This document shows, in pieces, positions 1-64,000 of a DNA stretch of 64,000 nucleotides; positions within the stretch are counted from its first letter, which is position 1, and every line of letters begins with the position of its first letter. Source of the stretch: Jilunia laotingensis (GTDB lineage: Bacteria > Bacteroidota > Bacteroidia > Bacteroidales > Bacteroidaceae). The stretch spans positions 1,302,001 to 1,366,000 of the forward strand of contig NZ_JACRTF010000001.1 of assembly GCF_014385165.1 (NCBI RefSeq). The letters are read 5' to 3'. The position numbers were made by a program, and so were the translations under genes. Under the pieces are notes generated by a model. It was given only the letters and a program-made list of their open reading frames with translations. It was not told the origin of the DNA and ran no database searches.

Positions 1-964
1 ACACCTTGCCAAACAGATAATGATCTTCCCAATAGGAGGAAGTTCGGGTGACAAGCTCTTCCCTCACCGCTTGCAAAGTTTCCGCTTCCATCACGCGAGA
101 GAAAAGAGAAAATCCGTTATGATATAAATATGCCAACTGAGCTAGGCGTACATGCGGGAAATTACCCGGACGAATGCGCAAGAAACGCCAAAGTGAAAGA
201 TCCATTGGCGCAGGCAGTTCAAATTTACGTTGCAAGTAACGGAACTCTGCCTGCAACCGCGTCTGATAGTCATCAACCGCTTCATCCTCCAACAAACCGG
301 CCTGCCCAAAGAAAAAAGCTTCCACCTGTGCCAAGTCATTCCGGTGTTTATCAATCGCACGGAAAGAGAGAAGAGTACCCCATGTTTCAAAAGCATCGCC
401 ATTCAGGCCAAATCCGAAGTTACGGGACAATGTGATGAAAAAAGCATCTTCCCAGTTGTTATTGCACCTCTCCAACCGCTGCCGGATGGCTTCGTTTTTT
501 TGTTGAAAGCGTTCCGTCTGCAAAGCTGTCAGCCACGAATGAACCGTCAGTTTCGGTAAGGAGCCGAGTATGGAATAGCATGGCGGATAAATATCTGCCC
601 GGCGAAGCTCTTCGTAATGTTCCGATACATGTTCCGGGCAGCCCAGCACTAATTGGGGGATGGTTTCGCCATTCGGACGCACTACTTCGCAATCGGGTTG
701 TTCCACCACATGCAGAATAACCGAGTCATACGCCTTATCGCGATCGTGCCCGTGCTTGAACCAATCCGATGAACAGGAGTGAATTTCCACATTTCCTACC
801 CATAACGTTCCGTTTATCTTCAATTTGGCATTGAAAAAATCGGGACCGGCATTCGAATTATGCAGTCCCGGATCGATCACCTCAACAGGCAGGCCACCGG
901 TCGTTTGCAATGTTTTCAAAGGAAATATTTTGTGTTTCCAGACATAGTGTAATAGATGTTCCAT
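1..964 (-). CDS. DUF2851 family protein (3' end beyond window)
   Basis: An open frame runs on the minus strand from an ATG at 962-964 to the window edge, about 321 codons without a stop. The N-terminus begins MEHLLHYVWKHKIFPL and continues with GLHNSNAGPDFFNAKLKING and GNVEIHSCSSDWFKHGHD, which I recognise as typical of DUF2851, a conserved Bacteroidetes protein of roughly 420 residues with no established function. The C-terminal quarter should lie outside the window. There is no signal peptide, so it is probably cytoplasmic. It is divergent from dapB, and a -7 box for it lies at 990-997. Family assignment is from memory of the motif pattern. The partial status is certain because the frame is open at base 1. 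Confidence 0.8.
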   Translation of the reverse strand, partial: MEHLLHYVWKHKIFPLKTLQTTGGLPVEVIDPGLHNSNAGPDFFNAKLKINGTLWVGNVEIHSCSSDWFKHGHDRDKAYDSVILHVVEQPDCEVVRPNGETIPQLVLGCPEHVSEHYEELRRADIYPPCYSILGSLPKLTVHSWLTALQTERFQQKNEAIRQRLERCNNNWEDAFFITLSRNFGFGLNGDAFETWGTLLSFRAIDKHRNDLAQVEAFFFGQAGLLEDEAVDDYQTRLQAEFRYLQRKFELPAPMDLSLWRFLRIRPGNFPHVRLAQLAYLYHNGFSLFSRVMEAETLQAVREELVTRTSSYWEDHYLFGKV

Positions 965-989
965 GTTAACAAGACGTTAATGTATACGG

Positions 990-997
990 CAAATGTA
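990..997 (-). promoter_or_regulatory. Bacteroides -7 box for the DUF2851 gene
   Basis: Read on the minus strand this is TACATTTG, a full match to the Bacteroides -7 consensus TAnnTTTG, 26 bases before the ATG. A convincing -33 TTTG is not obvious. Confidence 0.5.
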
Positions 998-1007
998 ATA
1001 AATATCT

Positions 1008-1015
1008 TATCTTTG
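1008..1015 (+). promoter_or_regulatory. Bacteroides -7 box for dapB
   Basis: TATCTTTG matches the Bacteroides -7 consensus TAnnTTTG, 33 bases before the dapB ATG. It lies back to back with the minus-strand box at 990-997, so the two genes share an 85-bp divergent promoter region. Confidence 0.55.
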
Positions 1016-1048
1016 CGACTATTATTTTGAATATAAGTCAGTAAAACA

Positions 1049-1777
1049 ATGAAAATAGCATTAATCGGCTACGGAAAAATGGGTAAAGAGATCGAAAAAG
1101 TAGCCCTAAGCCGCGGACACGAGATTGTCAGCATCATCGATATCAACAATCAGGAGGATTTTGAATCCGAGGCTTTCCGTTCGGCGGACGTAGCGATCGA
1201 ATTCACCAATCCTAAAGTAGCCTACAATAACTATATACGCACATTCAAAGCCGGTGTGAAGCTGGTCTCCGGCAGTACGGGCTGGATGGCGGAGCATGGT
1301 GAAGAGATAAAAGCACTCTGCCAGAAAGAAGGAAAGACATTGTTTTGGTCGTCCAATTTCAGTTTGGGGGTAGCTATCTTCTCGGCAGTGAACAAGTATC
1401 TGGCAAAGATAATGAACCGATTCCCCGGATATGACGTAACGATGAGCGAAACACACCATGTGCATAAGCTCGATGCGCCAAGCGGTACCGCCATCACGCT
1501 GGCGGAAGGCATTCTGGAAAATCTGGATCGTAAAGACCGTTGGGTAAAGGAAGAGGCAACTTCCGCAGACGAACTTCCTATCCGTTCCGTCCGGGAAGGA
1601 GAGGTATTCGGCATCCACACCGTCCGTTATGATTCGGTGGCAGACAGTATTTCAATAACTCATGATGCAAAAAATCGTGGAGGTTTTGCTCTGGGTGCAG
1701 TCCTTGCAGCCGAATATACGTCAGACAAACAAGGATTCCTGGGTATGAGCGACCTGTTTCCGTTTCTAAAAGATTAA
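1049..1777 (+). CDS. dapB: 4-hydroxy-tetrahydrodipicolinate reductase
   Basis: DapB reduces 4-hydroxy-tetrahydrodipicolinate with NAD(P)H in the lysine/diaminopimelate pathway, in the cytoplasm. The N-terminus has the Rossmann dinucleotide loop GYGKMGKEI. The catalytic region SETHHVHKLDAPSGTAI, at about residues 132-148, carries the family's histidine pair, the active-site lysine and the substrate-binding GT. At 242 residues it is slightly shorter than many DapB proteins but complete. It starts at the only sensible ATG, just before the Rossmann motif. It is followed after 19 bp by lepB on the same strand, so the two are probably cotranscribed. Confidence 0.95.
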   Translation: MKIALIGYGKMGKEIEKVALSRGHEIVSIIDINNQEDFESEAFRSADVAIEFTNPKVAYNNYIRTFKAGVKLVSGSTGWMAEHGEEIKALCQKEGKTLFWSSNFSLGVAIFSAVNKYLAKIMNRFPGYDVTMSETHHVHKLDAPSGTAITLAEGILENLDRKDRWVKEEATSADELPIRSVREGEVFGIHTVRYDSVADSISITHDAKNRGGFALGAVLAAEYTSDKQGFLGMSDLFPFLKD

Positions 1778-1796
1778 TAATAAAACATCGATAATC

Positions 1797-3227
1797 ATGA
1801 GAAAAGCAACGCGCGCGCAATGGATCAAATGTACGATCGCCATCATACTCTACCTGGCATTCCTGGTATGGGTAAAAAGTTGGTGGGGATTAATTGTAGT
1901 ACCTTTCATTTTTGATATCTACATCACGAAGAAAATTCCCTGGTCGTTCTGGAAGAAGTCCAAGAATCCTACTGTACGAAGTATTATGAGTTGGGTGGAT
2001 GCCATCGTATTTGCATTGGTAGCTGTTTATTTTGTGAATATATACGTATTCCAGAATTACCAGATACCCTCTTCTTCACTGGAGAAGTCCTTGCTGGTAG
2101 GTGATTTCCTGTATGTCAGCAAGATGAGTTATGGTCCCCGCGTTCCCAACACTCCTCTTTCAATGCCGCTGGCTCAGCATACGCTACCTATCATCAATAC
2201 CAAATCATACATCGAATGGCCACAATGGAAATACAAACGGGTTCCGGGATTCGGGAAAGTGAAAATGAATGATATCGTTGTATTCAATTTCCCGGCAGGC
2301 GACACTGTCTCATTGAAATATCAACAAACCGAATCTTATGAAAGCCTTATATATAATGTTGGCAAACAGATCTATTCCAAGGATATCAACATGGACAGTC
2401 TTTCAAGTATTCAACAACGCATCATTTATGATTTATACTATGATGCAGGCAGAAAATATATCAATTCTCATCCTGAAGAATTCGATAAGATAGTCTACCG
2501 TCCGGTTGACCGCCGTGAGAACTATGTAAAACGCTGTGTAGGTCTCCCCGGAGATACCCTGCAAATCAAAGACCGTATCATCTACATCGATGGTGTAGCG
2601 CAAGAAGAACCGGAAGATATTCAATTCCAGTACGAAGTATATCCTACGGGTAAATTGATACCGGATGAATTCTTTCATGACGAGTTAGGACTGAGCAACG
2701 AAGACCTCCAATCTTACAGTCCGAATGCCAAAAAGTTTTATCTGCCCCTCACAAAAAAAGCATTCGACAAACTTTTAGGACGCAAAGATCTGGTAACATC
2801 CATCGAGCCGATCGTTCCGGTACCGGCACATAACCTCTATCCGTTAAACAAGTACACTGATTGGACGGTAGACAACTACGGTCCTATCTGGATTCCCTCC
2901 AAAGGTTCCACTATCACGCTGACAATGGACAATCTGCCCTTTTATGAACGTTGCATTGTCGCTTATGAAGGCAACAAGCTGGAGGTAAAAGAAAACGGTG
3001 ACATCTATATCAATGGAGAGAAAACAGACAAATATACCTTCAAGATGGATTACTACTGGATGATGGGCGATAACCGTCACAACTCGCAGGATTCGCGTTA
3101 CTGGGGTTTCGTTCCCGAAGACCATGTAGTAGGGAAACCGCTTGTCGTATGGTTGTCATTGGATAAAGACCGTGGTTGGTTCAATGGAAAAATCCGTTGG
3201 AACCGTCTTTTCAAATGGGTGGGATGA
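1797..3227 (+). CDS. lepB: Signal peptidase I (active copy)
   Basis: This membrane serine protease removes signal peptides from exported proteins. Two hydrophobic segments lie near residues 13-40 and 65-86. The catalytic Ser-Lys dyad is visible: Ser94 in IPSSSLEKSL and Lys245 in NYVKRCVGLPGDTL. The C-terminal GDNRHNSQDSRYWGFVPEDH box is intact. At 476 residues it is much longer than E. coli LepB. The extra length lies mostly in two insertions, around residues 180-235 and 260-400, as is usual in Bacteroidetes. It lies between dapB and a paralogue (3263-4198) on the same strand. Confidence 0.93.
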   Translation: MRKATRAQWIKCTIAIILYLAFLVWVKSWWGLIVVPFIFDIYITKKIPWSFWKKSKNPTVRSIMSWVDAIVFALVAVYFVNIYVFQNYQIPSSSLEKSLLVGDFLYVSKMSYGPRVPNTPLSMPLAQHTLPIINTKSYIEWPQWKYKRVPGFGKVKMNDIVVFNFPAGDTVSLKYQQTESYESLIYNVGKQIYSKDINMDSLSSIQQRIIYDLYYDAGRKYINSHPEEFDKIVYRPVDRRENYVKRCVGLPGDTLQIKDRIIYIDGVAQEEPEDIQFQYEVYPTGKLIPDEFFHDELGLSNEDLQSYSPNAKKFYLPLTKKAFDKLLGRKDLVTSIEPIVPVPAHNLYPLNKYTDWTVDNYGPIWIPSKGSTITLTMDNLPFYERCIVAYEGNKLEVKENGDIYINGEKTDKYTFKMDYYWMMGDNRHNSQDSRYWGFVPEDHVVGKPLVVWLSLDKDRGWFNGKIRWNRLFKWVG

Positions 3228-3262
3228 TCCTTGAAACAATTAAATAAAAGAGGCTTAACAGC

Positions 3263-4198
3263 ATGAAGCGATGGAAGTGGACAATAGCTTTGTCAGGAGC
3301 AATCGTCATTGTACTTTTGCTCCGTGGCTTCGCTTTTACTTCCTGCCTCATCCCGTCCAGTGGCATGGAGAACTCACTCTTCCGTGGCGAACGGATATTA
3401 GTCAATAAATGGAGTTATGGACTGCGTTTGCCTTTCATATCGCTTTTCTCTTACCACAGATGGGGTGAAAAGAAAGTGCGGAAAGAAGACATCGTTGTTT
3501 TCAACAATCCCGCCAATACCTCCGAACCGGTGATCGACCAGCGGGAAGTTTTTATCAGCCGGTGCGTAGGTACTCCGGGGGACACCTTACTGGTCGACTC
3601 ACTCTTCACGGTTATTCCGTCCCAAAAGGGAGCCGCACCCGATCTGAAACAATTGTATGCCTATCCCAAGATGCGCGAGCAGCAACTGGATTCACTCTTA
3701 GCACTCCTCTCTATCGCTCCCAATGAGTTAATGGGGCAGGATTCGGTGAACCATGTTCGTAGTTTCAGCCGTTATGAATATTATCTGTTGGAACAAGCCA
3801 TGAACGGAAAGAACTGGATACACCCTCTGCAAACCAACCCGGAAAGCAGCGTTGCTTATCCTTTGGTCATCCCCGGGAAGGGAAAAGCCGTTCGCGTGTA
3901 TCCTTGGAACAGAACCTTGCTGCGAAATACGCTTGTTCTTCACGAAGGCAGACAGGCAGAAATCAAAAATGACACTTTATATGTTGACGGAGCCCCCGCC
4001 CAACATTGTTATTTCACCAAAGATTATTATTGGATGGCATCCAACAATTCCGTCAACCTCTCCGACTCACGTCTTTTCGGATTTGTGCCACAAGACCATA
4101 TCCTGGGAAAAGCTTCCCTCATCCTGTTCTCCAAAGAAAACCAAACCAACCCTTTCAACGGATACAGATGGAACCGCTTCTTCCGCCCGATCCATTAA
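3263..4198 (+). CDS. Signal peptidase I paralogue lacking the Ser-Lys dyad
   Basis: This 311-residue protein is clearly S26-family. It has one N-terminal membrane segment (about residues 7-27), then IPSSGMENSL, ISRCVGTPGDTLLVD and a final NLSDSRLFGFVPQDHILGK. Aligned with the neighbour lepB, the catalytic Ser94 becomes Gly34 and the catalytic Lys245 becomes Ser99. The GDN of the C-terminal box becomes ASN. I checked both substitutions in the nucleotide sequence (ggc and agc codons). The fold is probably kept, but it should not cleave signal peptides by the standard mechanism. It might be a binding partner or regulator of LepB, or a decaying duplicate. The frame is intact with no internal stop. 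Confidence 0.85.
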   Translation: MKRWKWTIALSGAIVIVLLLRGFAFTSCLIPSSGMENSLFRGERILVNKWSYGLRLPFISLFSYHRWGEKKVRKEDIVVFNNPANTSEPVIDQREVFISRCVGTPGDTLLVDSLFTVIPSQKGAAPDLKQLYAYPKMREQQLDSLLALLSIAPNELMGQDSVNHVRSFSRYEYYLLEQAMNGKNWIHPLQTNPESSVAYPLVIPGKGKAVRVYPWNRTLLRNTLVLHEGRQAEIKNDTLYVDGAPAQHCYFTKDYYWMASNNSVNLSDSRLFGFVPQDHILGKASLILFSKENQTNPFNGYRWNRFFRPIH

Positions 4199-4212
4199 AT
4201 CAACCCTTGTAA

Positions 4213-4836
4213 ATGAAAACAGCTTATCTTTCCTCCGCTTACCTGGCTCCTGTCGAGTATTACACGAAGTTGCTCACATACGACCGTATTTTCATCGAAC
4301 AACATGATCATTATATGAAGCAAACCTACCGGAATCGTTGCACCATTGCCGGTCCCGATGGCGAGATTGCCCTCAGCATTCCTACTGTGAAACCGGATAG
4401 CCTGAAATGCCCGATGAAAGATATCCGCATATCCGACCACGGAAACTGGCGGCATCTGCACTGGAATTCCATAGAATCGGCTTATAACAGTACTCCGTTT
4501 TTTGAGTATTATAAAGATGATTTCCAACCTTTTTATGAAAAGAAATACGAGTTCTTAGCCGATTTTAACGAAGAGCTTTGCAACCTTGTATGCGAGCTGA
4601 TAGACATCCAGCCTGTGATGGAACGAACCTCAGATTATAAAACAACATTTACTCCGGATGAATATGACTTCCGGGAAGCGATCCATCCTAAAAAGGACTA
4701 CCACCTGACAGACCCAGAATTTATTCCCCGCCCTTACTATCAAGTTTTTGAAGCACGCAACGGATTCCGTCCCAACCTGAGCATCATCGACCTGTTGTTT
4801 AACATGGGACCGGAAAGTTTACTGATATTAAAATAG
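4213..4836 (+). CDS. WbqC family protein
   Basis: This 207-residue protein shows the WbqC-family pattern: an N-terminal YLAPVEYYTKLL, then KQTYRNRCTIAGPDG, the HWRH-like NWRHLHWNSIESAY, and a C-terminal NLSIIDLLFNMGPES. WbqC-like proteins are found in surface-polysaccharide clusters and as stand-alone genes in Bacteroidetes. Their biochemistry is poorly defined. There is no signal peptide. It begins 14 bp after the signal peptidase paralogue, so it is likely the last gene of a dapB-lepB-lepB2-wbqC transcript. Confidence 0.8.
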   Translation: MKTAYLSSAYLAPVEYYTKLLTYDRIFIEQHDHYMKQTYRNRCTIAGPDGEIALSIPTVKPDSLKCPMKDIRISDHGNWRHLHWNSIESAYNSTPFFEYYKDDFQPFYEKKYEFLADFNEELCNLVCELIDIQPVMERTSDYKTTFTPDEYDFREAIHPKKDYHLTDPEFIPRPYYQVFEARNGFRPNLSIIDLLFNMGPESLLILK

Positions 4837-5059
4837 GCCCCATTATGACTGATTAATTTATATCTCAACGAATATCGAATATCATTCTATAAATTATTTA
4901 TACCTGTAGAAGTATAAACCAAGAAACTACATTATGTTTATGGTATGAAAGTGAAATATAGATTCACCATAGACTACCACATGTACACAAAGAGATATTT
5001 GTTAGTTCCACTTTTTTTGCCTTAATTTGCCCATCCTATTTTAATTTACAAACAAAGAG

Positions 5060-5584
5060 ATGACTATTGATCTTGAATCATTCCGCAAGTATTACGATTC
5101 ATATTATGAACAATTGTGCCGTTTCCTGAATCTATATTCACACGATCCGCAGATCATTGAAGATGTGCTACAGGAAGTTTTCCTAAAACTTTGGGAGAAC
5201 CGCGACTCCGTGGAGGTAGAACACGTGAAAACGTATCTGTTCCACGCTGCCAAAAACCAGATATTAAACTATCTGCGGAATGAACAAAACAGGCATTACC
5301 TTCTGGAAAGGTGGTTCGACCAACAGATAGAAGACAAACATAACAAAGAATGTTTCGACTTGGAAAAGTTCTCTTCCGTACTGGACATGGCAATCAATTG
5401 CCTGCCCGAAAAGTGCAAAGAGATCTTTATCCTGAGCCGCAAAGAAAACCTAAGCTACAAACAAATAGCGGAGGTGAAAGGTATTTCCATAAAAACAGTT
5501 GAGAACCAGATGGGTATCGCTCTAAAGAAGATTCGTGACTTTATGACATCTTACTCGTTCTCATTCATTTTCTTTTTCCTTTAA
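5060..5584 (+). CDS. ECF RNA polymerase sigma factor of PUL 1
   Basis: This is an extracytoplasmic-function sigma-70 factor of 174 residues. Region 2 includes YYEQLCRFLNLYSHDPQIIE and DVLQEVFLKLWENRD. Region 4 is LPEKCKEIFILSRKENLSYK followed by a helix-turn-helix (IAEVKGISIKTVENQMGIAL) near residues 130-160. It ends in a hydrophobic tail (SFSFIFFFL). It is followed 128 bp later by a FecR-type anti-sigma gene and then by a SusC with an STN domain. That is the standard trans-envelope relay: glycan import by SusC signals through FecR and releases the sigma factor. The likely targets are the susC-susD-enzyme genes downstream. The 223-bp stretch before it holds no gene I can support. Confidence 0.92.
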   Translation: MTIDLESFRKYYDSYYEQLCRFLNLYSHDPQIIEDVLQEVFLKLWENRDSVEVEHVKTYLFHAAKNQILNYLRNEQNRHYLLERWFDQQIEDKHNKECFDLEKFSSVLDMAINCLPEKCKEIFILSRKENLSYKQIAEVKGISIKTVENQMGIALKKIRDFMTSYSFSFIFFFL

Positions 5585-5712
5585 TTTCCCTTTCTTCTGT
5601 CTTCAAAAGACAGATCATAACATTCTTTCATTTTTTCTCTGTTTTTTTTCAATTCTCTTTGGGGGTATCTGCAAAGTCATGTGTCTATTCTATAAAAGCA
5701 ACTAAAAATAGG

Positions 5713-6699
5713 ATGGACATATACGAAATCATATCGAAATATCTAACAGGCGAAAGCTCGGAAGCGGAGAACAACGAGTTGGCAAACTGGCGAAAACTCA
5801 ACGGAGAGAATGAGAAAGTCTTTCAGGAACTCAGAGAAAGCTGGGAATTGGCAAACGGTGATGCTCCGTCTCCTTACTATCCTGACAAAGAAAAAGTATG
5901 GAACCGGATAACAACGAACATCAAACAGGTAAAGATGACAAAAACCTATACCCACCGTCTTTTGATCCGCACGGCAAGCATTGCAGCGATGTTCGCTCTA
6001 ATCATTGGATTTTCTGCCTCTTGGCTTTTCACCTTAACGGACAGCAAGCCAGAAGAGAATATCACTTTCAGGACACGTTGGGGAGAAAAAGCGGAAATCA
6101 GCCTGCCGGATGGTTCGGTGGTATTACTAAATTCCGGTTCAACCCTGACTTATAATACAGATTACAATTTCCGTAACCGGAAAGTCCGACTGGAAGGACA
6201 AGCATTCTTCGATGTGGCAAAGGACACCAGAAACCCATTTACCGTTGGTGTGGGCAACATCCAAATCAACGTTCACGGAACAGCTTTCGATGTCAACGGA
6301 TACAAAGAAGATGCCTCCATTGAAGTCTCTCTCCTGAGAGGTCATGTGAGCATCGCCAACGACCAAGGAAACTTGTTAGCCGACATGAAACCCGACCAGA
6401 AAGCCATCATCCGGAAAGATGACTTTTCACAGAACCGGCTCATCGCCTGCAATGCCGATACTGAAAGTGTATGGAGATACAATAAACTTAAAATAGAAAA
6501 TGAACCCTTGGAAACCGTATTGCACAAAATGGAACGTTGGTATGGTGTACACATCCAACTCTCCGGTTCTCCGAAACATAAACATTACTGGTTGACCATT
6601 AAAACAGAATCATTAACCGAAATGCTTGAGGTTATCAATAAGATAACCCCGATCGACTATAAAATAGACGGAGAGGAGGTGAATATATCATACAAATAA
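5713..6699 (+). CDS. FecR-family anti-sigma factor
   Basis: This is an inner-membrane anti-sigma regulator of 328 residues. The cytoplasmic N-terminus is about 85 residues, with the sigma-binding segment MDIYEIISKYLTGESSEAEN. One membrane helix follows (about residues 79-102, IRTASIAAMFALIIGFSAS). The periplasmic part holds the FecR core, with RTRWGEKAEISLPDGSVVLL, VNGTAFDVN-like NVHGTAFDVNGYKEDAS and EVSLLRGHVSI, and a C-terminal STN-binding domain. I chose the ATG at 5713, next to GGATGGAC and matching family N-termini. The frame is open further upstream only through a TTG at 5659. It should receive the signal from the N-terminal extension of the SusC at 6856. Confidence 0.92.
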   Translation: MDIYEIISKYLTGESSEAENNELANWRKLNGENEKVFQELRESWELANGDAPSPYYPDKEKVWNRITTNIKQVKMTKTYTHRLLIRTASIAAMFALIIGFSASWLFTLTDSKPEENITFRTRWGEKAEISLPDGSVVLLNSGSTLTYNTDYNFRNRKVRLEGQAFFDVAKDTRNPFTVGVGNIQINVHGTAFDVNGYKEDASIEVSLLRGHVSIANDQGNLLADMKPDQKAIIRKDDFSQNRLIACNADTESVWRYNKLKIENEPLETVLHKMERWYGVHIQLSGSPKHKHYWLTIKTESLTEMLEVINKITPIDYKIDGEEVNISYK

Positions 6700-6708
6700 A
6701 AACAAGAT

Positions 6709-6738
6709 GAGCACGAAAGACGGCCATCCCTCGTGCTC
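6709..6738 (+). terminator. Hairpin between fecR and susC
   Basis: GAGCACGA at 6709-6716 pairs perfectly with TCGTGCTC at 6731-6738 around a 14-nt loop, just after the fecR stop. There is no strong T run, so it may end or dampen the sigma/FecR transcript rather than act as a full terminator. The susC operon is then likely to start from its own promoter in the remaining 117 bp. Confidence 0.5.
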
Positions 6739-6855
6739 TAAACACAAAACACTTTCAGCAAAATACTATCCTGCCAATGGTGGTAGGAAAGAGCGTATTG
6801 TATTTTGTAGGCAAAGGTAATATTAAATTTTTATTATACATTAAATCAAATTACA

Positions 6856-9800
6856 ATGTCTAACATCAAACAGTTATTATGCGGTATTTTAACCTTATTT
6901 TACATGGTAAGTTCCGTACCGTTAATGGCACAAAGTACAACAAAAGTTCAGCTTTCGGCAAAAGAATTTTCTTTGGACAAGCTGATAAAAGAGATAGAGA
7001 GCAAGACAAACTTTACTTTTGTCTTTGACAGCTCCATCGACCTGAAACAAAAAGTCAACACCACATCCGGAGACATTTCTTCCATATTGAAGAAAGCCCT
7101 CGATCATAAGGATATCACTTTCGAGTTCATAGGCAAACAGATTGTCTTGAAAAAAGTAAAGGCACAAGCACCCGTAACCAAAAAACGTCTGTTAACCGGA
7201 AAGGTTACAGACGAGACGGGTGAACCCCTGATAGGCGTCAGTGTCTTGGTGAAAGGGACTACTATGGGAACCGTCACCGACCTGGATGGAATGTTCCACC
7301 TCAACGGAGACCTTTCCGACCATAACATGCTTGCGTTCTCGTACATCGGCATGAATCCGAAAGAGTTACAGATCGGTCAGAACAACACAATCAACGTCAT
7401 ATTGGAGGCGGACACCAAAGCATTGGATGAAGTAGTAGTGGTAGGTTACGGTACTCAGAAAAAACTGAATGTAACCGGAGCCATCGATGTCATTTCATCC
7501 GAATCGCTCGAGAAGATGCCGGTATCTAACATCACCCAAAGCCTTCAAGGGAGCGTACCGGGCATTATCATCACCGATGGAGGAGGAAAGCCGGGCACAT
7601 CCCTCTCTATCAACGTCAGAGGACAAGGTACGCTGGGCAGCACGGAACCTCTGGTCGTCATCGATGGTATCCCAACAGGAATAGGAGATTTCAACATACT
7701 CAATCCGAACGATATCGAGTCCATCTCCGTATTGAAAGATGCCTCATCGGCAGCCATCTACGGATCGCGTGCAGCCAACGGTGTGTTGGTAGTCACCACC
7801 AAGAAAGGGAATAAAGAACGGAAGCCCGTCATCAACTTCTCATACAACTATTCCTCACAAGCGCCTACCAAAGTTCCTCAGATGCTGAACTCATGGGAAT
7901 ATGCCGAACTACGGAACGAACAGTTGACCAATTCGGACAAAATGATACAGTTCACACCGGAGGAGATAGAACTGATGAAAAACGGGATGGACCCGGATAA
8001 CTTCTCTAATGTGAATTGGTGGGATCAAGCAGTAAAAAGCCATAATGACATGCAGAATGTGAACCTAAGAATCTCCGGGGGCGGTAACAAGATGAGCTAC
8101 ATGGTGTCGGGAGGCTATACCAGCCAAACCGGACTGATCGACTATACGGATTTCAAGAAATACAATGCAAGAGCAAACTTAAATTTCCAGATCATCGATA
8201 ACCTAGACGCTTCCGCCAGTATCTCCTACTACCGCGATGAGACGCAAGTGCCTTACAATTACGACCGCTTCTTCGGCGAAGTGATGAACATGGCTCCTTA
8301 CGTACCCGTAAAAAAGCAAAACGGAGATTGGGGGCACCTCAACAACGAGACGACCAATCCGATTGCCTGGATCAAAGACGGTGGTTACAGGAAAAGTTAT
8401 GATGAGAACCTGTCCATGTCGATGTCTGCAAACTGGGAGATATTCAAAGGATTGAAATTGAGAGGACAGGCTGCCTACAATCACTGGACACCGGGACATA
8501 CGGAAATATCCAAGACCATCGAAATGACGAATGAAGACGGTTCCCAATCATTGATCAACAACCCGAACGGTGTCAGCCGCCAGCTAATCACCAAAAATCT
8601 GATCGTCCTGCAAGGATTGCTGGATTACGAAAAGCAATTCGGTTCACACAACGTACATGCTTTGCTCGGCTACTCGGACGAACACTATACGAGTTCATGG
8701 GTAGGCGGATGGAGATGGTATGTACCGGACAATAACATGGAAGAAATAGACGGTGCCACCGGCTCAGGCGATGCACAGGGCACCTGGGGTTCGTCCGATG
8801 AATGGAGAATGCGTTCCTATTTCGGCCGTGTAAACTATGACTTTGCAGGAAAATACTTTGTGGAAGGAAACTTCAGATACGACGGTTCATCACGGTTGGC
8901 TCCGGGACATCATTACACTTTCTTCCCTTCCGGTTCGGTGGGATGGAGAATATCGGAAGAACCTTTCATGAACTTCTCCCGGAAGTATCTGGATAACCTG
9001 AAACTGCGTGCTTCCTACGGACAGTTGGGAAACCAGAGCATCTCCCTATACCAATATGCGGAGGTCATCACCACCGATCCCAAAGGATATATGTTCGGCC
9101 ACAAATGGGTTCCGGGATCGTATATCGGCAAACTGCCTAATACGGAGATCGGCTGGGAAATCTCGAACATATTCAATATCGGTATCGATCTGGGCTTCTT
9201 CAATAACCGCCTGTCCGCTACTTTCGACTGGTATAACAAGAAGACCAATGACATCCTTCTAGATGTTCCGGTATCTTCCGTCATCGGTATCCCCGTCTCC
9301 GTACAGAATGCAGGAAAGATGAAAAACTGGGGATGGGAACTGCTAGTCGGCTGGAAAGACCATATCAACCAGTTCAATTACAGTGCTACCTTTTCACTTT
9401 CCGACCAGCGGAATGAGGTTCTCGACCTGAAAGGCACCGGTCCTTTCAAAGGCGACCGCACCATCACTCAGGAAGGTTATGCCCTGAATACTTTATATGC
9501 TTACGTAGCCGATGGCTTCTACACTTCCGAAGAAGAAATAGCCAACAGCCCGAAGTTTGAAGGCTACGCCAGCCAATTGAAGGTGGGAGACATCAAGTAC
9601 AAAGACCTCTCAGGCCCCAACGGAGTGCCCGATGGTAAAATAGACAGTTATGACAAGACTTATGTAGGATGGAGTGCCCCGAGATTCATGTACGGGCTTG
9701 ATCTGACAGCCGAATGGAAAGGGCTGGATGTACGTGCTTTCCTTCAGGGAGTGGGCAAACGTGACGAATACGTTCATGGACAAATCATCTATCTGAGTGG

Positions 9801-10161
9801 CGGTTTCAAACATATCCAGGAAGACCGGTGGAACCCGAACCGTTCCGTAGAAGACAATCTGCAACATGCCAAATACCCGCGCCTGACCGATGGCCAAGGA
9901 AACAATTACGAAATGTCCACCTTCTGGAAACATAACGCAGCTTATCTGAGACTCAAGAATTTCCAGATAGGTTATACCCTTCCCAAGAAATGGACAAGCA
10001 AGGTAACGATGGAAAAGGTACGTTTCTATTTCTCGGGAAACAACCTGTTCACCCTTACCAAGTTCCCTTATGTAGACCCGGAAGGCAATTCGAGCGGGGC
10101 ATATTATCCACAACTGAGAACCTTCTCATTTGGCGTTGACATAACAATCGGAAAAAATTAA
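6856..10161 (+). CDS. SusC-like TonB-dependent receptor with STN domain
   Basis: This outer-membrane glycan importer has 1101 residues. In order it shows a signal peptide (MSNIKQLLCGILTLFYMVSS, cleaved near LMAQ), an STN signalling domain (about residues 30-102), a carboxypeptidase-regulatory-like domain (about 113-195, LLTGKVTDETGEPLIGVSVL), the plug (DEVVVVGYGTQKKLNVTGAI through LVVIDGIPTG) and a TonB beta-barrel ending in FGVDITIGKN. The STN domain is the part that contacts FecR, which fits the neighbouring ECF/anti-sigma pair. It forms the import complex with the SusD encoded 13 bp downstream. Substrate cannot be read from the receptor, but the following GH92/GH97 genes suggest alpha-linked host-type glycans. 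Confidence 0.95.
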   Translation: MSNIKQLLCGILTLFYMVSSVPLMAQSTTKVQLSAKEFSLDKLIKEIESKTNFTFVFDSSIDLKQKVNTTSGDISSILKKALDHKDITFEFIGKQIVLKKVKAQAPVTKKRLLTGKVTDETGEPLIGVSVLVKGTTMGTVTDLDGMFHLNGDLSDHNMLAFSYIGMNPKELQIGQNNTINVILEADTKALDEVVVVGYGTQKKLNVTGAIDVISSESLEKMPVSNITQSLQGSVPGIIITDGGGKPGTSLSINVRGQGTLGSTEPLVVIDGIPTGIGDFNILNPNDIESISVLKDASSAAIYGSRAANGVLVVTTKKGNKERKPVINFSYNYSSQAPTKVPQMLNSWEYAELRNEQLTNSDKMIQFTPEEIELMKNGMDPDNFSNVNWWDQAVKSHNDMQNVNLRISGGGNKMSYMVSGGYTSQTGLIDYTDFKKYNARANLNFQIIDNLDASASISYYRDETQVPYNYDRFFGEVMNMAPYVPVKKQNGDWGHLNNETTNPIAWIKDGGYRKSYDENLSMSMSANWEIFKGLKLRGQAAYNHWTPGHTEISKTIEMTNEDGSQSLINNPNGVSRQLITKNLIVLQGLLDYEKQFGSHNVHALLGYSDEHYTSSWVGGWRWYVPDNNMEEIDGATGSGDAQGTWGSSDEWRMRSYFGRVNYDFAGKYFVEGNFRYDGSSRLAPGHHYTFFPSGSVGWRISEEPFMNFSRKYLDNLKLRASYGQLGNQSISLYQYAEVITTDPKGYMFGHKWVPGSYIGKLPNTEIGWEISNIFNIGIDLGFFNNRLSATFDWYNKKTNDILLDVPVSSVIGIPVSVQNAGKMKNWGWELLVGWKDHINQFNYSATFSLSDQRNEVLDLKGTGPFKGDRTITQEGYALNTLYAYVADGFYTSEEEIANSPKFEGYASQLKVGDIKYKDLSGPNGVPDGKIDSYDKTYVGWSAPRFMYGLDLTAEWKGLDVRAFLQGVGKRDEYVHGQIIYLSGGFKHIQEDRWNPNRSVEDNLQHAKYPRLTDGQGNNYEMSTFWKHNAAYLRLKNFQIGYTLPKKWTSKVTMEKVRFYFSGNNLFTLTKFPYVDPEGNSSGAYYPQLRTFSFGVDITIGKN

Positions 10162-10174
10162 ATTGATACATATT

Positions 10175-11842
10175 ATGAAACATACCATTCTGACTTGCCT
10201 GAGCCTATGCCTTGCATTTTGCTCTTGCACAAACGGATTAGATTTATATCCTACAGATAAAATATCTTCCAAAAACTTCTGGAAAACACCGGATGATGCA
10301 TTGAAGGGTGTCAATGCTACCTATCAATACGTTTTTCCCGAATCGGACGAATACGGATTGGACTTGCTTTTCTACGAATCGGCTTCGGACAATTCATACA
10401 ACCAGCATAGCAACCAGTTCGGCAACTTCCAGCAAATCGCCCTCGGAGCGTATGAGTCCAATCATGCCGCTATCAAGAAAATGTGGGATTTGCGTTACGA
10501 ATGCATCCGTAAATGCAATGAATTCATGGAAAATATAGCAAGGGTGTCCATGGACGATAACCTACGTGAGAGATACACCGGGGAAGTACGCTTCCAAAGG
10601 GCTTATGCCTATTATTACCTGATTTCCCTGTTCGGAGATGTCCCTTTGGTGGATAAGACACTCACCATTCAGGAAGCCGGTAAAGTGACCCGTACCCCCA
10701 AAGAAGCAGTTGCCGATTTCATTCTCAAAGATCTGGATGCAGCTATCGACGTACTTCCCGAATCTTATAGCGGAGACGATGACGGCCGTGCTACCAAATG
10801 GGCTGCCCTGGCTCTGAAAAGCAGAGTATGTCTCTTAATGGCAGGAGATTACCGGGAGAATCCCGACAGTAAATACTGGGGAATGGCAGCCGATGCCGCC
10901 TATAAAGTATGGAAAGAGAGCAAACACCAACTTTATAGAAAGGGAAGTTCCGGTGCCGACAGTTATGCCAAGTTGTTTTACGACAACGACGCCAGCGCAC
11001 CCAATTCGGAAGTGATCTATGAAGCCCAATTCACCACCCTTGAGAGACCGCTTTACGGATTTACCGTCAAACTGGCTTGCGTCAGTGACGGTGGATGGAA
11101 TTCATGGTCACCGACTCAGGACATGGTAGATGCTTACTATATGAAAAGTACGGGGAAACGCATCGATGAAGAAGGCTCGGGATACGATCCCGAAAATCCG
11201 TATGAAGACAGAGACCCGCGCCTGAAAGCGACCGTCTATTATCCGGGCAATACGACTCTGAAAGGGTTGACCTACAACAGTCAGCCGGGAGAAGGTGCCC
11301 CCGACCGGATGGATCAGCATAACGGTACAAAAACCGGCTATGGCTGGAAGAAATTCCTCGACCCGACCTTACTCGGCACATGGGATACCGGAAAAGATTT
11401 CCCCCTCATCCGGTTAGCAGAGGTATTATTGAACTATGCGGAAGCCAAAAATGAGGAACTGGCAGCACCCGACCAAAGTGTTTACGATGCAGTCAATGCC
11501 GTACGACTCAGAGTGCAGATGCCTAAGCTGGAAAAGGATCTTGATAAAAACAAGATGAGAGAACGCATCCGCGATGAACGCAGAGTGGAACTTGCCTTCG
11601 AGGGTACACGGTTCTTCGATATACGCCGTTGGCACATCGCCCACGAGGTCCTTAACCGAAACAACGGATGGATATTGGGCATGAAGCTCAATAACCCGGA
11701 CAACTACATCGTGAACAGTGAAGGCCATGTACGTGCCGGAATCCGGACATTCAATCCGGACAAGCACTATCTATGGCCTATCCCGCAAAGAGAAACCGAA
11801 CTTAATCCCCATTTATTACCCAATAATCCGGGCTGGAATTAA
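10175..11842 (+). CDS. SusD/RagB-family glycan-binding lipoprotein
   Basis: This is the surface partner of the preceding SusC, about 555 residues. The N-terminus MKHTILTCLSLCLAFCSCTN has a lipobox-like end (AFCSC). The ATG at 10175 fits this signal; a TTG further upstream at 10163 is less likely. SusD signatures include the N-terminal LDLYPTDKISSKNFWKTPDD, the TPR-like helices around RFQRAYAYYYLISLFGDVPL, and the C-terminal RDERRVELAFEGTRFFDIRR and LWPIPQRE...NPHLLPNNPGW. It captures glycans at the cell surface and caps the SusC barrel. Confidence 0.94.
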   Translation: MKHTILTCLSLCLAFCSCTNGLDLYPTDKISSKNFWKTPDDALKGVNATYQYVFPESDEYGLDLLFYESASDNSYNQHSNQFGNFQQIALGAYESNHAAIKKMWDLRYECIRKCNEFMENIARVSMDDNLRERYTGEVRFQRAYAYYYLISLFGDVPLVDKTLTIQEAGKVTRTPKEAVADFILKDLDAAIDVLPESYSGDDDGRATKWAALALKSRVCLLMAGDYRENPDSKYWGMAADAAYKVWKESKHQLYRKGSSGADSYAKLFYDNDASAPNSEVIYEAQFTTLERPLYGFTVKLACVSDGGWNSWSPTQDMVDAYYMKSTGKRIDEEGSGYDPENPYEDRDPRLKATVYYPGNTTLKGLTYNSQPGEGAPDRMDQHNGTKTGYGWKKFLDPTLLGTWDTGKDFPLIRLAEVLLNYAEAKNEELAAPDQSVYDAVNAVRLRVQMPKLEKDLDKNKMRERIRDERRVELAFEGTRFFDIRRWHIAHEVLNRNNGWILGMKLNNPDNYIVNSEGHVRAGIRTFNPDKHYLWPIPQRETELNPHLLPNNPGWN

Positions 11843-11868
11843 ATAACTAACTTACATATAGTTTTTTT

Positions 11869-14097
11869 ATGAAGAACAGAATTATAATATTCGTTATAAC
11901 CCTGTTTACAGGGGTGTCATATGCCTGTTCGCAGGTAGATCTATCTAAATATGTCGATCCGTATATCGGAGTGGACGGAGGCGGAAATGTCTTTCCGGGA
12001 CCTTGTGTACCCTTCGGAATGGTCAAACTCGGACCCGATTGTGGAAACAAGGACTGGAATGCCGGTTGGGATCCTACGGGCAACATACACGGGTTCAGCC
12101 ATGTCCACGTCAGCGGTACGGGAGGAGGATGCAAGTATGGTAATATCCTGATGCTTCCGATAACAGGAGCCATCCAACTAAACGATTATTCTTCCCCGCG
12201 TTCGGAAGAGGCAATAGCCTTAAGTTCCTATTCTGTCAAACTGGACAGATATAATACACAAGCCCGGCTGACCGCACTTTCCAAAAGTGGCTTCCATGAA
12301 TATACTTTCCCGGAGAGCAACGATTCTAAAATTATCATCGACCTGGGTAGCTTCTTGCAGTCCCATGAAAAACAGATGTTAGTGGGATCGGAAGTCAGGA
12401 TACTTTCGGATACGGAAGTGGAAGGATACTCCCGGATCAGGGGAGGATGGAATGAAGGCGGTCCCTATACGGTTTATTTCTATGCCCGCTTCGATACCCC
12501 CGCCAAAGAAACGGGAACTTGGAAAAGCAACCGGTTGTATCCGGGTAAGCTCTCCCAAACCGATACGAATGAAAAGACCGGTGCTTATTTCACCTACCAG
12601 ACAGTGAAAGGACAGAAAGTATGCGCGCAGGTCGGCATTTCGTTCATGGGAACCAACAAGGCAAAAGCCAACTTGGAAGAGATGAAGTCATGGAACTTTG
12701 AGGAGGTAAGGAACACCGCTGTCAACCAATGGAACGAGATTCTATCAAAGGTTCAACTTACAGGATCGGAAGAGAACAAGAAAATCTTCTATACAGCCAT
12801 GTATCATAGCTTCCTACAACCTGTAAACCGCACCGGGGAGAATCCGAAATGGGCTTCCGACGAACCGTATTACGATGATTATTTTGCCATCTGGGATACG
12901 TTCCGGGCCACCCACCCCCTGTTCACCCTGCTGGTTCCTTCCATACAGACGGATATGATACGCTCCCTCATCGACATATACAAGCATGACGGCTACATGC
13001 CCGATGCTCGCAGCGGAAATGACAACGGCAGGGTACAGGGAGGCAGCGACTGTGATATCCTGATTGCCGATGCCATGGTCAAAGGGCTGAAAGGCATTGA
13101 CTACGAGACCGCTTTGCAGTCGATGATAAAGAATGCCGAAATCGCTCCGGGAGGTGATGAACGGAAAGAAGGCAGAGGAGGAATAGACGATTACAACACA
13201 TTGGGATACGTGTCGACCCGTCACGAACGCGCAGGAAGCCGTACATTCGAATACGCCAACTGCGATTTCGCAATAGCAACGGTAGCCAAACGACTCGGCA
13301 AACAGGAGATCGCTGAAAAGTATTACCAACGCTCCAATAACTGGCAGAACATCTGGAACGACGGGATTGAGAGTCTCGGGCACAAAGGTTTCCTTTGGCC
13401 GAAGAACGCTGATGGTAGCTGGTGCCCCGAAGATAAATTCTCTGTCTTTACAAGCGGCACATGGCCGGACTTCCTGTATGAAACATTCTCCTGGGAGATG
13501 TCTTTCTACGTACCCCACGATGTCAACAAGCTAATAGAGAAATGCGGAGGGAAAAAACAATTCATCAACCGGTTGGACACCTACTTCACCCATGAACGTT
13601 GGGATCAACGCTGGTTTATGGGATTGTTCCAGATTTCCAACGAACCGGGATTCCTTGTTCCTACTTTCTACAACTATGCGGGACGGCCTGACAAAACCGC
13701 AGAAGTAGTCCGCAAAACCCTGCGCACCCGTTACAACACAACCCGCGAAGGCATACCGGGGAATGATGATTCCGGTTCGATGTCTTCCTGGTATATCTTC
13801 CATGCCCTGGGCTTTTACCCTAACGCGGGGCAGGATGTATATCTGATTTCAAGCCCCCTGTTCCAGGCAGCAACCCTTTCACTCGAAAACGGGAAAGAGC
13901 TGAAGATCACTGCCAAGAATGCAAGCGACAAAAACATTTATGTACAATCGGTCAGACTGAATGGAAAAGAACTGGATAAATGCTGGTTCCGCCATACCGA
14001 CATCGCCAACGGAGGAAGCCTTGAATTCATCATGGGCAGCAAACCTTCCAAATGGGGGAAATCGGGAGAGTTACCACCATCCTTGTCTACCAACTAA
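11869..14097 (+). CDS. GH92 family glycosidase (alpha-mannosidase-like)
   Basis: GH92 enzymes are calcium-dependent inverting exo-alpha-mannosidases. The 742-residue protein has a signal peptide and the GH92 N-terminal pattern YVDPYIGVDGGGNVFPGPCV, with GMVKLGPDCG and HVHVSGTGGG. The presumed general acid is Glu592 in NEP, and the GNDDSGSMSSW base motif holds Asp633/Asp634. One departure is notable: the usual NEPSHHIPYLYNYAG reads NEPGFLVPTFYNYAG, so the His pair near the +1 subsite is missing and linkage or leaving-group specificity may differ. The N-terminal cysteine in SYACSQ is not a clean lipobox, so periplasmic or lipid-anchored is open. It lies 26 bp after susD. Confidence 0.9.
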   Translation: MKNRIIIFVITLFTGVSYACSQVDLSKYVDPYIGVDGGGNVFPGPCVPFGMVKLGPDCGNKDWNAGWDPTGNIHGFSHVHVSGTGGGCKYGNILMLPITGAIQLNDYSSPRSEEAIALSSYSVKLDRYNTQARLTALSKSGFHEYTFPESNDSKIIIDLGSFLQSHEKQMLVGSEVRILSDTEVEGYSRIRGGWNEGGPYTVYFYARFDTPAKETGTWKSNRLYPGKLSQTDTNEKTGAYFTYQTVKGQKVCAQVGISFMGTNKAKANLEEMKSWNFEEVRNTAVNQWNEILSKVQLTGSEENKKIFYTAMYHSFLQPVNRTGENPKWASDEPYYDDYFAIWDTFRATHPLFTLLVPSIQTDMIRSLIDIYKHDGYMPDARSGNDNGRVQGGSDCDILIADAMVKGLKGIDYETALQSMIKNAEIAPGGDERKEGRGGIDDYNTLGYVSTRHERAGSRTFEYANCDFAIATVAKRLGKQEIAEKYYQRSNNWQNIWNDGIESLGHKGFLWPKNADGSWCPEDKFSVFTSGTWPDFLYETFSWEMSFYVPHDVNKLIEKCGGKKQFINRLDTYFTHERWDQRWFMGLFQISNEPGFLVPTFYNYAGRPDKTAEVVRKTLRTRYNTTREGIPGNDDSGSMSSWYIFHALGFYPNAGQDVYLISSPLFQAATLSLENGKELKITAKNASDKNIYVQSVRLNGKELDKCWFRHTDIANGGSLEFIMGSKPSKWGKSGELPPSLSTN

Positions 14098-14100
14098 TTT

Positions 14101-16089
14101 ATGAAACAGCATATGACAAATAAAGGAAAATATTTAATCGGGCTTTTCCTCCTTTGCTCTGCAAGCCTGTACAGCAAAGATTTCAAAGTAGCTTCCCCGG
14201 ACAACAAGATTACGTTGAACGTGAGTGTGGACAAGGGGATCAGTTGGAGTGTGAACTACGGTTCCACTCCCGTCATCACCCCTTCCTTCGTCTCTTTACG
14301 GACGGATAAAAAGACATGGGGAGAGGAGCCGCGTATCCGTAAATCGGATGTCCGCACCGTCAACGAAACGATTGAAGCCCCGGTCTATAAGAAGAAAGAA
14401 GTTGCCGACCACTACAAAGAGCTGAGCCTTACCTTCACCGGGAATTACGCGCTTCAATTCCGTGTTTACGATGACGGAGTAGCTTACCGGTGGATTAGTT
14501 CACAAAAGGGGGATATCACTATCTTATCGGAAAAAGCGGAATTCAATTTTGCGAAAGACGACTCGAAAGCGTATATCGGGTATGTCAATGCCAAAGAGCA
14601 GGACGTGTATGCATGTTCTTTCGAGAACACTTATAAACACATCCCCCTGAAAGAGATGTCCGATTTCTGGCCCGCCTTTGCACCGGTATTGGTGGAACAG
14701 GGAACCATTAAATGCGGAATCACGGAAGCCGATCTGGAAGATTATCCGGGCATGTTCCTCCGCCTCAACCCAAAGACCCGACAGGGACTGACGGGCGACT
14801 TTGCCCCCTACCCAGTCGAAGAGGTGCAGGGAGGACACAACAATCTGCAATCGCTCGTAGTGAAACGGGCAGATTACATCGCCAAGACCAAAGGTAACAG
14901 GACTTTCCCCTGGCGAACGGTTATCATTGCCGCTGCCGATAAAGATTTGTTGAACAACGACATGGTATACAAACTGGCAAGCCCGAACCGGATCGGTGAT
15001 ACTTCATGGATCAAGCCCGGCAAGCTGGCATGGGATTATTGGAACGCATGGAACATTTACGGAGTGGACTTTCGCGCTGGAATCAACACGAATACGTACC
15101 TATTCTACATTGACTTTGCCGCTAAAAACGGTATTGAATACGTATTGCTTGATGAAGGCTGGGCGGTGAGTACCGACATCATGAAGGTAGTACCAGAGAT
15201 CGACCTTCCAGCCATCATCCGCTATGCCGAATCCAAAGGTGTGTCCATCCTTCTCTGGGGAGGATGGTTGCCCCTGAATCAGAAAATGGAGGAAGCCCTT
15301 GCCCATTATTCCAAACTCGGAGTCAAAGGTTTTAAAGTGGACTTCATGGACAGGGACGACCAGAAAATGGTTGATTTCTATTACCGATTGGCAAAGAAAG
15401 CCGCGGAACATAAGCTCATCATCGACTTTCACGGTGCTTACAAACCTACCGGTCTGCAACGCACCTACCCGAATGTCATCAACTTTGAAGGTGTCTACGG
15501 ACTGGAATATCTCAAAGGAGACTATCCCGACATGCCTTTCAACGATGTGACCATCCCCTACATCAGAATGCTGGCAGGCCCGGTAGATTACACACCGGGA
15601 GCCATGTTCAATGCCAATAAAGAGAGTTACAGAGGTATTCATGCAATGCCCATGAGCCAAGGAACACGCGCCCATCAGGTTGCTTTATATGTAGTTTTTG
15701 AGTCTCCTTTGAACATGTTGGCGGATAGCCCCAACAACTACATGAAGGAACAGGAGACTACCGATTTCATCCGTCAGATACCAACCGTATTCGACCAGAC
15801 GGTTGCCCTGGATGGAAAAGTGGGAGAATACGCTGTCACCGCCAGAGAGGAAGCGGGTACATGGTATCTGGGAGCTATTACCAACTGGGATGCACGGGAG
15901 ATCATTATCGATTGTTCTTTCCTGAAATCCGGTAACTGGCAGATAGAACTGTTCAAGGACGGAATCAATGCCGACCGGAATGGTAACGACTACAAACGGG
16001 AAATCTTCAACGTGAATGCCGCAAGCAAACTGAAAGTGCAACTTGCACCGGGCGGTGGAATGGCTGCCATCATCAGAAGAACCAATTAA
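14101..16089 (+). CDS. GH97 family glycosidase, retaining alpha-galactosidase type
   Basis: GH97 includes inverting alpha-glucosidases (SusB) and retaining alpha-galactosidases. This 662-residue protein has a signal peptide (LIGLFLLCSASLYSKDF), the N-terminal beta-sandwich, and a TIM barrel with DYWNAWNIYG and YVLLDEGWA. The barrel motif KVDFMDRDDQ puts an Asp at residue 414, matching the nucleophile of the retaining branch, and NVINFEGV puts Glu463 at the acid/base position. That argues for alpha-galactosidase-like chemistry, although other alpha-linked sugars are possible. The start at 14101 is 3 bp after the GH92 stop; an ATG at 14113 is an alternative. Confidence 0.9.
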   Translation: MKQHMTNKGKYLIGLFLLCSASLYSKDFKVASPDNKITLNVSVDKGISWSVNYGSTPVITPSFVSLRTDKKTWGEEPRIRKSDVRTVNETIEAPVYKKKEVADHYKELSLTFTGNYALQFRVYDDGVAYRWISSQKGDITILSEKAEFNFAKDDSKAYIGYVNAKEQDVYACSFENTYKHIPLKEMSDFWPAFAPVLVEQGTIKCGITEADLEDYPGMFLRLNPKTRQGLTGDFAPYPVEEVQGGHNNLQSLVVKRADYIAKTKGNRTFPWRTVIIAAADKDLLNNDMVYKLASPNRIGDTSWIKPGKLAWDYWNAWNIYGVDFRAGINTNTYLFYIDFAAKNGIEYVLLDEGWAVSTDIMKVVPEIDLPAIIRYAESKGVSILLWGGWLPLNQKMEEALAHYSKLGVKGFKVDFMDRDDQKMVDFYYRLAKKAAEHKLIIDFHGAYKPTGLQRTYPNVINFEGVYGLEYLKGDYPDMPFNDVTIPYIRMLAGPVDYTPGAMFNANKESYRGIHAMPMSQGTRAHQVALYVVFESPLNMLADSPNNYMKEQETTDFIRQIPTVFDQTVALDGKVGEYAVTAREEAGTWYLGAITNWDAREIIIDCSFLKSGNWQIELFKDGINADRNGNDYKREIFNVNAASKLKVQLAPGGGMAAIIRRTN

Positions 16090-16111
16090 TAACCTTTTAA
16101 TTCATAGTAAA

Positions 16112-18349
16112 ATGAAACATTCTAACTTATTTATCGCATGTTGCCTATCATTCATGGCAAGCAGTATGTCTGCAAAAGATTTTTATGTGAAAGTCGGTGC
16201 ATCCGGCAACGGAGATTCCTGGGAGCAAGCTTCCGGTGACCTCTCTAAAACTCTGTTGAATGCTACTGCCGGATCGACGGTGCATGTAGCAGCGGGAGAG
16301 TATAAACCGACCCTGAATTTCAAAGGAGAGAACAGCAATCCGAAGGAGTTCCGCTTTAAAATTGCCGGAGGCGTTAACCTATTGGGTGGATATCCGGCCA
16401 GTGGCAACGGTGAAAGAGACCCGCAAACCAATGTCACTTCCCTGAACGGTCAAATCGATGATGGCAGCAGTGTATACACCATCGCCTACGTTACCTTGGG
16501 TGATCAGATGGCAGTAGTGGACGGCTTTACTTTCAAAAACGGAAACGGTGAAAACGGTGAACATTACGGTGACTTCAGCGGTGGCGCAGGTGCCATCATC
16601 CTGAAAGGCGGAAGTGAAGCTGAAGGAGGTTCGCCCGCAGGAATGGGGCTGAGACTTGCCAACTGTACCTTCGAGAACAATACCGCTGCATGGGGAGGAG
16701 CCTTGAAACTTCAACGGCCCGACAATCAGCAAGCGTTAGTGGTGCTTGAAGTGGAAAATTGTACGTTCGCAAACAACAAATCCGACCAGAACGGAGGAGC
16801 CATCGCTGCATGGGGATATAACATCAAACTTAAAGACAGCCAATTCATCAACAACACCGCCGAGATTTCGGGAAACAACGGTGGAGCATTAGCCGCTTAT
16901 GAATCGACCATCAGCGCGGAGAACTGTATCTTCCAGAAAAACATTGCCGGTAGTAACGGTGGTGCCCTTTTCTCAGAAGGAGGACAGGACATGACCGTAC
17001 TCAACTGCCAATTCAACGAGAATGCCGGTTGGGAAGGCGGTGCCATCCGTTATACCAACGCTGACGAGGCAGAAATGAGCATTCAGGTGAAAGACTGTAC
17101 TTTTACGAAGAACAAAGATGCCAAATCGAACGGTAACGGTTCCGGTGGAGCCATCAACTATACCGCATGGAACTCTACCATCGAAATCACCAATTGCCAG
17201 TTTGATGGAAATACGGTAGGGAATGCCGGAGGCGCACTCCGCATCAACGGTAAGTTCAACCTCGATCATTGCGATTTCTATAACAACATTGCCGGAGACC
17301 ATGCCGGAGGATGGCTGGATGCAGAGGTAGCCACCGTCAGCAATTGTACTTTCGGGAAGAACACCAGTACCGGAAATGCGGAAGGCACAGCTTTCAAAGG
17401 ACAGATTAAAGACCTGACCGTCTCCAATTGCCGTTTCTTCGAGAATGTGGGCAATTCCATTCTCGGCATCGGATGGGAATCACGGGTAAACATGGAGAAC
17501 ATCTCCATCTACAACAACACAGCCACCGCACTGGCTTTCCAGAATGCTTTCGCTGACATCCGCAACATCACGATCAGCGGTAACAGATCGGTCAATAACG
17601 GAGCCATCATGAACGGTAACTGGGAAGGTTATTCGGAAATCAACCTGATAGGTGCCACCATCATTGGTAACGAGTCTGCCGAAGGAAAACAGAGCTTCTT
17701 CAAGACTGGAGGCGACTGTTCCATCACCCTCAACAACGCAATCTATGCGCTGAACACCGTAGGCGGAAATCCGGACGAAACGGATTACTCGACCGGAGAC
17801 TTCATGTCTTTCGTACATCTTTATTCAATCTGGAACGACAAACGTTTCATCGATGCCGACGATTACTATGGCGAAGACATCTCCGATACTCCTATCCAGA
17901 TCGGAACTACCCTCAGCGAACTGCAAGAAGTAAACGCACAGATGGTACATCTGTTGACGGGCGACAACAACCCTGCCATCCAAACGGGAAATCCCACACT
18001 GGCAGGAACGACAGACCAATTGGGAAAGACTCGCCCGGAGGCTCCAAGCATGGGAGCTTGCGAACCTTCCAACGAATCGGGTATCGAGATCGGAACCGTT
18101 GACGGAACAGAATCGTTGCTGATCTACCCGATGCCTGCCACGGGTGACTTTACGGTGAAAGCAAACATCGGAAAAGCCAACAACGCCCGCATATTGATTT
18201 ATACCCATATGGGACAGCTCGTACAAAAGGATGCTATGCAAATGGACAACGGCACAGCCGTATACAAAGGGTACTTGCCCTCAGGAAACTACATTATTAT
18301 GGTAGAGACGAACCAAGCAGTCCGCACAGGTAAATTGATTGTTAAATAA
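16112..18349 (+). CDS. Secreted parallel beta-helix protein with type A sorting-like C-terminus
   Basis: This 745-residue exported protein starts at the ATG at 16112 (MKHSNLFIACCLSFMASSMSA), 22 bp after GH97. Residues of about 25-600 are repeated rungs of the type NCTFENN/NNGGA, such as LANCTFENNTAAWGGALKL and VENCTFANNKSDQNGGAI. This is the right-handed parallel beta-helix pattern seen in polysaccharide lyases, pectin-acting enzymes and some adhesins. The last ~80 residues (LLIYPMPATGDFTVKA... to RTGKLIVK) match the type A sorting domain used by type IX secretion. No catalytic motif is recognisable. Its place inside PUL 1 suggests glycan binding or cleavage. Confidence 0.75.
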   Translation: MKHSNLFIACCLSFMASSMSAKDFYVKVGASGNGDSWEQASGDLSKTLLNATAGSTVHVAAGEYKPTLNFKGENSNPKEFRFKIAGGVNLLGGYPASGNGERDPQTNVTSLNGQIDDGSSVYTIAYVTLGDQMAVVDGFTFKNGNGENGEHYGDFSGGAGAIILKGGSEAEGGSPAGMGLRLANCTFENNTAAWGGALKLQRPDNQQALVVLEVENCTFANNKSDQNGGAIAAWGYNIKLKDSQFINNTAEISGNNGGALAAYESTISAENCIFQKNIAGSNGGALFSEGGQDMTVLNCQFNENAGWEGGAIRYTNADEAEMSIQVKDCTFTKNKDAKSNGNGSGGAINYTAWNSTIEITNCQFDGNTVGNAGGALRINGKFNLDHCDFYNNIAGDHAGGWLDAEVATVSNCTFGKNTSTGNAEGTAFKGQIKDLTVSNCRFFENVGNSILGIGWESRVNMENISIYNNTATALAFQNAFADIRNITISGNRSVNNGAIMNGNWEGYSEINLIGATIIGNESAEGKQSFFKTGGDCSITLNNAIYALNTVGGNPDETDYSTGDFMSFVHLYSIWNDKRFIDADDYYGEDISDTPIQIGTTLSELQEVNAQMVHLLTGDNNPAIQTGNPTLAGTTDQLGKTRPEAPSMGACEPSNESGIEIGTVDGTESLLIYPMPATGDFTVKANIGKANNARILIYTHMGQLVQKDAMQMDNGTAVYKGYLPSGNYIIMVETNQAVRTGKLIVK

Positions 18350-18362
18350 AGGAGAACAACCT

Positions 18363-18430
18363 GAGAGTGTGCCGGAACGAAACGCCACTGTCGAAAAGAA
18401 GGTAGGCACTAACTTCTGGCACACACTCTC
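18363..18430 (+). terminator. Hairpin with T-rich tail between the two CTD genes
   Basis: GAGAGTGTGCCGGAA (from 18363) pairs with TTCTGGCACACACTCTC (ending 18430) with one bulge, and TTTCT follows. It probably ends or attenuates transcription after the beta-helix gene, before 18459. Confidence 0.6.
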
Positions 18431-18458
18431 TTTCTGAAAACCAAAGCAAAGACACTAT

Positions 18459-20747
18459 ATGAAAACAATATCCAAAATCATACTCTTGATGGTACTTTCG
18501 TCCACCCTATTCCTGCAAACGGTGGTAGCACAGCAAAGAATGGAATATACCTATCCTCAATATCCCTACGGCAAAGACTTGTCACAAACACTCACCTTCA
18601 AAATCATGTTGCGCTGTGCGCGTCCTCAGGACGTATCGAACCTTGATATGGGACGGGTATTGAACTACATCAAACAGATAGACTGCATCACCCGCGGACT
18701 CCCCAAGATAGTCATACTGGGAGGATTCCAGCAAGACGGGCACGACCATCAATATCCGTGGTGGACACCCATCAATGACACCTTTACAGCTCCCGGAGGA
18801 CTGACCGGGAAGGAAGCCCTCTTGTGGCTGATGCAACAAGCACGCCGTTACAACACAAACTGTACTTTTCACGTCAACCCGTTCGATGCCTACAAAGACT
18901 CTCCCAAATGGGCACTTTATCAGGAGAAAGACCTCATCTGCCGGAAAGAGTCGGGTAGCTTCGTTCCCGGTGGTGTATGGTGGAACCGTCAGAGCTATAT
19001 GGTCAATCTCGTAAAAGAGTGGGAAAGCGGAGTCACCAAGCAGAAGATAGACGAATTCCTGAAAGAAGTCCCCCTGGTCAAAGAGACGGGAGTACTCTAT
19101 TTCGACAACATCACGCAGTATCCCGCCAGCCCTTATCACGGCATCACGAAAGACGACCAACGGGATGCGGTAAAGAAATGCACCGAGTACCTGAAACAGG
19201 AGTACGGCATCCAACTGATCGGTGAATATGCCGACCCGAAGCTGTACGGCTTCCTTACCCAAGGGATTACCTGGGACTGGAACAAGTCGCTCGAAGTAAA
19301 CCAGATGGAGATTCCCGCCTACATCATGTGCGGTGGCAGGGACATTGCGCACGACACCCTTCTCGGTCAGCAAATCAACCTGAAACCCCACTTGCAGGTA
19401 TTTGGAACCAGCCTGCAACTGGAAGATATCCAGTTCCAGTACTATCCGGACAGAGTGGTAAGGGAGTTTACCCACCACACACTCGCCTATTTCTATCTGA
19501 ACCGCTTACTCCGCGAAAACTACATACAGGAAGGTTCCTTATACCGCCTGACTTTATCGGACAATGTGGTCAGTGAATACAGCAACGACGTACACAAGAT
19601 ATTCCGTGACGGCAAACTGGTAAAAGAAGGATACGACGTATTCCTCCCCGTATACTGGCAGAATCATCCCGAGATCATGGCGTACTCGCTGAACGGAGGC
19701 AACTTCGACTGGAACTTCCCCAAAGAATGGTCACAAATACAAAAAGTAGATATATACACTTTCAACGAGAGTTTCAACGGTTTGACCGTTGTAGAGTCCG
19801 GACGGAGCATAACCGGCAACCGAATCTCCCTCGCGATGGAAGCCAATAAAGCCCTCTTGATTGTTCCCACCGGAACCAATATGGCTTCCAAAGAAACCAT
19901 CTATTCAAAACCCGCTTCGGGCAATGTCGTATTCTTAGGAAAAGACGAAACGACCCGGGGCGACTGGAATACCCGGTACGGCACGCAGGGATATGACATC
20001 TTCGGCTGCGACACCCGACAGGAGAAAGACAATGTGAAGATCGACTATATAGGCGATGAATTGCTTATCGCCAGTAAGGATGCTGCCGGCAGCAACGCCT
20101 TGCGCAGTCCCGAAGATGCTTCCAAACGTATTCAGGCAGTCAGGACTTCAAAGCTGCACCAACTGATAGATATCAATGTGAATGAAGAGAGACCTTCAAA
20201 AATCTCTCTTTACTTTGCCGATTATGAGAACAAAAACATCCAGATGCTGGTAGATGTCATTGATGTGAACACCAAGAAGGTGCTTCACTCCACCCTCCTG
20301 AACGATTTTGCAGAAGGTGTCTACCTGTCCTATTCCATAAAAGGTCATTTACAGGTACGGCTTACCCGTTTCTTCTACGATTATTACAGCGACCCCTCCT
20401 ACCCCGTTTGTTCAGGCGTGTTCATAGACGAAGACAACTCCACCGGAATAAACCTCAACGAACCGGAGGCAAACGATCCCGTGAAAGTAAGAAACTACCC
20501 GAATCCTTTCAAGGAGCAAACCACCTTTTACGTGACCGTGGACAAACCGCAGAGCATTCAGCTCTCGGTTTACTCCACCCAGGGAAATCTCCTGTTCCAG
20601 ACCTCCTGCCATGCCGGTAGTGCCGGGACTGTAGAATTCATCCTTCATGATACGGACATAAGTAAAGGTCATTCCCCCAATGGCCTTTATCTATACACCA
20701 TTCGGACGGAAACCTTCCTGGAAGGAGGCAAACTCATGCAATATTAA
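18459..20747 (+). CDS. Predicted TIM-barrel glycoside hydrolase with type A sorting-like C-terminus
   Basis: This 762-residue exported protein has a clear signal peptide ending near TVVAQQ. I do not recognise the family with certainty. The central part has barrel-like strands and acidic motifs: PKIVILGGFQQDGHDHQYPW, TFHVNPFDAYKD, GVLYFDNITQYPASPYHG, IQLIGEYADPKLYGFL, then a histidine- and tyrosine-rich segment. The layout of His-Val-Asn...Asp and Tyr-Phe-Asp resembles endo-alpha-N-acetylgalactosaminidase (GH101-like) barrels, but only weakly. The last ~90 residues (NYPNPFKEQTTFYVTV..., VYSTQGNLLFQ, NGLYLYTIRTE) are a second type A sorting-like domain. It ends PUL 1. Glycosidase role is inferred from context. 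Confidence 0.65.
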   Translation: MKTISKIILLMVLSSTLFLQTVVAQQRMEYTYPQYPYGKDLSQTLTFKIMLRCARPQDVSNLDMGRVLNYIKQIDCITRGLPKIVILGGFQQDGHDHQYPWWTPINDTFTAPGGLTGKEALLWLMQQARRYNTNCTFHVNPFDAYKDSPKWALYQEKDLICRKESGSFVPGGVWWNRQSYMVNLVKEWESGVTKQKIDEFLKEVPLVKETGVLYFDNITQYPASPYHGITKDDQRDAVKKCTEYLKQEYGIQLIGEYADPKLYGFLTQGITWDWNKSLEVNQMEIPAYIMCGGRDIAHDTLLGQQINLKPHLQVFGTSLQLEDIQFQYYPDRVVREFTHHTLAYFYLNRLLRENYIQEGSLYRLTLSDNVVSEYSNDVHKIFRDGKLVKEGYDVFLPVYWQNHPEIMAYSLNGGNFDWNFPKEWSQIQKVDIYTFNESFNGLTVVESGRSITGNRISLAMEANKALLIVPTGTNMASKETIYSKPASGNVVFLGKDETTRGDWNTRYGTQGYDIFGCDTRQEKDNVKIDYIGDELLIASKDAAGSNALRSPEDASKRIQAVRTSKLHQLIDINVNEERPSKISLYFADYENKNIQMLVDVIDVNTKKVLHSTLLNDFAEGVYLSYSIKGHLQVRLTRFFYDYYSDPSYPVCSGVFIDEDNSTGINLNEPEANDPVKVRNYPNPFKEQTTFYVTVDKPQSIQLSVYSTQGNLLFQTSCHAGSAGTVEFILHDTDISKGHSPNGLYLYTIRTETFLEGGKLMQY

Positions 20748-20884
20748 TTCCATCTGATAAAGAGACAGTTGACACCCCAATCACCGGCTTTTCAGACGCA
20801 GTAATTCAGCAGACTAAAAAAGGATATATAAAAGACTGGTTATCCATATCTTACAGTTAAAAAAGGGTTATCATACAACAAAAA

Positions 20885-20976
20885 CATCCGGATGTTCTTA
20901 TACAAAACATGGGGATGTTTTGATAGAGAACACCCGGATGTTTTTTGATAATACATGGGGATGTTCCGAACATTCC
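20885..20976. repeat. Phased degenerate repeat, 4 x 23 bp
   Basis: Cores CATCCGGATG (20885), CATGGGGATG (20908), CACCCGGATG (20931) and CATGGGGATG (20954) are spaced exactly 23 bp apart, each followed by a T-rich filler. The core is a near-palindrome. The period is not a multiple of three, so this is not a coding repeat. Confidence 0.8.
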
Positions 20977-21211
20977 ATTTAATCCTTGACATATCCGTAA
21001 TATGGCTTTCATTTGCTACATCTTATGGATCGTTGTTTTGGATAACAATACCTGTCAAACAAAACCTACGACAACATTCTTAAAGATATGTCTTATGCTA
21101 GCATATCATTCAGCACATTAAGTATTTTAAGAATCAGTCAATAGTTATAAAAGCATGATCGTGAAAACACATTTTTTCCAATAGAAATACCACAAATCAA
21201 GTTGATTTTTT

Positions 21212-21268
21212 CCTCAAAGGAAAGTAAATTATCCTCGGGGAATAATCCGTTTTTCTCCGGGGATTGTT
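21212..21268. repeat. Phased degenerate repeat, 3 x 21 bp
   Basis: Cores CCTCAAAGGAAA (21212), CCTCGGGGAATA (21233) and TCTCCGGGGATT (21254) recur every 21 bp. It is shorter and less regular than the other arrays in this window, so it is a weaker call. Confidence 0.5.
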
Positions 21269-21748
21269 CATCTTGATCATCGAAAATGCACATATCTTTA
21301 TATTAATATATATTTTATTGGTTCAGACTACCGTTCAAACTCTTTTTTAAGTTTCCTTCTTATACACTGATATATAAATCATTGCAAGGGCAATGACCGT
21401 TCAAAGTACCGTTCAAGTTTTTACAGCCTTTTTTAGTGAATTTCTACCCTCCTATAACGTTCCTTATTGCCACTAAAATCGACAATAGTAAATGGGCAGT
21501 TATGCATATGATAAGTATCTATTTGCCCTTCTTACAACCTAATCGGCCTCCACCGCGTTAATAAAGCATAATTAGTTCTCTAAATGATTGGAATTCTTAT
21601 ACATTATTTGTAATTTTGAAAACAACGTTAACTTTTCAAATATTGGGATGCAAGACTAGATTTTTACAGGAACAATAATATTATAAAACTGTGGCGACCT
21701 TAATAAACAAAAATTAAAGTATAGTCTAATTATAACATCAATCAAGAA

Positions 21749-22312
21749 ATGTCAATTATGGAAAAGTTAGTAGCAAATATAATTTATGCATATAATATTA
21801 AACACATGTATGATGATAATAAAACTCGTCCAGGTACATGTCCTGTCTGTCATAATACAATTGAAAAAATACCAGATAGCATGTACAAAGTCCCGAAAAA
21901 AAAAGGAGATATGTTTTACACTTATGACGGATTTTGTATCGTGTCTGAGAGGTTTAAGAGCTTTTGTGATGAAAGGGAATATCCAAATTTGACTTTCATT
22001 GCATTAACTAAATCTGTAGGATTTTATTTTTTCATGCCACAGGATATTTATGAATTAGATTACAGCCGCAGAGAAGTTGAATTTATTAATAAACGAAACT
22101 GCTGTGGAAGCTATGACGAGGTTATCGGATCAGTTCCCTCGTATAAAGCTCCCGATTTTTCAATAGATACCAATGATTTTATATGCCGTTCTAAATGGGC
22201 TTTTGGTTCCTATGGGCAGAAAAATCTATTAATAATTGTTGGATTGGACACAGTAACTGCAATGAAAGCCTATGGATTAAAGGGAATGTATTTTAAGAAT
22301 GTTTATTTATAG
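21749..22312 (+). CDS. Hypothetical protein, AT-rich cassette gene 1
   Basis: This 187-residue protein has no signal peptide or membrane segment. I do not recognise its family. It has one CxxC (CPVCHNTIEKIPDSMY, about residues 33-36) that could bind zinc, and a later CC pair (NKRNCCGSYDE). The size, soluble character and AT-rich codon use recall immunity or accessory proteins that travel between Bacteroides strains, but no toxin gene is visible nearby. It is followed directly by a second unrecognised gene. The start at 21749 (MSIMEKLV) could also be the internal ATG at 21758. Confidence 0.6.
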   Translation: MSIMEKLVANIIYAYNIKHMYDDNKTRPGTCPVCHNTIEKIPDSMYKVPKKKGDMFYTYDGFCIVSERFKSFCDEREYPNLTFIALTKSVGFYFFMPQDIYELDYSRREVEFINKRNCCGSYDEVIGSVPSYKAPDFSIDTNDFICRSKWAFGSYGQKNLLIIVGLDTVTAMKAYGLKGMYFKNVYL

Positions 22313-22349
22313 TCTCCAAAATACACAGCTAAAATTATGGAAATATATT

Positions 22350-22844
22350 ATGATAAGAATTGAGAAACAATACATAGAAAAAATCGATAGAGAAACTTTG
22401 AAAACCTTCCCTGACATGAAATATGATAAGGTGGATAACTTCTTTTCTCCTATTGTAATTGAACAGTCCATTATTGGAACCCTCGATCTTGTAGCATTAG
22501 AAACACATTCAAGTGTAACAATCAACAAATGCATCATCAATACCTTATATCTGAATTTTTGTTGGTTCCGACAAGGTTTGGATTTTTCCGGGAATATGAT
22601 TACCAATGATGCTGTCTACGAAGCCGGTGTACATAATCAAATGCCATTTATAATGAAAGACAATGTTTTTCAAGGTTTTATGGACTTTTTCGATTGCCAG
22701 TTTGATGCCGAAGTACATGTTACCGGGAATATCTTTTTAAAAGGGACTAATTTGTTGGGAAATAAAGGACAAGGATGGGAGAACACGTTCAATTCACATA
22801 CAATAATAGAAAATAATTACGGAATTCTTGATGTTTCCGAATAG
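22350..22844 (+). CDS. Hypothetical protein with beta-helix-like repeats, cassette gene 2
   Basis: This 164-residue protein is taken from the ATG at 22350 (MIRIEKQYIEKIDRET). An earlier in-frame ATG at 22299 would overlap the previous gene. From about residue 40 it has short repeats of hydrophobic and Asn/Cys residues (IEQSIIGTLDLVALETHSSV, INKCIINTLYLNFCWF, MITNDAVYEAG). These look like a small pentapeptide-like or beta-helix fold. There is no export signal. Family and role are unknown. Confidence 0.6.
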   Translation: MIRIEKQYIEKIDRETLKTFPDMKYDKVDNFFSPIVIEQSIIGTLDLVALETHSSVTINKCIINTLYLNFCWFRQGLDFSGNMITNDAVYEAGVHNQMPFIMKDNVFQGFMDFFDCQFDAEVHVTGNIFLKGTNLLGNKGQGWENTFNSHTIIENNYGILDVSE

Positions 22845-22953
22845 CCCTTCATATCCATCCCTTTACCAGTCTCGTCAATCTGCCCTGAACGGTATAATAA
22901 ATGAAATCCAAGTGAGAATCCGTCATATTGATAAAATGGAACTGGAGAAATGA
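22831..22953 (+). other. Possible small ORF or gene remnant overlapping cassette gene 2
   Basis: In the next frame an ATG at 22831 opens a 40-codon reading frame (MFPNSPSYPSLYQSRQSALN...) that ends at 22951-22953. The C-terminal half (IINEIQVRIRHIDKMELEK) looks protein-like and charged. It could be the remnant of a longer gene or a chance frame. I cannot name it. Confidence 0.25.
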
Positions 22954-23082
22954 TGGTAAATAGAAAAATATTTCATACTTTTACGGACACATAAAGAAGA
23001 AGTAATAAAGTACTGTTCCAATGTGTATTAAACAAATGATAAAAGGGGAAAACAAAGTAACTGCAGAACTAATATTTTTAAG

Positions 23083-24717
23083 ATGAAAAGCGTCTGGTTT
23101 CTACTTATTATATTATCCAGTTTTACCGTGTCATGTACACCTGCCAGTTCAGACAAGCTTCCCGTGGAAGCTACATTGAAAGAATTGGATGAAACATTGA
23201 GCCATAAGGCAGACTATGAGCAGAATAAAGAGCAACACCTGCAAAGCATCAAGAAATTGGCAGCGAATGCCAACACACCGGAGAATCTTTATATGATATT
23301 GGATAAGTTATATTCCGATTATTACAACTACAACAATGACTCTGCCTTCTTTTATGCCAACATCAAGCGGCAACTGGTGACGAAAAACCGACTTACCGAA
23401 CAGGCTATCGACAGCGACCTGGACTGGGCGGAGGTACACTTGATTGCCGGCATGTTCAAGGAATGTTCCGATGTTTTGGACAAAATCATTCCTGAGGAAG
23501 TAGATTCTACTTCGCTGCCGAAATATTATTACCTGTACCGCTCCTTATACCGGGCAATGGCCTCCATCGCCATAGAAGATTCGTTGAAAAAGAACTATAC
23601 GAAGAAAGGATTGGAATACCTACAGAAAAGAAAGGATATTTTAGACCCGAAATCAAGCGACTACTTATATTCCGAAGTCGAAGCATTGCAAAACAAGCAA
23701 CAAAACGAGAGGGCTATCGAACTCCTGCTCCAACGGTTTCACGAACCGGGCACCTCGTTACAGCAACAGGCTGTATTAGCCTATATGATCGCCTCTTCTT
23801 ATCAGGAACAAAACGAACCGGAGAAGACGATTTATTACTATACACTCAGTGCTATCAATGATGTAAAGACGGCAACTCACAAACATACCTCCCTCCATCG
23901 CTTGGCAAACTTGCTTTTCGAAACAGGAGATATCGAACGGGCATACAGTTATATCAACTATGCCATGGGAGATGCACTGAACGTAAATTCAAGAGTGAAC
24001 ATACATTCCATCACACGCCTGCTTCCCATCATCCAGCAATCGCATGATCAGATGATGAAAGAGAAACGCAGACAACTTTATCTTTTGATCACTGGTATCA
24101 GTTTACTTTCAGTCTGCTTATTGGTTACCATTTTTATTGTTTATAAAAATAAGAAGAAAGTATCCGATGCCAAACATCAACTCGCCCAGGTGAACGAGGA
24201 ACTGAAAGAGGTAAACAGCAAACTGACTTATACCAATACGTGCCTGCAAGAATCCAACAACATCAAAGAGGCGTATATCGGTTACTATATGGACTTATGT
24301 TCTACCTATATCAACAAAGTAGAAGAATACAGGAACAATCTGAATAACATAGCCCGCAACGGAGGAGCAAACGAAGTAATGAAGGCACTCCGCAAGCCTT
24401 CTTTCCTGAAAAATGACTTGGATGCCTTTTATGAAAGCTTTGACTCCGCTTTTCTAAAAATATTCCCGGACTTCGTGAAACAGTTCAATGCTCTCCTGCA
24501 AGAAGACAAACGGATAGACCTCAAGCAAGATGAGTTACTGAATACAGAGCTGCGTATCTTCGCACTGATCCGTCTAGGCATTGGTGACTCCATCAAAATA
24601 GCAGAGTTCCTACGCCGTTCACCTTCCACCATCTATAATTACCGGGTGAAATACCGAAACGCAGCAATCAATAACCGGGATGATTTCGACAATCAAGTCA
24701 GGAATATAGGCCAATAG
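23083..24717 (+). CDS. Membrane-spanning DUF6377-type transcriptional regulator
   Basis: This 544-residue protein has an N-terminal signal or lipoprotein-like leader (SSFTVSCTPASSD), then about 300 residues of helical TPR-like repeats expected in the periplasm. One membrane helix follows (about residues 328-352, LYLLITGISLLSVCLLVTIF), then a coiled coil (about 357-395) and a cytoplasmic C-terminus with a helix-turn-helix (LRIFALIRLGIGDSIKIAEF then LRRSPSTIYNYRVKYRN). The layout fits the DUF6377/SusR-like sensor-regulators that control Sus loci by sensing a ligand across the inner membrane. It probably activates the susC/susD pair at 25.7-30.4 kb. It is the only regulator candidate there. Confidence 0.8.
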   Translation: MKSVWFLLIILSSFTVSCTPASSDKLPVEATLKELDETLSHKADYEQNKEQHLQSIKKLAANANTPENLYMILDKLYSDYYNYNNDSAFFYANIKRQLVTKNRLTEQAIDSDLDWAEVHLIAGMFKECSDVLDKIIPEEVDSTSLPKYYYLYRSLYRAMASIAIEDSLKKNYTKKGLEYLQKRKDILDPKSSDYLYSEVEALQNKQQNERAIELLLQRFHEPGTSLQQQAVLAYMIASSYQEQNEPEKTIYYYTLSAINDVKTATHKHTSLHRLANLLFETGDIERAYSYINYAMGDALNVNSRVNIHSITRLLPIIQQSHDQMMKEKRRQLYLLITGISLLSVCLLVTIFIVYKNKKKVSDAKHQLAQVNEELKEVNSKLTYTNTCLQESNNIKEAYIGYYMDLCSTYINKVEEYRNNLNNIARNGGANEVMKALRKPSFLKNDLDAFYESFDSAFLKIFPDFVKQFNALLQEDKRIDLKQDELLNTELRIFALIRLGIGDSIKIAEFLRRSPSTIYNYRVKYRNAAINNRDDFDNQVRNIGQ

Positions 24718-24846
24718 GAGTACGTATGGAAGATACATACTTTTTATCAAATTCCATGTTGTGACATAAATTCATGCACCAACTGCAAGCATTTAAAACA
24801 TAAAGTGTTATATTTGTCGGATTAACTAAAAAATGGAGGAAATACC

Positions 24847-25356
24847 ATGAAAAATCTATTTTTATCGTCAATGTTCTTGCTTGCTGCCGCCTTGATGATC
24901 GGATGCAATAGTAATGATGAGAAGACGGACACCATCGAACCACCGGTAAACAAAACTTTGGCAGTTACCGAATTGAACGTAACTGATTGCTTGAACCGTA
25001 CCCGGACAGACGAAACGGAACAAGAGTCGTTTTATGTAAAGTTGCAGGCAGAAGGCATTCTTAAAGCAGAACACAAAAACCTACAGACCAATTGCGGATA
25101 TGAACGGATGCAGATAGGAGCTAAGCAATCAGGTGACACTATTATTATCAAGGAAGACGTGTATATCGTCGCTTCTGCCGATTGTATTTGTTCCAGAAAT
25201 GTATCATTCAAGGTAAGTGATATCCAAAAGAAGAAATACTTTGTGAAATTATGTCCGAGTGAGATTGATAATTCTACTTCTGAAACATTCTCCTCCATGC
25301 CTAGGATTTTCACGATTGATCTTGAAAACTCAGACGAAGTAACTGTCACATGGTAA
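24847..25356 (+). CDS. Small hypothetical lipoprotein
   Basis: This 169-residue lipoprotein has the signal MKNLFLSSMFLLAAALMIGC followed by NSNDEKTD, an acidic stretch after the lipidated cysteine that fits a Bacteroidetes surface-export signal. The mature part has five cysteines (DCLNR, NCGYERM, DCICSRNVSF, LCPSE) and predicted beta strands. I recognise no family. It sits between the regulator and SusC of PUL 2 and has its own terminator. Confidence 0.65.
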   Translation: MKNLFLSSMFLLAAALMIGCNSNDEKTDTIEPPVNKTLAVTELNVTDCLNRTRTDETEQESFYVKLQAEGILKAEHKNLQTNCGYERMQIGAKQSGDTIIIKEDVYIVASADCICSRNVSFKVSDIQKKKYFVKLCPSEIDNSTSETFSSMPRIFTIDLENSDEVTVTW

Positions 25357-25367
25357 AAACAACATAT

Positions 25368-25411
25368 ATATCTGTATGGAAGATAAGCTTATCATTCATA
25401 CAGATATTTTC
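25368..25411 (+). terminator. Rho-independent terminator after the small lipoprotein gene
   Basis: ATATCTGTATG (25368-25378) pairs perfectly with CATACAGATAT (25397-25407), followed by TTTTCT. The loop contains a further palindrome GATAAGCTTATC. It separates the lipoprotein gene from the susC transcript. Confidence 0.8.
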
Positions 25412-25595
25412 TAAAAAAGGACCTTTTTCCTACTAACCAGCCCCCTTTTCAACACAAAAAGAACGTCTTACCATACTACTTCCCACTACTAAAATATCAA
25501 ATAAGTAAAACCTAAAACCTTTAATTATCAAATAATTAATTAATCTATCTACTACTATTTCAGGCTTGGCCTTTTTCTTTGATTATTCTTATCCA

Positions 25596-25603
25596 TACTT
25601 TTG
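25596..25603 (+). promoter_or_regulatory. Putative -7 box for susC of PUL 2
   Basis: TACTTTTG matches TAnnTTTG. The nearest TTTG upstream (25578) is 14 nt away, shorter than the usual 19-21 nt spacing, so a regulator-dependent promoter is plausible. Confidence 0.4.
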
Positions 25604-25670
25604 CCTCAACAATATATGCAATCTGCATATCGAACCTAAAAATTTATTGTTCTTTAAACTCTAATTTATT

Positions 25671-28631
25671 ATGATTCAAAATCAATCACGATGGGGCAAT
25701 ATCCGCTCCTTGCTATGCATGCTGATGGGCATGTTACTCTCAGCAAATGTGTTTGCACAACAGATGACGGTGCAAGGACATATTAAAGATTCTAATGGAG
25801 AACCCATTATCGGGGCAAACGTTATCGAGAAAAATACGACAAACGGTACCATCACGGACTTCGATGGTAACTTCCGGTTGATGGTAAGCCCGGATGCCAC
25901 CCTTGCTATCACCTACATCGGCTATACACCGCAGGAAGTAAAAGCAGACAAACAACTAGTAATCACTTTAAAAGAAGACACACAAGTGCTGGATGATGTA
26001 GTAGTTATCGGTTACGGTTCGGTGAAGAAATCGGATGCCACCGGATCGGTGATTGCCATCAAGCAGGAAAAGATCGGCAACCAGACTACTGCACAAGATG
26101 CATTGGTCGGCAAGGTAGCCGGTGTGAATGTCGTACCGGGCAGCGGTGCCCCGGGTGAAGGAGCCACAATCCGTATTCGAAGCGGTGCCTCACTTTCTGC
26201 TTCCAACGACCCGTTGATCGTTATCGACGGTATTCCGGTGGACAACTCTACCATCGAAGGGTCAAGCAACCTTATCGGTTCTATCAACCCAAGCGACATC
26301 GAAACCTTCACAGTGTTGAAAGATGCTTCGGCCACAGCTATCTACGGTTCACGTGCTTCTAATGGTGTTATCATCATTACGACCAAAAAAGGTTCTAACA
26401 ATGGAGTCAGAGTAAATTATACGGGCAACTTCTCCGTAAGTTCCAAAACGGACAAGATGGATGTACTGACTGCAGAAGAGTTCAAAGCTTTCGTACCGAC
26501 CGTGACAGGCGTGCCTGCACAACCCCAGTTTGGCAATACTTCCACCGACTGGCAGGACGAGATCTACCGCACGGCTTTCGGACAGGAACATAACGTATCT
26601 GTAGCAGGAAGCGTCAACCCAGAGACTCCTTACCGTGCTTCTATCGGTTACACCAATCAGGACGGTATCATCCGTACCAACAAATACGAACGTCTGACTG
26701 CAAGTGTCGGCTTCGGAAGCAAGTTCTTCGATAAGCACTTGAGCATCGATGTGAACGGAAAATTCTCCAAAGAGAATAATCACAAAGTGGATAACAGTGT
26801 TGTTGGCAATGCTGTCAGCTATGACCCGACACGCCCTGTAATGACAGGAAGCGCAACTGCTTCGGAAGATCCGGGACTGGGTTATTTCATTTGGATGAAC
26901 GGCAATTCTCCTATGGCTATCCAGACTGACAATCCCGTAGCCCAAATCGAATTGCAGAACATGAAAAACAACTTGACACGCTTCATGGGTAATGCTACCA
27001 TCGATTATAAAGTTCACGGACTGGAAGATCTTCGTTTCAACCTGAACTTAGGTTATGACGGACTGACCAGCAAATACCATAAAGATGTTCCCGAAAAGGC
27101 AGGAATGATGTACACACAGAACCAAAAAGACGGTACCGGACTGGCTCAGTACGGCAAGCAACAAAAACGTAACTATCTGTTGGACTTCTATGGCAACTAT
27201 ACCCACACATTTGCAGAGAAACATGCACTGAGTGTAATGGGAGGTTACGGCTGGCAACATTTCTGGAAACGGTATGACTCGACTACCAATGATCCGGCAG
27301 GCAACGAACTGGCTTCTCCAAAGCATAATGAATCGGAATATTACCTGTTGTCATTCTACGGTCGTGCCAACTACTCTTATAATGACCGCTACATGATCAC
27401 CGCCACTTTACGTTCGGATGCATCATCACGCTTCAACAAAGACAACCGTTGGGGCATATTCCCCTCAGTAGCCTTGGGATGGCGTATCAACCAGGAAGAC
27501 TTCCTGCGTGATTCGGATATCATCTCCGACCTGAAACTACGTTTGAGCTACGGTGTGACCGGACAGCAAGACATCATCAATGACTATCCTTACATGAGTA
27601 CATTTACCGTTTCTTATCCTGAATCTTGCTATCAGTTCGGTGACAAATGGTATCACACTTACCGTCCGGATGGTTTCGACAGCGATATCAAATGGGAAAC
27701 AACGACGACTTACAACGTCGGTCTCGATTTCGGCTTCCTGAACAACCGCATCTATGGTTCTATGGATTACTATAAACGCTATACCAAGGACTTGCTGAAC
27801 AAGATCAACGTGATTGCCGGAGTCAACTATGCACCGGTTCTCTTCACCAACATCGGTAAAATGGAGAACCAAGGTTTCGAGTTCTCAATAAATGCCATCC
27901 CGGTACACACGAAGGACTGGGAATGGACAATCGGCATGAACTACACCAATACCCATTCCAAAATCACGAAATTGAACGTGGTTGATTCTAACTCTACTTA
28001 TGTGGAAACAGGAGCCATCTCCGGAACGGGTAAGTTCGTACAAGTATTCATGGTGGATGAAACTCCGTATACATTCTATCTGGCAAAACAGGCTTATGAC
28101 GAAAGCGGCAAGCCAATCGAAGGCAAATACATACAGCCGGACGGTTCCATATCGGAAACTGAAACCCGCTATGCAACAGGAAAAAGCGCACTTCCAACTT
28201 CTATCCTCGGCTTAAATACCAGACTGAGTTATAAGAATTGGGATCTTGCCATCAGCGGACACGGTTCTTTCGGAAACTATATCTACAACTATGTAGCTGC
28301 CGACCAGTATAAAGAACAAGTATATAGCGACCAAGGTTCTTACTCCAATATCCTTCGTAAAACACGCGATTCAGGTTTCAACCAGCAACGCCTTTATACG
28401 GATTATTTCCTCGAAAAAGGTTCGTTCTTCAGAATCGATAACATCACGTTGGGATATACCTTCAAACGCTTGTGGGATAACAACAGCACTTTGCGCGCAA
28501 CATTCAGCGTGCAGAATGTAGCTACCCTGACCGGTTACAGCGGACTTGACCCGGAAATATACAACGGAATAGACAAAGAGATCTATCCGCGTCCGAGAAC
28601 TTACACGGTAGGTCTGAACCTTACTTTCTAA
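25671..28631 (+). CDS. SusC-like TonB-dependent receptor (no STN domain)
   Basis: This outer-membrane importer of 986 residues has a signal peptide ending at ANVFAQQ, a carboxypeptidase-regulatory-like domain (about residues 32-108, VQGHIKDSNGEPIIGANVIE), the TonB box/plug region (LDDVVVIGYGSVKKSDATGS to PLIVIDGIPVD, AIYGSRASNGVIII) and a barrel ending RTYTVGLNLTF. It lacks the STN domain of the PUL 1 receptor, which fits control by a one-component membrane regulator (23083) rather than an ECF/FecR relay. It pairs with the SusD 28 bp downstream. Confidence 0.95.
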   Translation: MIQNQSRWGNIRSLLCMLMGMLLSANVFAQQMTVQGHIKDSNGEPIIGANVIEKNTTNGTITDFDGNFRLMVSPDATLAITYIGYTPQEVKADKQLVITLKEDTQVLDDVVVIGYGSVKKSDATGSVIAIKQEKIGNQTTAQDALVGKVAGVNVVPGSGAPGEGATIRIRSGASLSASNDPLIVIDGIPVDNSTIEGSSNLIGSINPSDIETFTVLKDASATAIYGSRASNGVIIITTKKGSNNGVRVNYTGNFSVSSKTDKMDVLTAEEFKAFVPTVTGVPAQPQFGNTSTDWQDEIYRTAFGQEHNVSVAGSVNPETPYRASIGYTNQDGIIRTNKYERLTASVGFGSKFFDKHLSIDVNGKFSKENNHKVDNSVVGNAVSYDPTRPVMTGSATASEDPGLGYFIWMNGNSPMAIQTDNPVAQIELQNMKNNLTRFMGNATIDYKVHGLEDLRFNLNLGYDGLTSKYHKDVPEKAGMMYTQNQKDGTGLAQYGKQQKRNYLLDFYGNYTHTFAEKHALSVMGGYGWQHFWKRYDSTTNDPAGNELASPKHNESEYYLLSFYGRANYSYNDRYMITATLRSDASSRFNKDNRWGIFPSVALGWRINQEDFLRDSDIISDLKLRLSYGVTGQQDIINDYPYMSTFTVSYPESCYQFGDKWYHTYRPDGFDSDIKWETTTTYNVGLDFGFLNNRIYGSMDYYKRYTKDLLNKINVIAGVNYAPVLFTNIGKMENQGFEFSINAIPVHTKDWEWTIGMNYTNTHSKITKLNVVDSNSTYVETGAISGTGKFVQVFMVDETPYTFYLAKQAYDESGKPIEGKYIQPDGSISETETRYATGKSALPTSILGLNTRLSYKNWDLAISGHGSFGNYIYNYVAADQYKEQVYSDQGSYSNILRKTRDSGFNQQRLYTDYFLEKGSFFRIDNITLGYTFKRLWDNNSTLRATFSVQNVATLTGYSGLDPEIYNGIDKEIYPRPRTYTVGLNLTF

Positions 28632-28659
28632 CCAACATCAACCATAATAACGAAAAACA

Positions 28660-30354
28660 ATGAAAAGTATAAAACATATATTTATAAGCGTGGCTCTATT
28701 AAGCAGCCTGTTCATAATGAGTTCATGTTTTGGCGATCTCGACACGATGCCACTGGACGATAATCAATTAGTCGGTGAACAAGTATATAAGACGAAAGAA
28801 GGTTATGTCGGTGTACTCGCCAAATGCTATGCCTCCCTTATCCAAACCGGACAGCAAGGTGGAGACGGCGGTAACGGTGACCTTGAAGGAGCCAACGAAG
28901 GTTATTCCGGCTATGTACGTTGCCTGTTCTATTTGCAGGAATTAGCCACGGACAATTTCATCATGCCGTCCCAATCCAACGGTCTGCGCCACTGCCTGAA
29001 CATGACCTGGACGGAATCCAACGCAGGAGTGATCAAATGGACTTACCAACGTCTGTACATGTCCATTGCCTACTGTAACGAGTTTCTCAGAGAATGTACC
29101 GAATCAAAGCTGAACGACCGCGGACTGCTCAATGAAATGAAAGACGAATACCAGTACTACCGTGCAGAGGCTTCGTTCATCCGCGCTTATTGTTATGCCA
29201 TGTTATGCGACCTGTACGGATCTGTTCCGTATATCGACGAAGATACGAAAATAAAAGATATCCCCGAACAGTGGAGCCGTAAACAGATCTTCGATTTCAC
29301 GGTAAATACGCTCCTCGATCTTCAAAACGAACTGAAAGAGCCGGGAACAAACGAATATGGCCGTGTAGACCGTGTGGCAGCTTGGTTCCTTCTTTCCAGA
29401 ATGTATCTGAACGCACAGACATGGGTAGGAGAAAACAAATATGACGATGCATATAAATATGCAAAGAAGGTAATTGACAGTAACGCTTATCCGTTGGCAA
29501 GCGATTACCGCCACATCTTCCTGGCAGACAACAACACTTGCAAAGAGATTATCTGGCCGTTGGTTCAGGACGGAGAAAGAGCGCAAAGTTCGGCAGGAAC
29601 CAACTTCTATGTAAAGGCATTCGTCAATGGCCCGATGGACGGACTCTACAACACAGGTGTAGGTTCCAAAGGCTGGGGTAACGTTCGCTCCAAAACCACT
29701 TTGGTAGATGCATTCGACGCGAATGATGTCCTGTTTGACAAGACAGATACTTGGGGGAATAAAAAACACGATAAACGCGCCCAATTCATGACTGCCCTTG
29801 AAAATCAGAAGAAGGAAACTTGGGATGAGAACGACCAGATGACCAGCACATTCACCTGCGGTTATGGATACATCAAATGGAGAAACGTGACTAAAGACGA
29901 CAAGATATGCGCTTCTGGTGATACATATACTTCCATCGACTTCCCGTTGTTCCGTACCGGAGAAGCTTACCTGACCGCTGCCGAAGCTATCCTGAGAGGT
30001 GCAAACGCACAGAAGTCAGAGGCCCTGGGATATGTGAACGAAATCCGTGCCAGAGCTTACATGAGTGACGAGTACGCACAGGCAGGTATCAGTTCCGAAA
30101 TTTCCGGAAAGATCGGTGAAAACCAACTGACACTGGACTTCATTCTGGACGAACGCCAAAGAGAGCTGGCTTCGGAACTCACACGCCGTACCGACCTTAT
30201 CCGTTTCGGAAAATTCACCAAAGGCAAAAACTGGGACTGGAAAGGAGTAGAACGTCTTGGCAAAGATGTGGACGATTTCTACCAACTCTTCCCCATCCCC
30301 GACAGTGAAATGACAAACAATCCGAAGCTGGTTCAAAACAAAGGATACAATTAA
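28660..30354 (+). CDS. SusD/RagB-family surface lipoprotein
   Basis: This 564-residue partner of the preceding SusC has a lipoprotein signal MKSIKHIFISVALLSSLFIM ending SSC, followed by FGDLDTMPLDD. SusD features include TPR-like helices (YYRAEASFIRAYCYAMLCDL YGSVPYID), FPLFRTGEAYLTAAEAILRG, and the C-terminal DERQRELASELTRRTDLIRF and LFPIPDSEMTNNPKLVQNKG. It should bind the imported ligand at the cell surface. The ligand is unknown because no glycosidase follows. Confidence 0.94.
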   Translation: MKSIKHIFISVALLSSLFIMSSCFGDLDTMPLDDNQLVGEQVYKTKEGYVGVLAKCYASLIQTGQQGGDGGNGDLEGANEGYSGYVRCLFYLQELATDNFIMPSQSNGLRHCLNMTWTESNAGVIKWTYQRLYMSIAYCNEFLRECTESKLNDRGLLNEMKDEYQYYRAEASFIRAYCYAMLCDLYGSVPYIDEDTKIKDIPEQWSRKQIFDFTVNTLLDLQNELKEPGTNEYGRVDRVAAWFLLSRMYLNAQTWVGENKYDDAYKYAKKVIDSNAYPLASDYRHIFLADNNTCKEIIWPLVQDGERAQSSAGTNFYVKAFVNGPMDGLYNTGVGSKGWGNVRSKTTLVDAFDANDVLFDKTDTWGNKKHDKRAQFMTALENQKKETWDENDQMTSTFTCGYGYIKWRNVTKDDKICASGDTYTSIDFPLFRTGEAYLTAAEAILRGANAQKSEALGYVNEIRARAYMSDEYAQAGISSEISGKIGENQLTLDFILDERQRELASELTRRTDLIRFGKFTKGKNWDWKGVERLGKDVDDFYQLFPIPDSEMTNNPKLVQNKGYN

Positions 30355-30397
30355 CTGTATCAGTTAACAATATATATTAATATGATTTCAATAGTGG

Positions 30398-30435
30398 CCC
30401 GGAAGGCTGTGTCGTGATGACACTCGCCTTTCGGG
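30398..30435 (+). terminator. Long hairpin between susD and the phosphatase gene
   Basis: CCCGGAAGGC (30398-30407) pairs with GCCTTTCGGG (30426-30435), and inside it GTGTC (30409-30413) pairs with GACAC (30419-30423). There is no strong T run, so it may attenuate or protect the susCD message rather than fully stop transcription. Such hairpins are common after susD genes. Confidence 0.6.
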
Positions 30436-30466
30436 AGCTATTACCCTAAAAAACTCTGTTTGAATT

Positions 30467-31753
30467 ATGAAACTTATTACCATCTCTTTCGGCTTCCTGT
30501 TCTCGCTGTTCACCCTTTTCGGCTATGCTCAGACCACACAGGAAGAAATATATTCGAATATCGAAAAAAGCGGAAGCGTATACTATGCCTACCCGGACAT
30601 CAACGAGTCTTACACACCGGCTCCCAAAGGATACAAACCTTTTTACATCTCTCATTACGGCCGTCACGGATCACGTTATCTGATCGGTGACAATGATTAT
30701 CTGACCATCATGGAGACACTGGCCAAAGCCGATTCGGTAGGTTTTCTGACCGAAACCGGCAAGGATGTCCGCAAACGTCTGGACATTGTTTGGAAAGATG
30801 CAGAAGGACAAGGAGGAGAGCTTACTCCGATGGGCTACCGGCAACACCGAGGCATTGCAGACCGGATGTACCACAACTTCCCGGAAGTTTTCAAAGGACA
30901 ACGGCAAATCAGCGCACGTTCCACCGTTGTGGTACGCTGCGTACTGAGCATGACCGCCTTTTGCGAAACGTTGAAAGGGCTAAATCCGAAGCTGGAATTT
31001 ACTTATGGCTCGGGAGAAAGATATATGAGGTATCTCAATCATTGGAACAAGGAAGCCCGTGAATTCACCTCCGACCAATCGGCATGGCGCGCAGACTACA
31101 GGCAGTTCCGTAAAGAACACATCCGCCCGGAAAGGCTGATGAAACTGCTCTTCACCAACCAGAACTACGTAAAACAGCATATCAATGCGGAAGACCTGAT
31201 GATGGGACTCTACTGGGTAGCTTCGGACATGCAAAACACGGAACTCGACCTTTCTTTCTATGACCTATTCGAAAAAGAGGAGTTATTCAACATCTGGCAG
31301 GTGATCAACTACGGGCATTACGTGTGCAACGGGACCTGTCCGTGGGGTAAAGAGATCGTACAACGCACATTTATCCCTCTTTTAGAGAATATTCTCAATT
31401 CAGCCGATGAAGCCATCAATAACACTTCCGTGGCAGCAACTTTACGTTTCGGCCACGATGGAAATGTCATGCCCTTGACCGGACTACTGCAATTGGAAAA
31501 TTGCTACAACGAGGAGAACAATTCCGCTGATTTCTACAAAGTATGGAGTGATTTCAAAATTGTTCCTATGGCGGCAAACGTGCAGATGATTTTCTTCCGG
31601 AAAGATAAAAGTGACGATATCCTTGTGAAGTTCATGCTGAATGAAAAAGAAGTAAGCATTCCCCTGGAAAGCGATGTGAAGCCCTACTATCATTGGAAAG
31701 ACGTAGAAAAGTTCTACAGGAATAAAATCGAGGAATTGCATAAGAATAAATAA
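30467..31753 (+). CDS. Histidine acid phosphatase (branch 2 / MINPP-like)
   Basis: This exported 428-residue enzyme has a signal peptide ending near FGYAQTT. It shows the histidine phosphatase motif HYGRHGSRY (about residues 64-72), where the first His forms the phospho-enzyme and the Arg binds phosphate, and a distal RFGHDGNVMPL in place of the usual HAE/HD motif (about residue 328). Branch 2 members include periplasmic acid phosphatases and MINPP-type phytases. Bacteroides are known to have MINPP. It is the only enzyme in PUL 2, so the locus may import a phosphorylated compound or the product of this phosphatase. The exact substrate cannot be read from sequence. Confidence 0.85.
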   Translation: MKLITISFGFLFSLFTLFGYAQTTQEEIYSNIEKSGSVYYAYPDINESYTPAPKGYKPFYISHYGRHGSRYLIGDNDYLTIMETLAKADSVGFLTETGKDVRKRLDIVWKDAEGQGGELTPMGYRQHRGIADRMYHNFPEVFKGQRQISARSTVVVRCVLSMTAFCETLKGLNPKLEFTYGSGERYMRYLNHWNKEAREFTSDQSAWRADYRQFRKEHIRPERLMKLLFTNQNYVKQHINAEDLMMGLYWVASDMQNTELDLSFYDLFEKEELFNIWQVINYGHYVCNGTCPWGKEIVQRTFIPLLENILNSADEAINNTSVAATLRFGHDGNVMPLTGLLQLENCYNEENNSADFYKVWSDFKIVPMAANVQMIFFRKDKSDDILVKFMLNEKEVSIPLESDVKPYYHWKDVEKFYRNKIEELHKNK

Positions 31754-31760
31754 CTTCATT

Positions 31761-31794
31761 ATCTAACGGTTCATTGAAAAATGAACCGTTAGAT
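31761..31794. terminator. Bidirectional terminator hairpin
   Basis: ATCTAACGGTTCAT (31761-31774) pairs perfectly over 14 bp with ATGAACCGTTAGAT (31781-31794) around a 6-nt loop. It lies between the convergent phosphatase (+) and Sel1 protein (-) genes. Confidence 0.8.
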
Positions 31795-31871
31795 ATAACC
31801 TGTCTGAAGCCGCCCCCTACCGATGTAGGGAAAAGCATACTATCTTACTTCCATACTTCCACTCATTTCTT

Positions 31872-33026
31872 TTAATAAGAGTAAGCTATTGTTCTTATTT
31901 TCTTTGACGGATACCAAGAGATTCCCATAGTAACCTTCATGTCAATATCGAATCCTCCCTTTGTTCCGGGTATCCATGAAGGCATACCGCTAATCATACG
32001 CATGGCAGCCTCATCCATCGACACCAGTACCCGTTTTTTATAAGTCGGATTTGAGATACTGCCATTCGATGTAACTTTAAACGTTATTTGTATTTCACCA
32101 TATCCGGCACTCTTTATTGCAGGGGCTCCCGGCCTACGGTAATTATTAAGATAATTTCTTACCGACTCTGTCATTTTGGGTGCAACAATTTTATTATCAG
32201 CCTTCACTCGCTCCTCATATTTAGCTTTTACGGTATTATAAAGCGGACGGGCATCTTCATATCCGGCAGACAAAAGCCGCTCCAAGAGAATGAGAGATTG
32301 TGTTATACAACTTCTTCCATTTATACCGTCACCATAGAAATTAGTTGCATATTGGGCATCAGAAATACTAAAATGCGGATTATCCGTTGTTCCCATACCC
32401 TTATAAAGCATTTCGGCAACACGCAACTTTGTAAAATTATTGTAATCTCCATCCTTCTTAGCATACCATTTCAGTGCATTCTGCCAATCCACTTCTGTTC
32501 CTATCCCATCATAATACATGTCTCCAATAGTAGTATATAGCCATGTCTGTCCATGATTGGCAGCTCGTTCTGCATACATCAATGCTCCGGATAAATCCTT
32601 TTCTGTTCCTTCACCGCATAGTTTAGCCTGATAAACATATAATTCGCCCTCGCTTTCTCCTTGCTCTGCCGCTTTCAAAAAGTAGCTGTATGCTGTTTCC
32701 AAGTTCTTTGCCACACCATGCCCCTCTTTGTAAAGCCGTCCTATACTTCTCAAGCACGGAGGATAATTACGAGCTTCTCCTTTTTTATAGAGATTCATAG
32801 CTACGGTGTAGTTTTTCTCAACCCCTTTTCCAAACTCATACATATATCCCAAATAGTCCAATGCGGCTAAACTGCCATTCTTTGCTGCCCGCTGAAAGTA
32901 GGGTACTGCCGATTGATAATTCTCATTCATAAAATAACGGATACCTGTTTCCGTATCAAAATCATTCTGTGCAAATGCCATCACTGCACATAGCATCAAT
33001 ATACTGATTAAATATAATCTCTTCAT
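31872..33026 (-). CDS. Sel1-repeat protein with TonB C-terminal domain
   Basis: This exported 384-residue protein has a signal peptide ending at AVMAFAQND. Sel1-like repeats of about 36 residues fill residues 25-235: AALDYLGYMYEFGKGVEKNY, CLRSIGRLYKEGHGVAKNLE, YVYQAKLCGEGTEKDLSGAL, YTTIGDMYYDGIGTEVDW. The C-terminal ~90 residues (GEIQITFKVTSNGSISNPTY to MPSWIPGTKGGFDIDMKVTM) match the TonB C-terminal fold found in periplasmic proteins. There is no N-terminal membrane anchor, so it is not a classic TonB. It is likely periplasmic, in protein-protein contacts. It is the last gene of a three-gene minus-strand operon headed by the leader at 35489. Confidence 0.82.
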   Translation of the reverse strand: MKRLYLISILMLCAVMAFAQNDFDTETGIRYFMNENYQSAVPYFQRAAKNGSLAALDYLGYMYEFGKGVEKNYTVAMNLYKKGEARNYPPCLRSIGRLYKEGHGVAKNLETAYSYFLKAAEQGESEGELYVYQAKLCGEGTEKDLSGALMYAERAANHGQTWLYTTIGDMYYDGIGTEVDWQNALKWYAKKDGDYNNFTKLRVAEMLYKGMGTTDNPHFSISDAQYATNFYGDGINGRSCITQSLILLERLLSAGYEDARPLYNTVKAKYEERVKADNKIVAPKMTESVRNYLNNYRRPGAPAIKSAGYGEIQITFKVTSNGSISNPTYKKRVLVSMDEAAMRMISGMPSWIPGTKGGFDIDMKVTMGISWYPSKKIRTIAYSY

Positions 33027-33039
33027 TCCATTAAAATTA

Positions 33040-34572
33040 TTAGTTATTACTCCATCCTAGGTCATCATTTGCTATCCCTGCGATAGCCTTGTCACTTACA
33101 TAAATAGTTATATATCCGGGTGAACCTTTCATCTTTATATATTGTCCGGAACCGCGCTTTCCGTTGTACCCACCGAACTTTTCGATAAGTGCATCATACA
33201 GTAGTCTGGCGTTACTGCGATCGGACAATATAAGATGCAAGGTTATGTAATCCAGACGAGCGTTCGGCAAGTCATGTACGGTAGTTCCCCACCAGCCATC
33301 GGACACTCTTTCCACAAAAGTACCTTCTGCATAGATACCATAATCCAAATCAGGCGAATACTTTCTCTCTACACTTATTGCGTTTTCTCCTAAGTGGTAT
33401 TTCTTTCTGAAATCAGAGATGCTTGTTGCAGTTACTTTTATTCCATCCACTTTATTGTCATTGAGCATGAAAAGAACCCAAGATACAATGTCGTCCTTAT
33501 TAAAATATTCAGACTCTACCGACTCTCTGACAGGCAAAAAGAATATATCTGATAAATTGGCTCCATCAAACTGAGGATTCACTACGTATTTCCCATCTTT
33601 ATTAATGAGTCCCCATTTACTTCCCAAATAAGCCCAAGCAACATCACCAAGGAAGGGTGTGGCAAACTGGAACTGTGGATTGATTTCTATTTTCCCCGAT
33701 TTATCTATATAGCCACACTGTTTGCCCATCACAACAGGTGCCAGTTTACCTCCCAGAAAAGGAATAGCTTCCTCAAACTGCGGATTGATGATAATCTTGC
33801 CCTTTTCATTGCACCATCCATATACGTCACCTATTCGTATAATGTATCGTCCATCGTCCCAATCCATTCTATCAAACTGCGGATTGATGACAAATTCTCC
33901 CTTCTTGTTAATCACGCCATACTTATCTCCGGACATGACAACCGCCCTCCCGTTCATAAAGTGTTCTGCCGAATTGAACTGGCAGTCTATCACTACATTA
34001 CCTTTCTTATCTACATATCCAAAAGTTCGGTTCAGGCTTTGTACAGCGGCCAATCCATCTACAAAGTTAGATGCAAAAGCGTATTCTATCGGTAGTTCAA
34101 ACGCGGTGTTACCATTTCCGTCAATTGCCCAATATTTGCCATTATCATTGACGGCTATTGCCAGCCCGTCTGAATAATTGGATACACTCCTTGCTGCTTT
34201 TATCTCTGAAATCACCTCTCCACCCGTATTTAACAATACGGGAGCCCCTTTAGGAGCTACACACCAAGCTTTCCCTTCAAAAAAGTCCGTAGCACTACTA
34301 TATGTAGGGTTTATCACAAACTTTCCATCTTTGTCAATGAATCCGTACTTTTCATTGATACAAACTTTAGCTAGTCCATCAGAAAAAGCATTTGCCATAT
34401 CAAACTGTGGGTTTATGACATACTCCCCTTTCTTATTGATATAACCCCACTTATCACCTTGTTTTATGGGTAACAGAGAGTCGTCAACATTTGCTCTTCC
34501 GTCCGATGAACAGGAGGCGCACAATAACAGTGCGATAAGACCTCCCAGTAAAATACCAAATAACTGTTTCAT
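33040..34572 (-). CDS. WG-repeat lipoprotein
   Basis: This 510-residue lipoprotein has signal LLGGLIALLLCASC followed by SSDGRANVDD. Residues of about 35-345 are eight or nine WG repeats (KWGYINKKGEYVINPQF, KYGFIDKDGKFVINPTY, KYGVINKKGEFVINPQF and so on), a beta-propeller-like repeat of unknown function. The last ~160 residues are a separate domain (SDIFFLPVRESVESEYFNKD onward) that I do not recognise. It lies 13 bp before the Sel1/TonB_C gene, so both are likely cotranscribed. Confidence 0.85.
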   Translation of the reverse strand: MKQLFGILLGGLIALLLCASCSSDGRANVDDSLLPIKQGDKWGYINKKGEYVINPQFDMANAFSDGLAKVCINEKYGFIDKDGKFVINPTYSSATDFFEGKAWCVAPKGAPVLLNTGGEVISEIKAARSVSNYSDGLAIAVNDNGKYWAIDGNGNTAFELPIEYAFASNFVDGLAAVQSLNRTFGYVDKKGNVVIDCQFNSAEHFMNGRAVVMSGDKYGVINKKGEFVINPQFDRMDWDDGRYIIRIGDVYGWCNEKGKIIINPQFEEAIPFLGGKLAPVVMGKQCGYIDKSGKIEINPQFQFATPFLGDVAWAYLGSKWGLINKDGKYVVNPQFDGANLSDIFFLPVRESVESEYFNKDDIVSWVLFMLNDNKVDGIKVTATSISDFRKKYHLGENAISVERKYSPDLDYGIYAEGTFVERVSDGWWGTTVHDLPNARLDYITLHLILSDRSNARLLYDALIEKFGGYNGKRGSGQYIKMKGSPGYITIYVSDKAIAGIANDDLGWSNN

Positions 34573-34628
34573 AATATTGTTTTTTTATTGTTGTACACTA
34601 TCATTCCAGCCGTATATCGACATTTATC

Positions 34629-35468
34629 CTATTCTTTACGTGGAATTCTTCCATTGTCATTGATAGTAATAGAACCATCATCCCTGTTGAAAACGATGTT
34701 GCATTTTACCGGAGGGCAGTTCGGACAAGCTCCTGACTGGAATTGTACTTCGGCATAATCATGGTGAATAGAAATTATGGAATCTATCACGTCACAGCTT
34801 CCGCTACCTTCATCGTCATACAAACTATATCCATAGCAATTCACTCCTTCCATAAAAGATTCGTTGCATGTAATCTGCTTATAGAGACTCAGGATGACGG
34901 TATATGTCCTACTAATGCCCGGCTCTTCTTCAAAGTGCGATTGCCACTTTCCATTAAAAGGTTTGTCATCCGGTATATACTGAAATGTGGAATCCTGGTT
35001 CTTGATATAAATGGTTTTCATTTCGGGATTGTAGATGAGCGTATCGATGTTGAGTTGCTCCCAACTGTCCATCGACACTACTCTATAAGCATTATGCCCA
35101 AGATATGCCACAGAATCGATGTCATAATGATAGATACGAGAGACATTGGAGAAATCCATCCAACCATAGCTGTTTTGTCCGCTCGGCAAGGTGAGTTCAG
35201 GGAGGAACGTACGACCGGAAAAATCCAGTTCCATACTATAAGTAATATTCTTGACATCTTCCATCTGCCCCCGAAGACTCGGATCATTCCTGAGCGGCAT
35301 TTCCCATCGTCCTTTAATAAGTGCAGGCTTTTCAGATTCAATGATTGGGATACTGTCGGATGTTGCGACAGAATCGCCTTGTTTTTTAGAAGAACAGTTG
35401 CCAAGCATTATCAGTAGCCAACAAGCTGTAATGATCTTAAATAGAGAAAAGAAAAAATGTTTCATCAT
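34629..35468 (-). CDS. Hypothetical lipoprotein heading the WG/Sel1 operon
   Basis: From the ATG at 35468 (MMKHFFFSLFKIITACWLLI, lipobox MLGNC, then SSKKQGDS) this is about 279 residues. Longer reading from 35519 would translate part of the structured leader, so I prefer 35468 or 35465. The mature part is beta-rich (RGQMEDVKNITYSMELDFSG, DSTFQYIPDDKPFNGKWQSH, DDGSITINDNG) and I recognise no family. It starts about 21 nt after the conserved leader at 35489-35822, the same geometry as the lipoprotein at 55941-57785. Confidence 0.75.
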   Translation of the reverse strand: MMKHFFFSLFKIITACWLLIMLGNCSSKKQGDSVATSDSIPIIESEKPALIKGRWEMPLRNDPSLRGQMEDVKNITYSMELDFSGRTFLPELTLPSGQNSYGWMDFSNVSRIYHYDIDSVAYLGHNAYRVVSMDSWEQLNIDTLIYNPEMKTIYIKNQDSTFQYIPDDKPFNGKWQSHFEEEPGISRTYTVILSLYKQITCNESFMEGVNCYGYSLYDDEGSGSCDVIDSIISIHHDYAEVQFQSGACPNCPPVKCNIVFNRDDGSITINDNGRIPRKE

Positions 35469-35488
35469 AGTAGAGAACTTTTGCGTAC

Positions 35489-35822
35489 CTATAGTCTCCC
35501 CTGATTCAGCACTATACAAAAAAAGACGTGGGAGTCTGTACCATCACTTACCCCACGTTCCAGGCCTTCGCATTGCCCACCAAGTAAGGATAAGCAACGC
35601 AGAAGCCCACGCCGATATGTACATCGACCTTATGCACCCTCGTTCTAAGGTACACAGGCGGTATAGACATACCCCGCAGACATCTACTGTTGCCTTGCCA
35701 TCCTACTTGGTTTCAAAGTTGCGAAGTTTGGAACGTAGAAAGCAAAACGTTTAGTAAACGTCTTTTCTAAAATATATGTATTCCCCACCATCCTCTCCCT
35801 TTATTCAGGGCATCGGCGTGGG
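35489..35822 (-). promoter_or_regulatory. Structured leader RNA, copy A
   Basis: It is read on the minus strand, upstream of the lipoprotein/WG/Sel1 operon, and is homologous to the leader at 57797-58107. Shared blocks: the hairpin ACGTTTACTAAACGT (35747-35761), GCGTTGCTTATCC, ATCGGCGTGGG (complement of 35606-35616), CCCACGTC plus U7 (35518-35532), and GCTGAATCAGGGG. ACCAAGTAAGGAT (35579-35591) pairs with ATCCTACTTGGT (35700-35711). ATCGGCGTGGG can pair either with the upstream CCCACGCCGAT (complement of 35812-35822, 11 bp) or with the downstream CCCACGTC in front of U7. That is the layout of an attenuator. Ligand or function is unknown. Confidence 0.75.
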
Positions 35823-35830
35823 AAACGTTA

Positions 35831-35838
35831 CAAAGCTA
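35831..35838 (-). promoter_or_regulatory. -7 box for leader copy A
   Basis: The minus strand reads TAGCTTTG, a full TAnnTTTG match, just upstream of the leader's 5' pairing segment. Transcription would start near 35825 and include that segment. Confidence 0.5.
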
Positions 35839-36120
35839 CAAATAAAAATATGAACACCAAAAGATTCGTGTGTTTTTCAAGACAATCCAATTCGAATGGC
35901 ATTTACTCAATCCAACAGAGAAAAAGCTAAAAGCATGCGATTAGCATTCGATCCATAGCCTAAAATCTATTTTATACATAGCATACACACAACGGATAAA
36001 TTGCATGTCCTTTTTTTTGACCAAAGCACAGATGATAGTTATCGCTGCTTCTTGCACAGCAATACCGAAAGAGCAAAAATGTAAACCACTGATAGTCAAA
36101 GATCATCAATGGAGTTTCTT

Positions 36121-36195
36121 CCTCACCGATGAAGGGGTTGTTCCTCGGTGAGGAAGACCTCCTTCATCGGTGAGGAACAACCCCTTCATCGGTGA
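36121..36195. repeat. Phased degenerate repeat with inverted units, about 4 units
   Basis: Units begin at 36121 (CCTCACCGATGAAGG), 36143 (CCTCGGTGAGG), 36161 (CCTTCATCGGTGAGG) and 36183 (CCTTCATCGGTGA), spaced 22, 18 and 22 bp. The first unit is the exact reverse complement of the third, so the array can form a large hairpin. Confidence 0.7.
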
Positions 36196-36345
36196 CCTCC
36201 AAGGTGTACCCCGTAGACGGGAGATGCGGACACCTTCGGATACAGGATGATGTAAAATATTATCATTCTATTCTATCACCGCATACATTCCGGCAGATTC
36301 GCAAATGGCTAAAGAAAGGAGTTAAAACAGGAGATTATTATCGCA

Positions 36346-37980
36346 TCACTCTTTAGCCAATACGAAATTATCGATGTCCGGTGCCCAGTTATAACTGTTC
36401 CCCATCCTTACGAGATTATACCCCGGTTTCAAGTCTACAGGCACTGTCAGTTGATGGTGGTCATCATCGTCCGCCAATGAATGAATCTTGATAGTGGAAT
36501 CATTAACGGTCAGTTCCAATTCACGGTCTTTTCCGTATGAATAGTTAATGGTCATATGATAACGTCCACCCTTGTCACTGTATACTTCTGCCCATTCAGC
36601 ATAGTTTTCGGGTTGTCCACCGATGAATCCCACTTTCATTTTTCCGGAAGCCTCACCGTCATAAGCATAGGAGATGCCTTTCGAGTTTTTGCCTAAATCA
36701 TTATAAAGGGGCAGATAAGCCCATTCCGCTTCGTAAACAGTCGGCTCAAGACGTGTATCCCCTTCCATACGGAGGAACATGCCGCTATGTGGAGGTAGAG
36801 TTTGCTCAAAGTTCCCTGCAAAACTTCCAAGGTCCGCATGTTTCACCAAATCGCGCACTTTCACGTTGCCATCGAACTCCAATACAGAGAAGGGAACGGA
36901 GAACGTACAAGCCGTATCCGACGGGTTATAAAGAGCTACTGCACGCACATTGCCACGCTTTTGCTCAATATCTTTCACCAGCACGTACCCTTCATTCTCA
37001 TGCTGCACCACGTATGCTTGTAGTCCCAACGGGTCTTGATTCAACGCGATCAGCTCCTTGTTGGTCAATAACTGAAGGGAAGACTCCGGCAGGCTGGAGA
37101 GGTCGCACCCGATTAATAACGGAGAACTCATGATACACCATAGGCCGAAGTGGGCTTCCTCTTCGGTCGGAGTGAGTCCCTCACCTCCCACTCTACTGTT
37201 GTTGCGGAATCCGATGACCATCATATCCATATCGTTGTAATGTCCGTTCCGGGCATAGGCAGAGAGGTAAAGGTTTTTACCAACCACATACTTCAAAGAG
37301 TTCCAATGGGCGTTGATATCTCCACTGATACGCCATGAGGACGCTACACCCTCCGCCCATGTCCCGGGGAATGCCCACCGGCAAATATTGACGGAAACAT
37401 CCTTGTTTACTTGATCGATGCTTTCACGGATAGAGGTGTACCGCTCTTTTTCATCCAGTCCCAAATGGCTTCCGCCACAATAATCGATCTTGATGAAGTC
37501 GAATCCCCAGTCACCAAAATAGAGCTGGGCATCTTGCAGTTCATGACCGTAAATACCTGCCCCTACCCCTGCACGGTCTTTATCGGACATGGAACCGCAC
37601 GTATTATTCCCTGCATCGGTATAGATGCCGGCTTTTAATCCCAAACCGTGTATATGGTCTACGACCGGCTTCATCCCGTTAGGAAAACGCTTGGCATTGG
37701 CTTTCATAATTCCGGTGCTGTCCCGTTCATCGAAAAAGCCGTCGTCGATATTGACATTGGTATATCCGGCATCTTTCAAACCCGTTCGTACCATCAAGTC
37801 GGCCTGGTTCTTGATAATATCTTCACTGATGTCCACCCGGAAAGCATTCCATGAACTCCATCCCATAAGTGGAGTAGCAATTGCTTTGTCATCGTCTGAT
37901 TGATCGATTTGAGTTTCCGCACAACCGGTGCATAACAAGGAAACAGCAGTAGCTGCCAAAACGTAAAGTTTATTTTTCAT
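36346..37980 (-). CDS. GH27 alpha-galactosidase with C-terminal carbohydrate-binding-like domain
   Basis: This 544-residue lipoprotein (LLCTGCAETQIDQSDDDK, acidic after the cysteine, as in surface-export signals) is GH27. It has ATPLMGWSSWNAF, VNIDDGFF, the nucleophile in FDFIKIDYCGG (about residue 163), and the acid/base in SSWRISGDI. GH27 retaining enzymes remove terminal alpha-galactose. The C-terminal ~130 residues (VYEAEWAYLPLYND..., YNLVRMGNSYNWAPDIDNF) look like a CBM35/CBM6-type beta-sandwich. It stands alone, with its own promoter. It could act on galactosides from the GH97-type PUL or on plant galactosides. Confidence 0.9.
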   Translation of the reverse strand: MKNKLYVLAATAVSLLCTGCAETQIDQSDDDKAIATPLMGWSSWNAFRVDISEDIIKNQADLMVRTGLKDAGYTNVNIDDGFFDERDSTGIMKANAKRFPNGMKPVVDHIHGLGLKAGIYTDAGNNTCGSMSDKDRAGVGAGIYGHELQDAQLYFGDWGFDFIKIDYCGGSHLGLDEKERYTSIRESIDQVNKDVSVNICRWAFPGTWAEGVASSWRISGDINAHWNSLKYVVGKNLYLSAYARNGHYNDMDMMVIGFRNNSRVGGEGLTPTEEEAHFGLWCIMSSPLLIGCDLSSLPESSLQLLTNKELIALNQDPLGLQAYVVQHENEGYVLVKDIEQKRGNVRAVALYNPSDTACTFSVPFSVLEFDGNVKVRDLVKHADLGSFAGNFEQTLPPHSGMFLRMEGDTRLEPTVYEAEWAYLPLYNDLGKNSKGISYAYDGEASGKMKVGFIGGQPENYAEWAEVYSDKGGRYHMTINYSYGKDRELELTVNDSTIKIHSLADDDDHHQLTVPVDLKPGYNLVRMGNSYNWAPDIDNFVLAKE

Positions 37981-38020
37981 TGTATAAATGTAAAAAGGTA
38001 TTTGATAAATAAATTGGTTT

Positions 38021-38028
38021 CAAAGGTA
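38021..38028 (-). promoter_or_regulatory. -7 box for the GH27 gene
   Basis: The minus strand reads TACCTTTG, a full TAnnTTTG match, about 40 bases before the GH27 start codon. Confidence 0.55.
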
Positions 38029-38400
38029 GGGAGGATTTCATTTATTTGCAAATAATGCGAATCGGTAGTTAAAATTATCTGTCGATTCCTTTTGAGACAG
38101 TTTGCCTATTTGTCAGTTTGTATTTCCTACATGTCCTATAATGCAATATTCCCGGCCAATGGGAAGGGTGGTCAATAAAAACGGAACGTAGGGCGATTAG
38201 CATTTTTCATTTTGCTCCCGAAATGAGGAAAAGGATAACACGGGAAAGGAATCAGGTGCCTATTCTTTCCTAATAGCTAGAGATTATAGAGATTTCATCT
38301 CGATTCGTCATAATCGAAAGTTTCACCGAAAGAGGAGAAATAGAGAAACGAAGGAAAAGAGCAAGGGCTTTCCAGACAAATTGAGCCTTAATTTGACGGA

Positions 38401-38559
38401 AATAGCTAGTCCATCTGATGGGAATAGCTACCTGATCTGATGGTAACGGCTACTTGATCTAATGATAACGGCAATCTGATCTGATGATAACGGCTATCCC
38501 ACCCGATGATAATGGCTATTTCATCCGCTCATAAAGGCTATCTCGGATGATAAAAGCCA
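38401..38559. repeat. Phased degenerate repeat, 8 units at 22 bp
   Basis: The cores AATAGCTA, AATAGCTA, AACGGCTA, AACGGCAA, AACGGCTA, AATGGCTA and AAAGGCTA begin at 38401, 38423, 38445, 38467, 38489, 38511 and 38533, exactly 22 bp apart. An eighth core (AAAAGCCA) follows after about 19-20 bp. Filler consensus is near TGATCTGATGAT. The period is not a codon multiple. Confidence 0.85.
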
Positions 38560-38714
38560 TTTTCAAACCTTGAATGCACCTTTATGCGATGCTATTCCGG
38601 CTATTTCACAAAGGAAGAGAGTCAGCAAGAAAAGGGAAATAAGAACATATTGTCAGGGAAACGCAAGTTTGCGCAACCAATGCCAGGGAAACGAAGGTGC
38701 CTATCATCCCTCGT

Positions 38715-39950
38715 TCAGCGATAAATCAACATAGACAAATGATCCTCGGCAAACATCTCATTGGCCACTTCAAGCAGATCCGTAGCGGTCAATGCCTCGA
38801 TCCGTTTGCAGACTTCATCCATATTCTCGAATTTATTATAATGCAGGAAAGTCTTGGCCATGCCCAAAGCATTATTCTCATAATTATCGGAAGCTACGCG
38901 AATCTGTCCTGTCAATTGCTTTTTCGCTGCATGAAGCTGAGTGTCGCTCATTTTGGTATCTCTTAAACACTTCAGTTCTTTATAAGTCAAGTTTAAACAT
39001 GTGTCCACATCTTCGGGATCCGTACCGAAGTAAATGCAGAAGGCACCTGTATCGGTATAGGACGTTAGGTTGGATTCCACATTATAGACCAGTCCGCGTC
39101 GTTCGCGCATGGCAACATTCAACCGGCTGTTCATCCCCGGGCCTCCCAAAATGTTATTCAGCAAATAGAGGGCGGTTCGTTTGTCATTGTACGCATCATA
39201 TCCACGACTTCCCAGCATGACATGAGCCTGATGGGTGTCTTTCGGCACAACCAGACGTTCGGGAACATAAAGCGGTGGCGGAGTACGGAGATTCTCGACA
39301 CTTCCCGCCGGTATGTCCGATGTAAGCTTTTCAAGCATCCTAACCAATCTCTTGAAATCGGCAGAACCCTGCAAAAAGAACACCATGTTCGAGGGGTGGT
39401 ATAACCGCTGTGTAAATGCCAATGCGTCTTCCGTACGGAATTGCCGCAAGATCTCGGGCTTTCCCAGAATATTGCGGCCTAACGGATGGCCACGAAATAT
39501 CATATCTTCAAAGTCATCAAAGATCAATTCGGAAGGACTGTCCTCATATGACTGGATTTCATCAATAATCACTTCCGTTTCCTTCTCTATCTCACGTTGC
39601 GGGAAAGTAGAATGAAAAACAATATCCACCAATAACTCGACAGCCCGCGGCAAGTCTTCATTCAGGAAAGAGGTATAGACGACCATCTCCTCCTTATTGG
39701 TATAAGCGTTCAAATCGCCTCCCACCGCTTCCATGCGGTTCAATATATGCCATGCCTTGCGCTTCTTTGTCCCCTTGAAGATGAGATGCTCGACGAAATG
39801 CGCCATCCCCTGCTCCTTTTCGGACTCATCGCGAGTTCCGGCATCCACGGCAAAGCCACAATATGCAACATCAGATAAGACAGGGCGGTAAACAACACGT
39901 AAGCCGTTGGAGAGCGTCAGACAGGTTTCCTCTATTTTTAAAATATTCAT
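38715..39950 (-). CDS. M16 family zinc peptidase (processing-peptidase-like)
   Basis: This soluble metalloprotease of about 411 residues carries the inverted zinc motif HFVEHLIFKGT (HxxEH, about residues 51-55), with a downstream glutamate in the EVIIDEIQSYEDSPSE segment. It is single-domain sized, like bacterial PqqL/MPP-type M16B proteins, and has no signal peptide. I prefer the ATG at 39950 (MNILKIEETCLTLSNGL); an upstream ATG at 39959 adds three residues. It is divergent from the LOG/SIS/PfkB operon. Confidence 0.88.
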   Translation of the reverse strand: MNILKIEETCLTLSNGLRVVYRPVLSDVAYCGFAVDAGTRDESEKEQGMAHFVEHLIFKGTKKRKAWHILNRMEAVGGDLNAYTNKEEMVVYTSFLNEDLPRAVELLVDIVFHSTFPQREIEKETEVIIDEIQSYEDSPSELIFDDFEDMIFRGHPLGRNILGKPEILRQFRTEDALAFTQRLYHPSNMVFFLQGSADFKRLVRMLEKLTSDIPAGSVENLRTPPPLYVPERLVVPKDTHQAHVMLGSRGYDAYNDKRTALYLLNNILGGPGMNSRLNVAMRERRGLVYNVESNLTSYTDTGAFCIYFGTDPEDVDTCLNLTYKELKCLRDTKMSDTQLHAAKKQLTGQIRVASDNYENNALGMAKTFLHYNKFENMDEVCKRIEALTATDLLEVANEMFAEDHLSMLIYR

Positions 39951-39977
39951 TATCAGCACTAAGTTTTATAGTCGCTG

Positions 39978-39985
39978 CAAAAATA
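39978..39985 (-). promoter_or_regulatory. -7 box for the M16 peptidase gene
   Basis: The minus strand reads TATTTTTG, matching TAnnTTTG, about 28 bases before the chosen start codon. Confidence 0.5.
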
Positions 39986-40051
39986 CAATAAAACTTATTG
40001 TCGTTTATAGAAAATTGCAGATATTTGTAGACTATAACAGCGACAATGTGT

Positions 40052-40588
40052 ATGAATAAGATAGGAATTTTCTGTTCTGCATCCGATAACATTGACAAAA
40101 TGTATTTCGATGCTGCCGGTCAAATCGGTAAATGGATGGGAACAACAGGCAAAACTCTTGTATACGGCGGTGCGAACCTCGGGCTGATGGAGTGCATCGC
40201 AAAAGCTGTAAAAGCGAACGGAGGCCACGTCATCGGTGTGGTACCTGCAAAGCTCGAGGAAAACGGGAAAGTGAGTTCTTTGCCTGACCGTATTATCCAT
40301 ACCCGGAACCTCAGCGACCGGAAAGACCGCATTGTCGAAGAATCAGACATCCTGTTAGCACTTCCGGGAGGAGTCGGTACATTGGACGAAATATTCCACG
40401 TCATGGCCGCTGCATCCATCGGTTATCATCATAAAAAGGTGATATTCTATAATGAAGACGGATTTTACGACACATTGCTGGCGGCACTCAGGGAGATAGA
40501 GAATAAGGGATTTGGCCGGCAACCCTTTTCCGATTATTACGAAGTGACCAACACGCTGGTAGAATTAAAAGAAATACTAACGATATGA
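40052..40588 (+). CDS. LOG family protein (TIGR00730-type phosphoribohydrolase)
   Basis: This 178-residue cytoplasmic protein has the Rossmann-like LOG fold. The N-terminus is IGIFCSASDNIDKMYFDAA, then YGGANLGLMECIAKAV and the diagnostic PGGVGTLDEIF (about residues 109-119). LOG proteins cleave nucleoside 5'-monophosphates to free base and ribose-5-phosphate, mostly known from cytokinin activation. An ATG six bases upstream (40046) is an alternative start. The stop overlaps the next gene's ATG by 4 bp, so the two are translationally coupled. Confidence 0.88.
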   Translation: MNKIGIFCSASDNIDKMYFDAAGQIGKWMGTTGKTLVYGGANLGLMECIAKAVKANGGHVIGVVPAKLEENGKVSSLPDRIIHTRNLSDRKDRIVEESDILLALPGGVGTLDEIFHVMAAASIGYHHKKVIFYNEDGFYDTLLAALREIENKGFGRQPFSDYYEVTNTLVELKEILTI

Positions 40589-41190
40589 TAGAATCGATCA
40601 AAGACCTTTTAGAGAAGGAAGCAAAAGCCGTAATGAATATTCCCGTAACAGACGCTTACGAGAAGGCCGTAAATCTTATTGTGGAGCAAATTCATACCAA
40701 GAAAGGCAAATTGGTGACCAGCGGCATGGGCAAGGCTGGTCAGATTGCAATGAACATTGCCACGACATTCTGCTCTACCGGAATTCCTTCCGTCTTTTTA
40801 CATCCCAGTGAAGCGCAGCACGGTGATTTGGGCATCCTTCAGGAAAACGACCTGCTATTACTCATCTCCAATTCGGGAAAGACACGCGAAATCGTAGAAT
40901 TGACTCGACTAGCCCACAATCTGAACCCCGGATTGAAGTTTATCGTCATCACCGGAAATCCGGACAGCCCCCTCGCCAACGAGTCGGATGTCTGTCTCAG
41001 CACCGGCAAACCGGCAGAAGTTTGTGTATTGGGAATGACCCCAACCACATCGACTACCGCAATGACCGTAATAGGAGACATACTGGTTGTACAGACCATG
41101 AAAAAGACCGGATTCACGATTGAGGAATACTCCAAACGCCATCACGGTGGTTATCTGGGAGAAAAATCAAGAGAGTTATGCGTAAAGTAA
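40585..41190 (+). CDS. SIS domain sugar isomerase (KpsF/GutQ type, no CBS domains)
   Basis: This 201-residue protein is a single SIS domain: LVTSGMGKAGQIAMNIATTF, HPSEAQHGDLGIL, LLLISNSGKTREIVEL and CVLGMTPTTSTTAMTVIGD. It resembles the catalytic half of arabinose-5-phosphate isomerases (KdsD/KpsF/GutQ) but lacks their CBS pair. It may interconvert a sugar phosphate that the neighbouring kinase makes. It overlaps both flanking genes (4 bp and 13 bp). Confidence 0.85.
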   Translation: MIESIKDLLEKEAKAVMNIPVTDAYEKAVNLIVEQIHTKKGKLVTSGMGKAGQIAMNIATTFCSTGIPSVFLHPSEAQHGDLGILQENDLLLLISNSGKTREIVELTRLAHNLNPGLKFIVITGNPDSPLANESDVCLSTGKPAEVCVLGMTPTTSTTAMTVIGDILVVQTMKKTGFTIEEYSKRHHGGYLGEKSRELCVK

Positions 41191-42104
41191 TCGGCATCGG
41201 TGAAACCATCCTCGATATCATCTTCGAAGGGAACCAGCCTTCGGCAGCCGTGCCCGGAGGCTCAGTATTCAACGGCATTGTGTCACTGGGACGGGCAGGC
41301 GTCCGGGTCTGCTTCATCAGCGAGACGGGTAACGACCGCGTAGGCAATATCATCCTCCAATTCATGCGCGACAACGGGATACCGACAGAACATGTCAATG
41401 TTTTCCCCGACGGGAAATCACCAGTATCCCTTGCTTTTCTTAACGAACGGAACGATGCCGAATATATCTTTTATAAGGACTATCCCCGCCAAAGATTGGA
41501 CGTGCTATATCCCAAAATAGAAGAAGATGACATTGTTGTCATCGGCTCTTATTACGCTTTGAATCCTGTACTCAGGGAAAAAATCCTGGAGTTATTGGAT
41601 ACAGCCCGCGAAAAGAAAGCGATCATATATTACGACCCCAATTTCCGCAGTTCGCATAAGAACGAGGCTATGAAACTGGCACCTACGATCATCGAAAACC
41701 TTGAATACGCCGATATCGTACGGGGGTCAGCAGAAGACTTTTACTACATGTACGGCCTAAACGATGCGGATAAAATCTACAAGGACAAGATCGCATTCTA
41801 CTGTCCCAACTTCATATGCACGGCAGGTGCGGACAACATATCATTAAGAACCGCCAATTGCAAAAAGGAATATCCGATCGAACCGTTGAAGGCGGTAAGC
41901 ACCATCGGTGCAGGTGACAATTTCAATGCAGGGCTGATCTATGGGATGCTGAAATACGATGTCCGTCATCGCGACCTGGGAAAGATCGATGAAAGTACTT
42001 GGGACAAAATTATCGGATATGGAAAAGCATTTGCAGCAGAAGTATGCAAAAGCTTCAGCAATTCGGTTTCAAAAGATTTCGCAGAAAAGTTGACTGAGAA
42101 GTAG
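41178..42104 (+). CDS. PfkB family carbohydrate kinase
   Basis: This 308-residue ribokinase-fold kinase has the N-terminal GGSVFNGIVSLGRAGVRVCF and the C-terminal STIGAGDNFNAGLIYGML. The usual DTxGAGD motif starts with Ser instead of Asp, but the catalytic Asp of GAGD is kept. The sugar substrate is unclear. It overlaps the SIS gene by 13 bp. LOG, SIS and kinase therefore form one tight operon. LOG could release ribose-5-phosphate while the SIS enzyme and kinase act on a related pentose phosphate, which is inference. Confidence 0.87.
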   Translation: MRKVIGIGETILDIIFEGNQPSAAVPGGSVFNGIVSLGRAGVRVCFISETGNDRVGNIILQFMRDNGIPTEHVNVFPDGKSPVSLAFLNERNDAEYIFYKDYPRQRLDVLYPKIEEDDIVVIGSYYALNPVLREKILELLDTAREKKAIIYYDPNFRSSHKNEAMKLAPTIIENLEYADIVRGSAEDFYYMYGLNDADKIYKDKIAFYCPNFICTAGADNISLRTANCKKEYPIEPLKAVSTIGAGDNFNAGLIYGMLKYDVRHRDLGKIDESTWDKIIGYGKAFAAEVCKSFSNSVSKDFAEKLTEK

Positions 42105-42314
42105 AGAAAAGGGGAGAACGGACTCAAAAAAGAAGCTTTCGGAAGAAGGGGAATTAGAAAACCAAGAGGAGAATTGAGATTGGTTCCTAACATAAATCAT
42201 CTTTTTTATTAACGTTTCCGACACAAAACATCTTGATGCTTTCCCGATTATTATTAAAAACTCTATAGTTTGACTAATTATCGCAAAGTAGCTACAAAGT
42301 CTGCCAGTAATTCA

Positions 42315-42322
42315 TATCTTTG
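42315..42322 (+). promoter_or_regulatory. -7 box for the tyrosine phosphatase gene
   Basis: TATCTTTG, a full TAnnTTTG match, 26 bases before the ATG at 42349. Confidence 0.55.
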
Positions 42323-42348
42323 CAATAAGAGTTTTAGACAATTATACT

Positions 42349-43404
42349 ATGTATAAGAACCTGTTAAACTGGCTTGCAGTACTTCTTTTGTTCCCTTCTT
42401 GCTCCAAAACCCCTCCTACCATATCGGTGGTTTGCGAGGAAAATAATGTAGGAAACTGCATTATAAAGTGGGAAACTGCTCCTTTCATCAAAGGGCAGGT
42501 AACAGTCTTTGCGTCTACGAACCCCAGAATTATTCCGGAAACCATGCCGGTTGCCGCTGCCGATATCTCGGACGGAAAAATGACTATCATCACCGACGAC
42601 CCTTCTCAACGATACTATTACCTGATGGTATTCAACAACAAATACCGAGTGAAAATAGCGACCCGGAATGTAAATATACGCGGCATACAAAACTTCCGGG
42701 ATTTAGGCGGATATAAATCGGAAGCGGGCAAGAATGTCCGTTGGGGCATGTTATACCGTTCTGCACAAATAGACAGTTTGGATTGTTCCGCCCAAAGAGA
42801 ATTGAGAAACATAGGAATCAAAACAATCATCGACCTTCGTTCACCTGAAGAACGAGCCAACTATGCACAACTACAGGAAGGATTTAACATGGTGCATATT
42901 CCCATTCAAACAGGGAATATGGAATATATTCTTCAAGGCATTCAAGAAGGAAGAATAAAGGGAGACACCATCAACCGCATTGTTGAACGGATGAATCGCG
43001 AACTTGTAATGAACTACCGCGAAGAATTCAAAAAGCTTTTCGAGATATTGCTTGTACCGGATAACTATCCCGCCATCATCCACTGTTCCTCGGGCAAAGG
43101 ACGCACAGGAGTGGCATCCGCCCTCGTACTGTCCGCTTTGGGTGTAAATGAAGAGGTCATCATGCAAGATTACCGTTTGAGCAACGATTACTTTAACATT
43201 CCCAAAGCCTCAAAATATGCTTATAAACTCCCGGTGAATTCGCAAGAAGCCATTACTGCGGTTTATACCGCTAAAGAAGATTTCCTCAATGCAGCCAGAG
43301 AAGAGATTGAACAGACGTATGGCGATGTACCGACGTATCTCTCCAAAGGCCTCAATCTAAATACGGAGGATATCAGAAAGCTACGAAAGATCTTGTTGGA
43401 ATAA
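42349..43404 (+). CDS. Tyrosine-protein phosphatase-like lipoprotein
   Basis: This 351-residue protein has a lipoprotein signal (VLLLFPSCSKTPP) and the cysteine phosphatase loop HCSSGKGRTG (about residues 245-254, CX5R). It also has the upstream NFRDLGGYKSEAGKNVRWGM and IIDLRSPEERANY segments of the Y_phosphatase3 family. The N-terminal ~110 residues form a beta-rich domain. Catalytic Cys and Arg are present, so activity is expected, on phosphotyrosine or phosphoinositide-like substrates outside the inner membrane. Confidence 0.87.
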   Translation: MYKNLLNWLAVLLLFPSCSKTPPTISVVCEENNVGNCIIKWETAPFIKGQVTVFASTNPRIIPETMPVAAADISDGKMTIITDDPSQRYYYLMVFNNKYRVKIATRNVNIRGIQNFRDLGGYKSEAGKNVRWGMLYRSAQIDSLDCSAQRELRNIGIKTIIDLRSPEERANYAQLQEGFNMVHIPIQTGNMEYILQGIQEGRIKGDTINRIVERMNRELVMNYREEFKKLFEILLVPDNYPAIIHCSSGKGRTGVASALVLSALGVNEEVIMQDYRLSNDYFNIPKASKYAYKLPVNSQEAITAVYTAKEDFLNAAREEIEQTYGDVPTYLSKGLNLNTEDIRKLRKILLE

Positions 43405-43622
43405 ACAAGCTTCATTTACCCATTTATAAAACAAATAGCCGATAACTATCACGAACAAATTTTGCACCTTTACGTTATTGTAGCAAACTTATAAGATAAA
43501 AGGCTCCAAAGATTCAAAAGAATCAAACCTTTCATCCTTTAGTTTTTTGTGCAAATCATCAATGAATTGGCACAAAACAAACAAATAAGGATACAAAGAA
43601 GTCAATTTATATGAATTTTATC

Positions 43623-43630
43623 TATCTTTG
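43623..43630 (+). promoter_or_regulatory. -7 box for the DEAD-box helicase gene
   Basis: TATCTTTG, a full TAnnTTTG match, 30 bases before the ATG at 43661. It shows that the upstream TTG at 43628 lies inside the promoter and is not the start. A hairpin further upstream (TTTTGTGC at 43545, GCACAAAA at 43570) has unknown meaning. Confidence 0.55.
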
Positions 43631-43660
43631 TACCCGAATATAAAGATATACAGAGATTTA

Positions 43661-45559
43661 ATGAAGACATTTGAAGAGCTGGGCCTATCTCCCGAGATAC
43701 GCAAAGCAGTCGAAGAAATGGGATACGAGACTCCCATGCCGGTACAAGAGGAAGTAATCCCGTACCTTTTAGGAGAAAATAATGATGTTGTAGCTCTTGC
43801 CCAAACCGGAACAGGAAAGACAGCCGCATTTGGTCTGCCGCTGATACAACAGATCGACGTGAAGAACCGGGTTCCCCAATCACTGATTTTATGCCCCACA
43901 AGGGAGCTTTGCCTGCAAATAGCAGGCGATCTGAACGATTACTCCAAATATGTGGACGGCCTGAAAGTGCTGCCGGTATATGGCGGATCGTCTATAGACA
44001 GTCAGATAAAAAGCCTGAAACGGGGAGTACACATCATTGTAGCTACACCCGGACGCTTGTTAGACCTGATGGAACGCAAAACCGTCTCTCTTTCCACCAT
44101 CCGCAACGTAGTGATGGATGAAGCAGACGAGATGCTGAACATGGGATTCACCGACAGCATCAATGCTATTTTAGCCGATGTGCCCCAAGAGCGTAACACA
44201 CTGTTATTCTCAGCTACCATGAGCCCGGAGATAGCTCGTATCTCCAAAAACTACCTCCATAATGCGAAAGAGATTACTATCGGACGTAAAAATGAGGGAA
44301 CCAGCAATGTCAAGCATGTAGTTTATACCGTACATGCTAAAGATAAATATGCCGCGTTGAAACGAATCGTAGATTTCTACCCACAGATTTATGGCATCAT
44401 CTTCTGCCGTACCCGTAAGGAGACGCAGGAAATAGCTGACAAATTGATGCAAGAAGGCTATAATGCCGATGCACTGCATGGGGAATTGTCACAAGCTCAA
44501 CGGGATGCTGTCATGCAGAAGTTCCGTATCCGCAACCTGCAACTTCTGGTAGCTACGGACGTGGCTGCACGTGGATTGGACGTTGATGACCTGACGCATG
44601 TTATCAACTACGGTTTGCCCGATGATACGGAAAGCTACACACACCGTAGCGGACGTACGGGACGTGCCGGAAAGACAGGTACTTCCATTGCCATTATCAA
44701 CTTGCGCGAAAAAGGAAAGATGCGTGCAATAGAACGTATCATCGGCAAGAAATTTCTTCCGGGAGAAATACCTACCGGTCAACAGATCTGCGAAAAGCAG
44801 CTCATCAAAGTGATCGATGATCTGGAAAAAGTGGAAGTAAACGAAGAAGAGATCGCCAATTTCATGCCGGAAATATATCGTAAGTTGGAATGGTTAAGCA
44901 AGGAAGACCTGATCAAGCGGATGGTATCGCATGAATTTAATCGGTTCTCCGAATACTATCATAACCGTGAGGACATACAACAACCTACAACGGAAAGTCG
45001 CGGAGAACGCGGCAGTCGCGGTGAAGGACGTGGAAATCGTGAAGGTGGCAGCCGAAAAGCAGCTCCCGGATTCACCCGCTTATTCATCAATCTCGGAAAG
45101 ATGGACAACTTCTTCCCGAACGAACTGATTGGTCTGTTAAACAGCAATACCCGCGGACGCATCGAATTGGGACGCATTGACCTTATGAAGAACTTTTCTT
45201 TCTTTGAAGTAGAAGAAAAGGAAGCCAAAAATGTCATTAAAGCATTGAGCCGCGCAAACTGGAACGGTCGCAGAGTTTCGGTCGAAGTAGCAGGAGAAGA
45301 AAGTTCTTCTGAGAAAAAAGGCGGTTATAAGCGCAAAGAAGGCGGCAAAGAGTCATCTTCAGCATCTTCTAGCTCCCGGAAAGATAAAGCCGGAAAATCA
45401 ACCAAACAGGCTGACAGCAAGAAACAAAAGTCTAGCAGGGAAGAACGCGGATACTCAAGTGCGCGTGGAAAGCAAGATGACTGGAAACAATTCTTCAAAG
45501 GAGATGCACCGGACTTTAGTGAAGAAGGCTGGGCGAAAAGAAAGCCGAAGAAGAAATAA
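43661..45559 (+). CDS. DEAD-box ATP-dependent RNA helicase (DeaD/CsdA type)
   Basis: This 632-residue cytoplasmic helicase carries the full motif set: Q motif (TFEELGLSPEIRKAVEEMGY), AQTGTGKTAAF, PTRELCLQIA, TPGRLLDL, DEADEML, SAT, HGELSQAQRD, ATDVAARGLD and HRSGRTGRAGKTG. After the core is a DbpA-type RNA-binding domain (about residues 475-550, FINLGKMDNFFPNELIGLLN). A Lys/Ser/Arg-rich tail follows. It fits roles in ribosome assembly and cold-shock RNA unwinding. The start is the ATG at 43661, after the -7 box. Confidence 0.93.
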   Translation: MKTFEELGLSPEIRKAVEEMGYETPMPVQEEVIPYLLGENNDVVALAQTGTGKTAAFGLPLIQQIDVKNRVPQSLILCPTRELCLQIAGDLNDYSKYVDGLKVLPVYGGSSIDSQIKSLKRGVHIIVATPGRLLDLMERKTVSLSTIRNVVMDEADEMLNMGFTDSINAILADVPQERNTLLFSATMSPEIARISKNYLHNAKEITIGRKNEGTSNVKHVVYTVHAKDKYAALKRIVDFYPQIYGIIFCRTRKETQEIADKLMQEGYNADALHGELSQAQRDAVMQKFRIRNLQLLVATDVAARGLDVDDLTHVINYGLPDDTESYTHRSGRTGRAGKTGTSIAIINLREKGKMRAIERIIGKKFLPGEIPTGQQICEKQLIKVIDDLEKVEVNEEEIANFMPEIYRKLEWLSKEDLIKRMVSHEFNRFSEYYHNREDIQQPTTESRGERGSRGEGRGNREGGSRKAAPGFTRLFINLGKMDNFFPNELIGLLNSNTRGRIELGRIDLMKNFSFFEVEEKEAKNVIKALSRANWNGRRVSVEVAGEESSSEKKGGYKRKEGGKESSSASSSSRKDKAGKSTKQADSKKQKSSREERGYSSARGKQDDWKQFFKGDAPDFSEEGWAKRKPKKK

Positions 45560-45638
45560 ATTCTAGCACTAATTATATTAGAATATTATTCCACCAAAGA
45601 AACAAGGGGATGTGTAATAGCTCCCCCTTCTTCAAGAT

Positions 45639-45677
45639 AATCACCCACGCTATATCAATTTTGTAGCGTGGGTGATT
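45639..45677. terminator. Strong hairpin after the helicase gene
   Basis: AATCACCCACGCTA (45639-45652) pairs perfectly over 14 bp with TAGCGTGGGTGATT (45664-45677) around an 11-nt loop. The T run is weak, but stem strength suggests a terminator. Confidence 0.7.
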
Positions 45678-45762
45678 GTTATTTATGAGGGGTTGGATAC
45701 CCTCCCATTACCAGGCAATTCTGTTTTTATAGAAGATGGATTAACAAAATCAGGAAAAATAT

Positions 45763-45770
45763 TACCTTTG
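45763..45770 (+). promoter_or_regulatory. -7 box for the DMT transporter gene
   Basis: TACCTTTG, a full TAnnTTTG match, 33 bases before the ATG at 45804. Confidence 0.55.
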
Positions 45771-45803
45771 CACCGAATTTAACGATTAATCCTACTCCTT
45801 GAC

Positions 45804-46667
45804 ATGAACAAGTTTAACGGTTTCTTATACGGGCTTCTATCATCGGCATCTTTCGGACTCATCCCGATGTTCACGATACCTGCCATGATGCAAGGGATGC
45901 AGTTCGACTCCATATTACTCTACCGTTTTTTGTTTGCCACACTGGCATTAGGGGGCATCTTGTTGCTCAACGGTGAATCTTTCCGGATCAACCGGTCTGC
46001 AATTCCATCACTCATATTATTAGCATTACTATACCTTATGTCGGCTGTTTTCCTCTTTTGGGGATATAAATTTATGGCAAGCGGGGTAGCTACTACGTTA
46101 CACTTTATGTATCCGGTAATGACTACATTGATCATGATGATCTTTTTTCATGAAAGAAAGTCCATATGGAGATTTCTGGCTATCGCACTTGCCATAACAG
46201 GGGTCTTTTTCCTATCACGGGGAGATGATTCGGGAAGCATTACATTAATCGGCATTATCATTGTGTTGCTCTCAGCCTTGGGGTATGCGCTTTATCTGGT
46301 AACGGTCAGCCAACTGAAAGTAGGGCAAATGAAAGGGTTGCTACTGACTTTTTACGTATTTCTCTTCGGTTCACTGCTTCTGTTTATAGGAATAAACGTT
46401 TCAGGAACCCTTCAAATGATCCCTGATTTACGTACAGGAGGGAATCTGATAATGTTAGCCATTATACCCACAGTCATATCCAATCTTGCCCTAGTCCGAG
46501 CAGTGAAGAGCATCGGCTCTACACTGACCTCCGTATTAGGAGCGATGGAACCTGTAACAGCGGTTAGTGTAGGTATCTTTATGTTCGGAGAACCGTTTAC
46601 GAGCAATATAGGCACAGGTATAGCACTTATAATCACGGCTGTAACGGTAATCATCCTAAAGCGTTGA
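45804..46667 (+). CDS. DMT superfamily (EamA) transporter
   Basis: This 287-residue inner-membrane protein has about ten hydrophobic helices in two EamA halves: GLLSSASFGLIPMFTIPAMM to GVFFLSRGDDS, then LIGIIIVLLSALGYALYLVT to the end. EamA proteins export metabolites such as amino acids or nucleotide sugars. The substrate is not readable. It is convergent with the S46 peptidase gene, whose stop is 14 bp away. Confidence 0.88.
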   Translation: MNKFNGFLYGLLSSASFGLIPMFTIPAMMQGMQFDSILLYRFLFATLALGGILLLNGESFRINRSAIPSLILLALLYLMSAVFLFWGYKFMASGVATTLHFMYPVMTTLIMMIFFHERKSIWRFLAIALAITGVFFLSRGDDSGSITLIGIIIVLLSALGYALYLVTVSQLKVGQMKGLLLTFYVFLFGSLLLFIGINVSGTLQMIPDLRTGGNLIMLAIIPTVISNLALVRAVKSIGSTLTSVLGAMEPVTAVSVGIFMFGEPFTSNIGTGIALIITAVTVIILKR

Positions 46668-46680
46668 TAAGAAGAAGCGG

Positions 46681-48813
46681 TCACTTGATCTTTAATTCCT
46701 TGACCAGATTGGCTGCCTCACCATACTTCTCAATTACAAAAAGCATGTAGCGTACATCCACTCCGATACAACGCTGCAATTCAGGTTCGAAAACGATGTC
46801 GCTACTCATGGCCTCCCAATTCCCATCGAAAGCAAGACCAAGAAGTTCTCCTTTGGAATTGAACATGGCACTCCCTGAGTTACCACCGGTTATATCATTA
46901 TTAGAGATAAAGCAGACCTTCATTTCGCCCTTTTCATCGGCATAACGCCCAAAATCTCCTGCACAGAATAGCTCCAGCAAGCGTGGGCTTACTTCAAAAT
47001 CAGGATCTCCCTGATGATCGCGCATCTTCTCAAAAATGCCCATCGGGGTCGTGTAATAGTTATAAAAAGCCCCATCAAAAGGGGAATAACTGCAAACCGT
47101 ACCAAAACTGAGACGCATGGTAGAATTGGCATCCGGATAGAAATTACGATCGGCATACATACGACGTACGGCAGCATTGAACAAACGCTCGTCACGTTCA
47201 ATCTTCTCCGAAGCCTCCCGCATTTCAAAATTCATATCATAATAGGAAGCAAGCATATCTATGCCTAAAGATATGGCAGGATCTTCAATGATATTAAAGG
47301 TGGTATCCTTCTCGAAGAAACGTTTTAAGCCACGCAGCGTGGTTATCTCCGAACGGGCATACAACGTATCGACATAAGCCTTGTCGTCACCATTATAGAG
47401 TGTATCAATCGTTTGGTACATCGGTGGCAAATAACGAGCCGGTACTTTCTCGCGGTATTCTTTCAATAAAGCAGTGAAGACCTCTTTGTCGATGGAAAGA
47501 TCCAAATCCTCATATTTCTCAATAATCTTTTTCAGGTGGGCAATCACTTGCTTCTCTTCGCCTTCAAAATCGAAGTTGAGTATCTCCAATGCCAGTTGAA
47601 TCAGTTCCGGGCCGTTGACAAATGACTCACCGAAATACGCCAACGCACGGTTTGCTTCCCGGCGGCTTTTATAATTCAACTCCAAAGAGGATAGTAAATG
47701 CATCAGTTCTTCCCGTTCCCCAGGCGTATTCTGAATCCATTGGCGGAGGGTAGCTTCCATCTCACGCTTTTTCTCCAAGACTTTCAGTTTACGGATAGCT
47801 TTATTAGTTCCGATGCTATTTTTCCAGTAATTGGAACTTTCATCATATTTGGAGGCATATTTGATGCGAATATCATCCCTACGATCCATTTCACGTTTCC
47901 AGATCGCCTGTTTTACCCCACGCACATCGATCATCGCCTGGTTCATACCGTTCATCATCTCCTCTATGCCGAAAGAAGAAAGAAAACGTTCCGTACTACC
48001 CGGATAACCCAATGTCATACAGAAAGACCCCTCTTTATAGCCATCCAGAGACACCGGAGCGACATAGGGGGGATGGTAAGGCACATTTTCCGGGGAATAA
48101 TCAGCCGGACGGTTGTTCTTATCGGAATAGATACGGAAGACGCTAAAATCACCTGTATGACGGGGCCACATCCAGTTGTCCGTATCCCATCCGAACTTCC
48201 CGATAGAAGAAGGAGGCGCAAACACAAGCCTGACATCGTTGAAATCGCGATAAACGGAAAGCCAGAATTCATTCCCGCCATAATAAGCATCTACCACTCC
48301 CACTAGTGTAGAGTCCTTCCGGCTAACTTCGTCCGATATGAGACGGGCAATGGAATCGATGGCCATTGTACGCTGCGCTTCATTCATCGAATCATCGGTT
48401 GCCTTCAAAACACGCTTTGTCACGTCTTCCGTGCGAAGCAGGAAGCGGACATACAGTTCCGGATTGGGCAGTTCTTCCGACCGGTTGTGAGCAACAAATC
48501 CATCTTTCAGATAATCATGCTCCACGGTGGAGTGCTGCTGTATGCTACTGAAACCACAATGATGATTGGTAAAGACCAGCCCGTCTTCCGAAACCACTAC
48601 ACCGGAACAAAACCCTCCAAAGCTGACAACCGCATCTTTTAACGAAGCTTTCCTCGGACTGTAAATTTTATCGGCAGGCATCTGCAATCCCAACTCTTTC
48701 ATAGCCTGCCTGGTCTGTTTGTTCAAATTGCCCAAGAGCCACATGCCTTCATCGGCATGTACCCCCATACTGCATACAACAAACACAAGTAAAATAATTT
48801 GCTTCAGTCTCAT
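46681..48813 (-). CDS. S46 family dipeptidyl peptidase (DPP7-like)
   Basis: This 710-residue exported serine peptidase has a signal peptide ending at VHADEG. The catalytic His lies in TNHHCGFSSIQQHS (about residue 89) and the nucleophile Ser in GGNSGSAMFN (about residue 649). The S1 pocket segment reads GLAFDGNWEAMSSDI: a Gly at the position that is Arg in acidic-specific DPP11. That points to DPP7-like preference for hydrophobic P1 residues. S46 peptidases occur in Bacteroidetes and cut dipeptides in the periplasm. Confidence 0.9.
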   Translation of the reverse strand: MRLKQIILLVFVVCSMGVHADEGMWLLGNLNKQTRQAMKELGLQMPADKIYSPRKASLKDAVVSFGGFCSGVVVSEDGLVFTNHHCGFSSIQQHSTVEHDYLKDGFVAHNRSEELPNPELYVRFLLRTEDVTKRVLKATDDSMNEAQRTMAIDSIARLISDEVSRKDSTLVGVVDAYYGGNEFWLSVYRDFNDVRLVFAPPSSIGKFGWDTDNWMWPRHTGDFSVFRIYSDKNNRPADYSPENVPYHPPYVAPVSLDGYKEGSFCMTLGYPGSTERFLSSFGIEEMMNGMNQAMIDVRGVKQAIWKREMDRRDDIRIKYASKYDESSNYWKNSIGTNKAIRKLKVLEKKREMEATLRQWIQNTPGEREELMHLLSSLELNYKSRREANRALAYFGESFVNGPELIQLALEILNFDFEGEEKQVIAHLKKIIEKYEDLDLSIDKEVFTALLKEYREKVPARYLPPMYQTIDTLYNGDDKAYVDTLYARSEITTLRGLKRFFEKDTTFNIIEDPAISLGIDMLASYYDMNFEMREASEKIERDERLFNAAVRRMYADRNFYPDANSTMRLSFGTVCSYSPFDGAFYNYYTTPMGIFEKMRDHQGDPDFEVSPRLLELFCAGDFGRYADEKGEMKVCFISNNDITGGNSGSAMFNSKGELLGLAFDGNWEAMSSDIVFEPELQRCIGVDVRYMLFVIEKYGEAANLVKELKIK

Positions 48814-48842
48814 ATCATTTTAGTAAGTTGATGAGATTCCTC

Positions 48843-50198
48843 TCATTCCACAATCAGTTTAATCTTCTTTGCCCCCACACGAGCCTGCAACCATTCGGTG
48901 ATTTTCTTCTTTTCATTTTCACTCGGATGCCTTTCAAACTTCAATACAGCCAGTGCTACCGTATCGGTTTTCAACGAATCCACCGAAGTTTCCAAAGAAT
49001 GAGAGATGGAAACGGACTTCACCGAAGGATACAATACCTTCAATTCCGGTATAATGGTACGGCTCATCGCGTCATAAGTCTTATACTTCTTCAAAGTTGT
49101 CTCCAAAGAGGAAATCTTCACTTGCTGTTCCTGTAACCGCTGTTCGCTGTTTTTATAGAAATCTTCCATCACCATGGCACGGATAGAGGATATGTCCATC
49201 GCATCATTATTCATCCCCTGCAAAACAATCAGTTTGGAGTTCTCCAGTTGATACTGTTTCATCTTGTTACGCGCCAGTTCGATAGAAGCATCCGGAACTT
49301 CCGGGCCGATCAGGACGACACGGATTTCCTTCTTCTCGTAACTGATCTTTTTATCAAGAACCTGCGTATTCTCAAAGTTCAGCTCCTCATTAATGAAACG
49401 GTTGGCAGCAGTATCGTAGAACGTACTCTTTATAATGCCAAAAGTCAGATAAACAGCCGGACACATGGTCAGAACGACAATCAGGATAATGTATTTCCGC
49501 ACTTTCTTCTCACGGTTCTTATCGACAAACTCTTTTCGCTGGAAGTGCATCACCCGGACACCGATATAAGTAGCAAGGCTGATGAATACGGAGTTTATAA
49601 AATACAGGTAAAAAGCACCCAGGAAATAAATTAAGTTACCGGATGCCAATCCATATCCAGCCGTACACAACGGAGGCATCAACGCTGTCGCGATGGCTAC
49701 GCCCGGAATCACATTTCCTTTCTCTTTCGTGGAGAGCGCAACCACACCTGCCAATCCACCGAAGAGAGCGATGAATACGTCATAAATTGTAGGCGAAGTA
49801 CGTGCCAACAACTCAGATTGCGCCTCAGCAATGGGGGTAAAAAGAAAGAAAATGGTTGCCGTAGTAACACTGAACGCTGTCGTGATAAGGAAACTCTTCA
49901 AGGAGCGTTTCATCAGTTCAAAATCGTTCAGCCCCACAGAAAGACCTACTCCCATGATAGGTCCCATCAGCGGAGAGATCAACATCGCACCGATAATCAC
50001 AGCAGTTGAGTTGACATTCAATCCCAGGGAAGCCATAAAAATGGCGAAAATCAGAATCCAGAGGTTAGCTCCTTTGAATTCAACTCCCTTACGGATGGAA
50101 TCTACGGTTTCAAGCTCATTGTCTTTATCTTTTCTCAGGTCGAGATATTCACGCAGAAAGCTTTTGACTGCAAAAATGTTACGGTTGTCTGTTTTCAT
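48843..50198 (-). CDS. DUF389 (TIGR00341) membrane protein
   Basis: This 451-residue protein has an N-terminal DUF389 core with five or six membrane helices (about residues 45-245, including AVIIGAMLISPLMGPIMGVG and GVAIATALMPPLCTAGYGLA) and a long C-terminal soluble part with a coiled coil (EQRLQEQQVKISSLETTLKK). The function of the family is not established. Its start lies 2 bp after the flippase stop, so it is in an operon with the flippase and probably ruvB. Confidence 0.88.
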   Translation of the reverse strand: MKTDNRNIFAVKSFLREYLDLRKDKDNELETVDSIRKGVEFKGANLWILIFAIFMASLGLNVNSTAVIIGAMLISPLMGPIMGVGLSVGLNDFELMKRSLKSFLITTAFSVTTATIFFLFTPIAEAQSELLARTSPTIYDVFIALFGGLAGVVALSTKEKGNVIPGVAIATALMPPLCTAGYGLASGNLIYFLGAFYLYFINSVFISLATYIGVRVMHFQRKEFVDKNREKKVRKYIILIVVLTMCPAVYLTFGIIKSTFYDTAANRFINEELNFENTQVLDKKISYEKKEIRVVLIGPEVPDASIELARNKMKQYQLENSKLIVLQGMNNDAMDISSIRAMVMEDFYKNSEQRLQEQQVKISSLETTLKKYKTYDAMSRTIIPELKVLYPSVKSVSISHSLETSVDSLKTDTVALAVLKFERHPSENEKKKITEWLQARVGAKKIKLIVE

Positions 50199-50200
50199 AA

Positions 50201-51646
50201 TTATTTCTTCACAAAACGGTTAATAATCGGTATTTGCCTTAACGGTAAGTCGTGTTTGACAATATATCCTATAAATACAAAAAGCAAAAGTGTACGAACC
50301 AGCATGCGGAGGATCATATTCTCCAAAGGCAGCCACTCCCCTATGCCGTATATCACGAGTGCCAGAAGGACGTAAGCCCCAATGCTTTTCAAGTCATAGT
50401 CGATGGGGTATTTCTTCTGTCCCACAAAATAAGATAGCAGCATGGCAACGGCATATCCCGTGAATCCTGCCCATGCACAAGCCATATACCCATAAATGGG
50501 AATAAGGAATATGTTCATCAAGATCACGATCGTACAAGCGGTGAGAGAGAAATAGGCTCCCCACCGGGTTTCATCGGTCAGCTTGTACCAGAACGAAAGA
50601 TTGAAATAGATGCCCATGAACATTTCAGCCGCCATCACGATGGGAACAACCCTCAACCCTTCCCAATAACCGCGCCCGATGACATAGCGCAGTATGTCCA
50701 GATAGAACATTACAGCAAGGAATGCCAGCAGGGTAAAGATGATGAAGAACTTCATGGCCTGTGCATACATCTTCCGGTTGTCTTTCTCCTTGCTTTTGCC
50801 AAAGACAAAAGGCTCGTAGGCAAAACGGAAAGCCTGTGTAAACATCGCCATGATCATGGCGATCTTACTGGTAGCTCCATAGATACCCAGTTGCACATCG
50901 GCAGTGGCTTTATCGGGATAAACGAACGGAAAGATGATTTTATCGGCAACCTGGTTCAATATACCTGCAATTCCCAATATCAGGATAGGGAAAGAATAAC
51001 GGAACATCCGCTTCATTAGTTCCCGGTCAAGCGTATAGCGGAAGCCTCGAAGTTCGGAAATCAAGCAAACCATCACGATGGAAGTACAGATGAGGTTGAT
51101 AAGGAAGGCAACGCCCACGTTCGTACCTTTCAATCCTACAAAATAAAAGATGTTCAGCGCAATGCTGGCAAAGATAAAAAGCAGTTTCAATGCTGCAAAC
51201 TTGATAGGACGTTTTTTATAACGCAGATAAGCAAACGGTATGCTCTGAATGGCATCCATCGCAATTACGATCAGCATCATGCCGAGATACCAGGGATGAT
51301 CTTCATACCCCATCAGCCCAGCGATCGGCTTCAAAAACACCAGACAAATAAAAAGAAAAGAGAGTGAGATTCCACCTACCGTCATCAAAGTGGTGGAATA
51401 AACTCGTACCGGATCATCTTCTCCCTTATTGGCAAAGCGGAAAAAACCAGTTTCCATCCCGCACGTCAGCAACACTAACAGAAGTGCCGTAATGGCGTAC
51501 ATATTCGTAATGATTCCATAGCCACCTGTAGAGGCAGGCAGTGATATGGTATATATAGGTACCAGCAGATAGTTCAGAAAACGTCCGACAATACTGCTGA
51601 TACCATAAATGGCAGTATCTTTTGCTAATGATTTTAATCCACTCAT
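50201..51646 (-). CDS. Oligosaccharide flippase family protein
   Basis: This 481-residue inner-membrane protein has about 14 helices and MATE/Wzx-like features, from GLKSLAKDTAIYGISSIVGR and FLNYLLVPIYT to the C-terminal GQKKYPIDYDLKSIGAYVLL. Such proteins flip lipid-linked saccharides for surface glycans. No glycosyltransferase genes are near, so its partner pathway is elsewhere. It lies between ruvB and the DUF389 gene on the minus strand. Confidence 0.85.
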   Translation of the reverse strand: MSGLKSLAKDTAIYGISSIVGRFLNYLLVPIYTISLPASTGGYGIITNMYAITALLLVLLTCGMETGFFRFANKGEDDPVRVYSTTLMTVGGISLSFLFICLVFLKPIAGLMGYEDHPWYLGMMLIVIAMDAIQSIPFAYLRYKKRPIKFAALKLLFIFASIALNIFYFVGLKGTNVGVAFLINLICTSIVMVCLISELRGFRYTLDRELMKRMFRYSFPILILGIAGILNQVADKIIFPFVYPDKATADVQLGIYGATSKIAMIMAMFTQAFRFAYEPFVFGKSKEKDNRKMYAQAMKFFIIFTLLAFLAVMFYLDILRYVIGRGYWEGLRVVPIVMAAEMFMGIYFNLSFWYKLTDETRWGAYFSLTACTIVILMNIFLIPIYGYMACAWAGFTGYAVAMLLSYFVGQKKYPIDYDLKSIGAYVLLALVIYGIGEWLPLENMILRMLVRTLLLFVFIGYIVKHDLPLRQIPIINRFVKK

Positions 51647-51694
51647 GTAGGTTAGTGATTAACTGTTTAGTGATAAATGATTAGTATAAGTCCA

Positions 51695-52729
51695 CTAATC
51701 ACTACCAAACAAGCTTCCTTGGTTACTATTGTAAATGCTACGCCCCAAATGTTTATAGGCCAGTTCCGTTACTTCGCGCCCGCGAGGCGTTCGTTTCAGG
51801 AAACCTTCTTTGATCAGGAAAGGCTCATAAACTTCTTCGATGGTTCCGGCATCTTCTCCTAAAGCCGTAGCAATGGTGGTAAGTCCAACGGGACCGCCTT
51901 TGAACTTATCGATAATCGTACAAAGTATCTTATTATCTATTTCGTCCAGCCCATACTTGTCGATGTTCAAAGCTTCCAGCGAAAAGTTAGCTATCTCCGT
52001 ATCGATGGAACCAGAACCCTTCACTTGTGCAAAATCGCGTACACGGCGGAGCAGTGCATTAGCAATACGAGGCGTACCACGGCTGCGGGAAGCTATTTCA
52101 CCGGCAGCGGGAACCGAACACGGCACATTCAAGATAGAAGCAGAACGACGGATGATATTGCTCAATACATCATCATCATAGTATTCCAGATGCAGGTTGA
52201 TGCCGAACCGTGCCCGCAAAGGAGCGGTTAACAGGCCACTACGGGTAGTTGCGCCAACAAGTGTAAAAGGACTCAGATCAATCTGAATGCTCCTTGCAGA
52301 AGGACCTTTGTCAATCATTATGTCGATGCGGTAATCTTCCATAGCAGAGTACAAATACTCCTCCACAACCGGAGACAAACGATGGATTTCGTCGATAAAC
52401 AACACATCGTTCGGCTCGAGACTGGTAAGTACACCGGCCAGATCACCCGGTTTATCAAGCACCGGCCCTGAAGTAATTTTAAATCCTACCCCAAGTTCGT
52501 TAGCGATGATATTAGATAGCGTTGTTTTTCCCAGTCCGGGAGGTCCATGCAAAAGAACATGGTCAAGAGCTTCCCCACGAAGACGAGCGGCTTTTACAAA
52601 GATGCGGAGATTATCCACCACTTTATCCTGCCCGCTAAAGTCTTCAAAGCTAAGTGGACGAAGTGCATTCTCAAAATCCCGTTCGCGGCTCGTTAGTTGA
52701 TGATCCCGTATATTAAAGTCTTCTTCCAT
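51695..52729 (-). CDS. ruvB: Holliday junction DNA helicase RuvB
   Basis: This 344-residue AAA+ motor drives branch migration with RuvA. It has Walker [12 protein letters not shown], Walker [10 protein letters not shown], sensor 1 [18 protein letters not shown] and the C-terminal winged helix ([29 protein letters not shown]). I take the ATG at 52729 ([20 protein letters not shown]), which matches the family N-terminus. The 15 extra residues possible upstream run into the promoter region. Confidence 0.96.
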
Positions 52730-52762
52730 AAAATCTCGTACACATATTTCTGATATAGACGA

Positions 52763-52770
52763 CAAAGATA
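52763..52770 (-). promoter_or_regulatory. -7 box for ruvB
   Basis: The minus strand reads TATCTTTG, a full TAnnTTTG match, 33 bases before the chosen ruvB start. This supports 52729 over 52774. Confidence 0.55.
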
Positions 52771-52903
52771 GCATAAATCAAAAATACTCTACTAATAGTT
52801 GACACTATTTGTTTTTCTTGGAAACTTCGGAATCAGTCTATTGATAAAAACAAGGCAAAATAGTGCGGTCTATTTATGCCATTTATAAAACTATCGCATA
52901 TTA

Positions 52904-53176
52904 TTATTCGTACACCAAATAAATCTCATTAGTCATAAAATTTATCTCCCAATTTCCCCCTTCTATGCTTTCCCAATGATATTCTTCTGCCATACGATCC
53001 CACCAGTTTTGAAACTTCAGACCTGTATTACCCAAATCCTTAACCAGTTTCTCATATAAAGCCTCATCAGCAACAGTTATTATTTTTGATAATTCTTTTA
53101 GTCCATTACGACGTTCATGCAAAGCCTGAATTTCATTCTTCTCCTCTTCAGAAACAGTTCCAATTAACTTTTTCAT
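52904..53176 (-). CDS. CXXX repeat peptide modification system accessory protein
   Basis: This 90-residue soluble protein (MKKLIGTVSEEEKNEIQALH, HERRNGLKELSKIITVADEA, LKFQNWWDRMAEEYHWESIE) is acidic and mostly helical. I recall a family of this size and start, annotated as a CXXX repeat peptide modification system protein. The recognition is from memory. It could be a peptide-recognition or chaperone partner for the radical SAM enzyme. It is the last gene of the minus-strand operon, 21 bp after the gene at 53198. Confidence 0.7.
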   Translation of the reverse strand: MKKLIGTVSEEEKNEIQALHERRNGLKELSKIITVADEALYEKLVKDLGNTGLKFQNWWDRMAEEYHWESIEGGNWEINFMTNEIYLVYE

Positions 53177-53197
53177 AACATACCAATTATTATTAGT

Positions 53198-54142
53198 TTA
53201 AAATTCTTTTCTTATATCTAACGGATCGAGATAAACTAGTTCCTTTATATCCTGCCCAGGCAAAAACTCCCTGATTTGCCGTCTGAGAGCAGACAGTAAA
53301 AGGCGCGAAGCATTGCGTTCCAAATGCGCAACGACACATTGCTCATGCGAAGGAGTATTAACTTCATTAGTCATCTTACGATTCAAATATATACATCGCC
53401 TGCATTGATAAGCATCACAATTACGGCACAAAGGAGCATGATCTAACCGATAAAGCTGGGAATTCTTAATATCCAGCCCTGATTTTAAATCCCCAATGGA
53501 ATCGTTTTCTGTTTCATAATAAAAAGCCGGGCAAACATAAAAATTACCATTAGGAGCCAACGTTACACTCTCCCAACCAGAATTACAGTTATTCATCCGA
53601 CTTAACATCAGCCGATCAGTCAATAAATTCAGTTGTGGAGTTTTCCCTTGTTTATGCAAATCCTCTAATTGAAAAGATATCCGACTTAATACGCATTGGT
53701 AGGCTTCAAAATCTTTCTCTGTAAAAGTCTCTATATCGGTTATAATTACATTCAATCGAGAAATTTTGGAAATTACTTCTCCAATAACGGTATAATATCT
53801 GAAGAAATCTTTTTTTACAGTACGAAGCACATAAGCAACATTCAATTCATACGAATAAGTCCGTAATTGTATCCAGCCATCTAACACAACTACATCTGCA
53901 TGCTCCTTATGGACTGCCGGAACTATTTTACTGTGCCTCACCGTATCTATAATATTTTTATATTCTTGTGGCAAATCATAACTCGGATAAACAAACTGAA
54001 CCGTTAAATCCTCTTTCATCGCAAACATTACTCCTGCTTTGAGATCTTCCAATCCAATTAATCTATTTTCTAACCCTTTATTACTGTAATGACAGTATGA
54101 TATACTAGTGTCATCTAATACGATAATCAAATATTGAAGCAT
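53198..54142 (-). CDS. CXXX repeat peptide maturase (SPASM-like, no radical SAM motif)
   Basis: This 314-residue protein has no CX3CX2C cluster-binding motif in its N-terminal half, so it cannot be an ordinary radical SAM enzyme. The C-terminal third (about residues 190-290) has a SPASM-like cysteine set: NNCNSGWESVTLAPNGNFYVC, LCRNCDAYQCRRCIYLN and SHEQC. This fits the in-silico family named CXXX repeat peptide maturase. It may deliver the precursor or an iron-sulfur cluster to the rSAM enzyme encoded upstream. It starts 33 bp after that gene. Confidence 0.75.
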   Translation of the reverse strand: MLQYLIIVLDDTSISYCHYSNKGLENRLIGLEDLKAGVMFAMKEDLTVQFVYPSYDLPQEYKNIIDTVRHSKIVPAVHKEHADVVVLDGWIQLRTYSYELNVAYVLRTVKKDFFRYYTVIGEVISKISRLNVIITDIETFTEKDFEAYQCVLSRISFQLEDLHKQGKTPQLNLLTDRLMLSRMNNCNSGWESVTLAPNGNFYVCPAFYYETENDSIGDLKSGLDIKNSQLYRLDHAPLCRNCDAYQCRRCIYLNRKMTNEVNTPSHEQCVVAHLERNASRLLLSALRRQIREFLPGQDIKELVYLDPLDIRKEF

Positions 54143-54175
54143 TACACTCGTTGATTATATTATAAATGTTTTATT

Positions 54176-55354
54176 TTACCTTTGATTTTCATTCATTCTC
54201 TCCCTTTCCAATCTGGGAAAGAGTTTATTCCAATAATAATTATTTGCATGTACACGAGCTTTATGCATTTTACAAATAGCGGTAGAACGCTGATAAATGG
54301 TAGCAGTTTCCGCTGCATCGTAATTCTCTCCTTGACACCATGCACATCCTTCAGCGACTTCACAGGTTATACATTCTTGTGAACTTTGCGTACAACGGTC
54401 TAAGGTAAGAAACGGACGGAGTTTATTCTTATCGATGCCGTCCCAAACATTTCCAATAATCCAAGCTTTCTTATTTCGCAATGAATATTGGGCAAAGCGA
54501 GTACAAGGATAAAAATTTCCCGCAGCATCCACAGATAACATTCTTCCTGCTCCGCACCAATTCTGATTCTGATGAACACAATCCATCGGTTTGCCCAAAT
54601 GTTCGCTAAAAAAAGAGCAAGCATAATCGTGATAGTACTCTTTATCGATAATCTCATCTGCTAATAGCAGTAGCTGTTCTTCAAACAAAATATCATCACC
54701 CGGTAGCCAAACATCCTCAAACACGCAATTTATATTAACCTCATGAATGCCTAAACCATAAAGATGGAGTACGCTATCTTTGATATAAGGGATATCGGCA
54801 CTACTGATCGTTACTTTTGTAGCAGCATTGGGAAATTGCTCCAGCCAAAGGGGAATATTGCGAACTACATCATGGTATGATCCTCGCCCGGTAATTTTAT
54901 ATATCCGGTTCAGATCATGCTTCATTTCTGTTCCATCAATCGTAATTCCAATGCTCAGATGGCCGAGATTCTTCTTAACAAACTGCTGTACTTTCTCTTC
55001 GCTATAGTTGATGCCATTGGTAGAAAAACTAAAACGGTAGGAATTAAACCAATGATGATTCCTCCTAAACATTTCAATCTTAATATAATCACAAATCCGA
55101 TCTATTAAACCTATTTCCAGAAACGGTTCACCTCCAATAAAATCCCAAACTACTGATTCCTCAGGGAATTCCCGTTCATTATCGAAAATATAATCAATCG
55201 CTTGTTTAGCTATCTCCCAAGGCATTCGTTCTTTTGTGTTTTTCCCTACGAGATAGCAATATTTGCAAGCAAGCTGGCAGTCTTTGGTAACGATGAAGGT
55301 AATAGATTTTGCTATACCGCCTTTCCAGTTATCGTTAATTTTAACTTGATTCAT
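54176..55354 (-). CDS. Radical SAM/SPASM peptide maturase of the CXXX system
   Basis: This 392-residue enzyme has the radical SAM motif CQLACKYC (Cys26, Cys30, Cys33), DFIGGEPFLE for SAM binding, and a C-terminal SPASM domain with auxiliary cluster cysteines (WCGAGRMLSVDAAGNFYPC, then CITCEVAEGCAWC, then ICKMHKA). SPASM enzymes install thioether, carbon-carbon or epimer changes in ribosomal peptides. It starts 7 bp after the Cys-rich precursor gene, so the two are coupled. The substrate is inferred to be that precursor, with thioether cross-links the likeliest chemistry. The chemistry is not readable. Confidence 0.88.
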   Translation of the reverse strand: MNQVKINDNWKGGIAKSITFIVTKDCQLACKYCYLVGKNTKERMPWEIAKQAIDYIFDNEREFPEESVVWDFIGGEPFLEIGLIDRICDYIKIEMFRRNHHWFNSYRFSFSTNGINYSEEKVQQFVKKNLGHLSIGITIDGTEMKHDLNRIYKITGRGSYHDVVRNIPLWLEQFPNAATKVTISSADIPYIKDSVLHLYGLGIHEVNINCVFEDVWLPGDDILFEEQLLLLADEIIDKEYYHDYACSFFSEHLGKPMDCVHQNQNWCGAGRMLSVDAAGNFYPCTRFAQYSLRNKKAWIIGNVWDGIDKNKLRPFLTLDRCTQSSQECITCEVAEGCAWCQGENYDAAETATIYQRSTAICKMHKARVHANNYYWNKLFPRLERERMNENQR

Positions 55355-55361
55355 ATTGATT

Positions 55362-55925
55362 CTAGTAGTTCATTTGCATACAGACATGGGTACATGAGTG
55401 TAAACAATACCTATCACACCCTCCTAAGCAAGATACGTTGCAATTCCCTTGACAAGATTTATCACAAGTATTCAAACATGAGATATTACATCCCGTTCTA
55501 CAAGTCGTGTCACAATTCTGCGCACATCCCTGATTACAACTATTACCGCAACCGGAACAAGAAGATGAAGTGGCAGAATCTTTGCAATTATTACCACAAT
55601 TATCCTTACAACCATTCGTACAGCTGACACTACAATCGGAGCATGAAGAAGACTTGGCAGTATTGTTACATTCTTCATTACAACCTTCTTTGCAAGTATT
55701 ACTACATCCGCTTCCGCAACCATTTTGGGCAGTCCCAACACAACTACTGCTACAGCTCGTACCACATCCCGCTTGGGCAGTCCCAGTACAACTGTTTTTA
55801 CAACCAAGCGGCTCGTCATCTTTGCTGCAAGCACTTAATAAACTTGGTGCCAATACTATTATCCCCAAAAATGGGATAGTCTGCTTTATGGCTTCTTTAA
55901 TGAATTCCCGACGTGTTATTCCCAT
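55362..55925 (-). CDS. CXXX-repeat cysteine-rich peptide precursor, Tat/lipoprotein
   Basis: This 187-residue protein has TRREFIK (twin-arginine), a hydrophobic stretch, then lipobox LLSAC (Cys33) and acidic SKDDE, a Bacteroidetes surface-export-like signal. After it come 32 cysteines in 154 residues. Thirty sit at residues 42+4k (42, 46, 54, 58, 62, 70 ... 182); only Cys95 and Cys123 are shifted by one. Gaps are 8 or 12, so the register never breaks. Internal duplications: residues 46-61/62-77, and 86-113/114-141. There is no catalytic motif. It matches the CXXX repeat radical SAM target family. It is flanked by a lipoprotein gene upstream and the rSAM gene downstream. Confidence 0.9.
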   Translation of the reverse strand: MGITRREFIKEAIKQTIPFLGIIVLAPSLLSACSKDDEPLGCKNSCTGTAQAGCGTSCSSSCVGTAQNGCGSGCSNTCKEGCNEECNNTAKSSSCSDCSVSCTNGCKDNCGNNCKDSATSSSCSGCGNSCNQGCAQNCDTTCRTGCNISCLNTCDKSCQGNCNVSCLGGCDRYCLHSCTHVCMQMNY

Positions 55926-55940
55926 ATATCTATTTATAAT

Positions 55941-57785
55941 TTAATCAAAATAGTACAACCCTTTTTCTTTCAAGATATAGTGATAACGTATATCATCATC
56001 TATATTTGTAAATTTAAGATCCGTCTCATATGGAAAAACAAGATAATATGCACCGATTCCGTTAAATTCCTTCCAACCACCATCTTTCCGAAAATAAAAG
56101 CTACCTCTTCCATTTTCCAAATATATTGATTTTGAGTAGTCGGTATTTTTCTTCAAATAGCTATTATCTCCAACTGCCTCAACAAGATATGTACCGGTAA
56201 TTTTTATATCATATACGATTTCAAGATAAAGTTTATATCGCGTAGTATACATTTCGGACATATCTTTTTCACAACCATTGATTTTTAAGTCAATAGAAAA
56301 ATCACCGCCAATGGTTTGAATGAATACCTCATCATCAAAATACTCAACCTTTGACTCTATACGATTATATGGCCTTATATAATAAGTTGTTCCAGGCTTT
56401 AAAGCAGTCAATTCCAAATGTAATTTACCATCGCTTTCAAGGCTGGCAGTCGTTGTATTATCCGTAATCTTAGGATTTGGAGATGTTCCGTAACAGACAT
56501 TAATAGTAGTTATTCCACTTGGGGCGGCAGATATTAGTATGATTTTGTCCTCATATATATCAGTAGCCTCGAAATGTGTTTTAATAATACCTGTTGTAGT
56601 AAATTCACCTGTTTCTCCATAATAATAATCCCCATTCAGTTTGGCAAATATGCGAACATAGTAAGTGGTTTCCGGCTGCAAATCATTCAATGTATACGCA
56701 ATATTGTTGTTCGAAAGTATCACTTTCGTATCGGCAATTGTTGGCATTGGTGAAATTGAATAGCAAATGCCGATTTCCTCCGTTTGTAAACCATAAGTCG
56801 TTATGGTTCCTTGGATATAGGCCGTGGATGTAGAAACAGAAGTTATCTGGGGGATAGATATATCAACTGTCGTTTTCGTGGCAAACATTGCCTGATCTCC
56901 ATATTTGGCAGAGCCGTCTGTAATTGCGTAAATACGAACATAATAAGTAGTATTCGCTTCTAATTTAGTCAATGTATAAGAGAGGCTCTCACCGGATAAA
57001 GAAACTTTTTTATCATTAATTGTCGGTGATGGGGTTGTAGAATAACAGATACCAACCTCACTGATCTTAACCCCGAATGCCTTTGCCGTCCCTGTTACTA
57101 GGGCCGATATTGAAGTAACGGCCGAAACTTCGGGAGCAGATATTATTACTCCTTTATTTAAAACTGTAATTTGGCAGGATGCCGTTTTACTTCCATTATT
57201 TGTGGTCGCTTTAATAGCAACCTTCCCTTCTGCCACGGCAGTCACTTTACCATCGCGATCTACTGTTGCTATGCTATTATCTTCGGAACTCCAAGCTACA
57301 GCTTTATTGGTTGCATTATCAGGAATTACAGTCGCCTCAAGTGTCACATCATCTCCTACTACCATAGTGGTATCTATAGGATTAATAGATACTCCTGTCA
57401 CATTGACCACTTTATCTACTACCGTAACCTTACATGTGGCAGTTTTTTTCCCAACAAGTGAAGTTGTGGTAATAACAGCCTCACCAAGTTCCACAGCAGT
57501 TACCATTCCCGTCTCATCGACTGTCGCAACACCGGGTACGCTCGAACTCCAAGTATGTCCTTTGTCAGATGCATCCCCTGGAGTAAAGGAAGCAATCAAT
57601 CGTTCAGTCTTTCCTTTTTCCAGTACTAATTCATTTTTGTTCAATGCAATATCAGGGGACTCCACCTCTTTGTCGTCACTTTTACTACAGCCCGATGCTA
57701 AAAGCAATGCCAACAACAAAACTGTTTCTGCAAGAACACACATTGACCTACTACTAAACTTCTTATTACTAAGCATAAATAACAT
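55941..57785 (-). CDS. Ig-like/FN3-like surface lipoprotein heading the CXXX operon
   Basis: This 614-residue lipoprotein has lipobox LLASGC followed by SKSDDKE, again acidic. Two bacterial Ig-like (Big_2) domains (about residues 45-125 and 128-210, SSVPGVATVDETGMVTAVEL and SSEDNSIATVDRDGKVTAVA) are followed by three fibronectin-III-like domains (TTYYVRIYAITDGSAKYGD, TTYYVRIFAKLNGDYYYGET, GTTYYIRPYNRIE) and a unique C-terminal ~120 residues. There is no catalytic site. It probably reaches out from the surface and could scaffold or bind the modified peptide. The stop is 15 bp before the precursor start. The ATG at 57776 is an alternative start. Confidence 0.83.
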   Translation of the reverse strand: MLFMLSNKKFSSRSMCVLAETVLLLALLLASGCSKSDDKEVESPDIALNKNELVLEKGKTERLIASFTPGDASDKGHTWSSSVPGVATVDETGMVTAVELGEAVITTTSLVGKKTATCKVTVVDKVVNVTGVSINPIDTTMVVGDDVTLEATVIPDNATNKAVAWSSEDNSIATVDRDGKVTAVAEGKVAIKATTNNGSKTASCQITVLNKGVIISAPEVSAVTSISALVTGTAKAFGVKISEVGICYSTTPSPTINDKKVSLSGESLSYTLTKLEANTTYYVRIYAITDGSAKYGDQAMFATKTTVDISIPQITSVSTSTAYIQGTITTYGLQTEEIGICYSISPMPTIADTKVILSNNNIAYTLNDLQPETTYYVRIFAKLNGDYYYGETGEFTTTGIIKTHFEATDIYEDKIILISAAPSGITTINVCYGTSPNPKITDNTTTASLESDGKLHLELTALKPGTTYYIRPYNRIESKVEYFDDEVFIQTIGGDFSIDLKINGCEKDMSEMYTTRYKLYLEIVYDIKITGTYLVEAVGDNSYLKKNTDYSKSIYLENGRGSFYFRKDGGWKEFNGIGAYYLVFPYETDLKFTNIDDDIRYHYILKEKGLYYFD

Positions 57786-57796
57786 AGGTTAATGCC

Positions 57797-58107
57797 TATA
57801 GACTTTCCCCTGATTCAGCAATAAATAAAAAAAGGCATGGGAAGTCTGTACTTTCGCTTATCCCGAACTCAGGCTCTCGCATCGCCCATCTACAAGGATA
57901 AGCAACGCAGCTAGCCCACGCCAAGATGAAATATACAGAACACCACGCCAAACGCAATGTTTGAATATGCACCTAATGTGGACGCTCCCCGTTGCCGTAT
58001 CTCCTTGTAGATTTCAAATTTGCGAGATTTGAGTTCAGAAGATAACGTTTGGTAAACGCCTTTTCTCAATTATTCATAAGAACCTCCCCTAACCCACTGG
58101 CTAGCTG
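57797..58107 (-). promoter_or_regulatory. Structured leader RNA, copy B
   Basis: It lies upstream of the CXXX operon and is homologous to copy A at 35489. On the minus strand it has the GCGTTTACCAAACGT hairpin, GCGTTGCTTATCC, GGCGTGGG (complement of 57915-57922), CCCATGCC plus U7 (57827-57841) and GCTGAATCAGGGG just before the first gene. ATCTACAAGGA (57888-57898) pairs perfectly with TCCTTGTAGAT (58002-58012). In copy A the same helix has different bases and still pairs. A 5' segment CAGCTAGCC (complement of 58099-58107) can pair with GGCTAGCTG (complement of 57908-57916), overlapping the terminator-like stem's strand. Role is unknown. Confidence 0.75.
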
Positions 58108-58778
58108 AGATTCCTCACAAAGGAAAGTACTTTTAACAAGAAAAGCAAATGTTTTGTGAAAAATCAATGCTTATTTATTCTATGTATTAATTGGGACATG
58201 CAACAATAACGATAACTATACAATAAAAGTGAAAACAAAACATAGTATTCTTCCAACAAAAAAACGTTGTGATTTCAATTACTTTTTGTCACTTTGTATT
58301 TCCTACCCACTCATGGTTCCGTTTTTTCCGCCCTACATACAAGTGAAAGCGAAAAAACGAAACGAATTTTCATATTTTCCAATGATACAGCCGGATACAG
58401 GAATCTTTACAGTTCTAAAAAATAATAATAGAGCCTATTTCTCTCTTTTATTGGAATTAGAAAGCAAAAAGAGGTATTTTACATGATGAATGCGGATATC
58501 GGAGCTGATGGGTATTGCTACCCAACGTGATGGACATTGCTACTTTACACGTTGGGCATAGCTATTCCACATATCAAGTATCCCTACCTGACGTGTTGGG
58601 TATAGCTATCCAAGAAACCGAACATGCTACATTCTCAACACATATAGCAAAAAAACGGAATAAAAATGCCGATCTTCCATCTATGGCTTCCTATTTTTTC
58701 GTCTCAAAAAGATATGCTTGTCACAAGAACATGGGAAAAAGAAACAATCTGATAAGGAATATATTGAAAAGTGAACAA
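58068..58778. other. Intergenic region upstream of the CXXX operon, with a 22-bp array
   Basis: It holds the 5' part of leader copy B, a possible -7 box TTCCTTTG (complement of 58118-58125, one mismatch), a motif near 58284-58307 shared with 38107-38130, and the array at 58491-58610. Forward frames at 58229-58486 and 58515-59060 are not supported. Confidence 0.6.
58491..58610. repeat. Phased degenerate repeat, about 5.5 units at 22 bp
   Basis: The cores TATTGCTA, CATTGCTA, CATAGCTA, TATCCCTA and TATAGCTA begin at 58513, 58535, 58557, 58579 and 58601, exactly 22 bp apart, after a weaker unit at 58491. The unit resembles that of the 38.4-kb array (A/TATAGCTA plus TGATGG). Confidence 0.85.
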
Positions 58779-59468
58779 TCATTCCACAATCCATTTTTCA
58801 ATATTCCGTGTTTTCTTACTAAAGTTTACCCCAATCTTGAAAAGCTTACGGGGATCGGATGCAAAAGGCAAAGCGTAGTGCTTCTCATTAATCTGTTGCA
58901 ATGCTTCCTCCGCTGTGCCATTCAATTTAAACTCCATTACATAAATAAATTTATCCGTTTGCAGAACAAGGTCAACGCGCCCCTCACTGGTATGGTATTC
59001 CGCTTTTACGTAGAAACCTACCAGTTTGAAAACGATAAAAAGTACATTCTGATAATGTAGTTCCAAATCATGAGCTAATTCATAGGGGGTATCTGCAAAG
59101 AAACTCTGCAGGCGACGAAAGAATGCATCATAATCACCATTGTCTACTTCCTGTACAAATTTCTTTATCTCAAACGGAGATTGCACCGCACTGTAATGGG
59201 TATAATAGTGAAGCAAAAAGCGAATGAACCTCTCTTCCACTTCACGATTAGGAAATCCCAGACGGTAAATACCGAATTCTGGATCATAATCCTTGATAGT
59301 AAGATAACCGCTCTGGTAGATGACGGGAATAGGGTCGGTAGATGAAGCGTCAATGCTATTGAGTACATCGGCACTTGTTTCCTCGTGTGCCATACGTTCC
59401 AAATCATAATGATGCTTCTTGAGCAATTTCACTAAATAAGTAGGCGTACCCGTCTCAAACCAGTTACA
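58779..59468 (-). pseudogene. 5'-truncated AAA-ATPase/PD-(D/E)XK nuclease gene
   Basis: The remaining frame reads CNWFETGTPTYLVKLLKKHH at its start and ends in a PD-(D/E)XK-like nuclease part (AEYHTSEGRVDLVLQTDKFIYVMEFKLNG). In full-length family members of about 520 residues, the phrase WFETGTPTFLVKLL follows a ~250-residue AAA-ATPase domain. Here a TAA at 59469-59471 lies two codons upstream of it, so the ATPase half is gone. A -7 box (TATCTTTG, complement of 59474-59481) abuts the break. That suggests a deletion between promoter and C-terminal part. A start at 59432 would give a 217-residue nuclease-only protein. Confidence 0.8.
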
Positions 59469-59473
59469 TTAGA

Positions 59474-59481
59474 CAAAGATA
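59474..59481 (-). promoter_or_regulatory. -7 box left in front of the truncated nuclease gene
   Basis: The minus strand reads TATCTTTG, a full TAnnTTTG match, 6 bases before the truncated frame. Confidence 0.5.
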
Positions 59482-59550
59482 GTCTTCTTCAGAAGAACTT
59501 CATACCAAAGTATGCTAAAATCCGATAACGCCCCCATTATTCATCATTAT

Positions 59551-60255
59551 TCATCGTTGCATATAATACTTCCTCTCTTCTTCCGTCAATTTCTCGATGG
59601 AATAACGCAACATGGTTCGAGGCATTTTCTTACTATATTGATCCAGAAATTGTAACAACAAATCTTTATCCCGCTTTCCCATTTCACGAAGCATCCAGCC
59701 GACCGCTTTCCGCATCAGATCATGTTCATGCAGTAACAACTTCTCTGAGAGACGGAGAGTGTCGATGAAATCGTTGTTTCTGATCAATGTAATGGTAGCG
59801 ACAACGGCTATACGCTGATCCCAAAGCAAGGAGCTATCTGCCAAACGATATAAATCTTCACGGGATTTATCTTTCAGGTATTCCCCGACAATGTAAGGAG
59901 CGGAAAGGTCTACCAAATCCCAATTATTAACCCGGCAGGTCTGTGTAAGATAGAAGTCGTAGATTGCTTTTCTCCCCGTTTCATCGGACTTCTTATAACG
60001 TTCCACCAACATCAGCAACGCACATAAACGACATTCGTGCCACTCGCTCTGCAATAAGTCAGCCATTACCTCGAACGGTTCCTCTTTATGCCGCTTAGCC
60101 ACTTGGCGGGTATTGGGCACTACCACACCGAGAAACTTATCACCCTCACCATATTGTCCCTTTCCCGTCTTAAAGAAATAAGGCAAAAAGTCCCTTTTCA
60201 CCGGATCAACATAGGCTTCCAACTCTTTCTGAATCTCTTTTGTCTTCGTTTTCAT
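59551..60255 (-). CDS. DNA alkylation repair protein (AlkD-like)
   Basis: This 234-residue protein has the AlkD helical-repeat signature: FFKTGKGQYGEGDKFLGVVV, PNTRQVAKRH, NNWDLVDLSAPYIVGEYLKD, LWDQRIAVVATITLIRNNDF and LMRKAVGWMLREMGKRDKDL. AlkD glycosylases remove N3- and N7-alkylated bases without base flipping. I take the ATG at 60255 (MKTKTKEIQKELEAYVDPVK). Longer reading to 60297 adds an unsupported segment. Confidence 0.9.
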   Translation of the reverse strand: MKTKTKEIQKELEAYVDPVKRDFLPYFFKTGKGQYGEGDKFLGVVVPNTRQVAKRHKEEPFEVMADLLQSEWHECRLCALLMLVERYKKSDETGRKAIYDFYLTQTCRVNNWDLVDLSAPYIVGEYLKDKSREDLYRLADSSLLWDQRIAVVATITLIRNNDFIDTLRLSEKLLLHEHDLMRKAVGWMLREMGKRDKDLLLQFLDQYSKKMPRTMLRYSIEKLTEEERKYYMQR

Positions 60256-60347
60256 TTGATCATAATCTTTTATCTGCGTGATCCGTAGTGGATTCAACCG
60301 GGTTCAAAAATAAACAAAAAAAAGACCCGCATATGGAAAGTTATAAC

Positions 60348-60355
60348 TATTTTTG
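60348..60355 (+). promoter_or_regulatory. -7 box for the M28 peptidase operon
   Basis: TATTTTTG, matching TAnnTTTG, 32 bases before the ATG at 60388. Confidence 0.5.
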
Positions 60356-60387
60356 CATTCAGTGTCCAATAATAAATGCCGTCGACT

Positions 60388-61392
60388 ATGCATAAAAGAT
60401 TTTTAGGAGCTTTCTGGTTTCTGCTCATTGTCCTCTCCATCCATGCCCAATCTCCGCGGGAGAAAGGGTTAAAAAGTATCACACAACACTCAGCGGAAGC
60501 GATTGTCGGTTTTCTTGCCGATGATGAATTGGAAGGTCGCGAAGCCGGTCAGCATGGTTCGCGCCTGGCTGCGCGCTACATCGTTTCACGGTTGAAGGAG
60601 ATCGGAATAGCTCCGTTGGATTCCCTCGGCTATTATCAGCCTTTCGAAGGCTATCGCAAAGAACGCCAACAAAAAGGACGCTGGGAGGTCGATCCCGATT
60701 CTATCGTCACTATCAAAAAAGGGACTCATCGGTGTTTGTCCATGGCAAACGTACTCGGAGTCGTCCCCGGCAAACGGCAGAATGAATTTGTCGTTGTCGG
60801 TGCGCATTTCGATCATCTGGGAACTGATCCTGCATTGGTGAATGATCAGATTTACAACGGTGCTGATGACAATGCTTCCGGTGTGTCTGCCGTTCTACAG
60901 ATAGCTAAGGCATGTATGGAAACAGGAAAACAGCCGTTGCGCACGGTGATCTTCGCTTTTTGGGACGGAGAAGAAATAGGTCTGCTCGGTTCCAAGTACT
61001 TCACACAGACTTTTCCTTCCATCGAGCGGATTAAAGGCTATCTGAATTTCGACATGATCGGTCGTAATACGGATAACGCCCGTCCGGAACATGTGGTGTA
61101 TTTCTATACAGCGTCCCATCCTGTTTTCGGGGAATGGCTGAAAGAAGATATCCGCCAATACGGTTTCCGTCTTCAACCGGATTACCGGAGTTGGGACAAA
61201 CCTGTCGGAGGAAGTGACAATGCTTCTTTTGCCCGTTTTGAAGTACCTATCATCTGGTATCACACAGATGGGCATCCGGATTACCATCAACCTTCCGACC
61301 ATGCCGATAAATTAAACTTCGAGAAACTGACATACATCACCAAAGCCGCTTTCCTCAATGCCTGGAATCTGGCAAATGAAACTGACTACTAA
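60388..61392 (+). CDS. M28 family zinc peptidase
   Basis: This 334-residue exported aminopeptidase-like protein has a signal peptide ending at IHAQSPREK. The zinc-site pattern is complete: GAHFDHLGTD (His, Asp), NGADDNASGVS (bridging Asp), FWDGEEIGLLGSK (Glu-Glu), FDMIGRNTDN (Asp), and HTDGHPDYHQPSD (His). M28 enzymes release N-terminal residues or dipeptides. An ATG at 60376 is an alternative start. The nucleoside-recognition gene starts 15 bp after its stop. Confidence 0.9.
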   Translation: MHKRFLGAFWFLLIVLSIHAQSPREKGLKSITQHSAEAIVGFLADDELEGREAGQHGSRLAARYIVSRLKEIGIAPLDSLGYYQPFEGYRKERQQKGRWEVDPDSIVTIKKGTHRCLSMANVLGVVPGKRQNEFVVVGAHFDHLGTDPALVNDQIYNGADDNASGVSAVLQIAKACMETGKQPLRTVIFAFWDGEEIGLLGSKYFTQTFPSIERIKGYLNFDMIGRNTDNARPEHVVYFYTASHPVFGEWLKEDIRQYGFRLQPDYRSWDKPVGGSDNASFARFEVPIIWYHTDGHPDYHQPSDHADKLNFEKLTYITKAAFLNAWNLANETDY

Positions 61393-61407
61393 AACGACCA
61401 AGCAAAC

Positions 61408-62640
61408 ATGGTTCTGAATTACATCTGGATAGCTTTCTTTATCATTGCTTTCATCGTAGCCTTGGGAAAACTTATTTTCACGGGGAACACTGAGATATTC
61501 ACTGAGATCATAAATTCGACCTTTGTTTCCTCGAAAACAGCTTTTGAAGTTTCGCTCGGACTGACGGGAGTACTCTCGCTCTGGCTCGGTGTCATGAAAA
61601 TCGGGGAAAACAGCGGACTTATCAATGCATTGGCACGCTGGCTGAGTCCGGTCTTCTGCCGTTTGTTTCCCGATATTCCGAAGGGACATCCCGTGATGGG
61701 ATCTATCTTTATGAACATGTCCGCCAACATGCTGGGACTCGACAACGCTGCTACTCCGATGGGATTGAAAGCTATGAAAGAGCTACAAGAGCTGAATCCG
61801 AAAAAAGATACTGCCAGCAATCCCATGATTATGTTTCTGGTTATCAATACATCCGGACTGATATTGATTCCCATTTCCATCATGGTTTACCGCGCCCAAT
61901 TGGGAGCTGCACAACCTACGGATATTTTTATCCCGATTCTACTCAGCACATTCATCTCTACGCTCGTAGGGGTAATTACTGTCAGCATCTCCCAACGTAT
62001 CAACCTGATTAACAAACCAATATTGATACTCATGGGATTCCTGAGTTTATTCTTCGGTGGCTTGATCTATCTTTTCACCCGTCTTTCTCGAGAAGAGATG
62101 GGCACTTATTCCACCTTGATAGCCAATATAATCCTGTTCGGTGTCATCGTCCTTTTCATCCTGACGGGCATACGAAAGAAGATAAACGTGTATGATTCCT
62201 TCGTAGAGGGTGCTAAAGAAGGATTCTCCACAGCGGTAAGGATTATTCCCTACCTGGTAGCCTTTCTGGTCGGCATTGCCGTATTCCGGACTTCGGGTGC
62301 AATGGACATCCTTGTGGATGGCATCGGGTATGTAGTGGGGTTTTGCGGACTCGACACCAGTTTTGTCGGTGCGTTGCCCACAGGGTTGATGAAATCGCTC
62401 AGCGGCAGTGCGGCCAACGGATTGATGATCGACACGATGAAAGAATTCGGTCCCGATTCATTCGTTTCCCGTGTCAGTTGTGTAGTACGCGGTGCTTCGG
62501 ACACTACATTTTATATTCTGGCGGTCTATTTCGGCAGTGTAGGAATCACCAAAACCCGGAATGCCGTCACTTGTGGACTGATAGCCGACTTTTCCGGTAT
62601 TATCGCTGCAATATTCATTAGTTATTTATTTTTCTTTTAA
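61408..62640 (+). CDS. Nucleoside-recognition (SpmA/SpmB-type) membrane protein
   Basis: This 410-residue inner-membrane protein has two Gate domains fused in one chain, the SpmA-like first half (GLTGVLSLWLGVMKIGENSG, FMNMSANMLGLDNAATPMGL) and the SpmB-like second half (EGAKEGFSTAVRIIPYLVAF, LPTGLMKSLSGSAANGLMID). Sporulation is not implied; fused forms occur in Bacteroidetes and are of unknown transport role. It lies between M28 and ybeY on the same strand. Confidence 0.88.
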   Translation: MVLNYIWIAFFIIAFIVALGKLIFTGNTEIFTEIINSTFVSSKTAFEVSLGLTGVLSLWLGVMKIGENSGLINALARWLSPVFCRLFPDIPKGHPVMGSIFMNMSANMLGLDNAATPMGLKAMKELQELNPKKDTASNPMIMFLVINTSGLILIPISIMVYRAQLGAAQPTDIFIPILLSTFISTLVGVITVSISQRINLINKPILILMGFLSLFFGGLIYLFTRLSREEMGTYSTLIANIILFGVIVLFILTGIRKKINVYDSFVEGAKEGFSTAVRIIPYLVAFLVGIAVFRTSGAMDILVDGIGYVVGFCGLDTSFVGALPTGLMKSLSGSAANGLMIDTMKEFGPDSFVSRVSCVVRGASDTTFYILAVYFGSVGITKTRNAVTCGLIADFSGIIAAIFISYLFFF

Positions 62641-62654
62641 AACATACTCCAATT

Positions 62655-63071
62655 ATGGCTGTAACTTACCAAACCGAAGGCGTAAAAATGCCTGATATCA
62701 AAAAGCGTGAAACGACTGAATGGATCAAATCCGTAGCTGCCGCTTATGGCAAGAGAATCGGTGAAATCGCCTATATTTTCTGTTCGGATGAAAAAATACT
62801 GGAAGTAAATCGTCAATATCTGCAACATGATTACTATACGGATATCATTACCTTCGATTACTGCGAAGGCAACCGTCTTGCTGGCGACCTTTTCATTAGT
62901 CTGGATACAGTGAAAACGAATGCCGAACAGTTTGAAGCAGATTACAATACGGAGCTACACCGCGTCATTATTCACGGCATCCTCCATCTTTGCGGCATCA
63001 ATGACAAAGGACCGGGTGAGAGGGAGATCATGGAAGAAGCGGAAAACAAGGCTTTGGAGATGAGGAAATAA
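62655..63071 (+). CDS. ybeY: Endoribonuclease YbeY (16S rRNA maturation)
   Basis: This 138-residue metal-dependent RNase acts in 16S rRNA 3'-end maturation and ribosome quality control. The zinc motif reads HGILHLCGINDKG, where most YbeY proteins have HGxLHLxGYDH: the third histidine is replaced by Lys. The rest (YTDIITFDYCEGNRLAGDLF) is typical. I believe similar variants occur in other Bacteroidetes, which would argue against loss of function. Confidence 0.9.
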   Translation: MAVTYQTEGVKMPDIKKRETTEWIKSVAAAYGKRIGEIAYIFCSDEKILEVNRQYLQHDYYTDIITFDYCEGNRLAGDLFISLDTVKTNAEQFEADYNTELHRVIIHGILHLCGINDKGPGEREIMEEAENKALEMRK

Positions 63072-63174
63072 ACTTTGCATTGATAAAAAATAAGCAAATT
63101 GTAAGCCAGAGAACTGAGGTTTATTATTCATCTGACTATTTTAGTATCACTGCCATCTTTTTTGAAAAGGAAAA

Positions 63175-63210
63175 CGCTTAAGGAATATATTATCAATCAC
63201 CCCTTAAGCG
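63175..63210. terminator. Hairpin after ybeY
   Basis: CGCTTAAGG (63175-63183) pairs perfectly with CCTTAAGCG (63202-63210), extended by A:T pairs on both sides. It lies between the convergent ybeY and the barrel-protein gene and could serve both strands. Confidence 0.6.
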
Positions 63211-63332
63211 ATTTCTTGATAAAGAGAGAGTAAAGTAGTACACACGAACACACTTCCCTCAGAAAACTATATATCGCTTTCATTTCCCCCACCGATTGTT
63301 ACCATTCTCCAAAACAAAGAACCAGGTACTAA

Positions 63333-64000
63333 TCAAAAATAAAAGCGCAAGCCGCCTAATAAATTAAAACGGTTGATCCCGCTTCTTTCATTTTCTTTCA
63401 GATTCATGTCATCTTCATTGGGAAGACTGCCTGAGACATAACTTGTAGTTGCCCCAAGACCTATGTTTTTTGAAAGCATATATTCAACGCCAATAGTAAG
63501 ATGCCCCCCGAAACCAGTCATATCATTACTCGGTTCATGATAAAGCAAAAGTCCGAAACCTACTCCATATTTCAATATCCATTTATTCAATTTAGTACGA
63601 CCAACCAATTCGGGAGCCAAATAAGAAAGTACCATATTTCCTTCGTCAAAAGCAGCCCTATAGCCTGAATATTGGAATCCAACTCCTAAACCGGACTTCC
63701 AAACATGCTCGTAACCTAATCGCCATTCGACTCCTCCTTTATGGCCCAAACTATTACCGGAATAATCATAAAGCCTGCTCGTTATCCATCCGTAACCAAC
63801 ACTCATCTCAAACGTATTGGCGGGTGCCATCCGTTGACGACGTTCTTCATTAGTTACCGTGAGAAAGTCTTGCACGGGATTAGCTTTTAAAGTATCAACC
63901 TCCAGATTACTAAGATGCAACATCAAACCAGATATCTGATGGCAGGAACTCCCCCAAAAAGAAGGTTCCATATGATTGGTAATAACAAGTCCATTACCTC
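63333..64000 (-). CDS. Outer-membrane beta-barrel-like protein (5' part beyond window)
   Basis: The minus-strand frame is open to the window edge. The visible 222 residues include a C-terminal beta-barrel-type pattern of alternating strands (EMSVGYGWITSRLYDYSGNS, GGVEWRLGYEHVWKSGLGVG, ILKYGVGFGLLLYHEPSNDM) ending in the aromatic LGGLRFYF, typical of outer-membrane proteins. The N-terminal ~55 visible residues are a different, non-barrel part. The true start lies outside the window. I do not recognise the family. Confidence 0.7.
   Translation of the reverse strand, partial: GNGLVITNHMEPSFWGSSCHQISGLMLHLSNLEVDTLKANPVQDFLTVTNEERRQRMAPANTFEMSVGYGWITSRLYDYSGNSLGHKGGVEWRLGYEHVWKSGLGVGFQYSGYRAAFDEGNMVLSYLAPELVGRTKLNKWILKYGVGFGLLLYHEPSNDMTGFGGHLTIGVEYMLSKNIGLGATTSYVSGSLPNEDDMNLKENERSGINRFNLLGGLRFYF

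Follow-up and report, generated by a model that had tools for sequence, protein, structure and literature searches.

What does the cysteine-rich operon at positions 52904-57785 of the window make, and how does its product leave the cell? (The window is the whole stretch of Jilunia laotingensis DNA that we analysed, 64,000 nucleotides long.) The initial annotation described five closely spaced minus-strand genes, and all five are present. In the direction of transcription they encode proteins of 614, 187, 392, 314, and 90 amino acids, as stated there, and they are separated by 15, 7, 33, and 21 bp. We consider it fairly probable that the product is a CXXX-repeat lipoprotein, that a radical SAM enzyme of the TIGR04115 family cross-links it in the cytoplasm, and that it is then exported, in a folded state, via Tat to the cell surface.

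Three of the five proteins score above the curated cut-offs of NCBIfam's CXXX-repeat families: the enzyme (TIGR04115, 643.8 bits versus a cut-off of 350), a SPASM partner (TIGR04119, 252 versus 150), and the 90-residue protein (TIGR04116, 89.8 versus 50). The putative precursor scores below the cut-offs of both CXXX-target models (33.1 versus 50 for TIGR04117 and 15.6 versus 20 for TIGR04114). So the assignment to these families, which the initial annotation had proposed checking, holds for the enzyme, the partner, and the 90-residue protein, but the precursor falls short of both target models. A scan of GTDB species genomes yielded 385 stretches with relatives of the enzyme, and we studied the best 80 of these. 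Within 2.5 kb of the enzyme, the SPASM partner is found in 79 of the 80 loci and the 90-residue protein in 74. The gene order in relatives is the same as in the window. Given the 385 stretches and the conserved neighborhoods in the best 80, the five-gene arrangement is not due to chance. The absence of homologous clusters elsewhere would have spoken against the original description; instead, the family scores of three proteins and the conserved neighborhoods support the reading of this operon as a CXXX-repeat radical SAM system.

Several features were absent from that description: the twin-arginine signal, the lipobox and the acidic residues of an export-type signal behind it, the leader RNA with its promoter, and the TatA and TatC genes of the relatives. 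It also did not recognize the SPASM partner as a predicted pseudo-radical-SAM protein. A literature search that took in few of the subscription papers found no papers on CXXX-repeat radical SAM proteins or TIGR04115. Nor was there a Tat-exported radical SAM RiPP among the matches listed in that search, which mostly lacked subscription literature, and we do not claim that such a system is unpublished.

The enzyme (54176..55354, minus strand) has the CX3CX2C motif at 55256-55279 and SPASM cysteines within 54272-54556. Ten of its cysteines (C26, C30, C33, C267, C284, C328, C331, C337, C340, and C361) are invariant in 13/13 sequences. Its second-best family is PapB (NF047865), the maturase of the ranthipeptide freyrasin, at 190 bits versus a cut-off of 340. 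The enzyme is thus below the threshold for a PapB-type maturase, and across the set of CXXX precursors, the next cysteine is at i+4 in 86% of cysteine intervals. The only relative in the PDB at E ≤ 1e-10 is CteB (5wgg, E = 1.4e-31), an enzyme that is also named in the accessible part of PMC10352776. With PapB as the nearest other family and CteB as the only such PDB relative, our best guess is that the enzyme cross-links the precursor, a prediction by analogy to these two.

The SPASM partner (53198..54142, minus strand) has SPASM cysteines within 53336-53587 and lacks CX3CX2C, which is absent from all 61 rows of TIGR04119 proteins. An AlphaFold2 model of the partner (pLDDT 91.5) has 5why as its best Foldseek match (E = 5.6e-12). 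We predict from this model that the partner is a pseudo-radical-SAM barrel with a SPASM domain. The enzyme and the partner are fused in Anaerococcus (728 amino acids) and in another locus, L085 (737 amino acids), which suggests a physical partnership. According to the available text of PMC10470005, every cycle of PapB requires an intermolecular transfer of electrons; by analogy, the partner would be an electron shuttle. In TIGR04119, the SPASM cysteines are invariant even though the SAM-cluster motif is missing. The 90-residue protein (52904..53176, minus strand) is modelled with a pLDDT of 94.7 as a helical hairpin with three strands, in the order strand, two helices, two strands, which we compared with the RRE fold. 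The model has no PDB match at E ≤ 0.001. We predict that this protein is an adaptor.

The precursor (55362..55925, minus strand) contains 33 cysteines in 187 residues, with 25 CxxxC pairs. The repeat region spans residues 42-182 (55380..55802, minus strand), and from residue 126 to residue 182 the cysteines are spaced by exactly 4 throughout. For comparison, we collected 148 CXXX ORFs, chosen by their CxxxC content alone. Across the precursor set, the interval between cysteines is 4 in 86% of cases and 3 in 6.9% (203 intervals).

These spacings are compatible with thiolate binding, so the CXXX protein could instead be a surface lipoprotein that binds metals or Fe-S clusters. Cytoplasmic loading of its cofactor would then be the reason for using Tat, and the enzyme would modify or protect just a few positions. 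Tat commonly carries cofactor proteins, and three loci (L020, L021, and L030) encode DnaJ-like cysteine-rich lipoproteins of the CxxC type downstream. But the X positions of the repeats are mostly serine, glycine, or threonine, with few histidines or acidic residues; the closest enzymes make thioethers; and the precursor has no match in Pfam at E ≤ 1. We view metal binding as unlikely, although it is the best of the alternatives to a cross-linked protein exported by Tat.

The route of export is suggested by the N-terminus of the precursor. Residues 4-10 are a twin-arginine motif, TRREFIK (55896..55916, minus strand), and this motif is conserved in CXXX ORFs: RRxZZ occurs within the first 100 residues of 143 of the 148, including the window precursor. 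A stricter twin-arginine motif occurs within the first 60 residues of 138/148 CXXX ORFs, as compared to 9/3668 background ORFs. The window precursor has the sequence features of a Tat substrate, namely TRREFIK, a hydrophobic stretch, and then LLSAC.

Could the RRxFFK stretch be just a leader for the maturation enzymes, with export by Sec or some other route? Conservation extends well past both arginines (for instance, L-P-I-L-G), as in a recognition leader. Also, the window enzyme has about 15 residues ahead of its radical SAM domain and hence no sizeable N-terminal recognition domain. However, a lipobox or an AxA-like site lies behind the hydrophobic stretch, and many of the operons encode TatC, mostly as a second TatC in the genomes tested (see below). 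We therefore give this explanation rather poor odds, worse than those of metal binding, and favor a Tat signal. The two roles of the RR stretch are mutually compatible, and it could double as a leader that the enzyme recognizes. Four cysteine-rich proteins from phage contigs, whose N-termini we examined, all lack RRxZZ, so a Tat-type signal is not a requirement of the enzyme family.

The link to Tat is also seen in the operons. TatC is encoded on the operon strand, behind the enzyme genes, in 51 of the best 80 loci. (Nine further loci stop less than 3 kb from the enzyme, and the other 20 have room but no operon TatC.) TatA, identified by motif, precedes the operon TatC in 49 of the 51. Among the 34 tested genomes with an operon TatC, 27 have two TatC genes. 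In a sample of genomes from the order, at least two TatC matches were found in 4/8 genomes with CXXX systems versus 12/287 others (p = 3.6e-4). The presence of TatC by itself was rejected as evidence, as 248 of the 295 genomes in this sample have a TatC above the cut-off. Because TatC is so common in the order, we give weight only to copies in the operon and to second copies. TatC is present elsewhere in the genome for 17 of the 20 loci that lack an operon TatC despite having room for it, and no TatC match was found in the genomes of the other three (L035, L068, and L069), whose completeness was not given. The window operon itself lacks TatA and TatC and is followed by ruvB. (The best match to this ruvB in our genus comparison of 119 genomes is 82% identical, so the window's species is not evident among them.) We assume that the strain's housekeeping Tat system is used. 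According to the part of PMC6281302 that is accessible, TatA and TatC are seemingly present in all seven Bacteroides strains.

The final destination is predicted from the residues around the first cysteine of the mature protein. Cys33 lies in a lipobox, LLSAC, and is followed by SKDDE (55812..55829, minus strand). CSKDDE fits the C-X-K-(D/E)2 rule for lipoprotein export in Capnocytophaga canimorsus, as given in the available text of PMC5080379. The lipobox and SKDDE lead us to predict that the precursor is lipid-anchored and located on the surface, so the surface display that the initial annotation proposed is supported as a prediction. By our own rule, 39 of the 143 precursors have a lipobox-type signal, with the first cysteine mostly 27-28 residues past the RR. 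Of the remaining 104, we examined 30, and most of these have a second type of signal, with a later first cysteine behind an AxA-like site.

The repeat protein might instead be cut into small secreted peptides that act as bacteriocins or signals. There are 1 to 8 precursors per locus, a 56-residue peptide in Anaerococcus adjoins a lanthipeptide cluster and ABC transporters, and an ORF resembling an ABC transporter lies near 5/80 loci. On the other hand, neither a protease nor a peptide transporter is among the ORF clusters that are common to more than 11 loci. Lipoboxes (39/143) and lengths of up to 434 amino acids (n = 143) also argue against small peptides. We find this as hard to credit as a leader that serves the maturation enzymes only. 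That the cysteines stay free or disulfide-bonded and the enzyme acts on something else is very improbable: no direct chemistry is known, but the enzyme is linked to CXXX ORFs in nearly all loci, and odd and even cysteine counts are both common (83 and 60, binomial p = 0.065, with rough lipobox calls in the count), so there is no sign of obligate pairing.

If the precursor is a surface lipoprotein, it may have company there. The first gene of the operon (55941..57785, minus strand) encodes a large lipoprotein, which contains Big_2 (Ig-like) and fn3 domains. Homologs are found in 11 of the best 80 loci. In 10 of these 11, the lipoprotein lies -18 to +104 nt from the precursor that follows; in the other (L081), it is 2.6 kb away. 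Among the 11 lipoprotein-precursor pairs (two of them in L023), all but one involve a lipobox-type precursor, as judged by eye. Similarly, large cysteine-poor ORFs directly precede 12/39 lipobox-type precursors versus 4/103 others (p = 3.5e-5). We had considered that the lipoprotein might be unconserved, with anything similar in just 12/139 loci, but we rejected this given the homologs in 11/80 genome loci. The large lipoprotein is a putative partner in a subset of CXXX loci only: the partnership proposed in the initial annotation holds where the lipoprotein adjoins the precursor (10/80 loci), but most CXXX loci do without it. No operon TatC is seen in the five loci that have the closest homologs of this lipoprotein (three have room for it and two end early), so the window's subtype may rely on the general Tat system only.

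Upstream of the operon is a structured leader RNA (57827..58060, minus strand), which can form a long rod fold or, exclusive of it, a terminator-like fold that ends in a T-run. In nine sequences, 95.0% of the cells of the rod fold are paired, and 49 cells have changes on both sides, versus 15.5 in shuffled alignments (0/500 as high). The terminator fold has one pair that changed on both sides, and 54/500 shuffles were as high for cells paired. As the terminator fold covaries little, it is the rod fold that leads us to call this RNA structured. The window leader matches our R1 model at 109.8 bits, as one of its training rows. Rfam 15 has no matches at E ≤ 0.1 in positions 52000-59000 of the window, and at the gathering level, none overlaps the leader element in six loci. 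Just upstream of the leader is TTTG-N20-TTCCTTTG (58118..58149, minus strand), a Bacteroides-type promoter, for which we take the consensus to be TTTG / TAnnTTTG. We searched the leaders of the window and of four other loci for promoters: TTTG-N20-TNNNTTTG is also found in L002, L003, and L005, and with a spacing of N22 in L011.

The leader RNA precedes the enzyme in 48 of the best 80 loci, and in the sample from the order, it is present in 7/8 genomes with CXXX systems versus 51/287 others (p = 5.7e-5). A second copy in the window precedes another lipoprotein operon. That copy and the 51 other genomes led us to reject the idea that the leader is a CXXX-specific switch.

Putting these observations in the order of the proposed pathway, the attenuator-like leader RNA behind the promoter may control expression of the operon. 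By analogy to PapB and CteB, the enzyme would work its way along the repeat, abstracting hydrogens and linking the sulfur of each cysteine to a neighboring residue. As position i+4 usually holds another cysteine rather than aspartate, its acceptor must be a different one from PapB's. The TIGR04119 protein may be a dedicated electron acceptor or shuttle, or a docking subunit, for the many rounds of reaction on each chain, with the 90-residue protein as a putative adaptor. Once stiffened, the chain would be hard to pass through Sec, which would explain the Tat signal; Tat would be supplied by the housekeeping system in the window strain and by the operon's own pair in 51/80 relatives. Finally, the precursor would receive a lipid at Cys33, and SKDDE would cause it to be flipped to the surface, where it might sit beside the large lipoprotein. 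A more speculative version, which we doubt but would not call far-fetched, is that CXXX proteins form a genetically encoded, cross-linked rod or armor, a continuous polythioether made by a single enzyme family that can exit only when folded. Bacteroidales would for that reason have equipped the operon with a Tat of its own and would display the rods on their surface, and phages would employ enzymes of this family to harden the cysteine-rich proteins of their tail modules.

If cross-linking and Tat export are correct, then a chemically modified peptide takes an unusual shipping route. The modified-peptide system would have its own Tat translocase, which would explain how a heavily cross-linked chain exits, and it would be a natural test of how rigid Tat cargo can be. 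An orphan family from gut Bacteroidales, defined in silico, becomes a testable surface-protein pathway, with operon versus housekeeping tatC as the genetic handle. The leader RNA outside of Rfam and the relatives in phage tail modules are separate leads of general interest.

How does this system compare to known ones? Like PapB and CteB, the enzyme is a radical SAM/SPASM protein, and PapA likewise repeats a cysteine motif with i, i+4 geometry (CX3D; see the accessible part of PMC9413430). In contrast to PapB/PapA, the PapB cut-off is not reached, and the residue at i+4 is usually cysteine rather than aspartate or glutamate. Two further differences, from CteB as well as from PapB/PapA, are that the substrate here is long and bears an export signal and that almost every locus encodes a second SPASM protein. 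Like Bacteroidetes surface lipoproteins, the precursor has C-X-K-(D/E)2 behind the lipobox cysteine. SKDDE shares a polar start and acidic residues with the Bacteroides fragilis consensus SDDDD, but with lysine at +3 it is closer to the Capnocytophaga rule; in its available text, the source for both (PMC5080379) mentions neither Tat nor modification by radical SAM enzymes. The scanned operon copies of TatA (one) and TatC (two) exceed the NCBIfam cut-offs for TIGR01411 and TIGR00945, as expected for a Tat translocase, but they are placed in a modification operon and are often second copies (27/34 tested genomes). The operon TatC proteins group apart from the housekeeping TatC of Bacteroides, with two exceptions, both on long branches: L046 is near the housekeeping proteins, and the housekeeping TatC of Xylanibacter (L140) is near the operon copies. 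As for the CXXX-repeat system of NCBIfam, which we compared by its models, three proteins exceed the curated cut-offs and relatives have the same gene order, whereas neither target model is matched above its cut-off by the window precursor; the Tat signals, the leader RNA, the TatAC genes within operons, and the predicted pseudo-radical-SAM fold are described here. The operon belongs to known in silico families, and the proposed export logic is new.

The initial annotation described a CXXX-repeat operon of five minus-strand genes, and all five open reading frames (ORFs) are present at 52904-57785 of the window, with intergenic gaps of 15, 7, 33, and 21 bp that agree with its range of 7-33 bp. 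Its assignment to the in-silico CXXX families stands for three proteins: the 392-residue enzyme, the 314-residue SPASM partner, and the 90-residue protein exceed the curated NCBIfam cut-offs for TIGR04115, TIGR04119, and TIGR04116, respectively, but the precursor falls short of the cut-off in each of the two CXXX target models. Judged by sequence, then, known in-silico families account for three of the five proteins. The precursor contains 33 cysteines and 25 CxxxC pairs, and the cysteines in residues 126-182 are spaced by four without a break. The operon is followed by ruvB and does not contain TatAC. We found no characterized product of a CXXX system in the literature that we searched.

The gene order is conserved elsewhere, a comparison that the initial annotation had proposed. 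We scanned GTDB species genomes with a 13-row alignment of the enzyme, which gave 385 encoding stretches, and we kept the best 80 (loci L002-L081). By title, nearly all are from Bacteroidales or their families, and a few are Clostridia. Among these best 80 of 385, a homolog of TIGR04119 lies within 2.5 kb of the enzyme in 79 loci and a homolog of TIGR04116 in 74; in five of the six loci that miss TIGR04116, the contig runs out within 1.3 kb of the enzyme. Cysteine-rich ORFs lie before the enzyme and sometimes after it too. The ORF clusters common to more than 11 loci include the precursors, the enzyme, TIGR04119, TIGR04116, TatA, and TatC; one more consists of antisense frames overlapping the coding sequence. 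Near the operon in 11 of the 80 loci (median -2.4 kb, with a wide range) is a small XRE-like helix-turn-helix protein, possibly a regulator. Behind the CXXX genes of L020, L021, and L030 (+2524, +2217, and +2210 from the enzyme start) are lipoproteins with DnaJ-like CxxCxGxG repeats. L004 encodes, at -1260, a 416-residue CXXX precursor with a large non-cysteine domain between two repeat blocks; this domain resembles the FISUMP type. In PLSDB, 70 records match, and the top one is plasmid pAPRE01 of Anaerococcus prevotii (48% identity). Its minimal version of the system (L001:44-2517) comprises a 56-residue peptide with CX3CX3CX3C and an enzyme fused to TIGR04119; by eye there is also a short TIGR04116-like ORF. 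It adjoins a class III lanthipeptide cluster, and the plasmid is typed as conjugative.

We selected candidate precursors by cysteine content alone (at least four CxxxC), which retained 147 of 160 cysteine-rich ORFs, or 148 with the window's. RRxZZ occurs in the first 100 residues of 143 of the 148, and two of the other five begin at contig edges. Tightening the pattern to [STND]RRx[FL][FILMV] within 60 residues of the start leaves 138/148, versus 9/3668 other ORFs of at least 70 residues from the same loci. C-terminal to the RR motif is a conserved hydrophobic stretch, followed by a lipobox cysteine or a later first cysteine. By our rule, which misses at least the L034 precursor, 39 of 143 have the lipobox cysteine, mostly 27-28 residues past the RR; in the remaining 104 the first cysteine comes later, with an AxA-like site before it in most of the 30 rows inspected. 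Tat export of the CXXX target is very likely. The window's precursor begins MGITRREFIK...LLSAC-SKDDE, which matches the Tat motif, a lipobox, and C-X-K-(D/E)2. PMC5080379 defines that export signal in Capnocytophaga canimorsus and gives SDDDD as the B. fragilis consensus. The surface location proposed by the initial annotation is likely for this precursor.

Many related operons carry their own Tat genes. In 51 of the best 80 of 385 loci, TatC is encoded on the same strand as the operon; of the rest, nine run out within 3 kb of the enzyme, and 20 are long enough to hold it but lack it. A TatA-like ORF, found by motif, precedes operon TatC in 49/51, and the one TatA and two TatC that we scanned exceed NCBIfam cut-offs. 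Two TatC genes are present in 27 of 34 operon-TatC genomes (covering 34 of the 51 loci). Where there is room but no operon TatC, TatC is elsewhere in the genome for 17 of the 20 loci, and the other three genomes have no TatC match either. In a sample of 295 Bacteroidales genomes, whose completeness is not stated, eight have TIGR04115 above the cut-off, and at least two TatC matches occur in 4/8 of these versus 12/287 others (Fisher p = 3.6e-4). In a tree of 52 operon TatC rows (one a duplicate) and five others, the operon copies cluster apart from Bacteroides housekeeping TatC, with two long-branched exceptions: L046 is near the housekeeping copies, and a Xylanibacter housekeeping copy (L140) is near the operon copies. 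The window strain would export its precursor via housekeeping Tat; such a TatA/TatC-type system seems present in all seven Bacteroides strains of PMC6281302.

The large lipoprotein had been proposed as a partner. Among the 80 genome loci, 11 encode a homolog of the window's Ig/FN3 lipoprotein, as does one IMG/VR locus. Of these 11 genomic loci, 10 have the homolog -18 to +104 nt ahead of a CXXX precursor, and the five closest homologs (L005, L034, L038, L058, and L061) precede window-like, lipobox-type precursors of 171-195 residues. A large cysteine-poor ORF lies directly before 12/39 lipobox-type precursors versus 4/103 others (p = 3.5e-5; the rule for this split is slightly unlike the one giving 39/143). 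On this evidence, the proposed partnership holds for precursors of the lipid-anchored subtype. No operon TatC was seen in the five closest loci, of which L005 and L058 end early, so the window's subtype seems to rely on the general Tat system.

Upstream of the window operon is a Bacteroides-type promoter, TTTG-N20-TTCCTTTG, and behind it a conserved element of ~235 nt. In an alignment of nine copies, pairing holds in 95.0% of cells for a rod structure derived from that same alignment, with changes on both sides in 16 pairs and 49 double-change cells versus a shuffled mean of 15.5 (0/500 shuffles reach 49). A competing hairpin with a T-run after it is paired in 99.3% of cells but varies little. 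The two predicted folds are mutually exclusive in the manner of an attenuator, each needing the strand CGTTGCTTATCC. The leader RNA has no match in Rfam 15. A model of its 3' 95 nt (R1) has matches ahead of the enzyme, on the operon's strand, in 48/80 loci, seven of them training rows, and 30 of the matches stop 50-84 nt short of the following CXXX start codon. In the sample of 295 genomes, the leader is in 7/8 CXXX genomes versus 51/287 others (p = 5.7e-5), which rules out that it is exclusive to the CXXX system. We found none in PLSDB (blastn) or IMG/VR (exact pattern). A second copy in the window (35519-35614, minus strand, 92.6 bits, a training row) stands upstream of two lipoprotein genes, 34629-35519 and 33040-34572; we take the repeat of the latter to be of WG type. 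In three further loci (L158-L160) the leader precedes other secreted or lipoprotein genes, with no Rfam 15 match where searched. Given these positions, the leader may regulate envelope genes more widely in Bacteroidales.

Enzyme relatives are also encoded at 58 IMG/VR loci, and five of six scanned pass the TIGR04115 cut-off. A same-strand CX3CX3C ORF lies within 2.5 kb of the enzyme in 40/58. Among L083-L139, examples of the enzyme beside a large CXXX protein are L101:7929-9923, L104:6172-9224, and L108:6361-9245, whose neighbors match baseplate, tail, or tail-fiber PHROGs; the neighbors in L083 have no informative PHROGs match. In three of these four loci, the cysteine protein itself hits phrog_6085, a family of unknown function. 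CXXX proteins in phage contigs reach 522 residues and 126 cysteines. Across the 58 loci there is no TatC, TIGR04119 is in one (L085, fused), and TIGR04116 is in one (L082). With two IMG/VR enzymes as queries against 50,697 phage records, 84 and 109 match, none reaching 60% identity; fecal phage records give the two best matches, and the others among the matches listed are at ~23-28%. Given the tail-module neighbors and the lack of TatC, a related chemistry may be used, without Tat, for the tail modules of virions.

As far as we have checked, several features are new: a Tat signal on almost every target, TatAC carried within the operons, the predicted pseudo-radical-SAM partner, the partner lipoprotein in the lipid-anchored subtype, a leader RNA with no Rfam 15 match, and the branch in phage tail modules.

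Across 13 aligned TIGR04115 enzymes, neither CX3CX2C nor any of seven SPASM cysteines varies. The nearest other family to the window's enzyme is PapB (190 bits, below the cut-off of 340), and the sole PDB relative at E ≤ 1e-10 is CteB (5wgg/5why, 1.4e-31). Both make thioethers, according to PMC9413430 and PMC10352776, respectively. TIGR04119 has a predicted structure with a partial barrel and a SPASM domain (pLDDT 91.5, 61 sequences), and this predicted fold resembles CteB, TigE, and anSME. Its SPASM cysteines are invariant, and CX3CX2C is in 0/61 rows. It is fused to the enzyme in A. prevotii (728 residues) and L085 (737 residues), and a 725-residue open frame in genome G038 suggests another fusion. 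PapB needs intermolecular electron transfer in each cycle, likely via its second auxiliary cluster, as reported in PMC10470005. By analogy, TIGR04119 may serve the enzyme, which would have to act many times per chain, as a dedicated electron acceptor or as a docking subunit. The TIGR04116 model, a helical hairpin and three strands (pLDDT 94.7), has no significant structural match.

Across the precursors, 86% of cysteine intervals have a spacing of four. At the last X of CxxxC, ~73% have Ser, Gly, or Thr, and 36% have Gly at the middle X. The cysteine count is odd in 83 precursors and even in 60 (p = 0.065), both being frequent. Thioether cross-linking of the CXXX target is likely. The acceptor in PapB is Asp or Glu at i+4, whereas CXXX precursors usually have Cys there. 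Since PapB's acceptor is missing, the thioether could possibly be to Ser, Thr, Gly, or Asn, or to the next cysteine's carbon.
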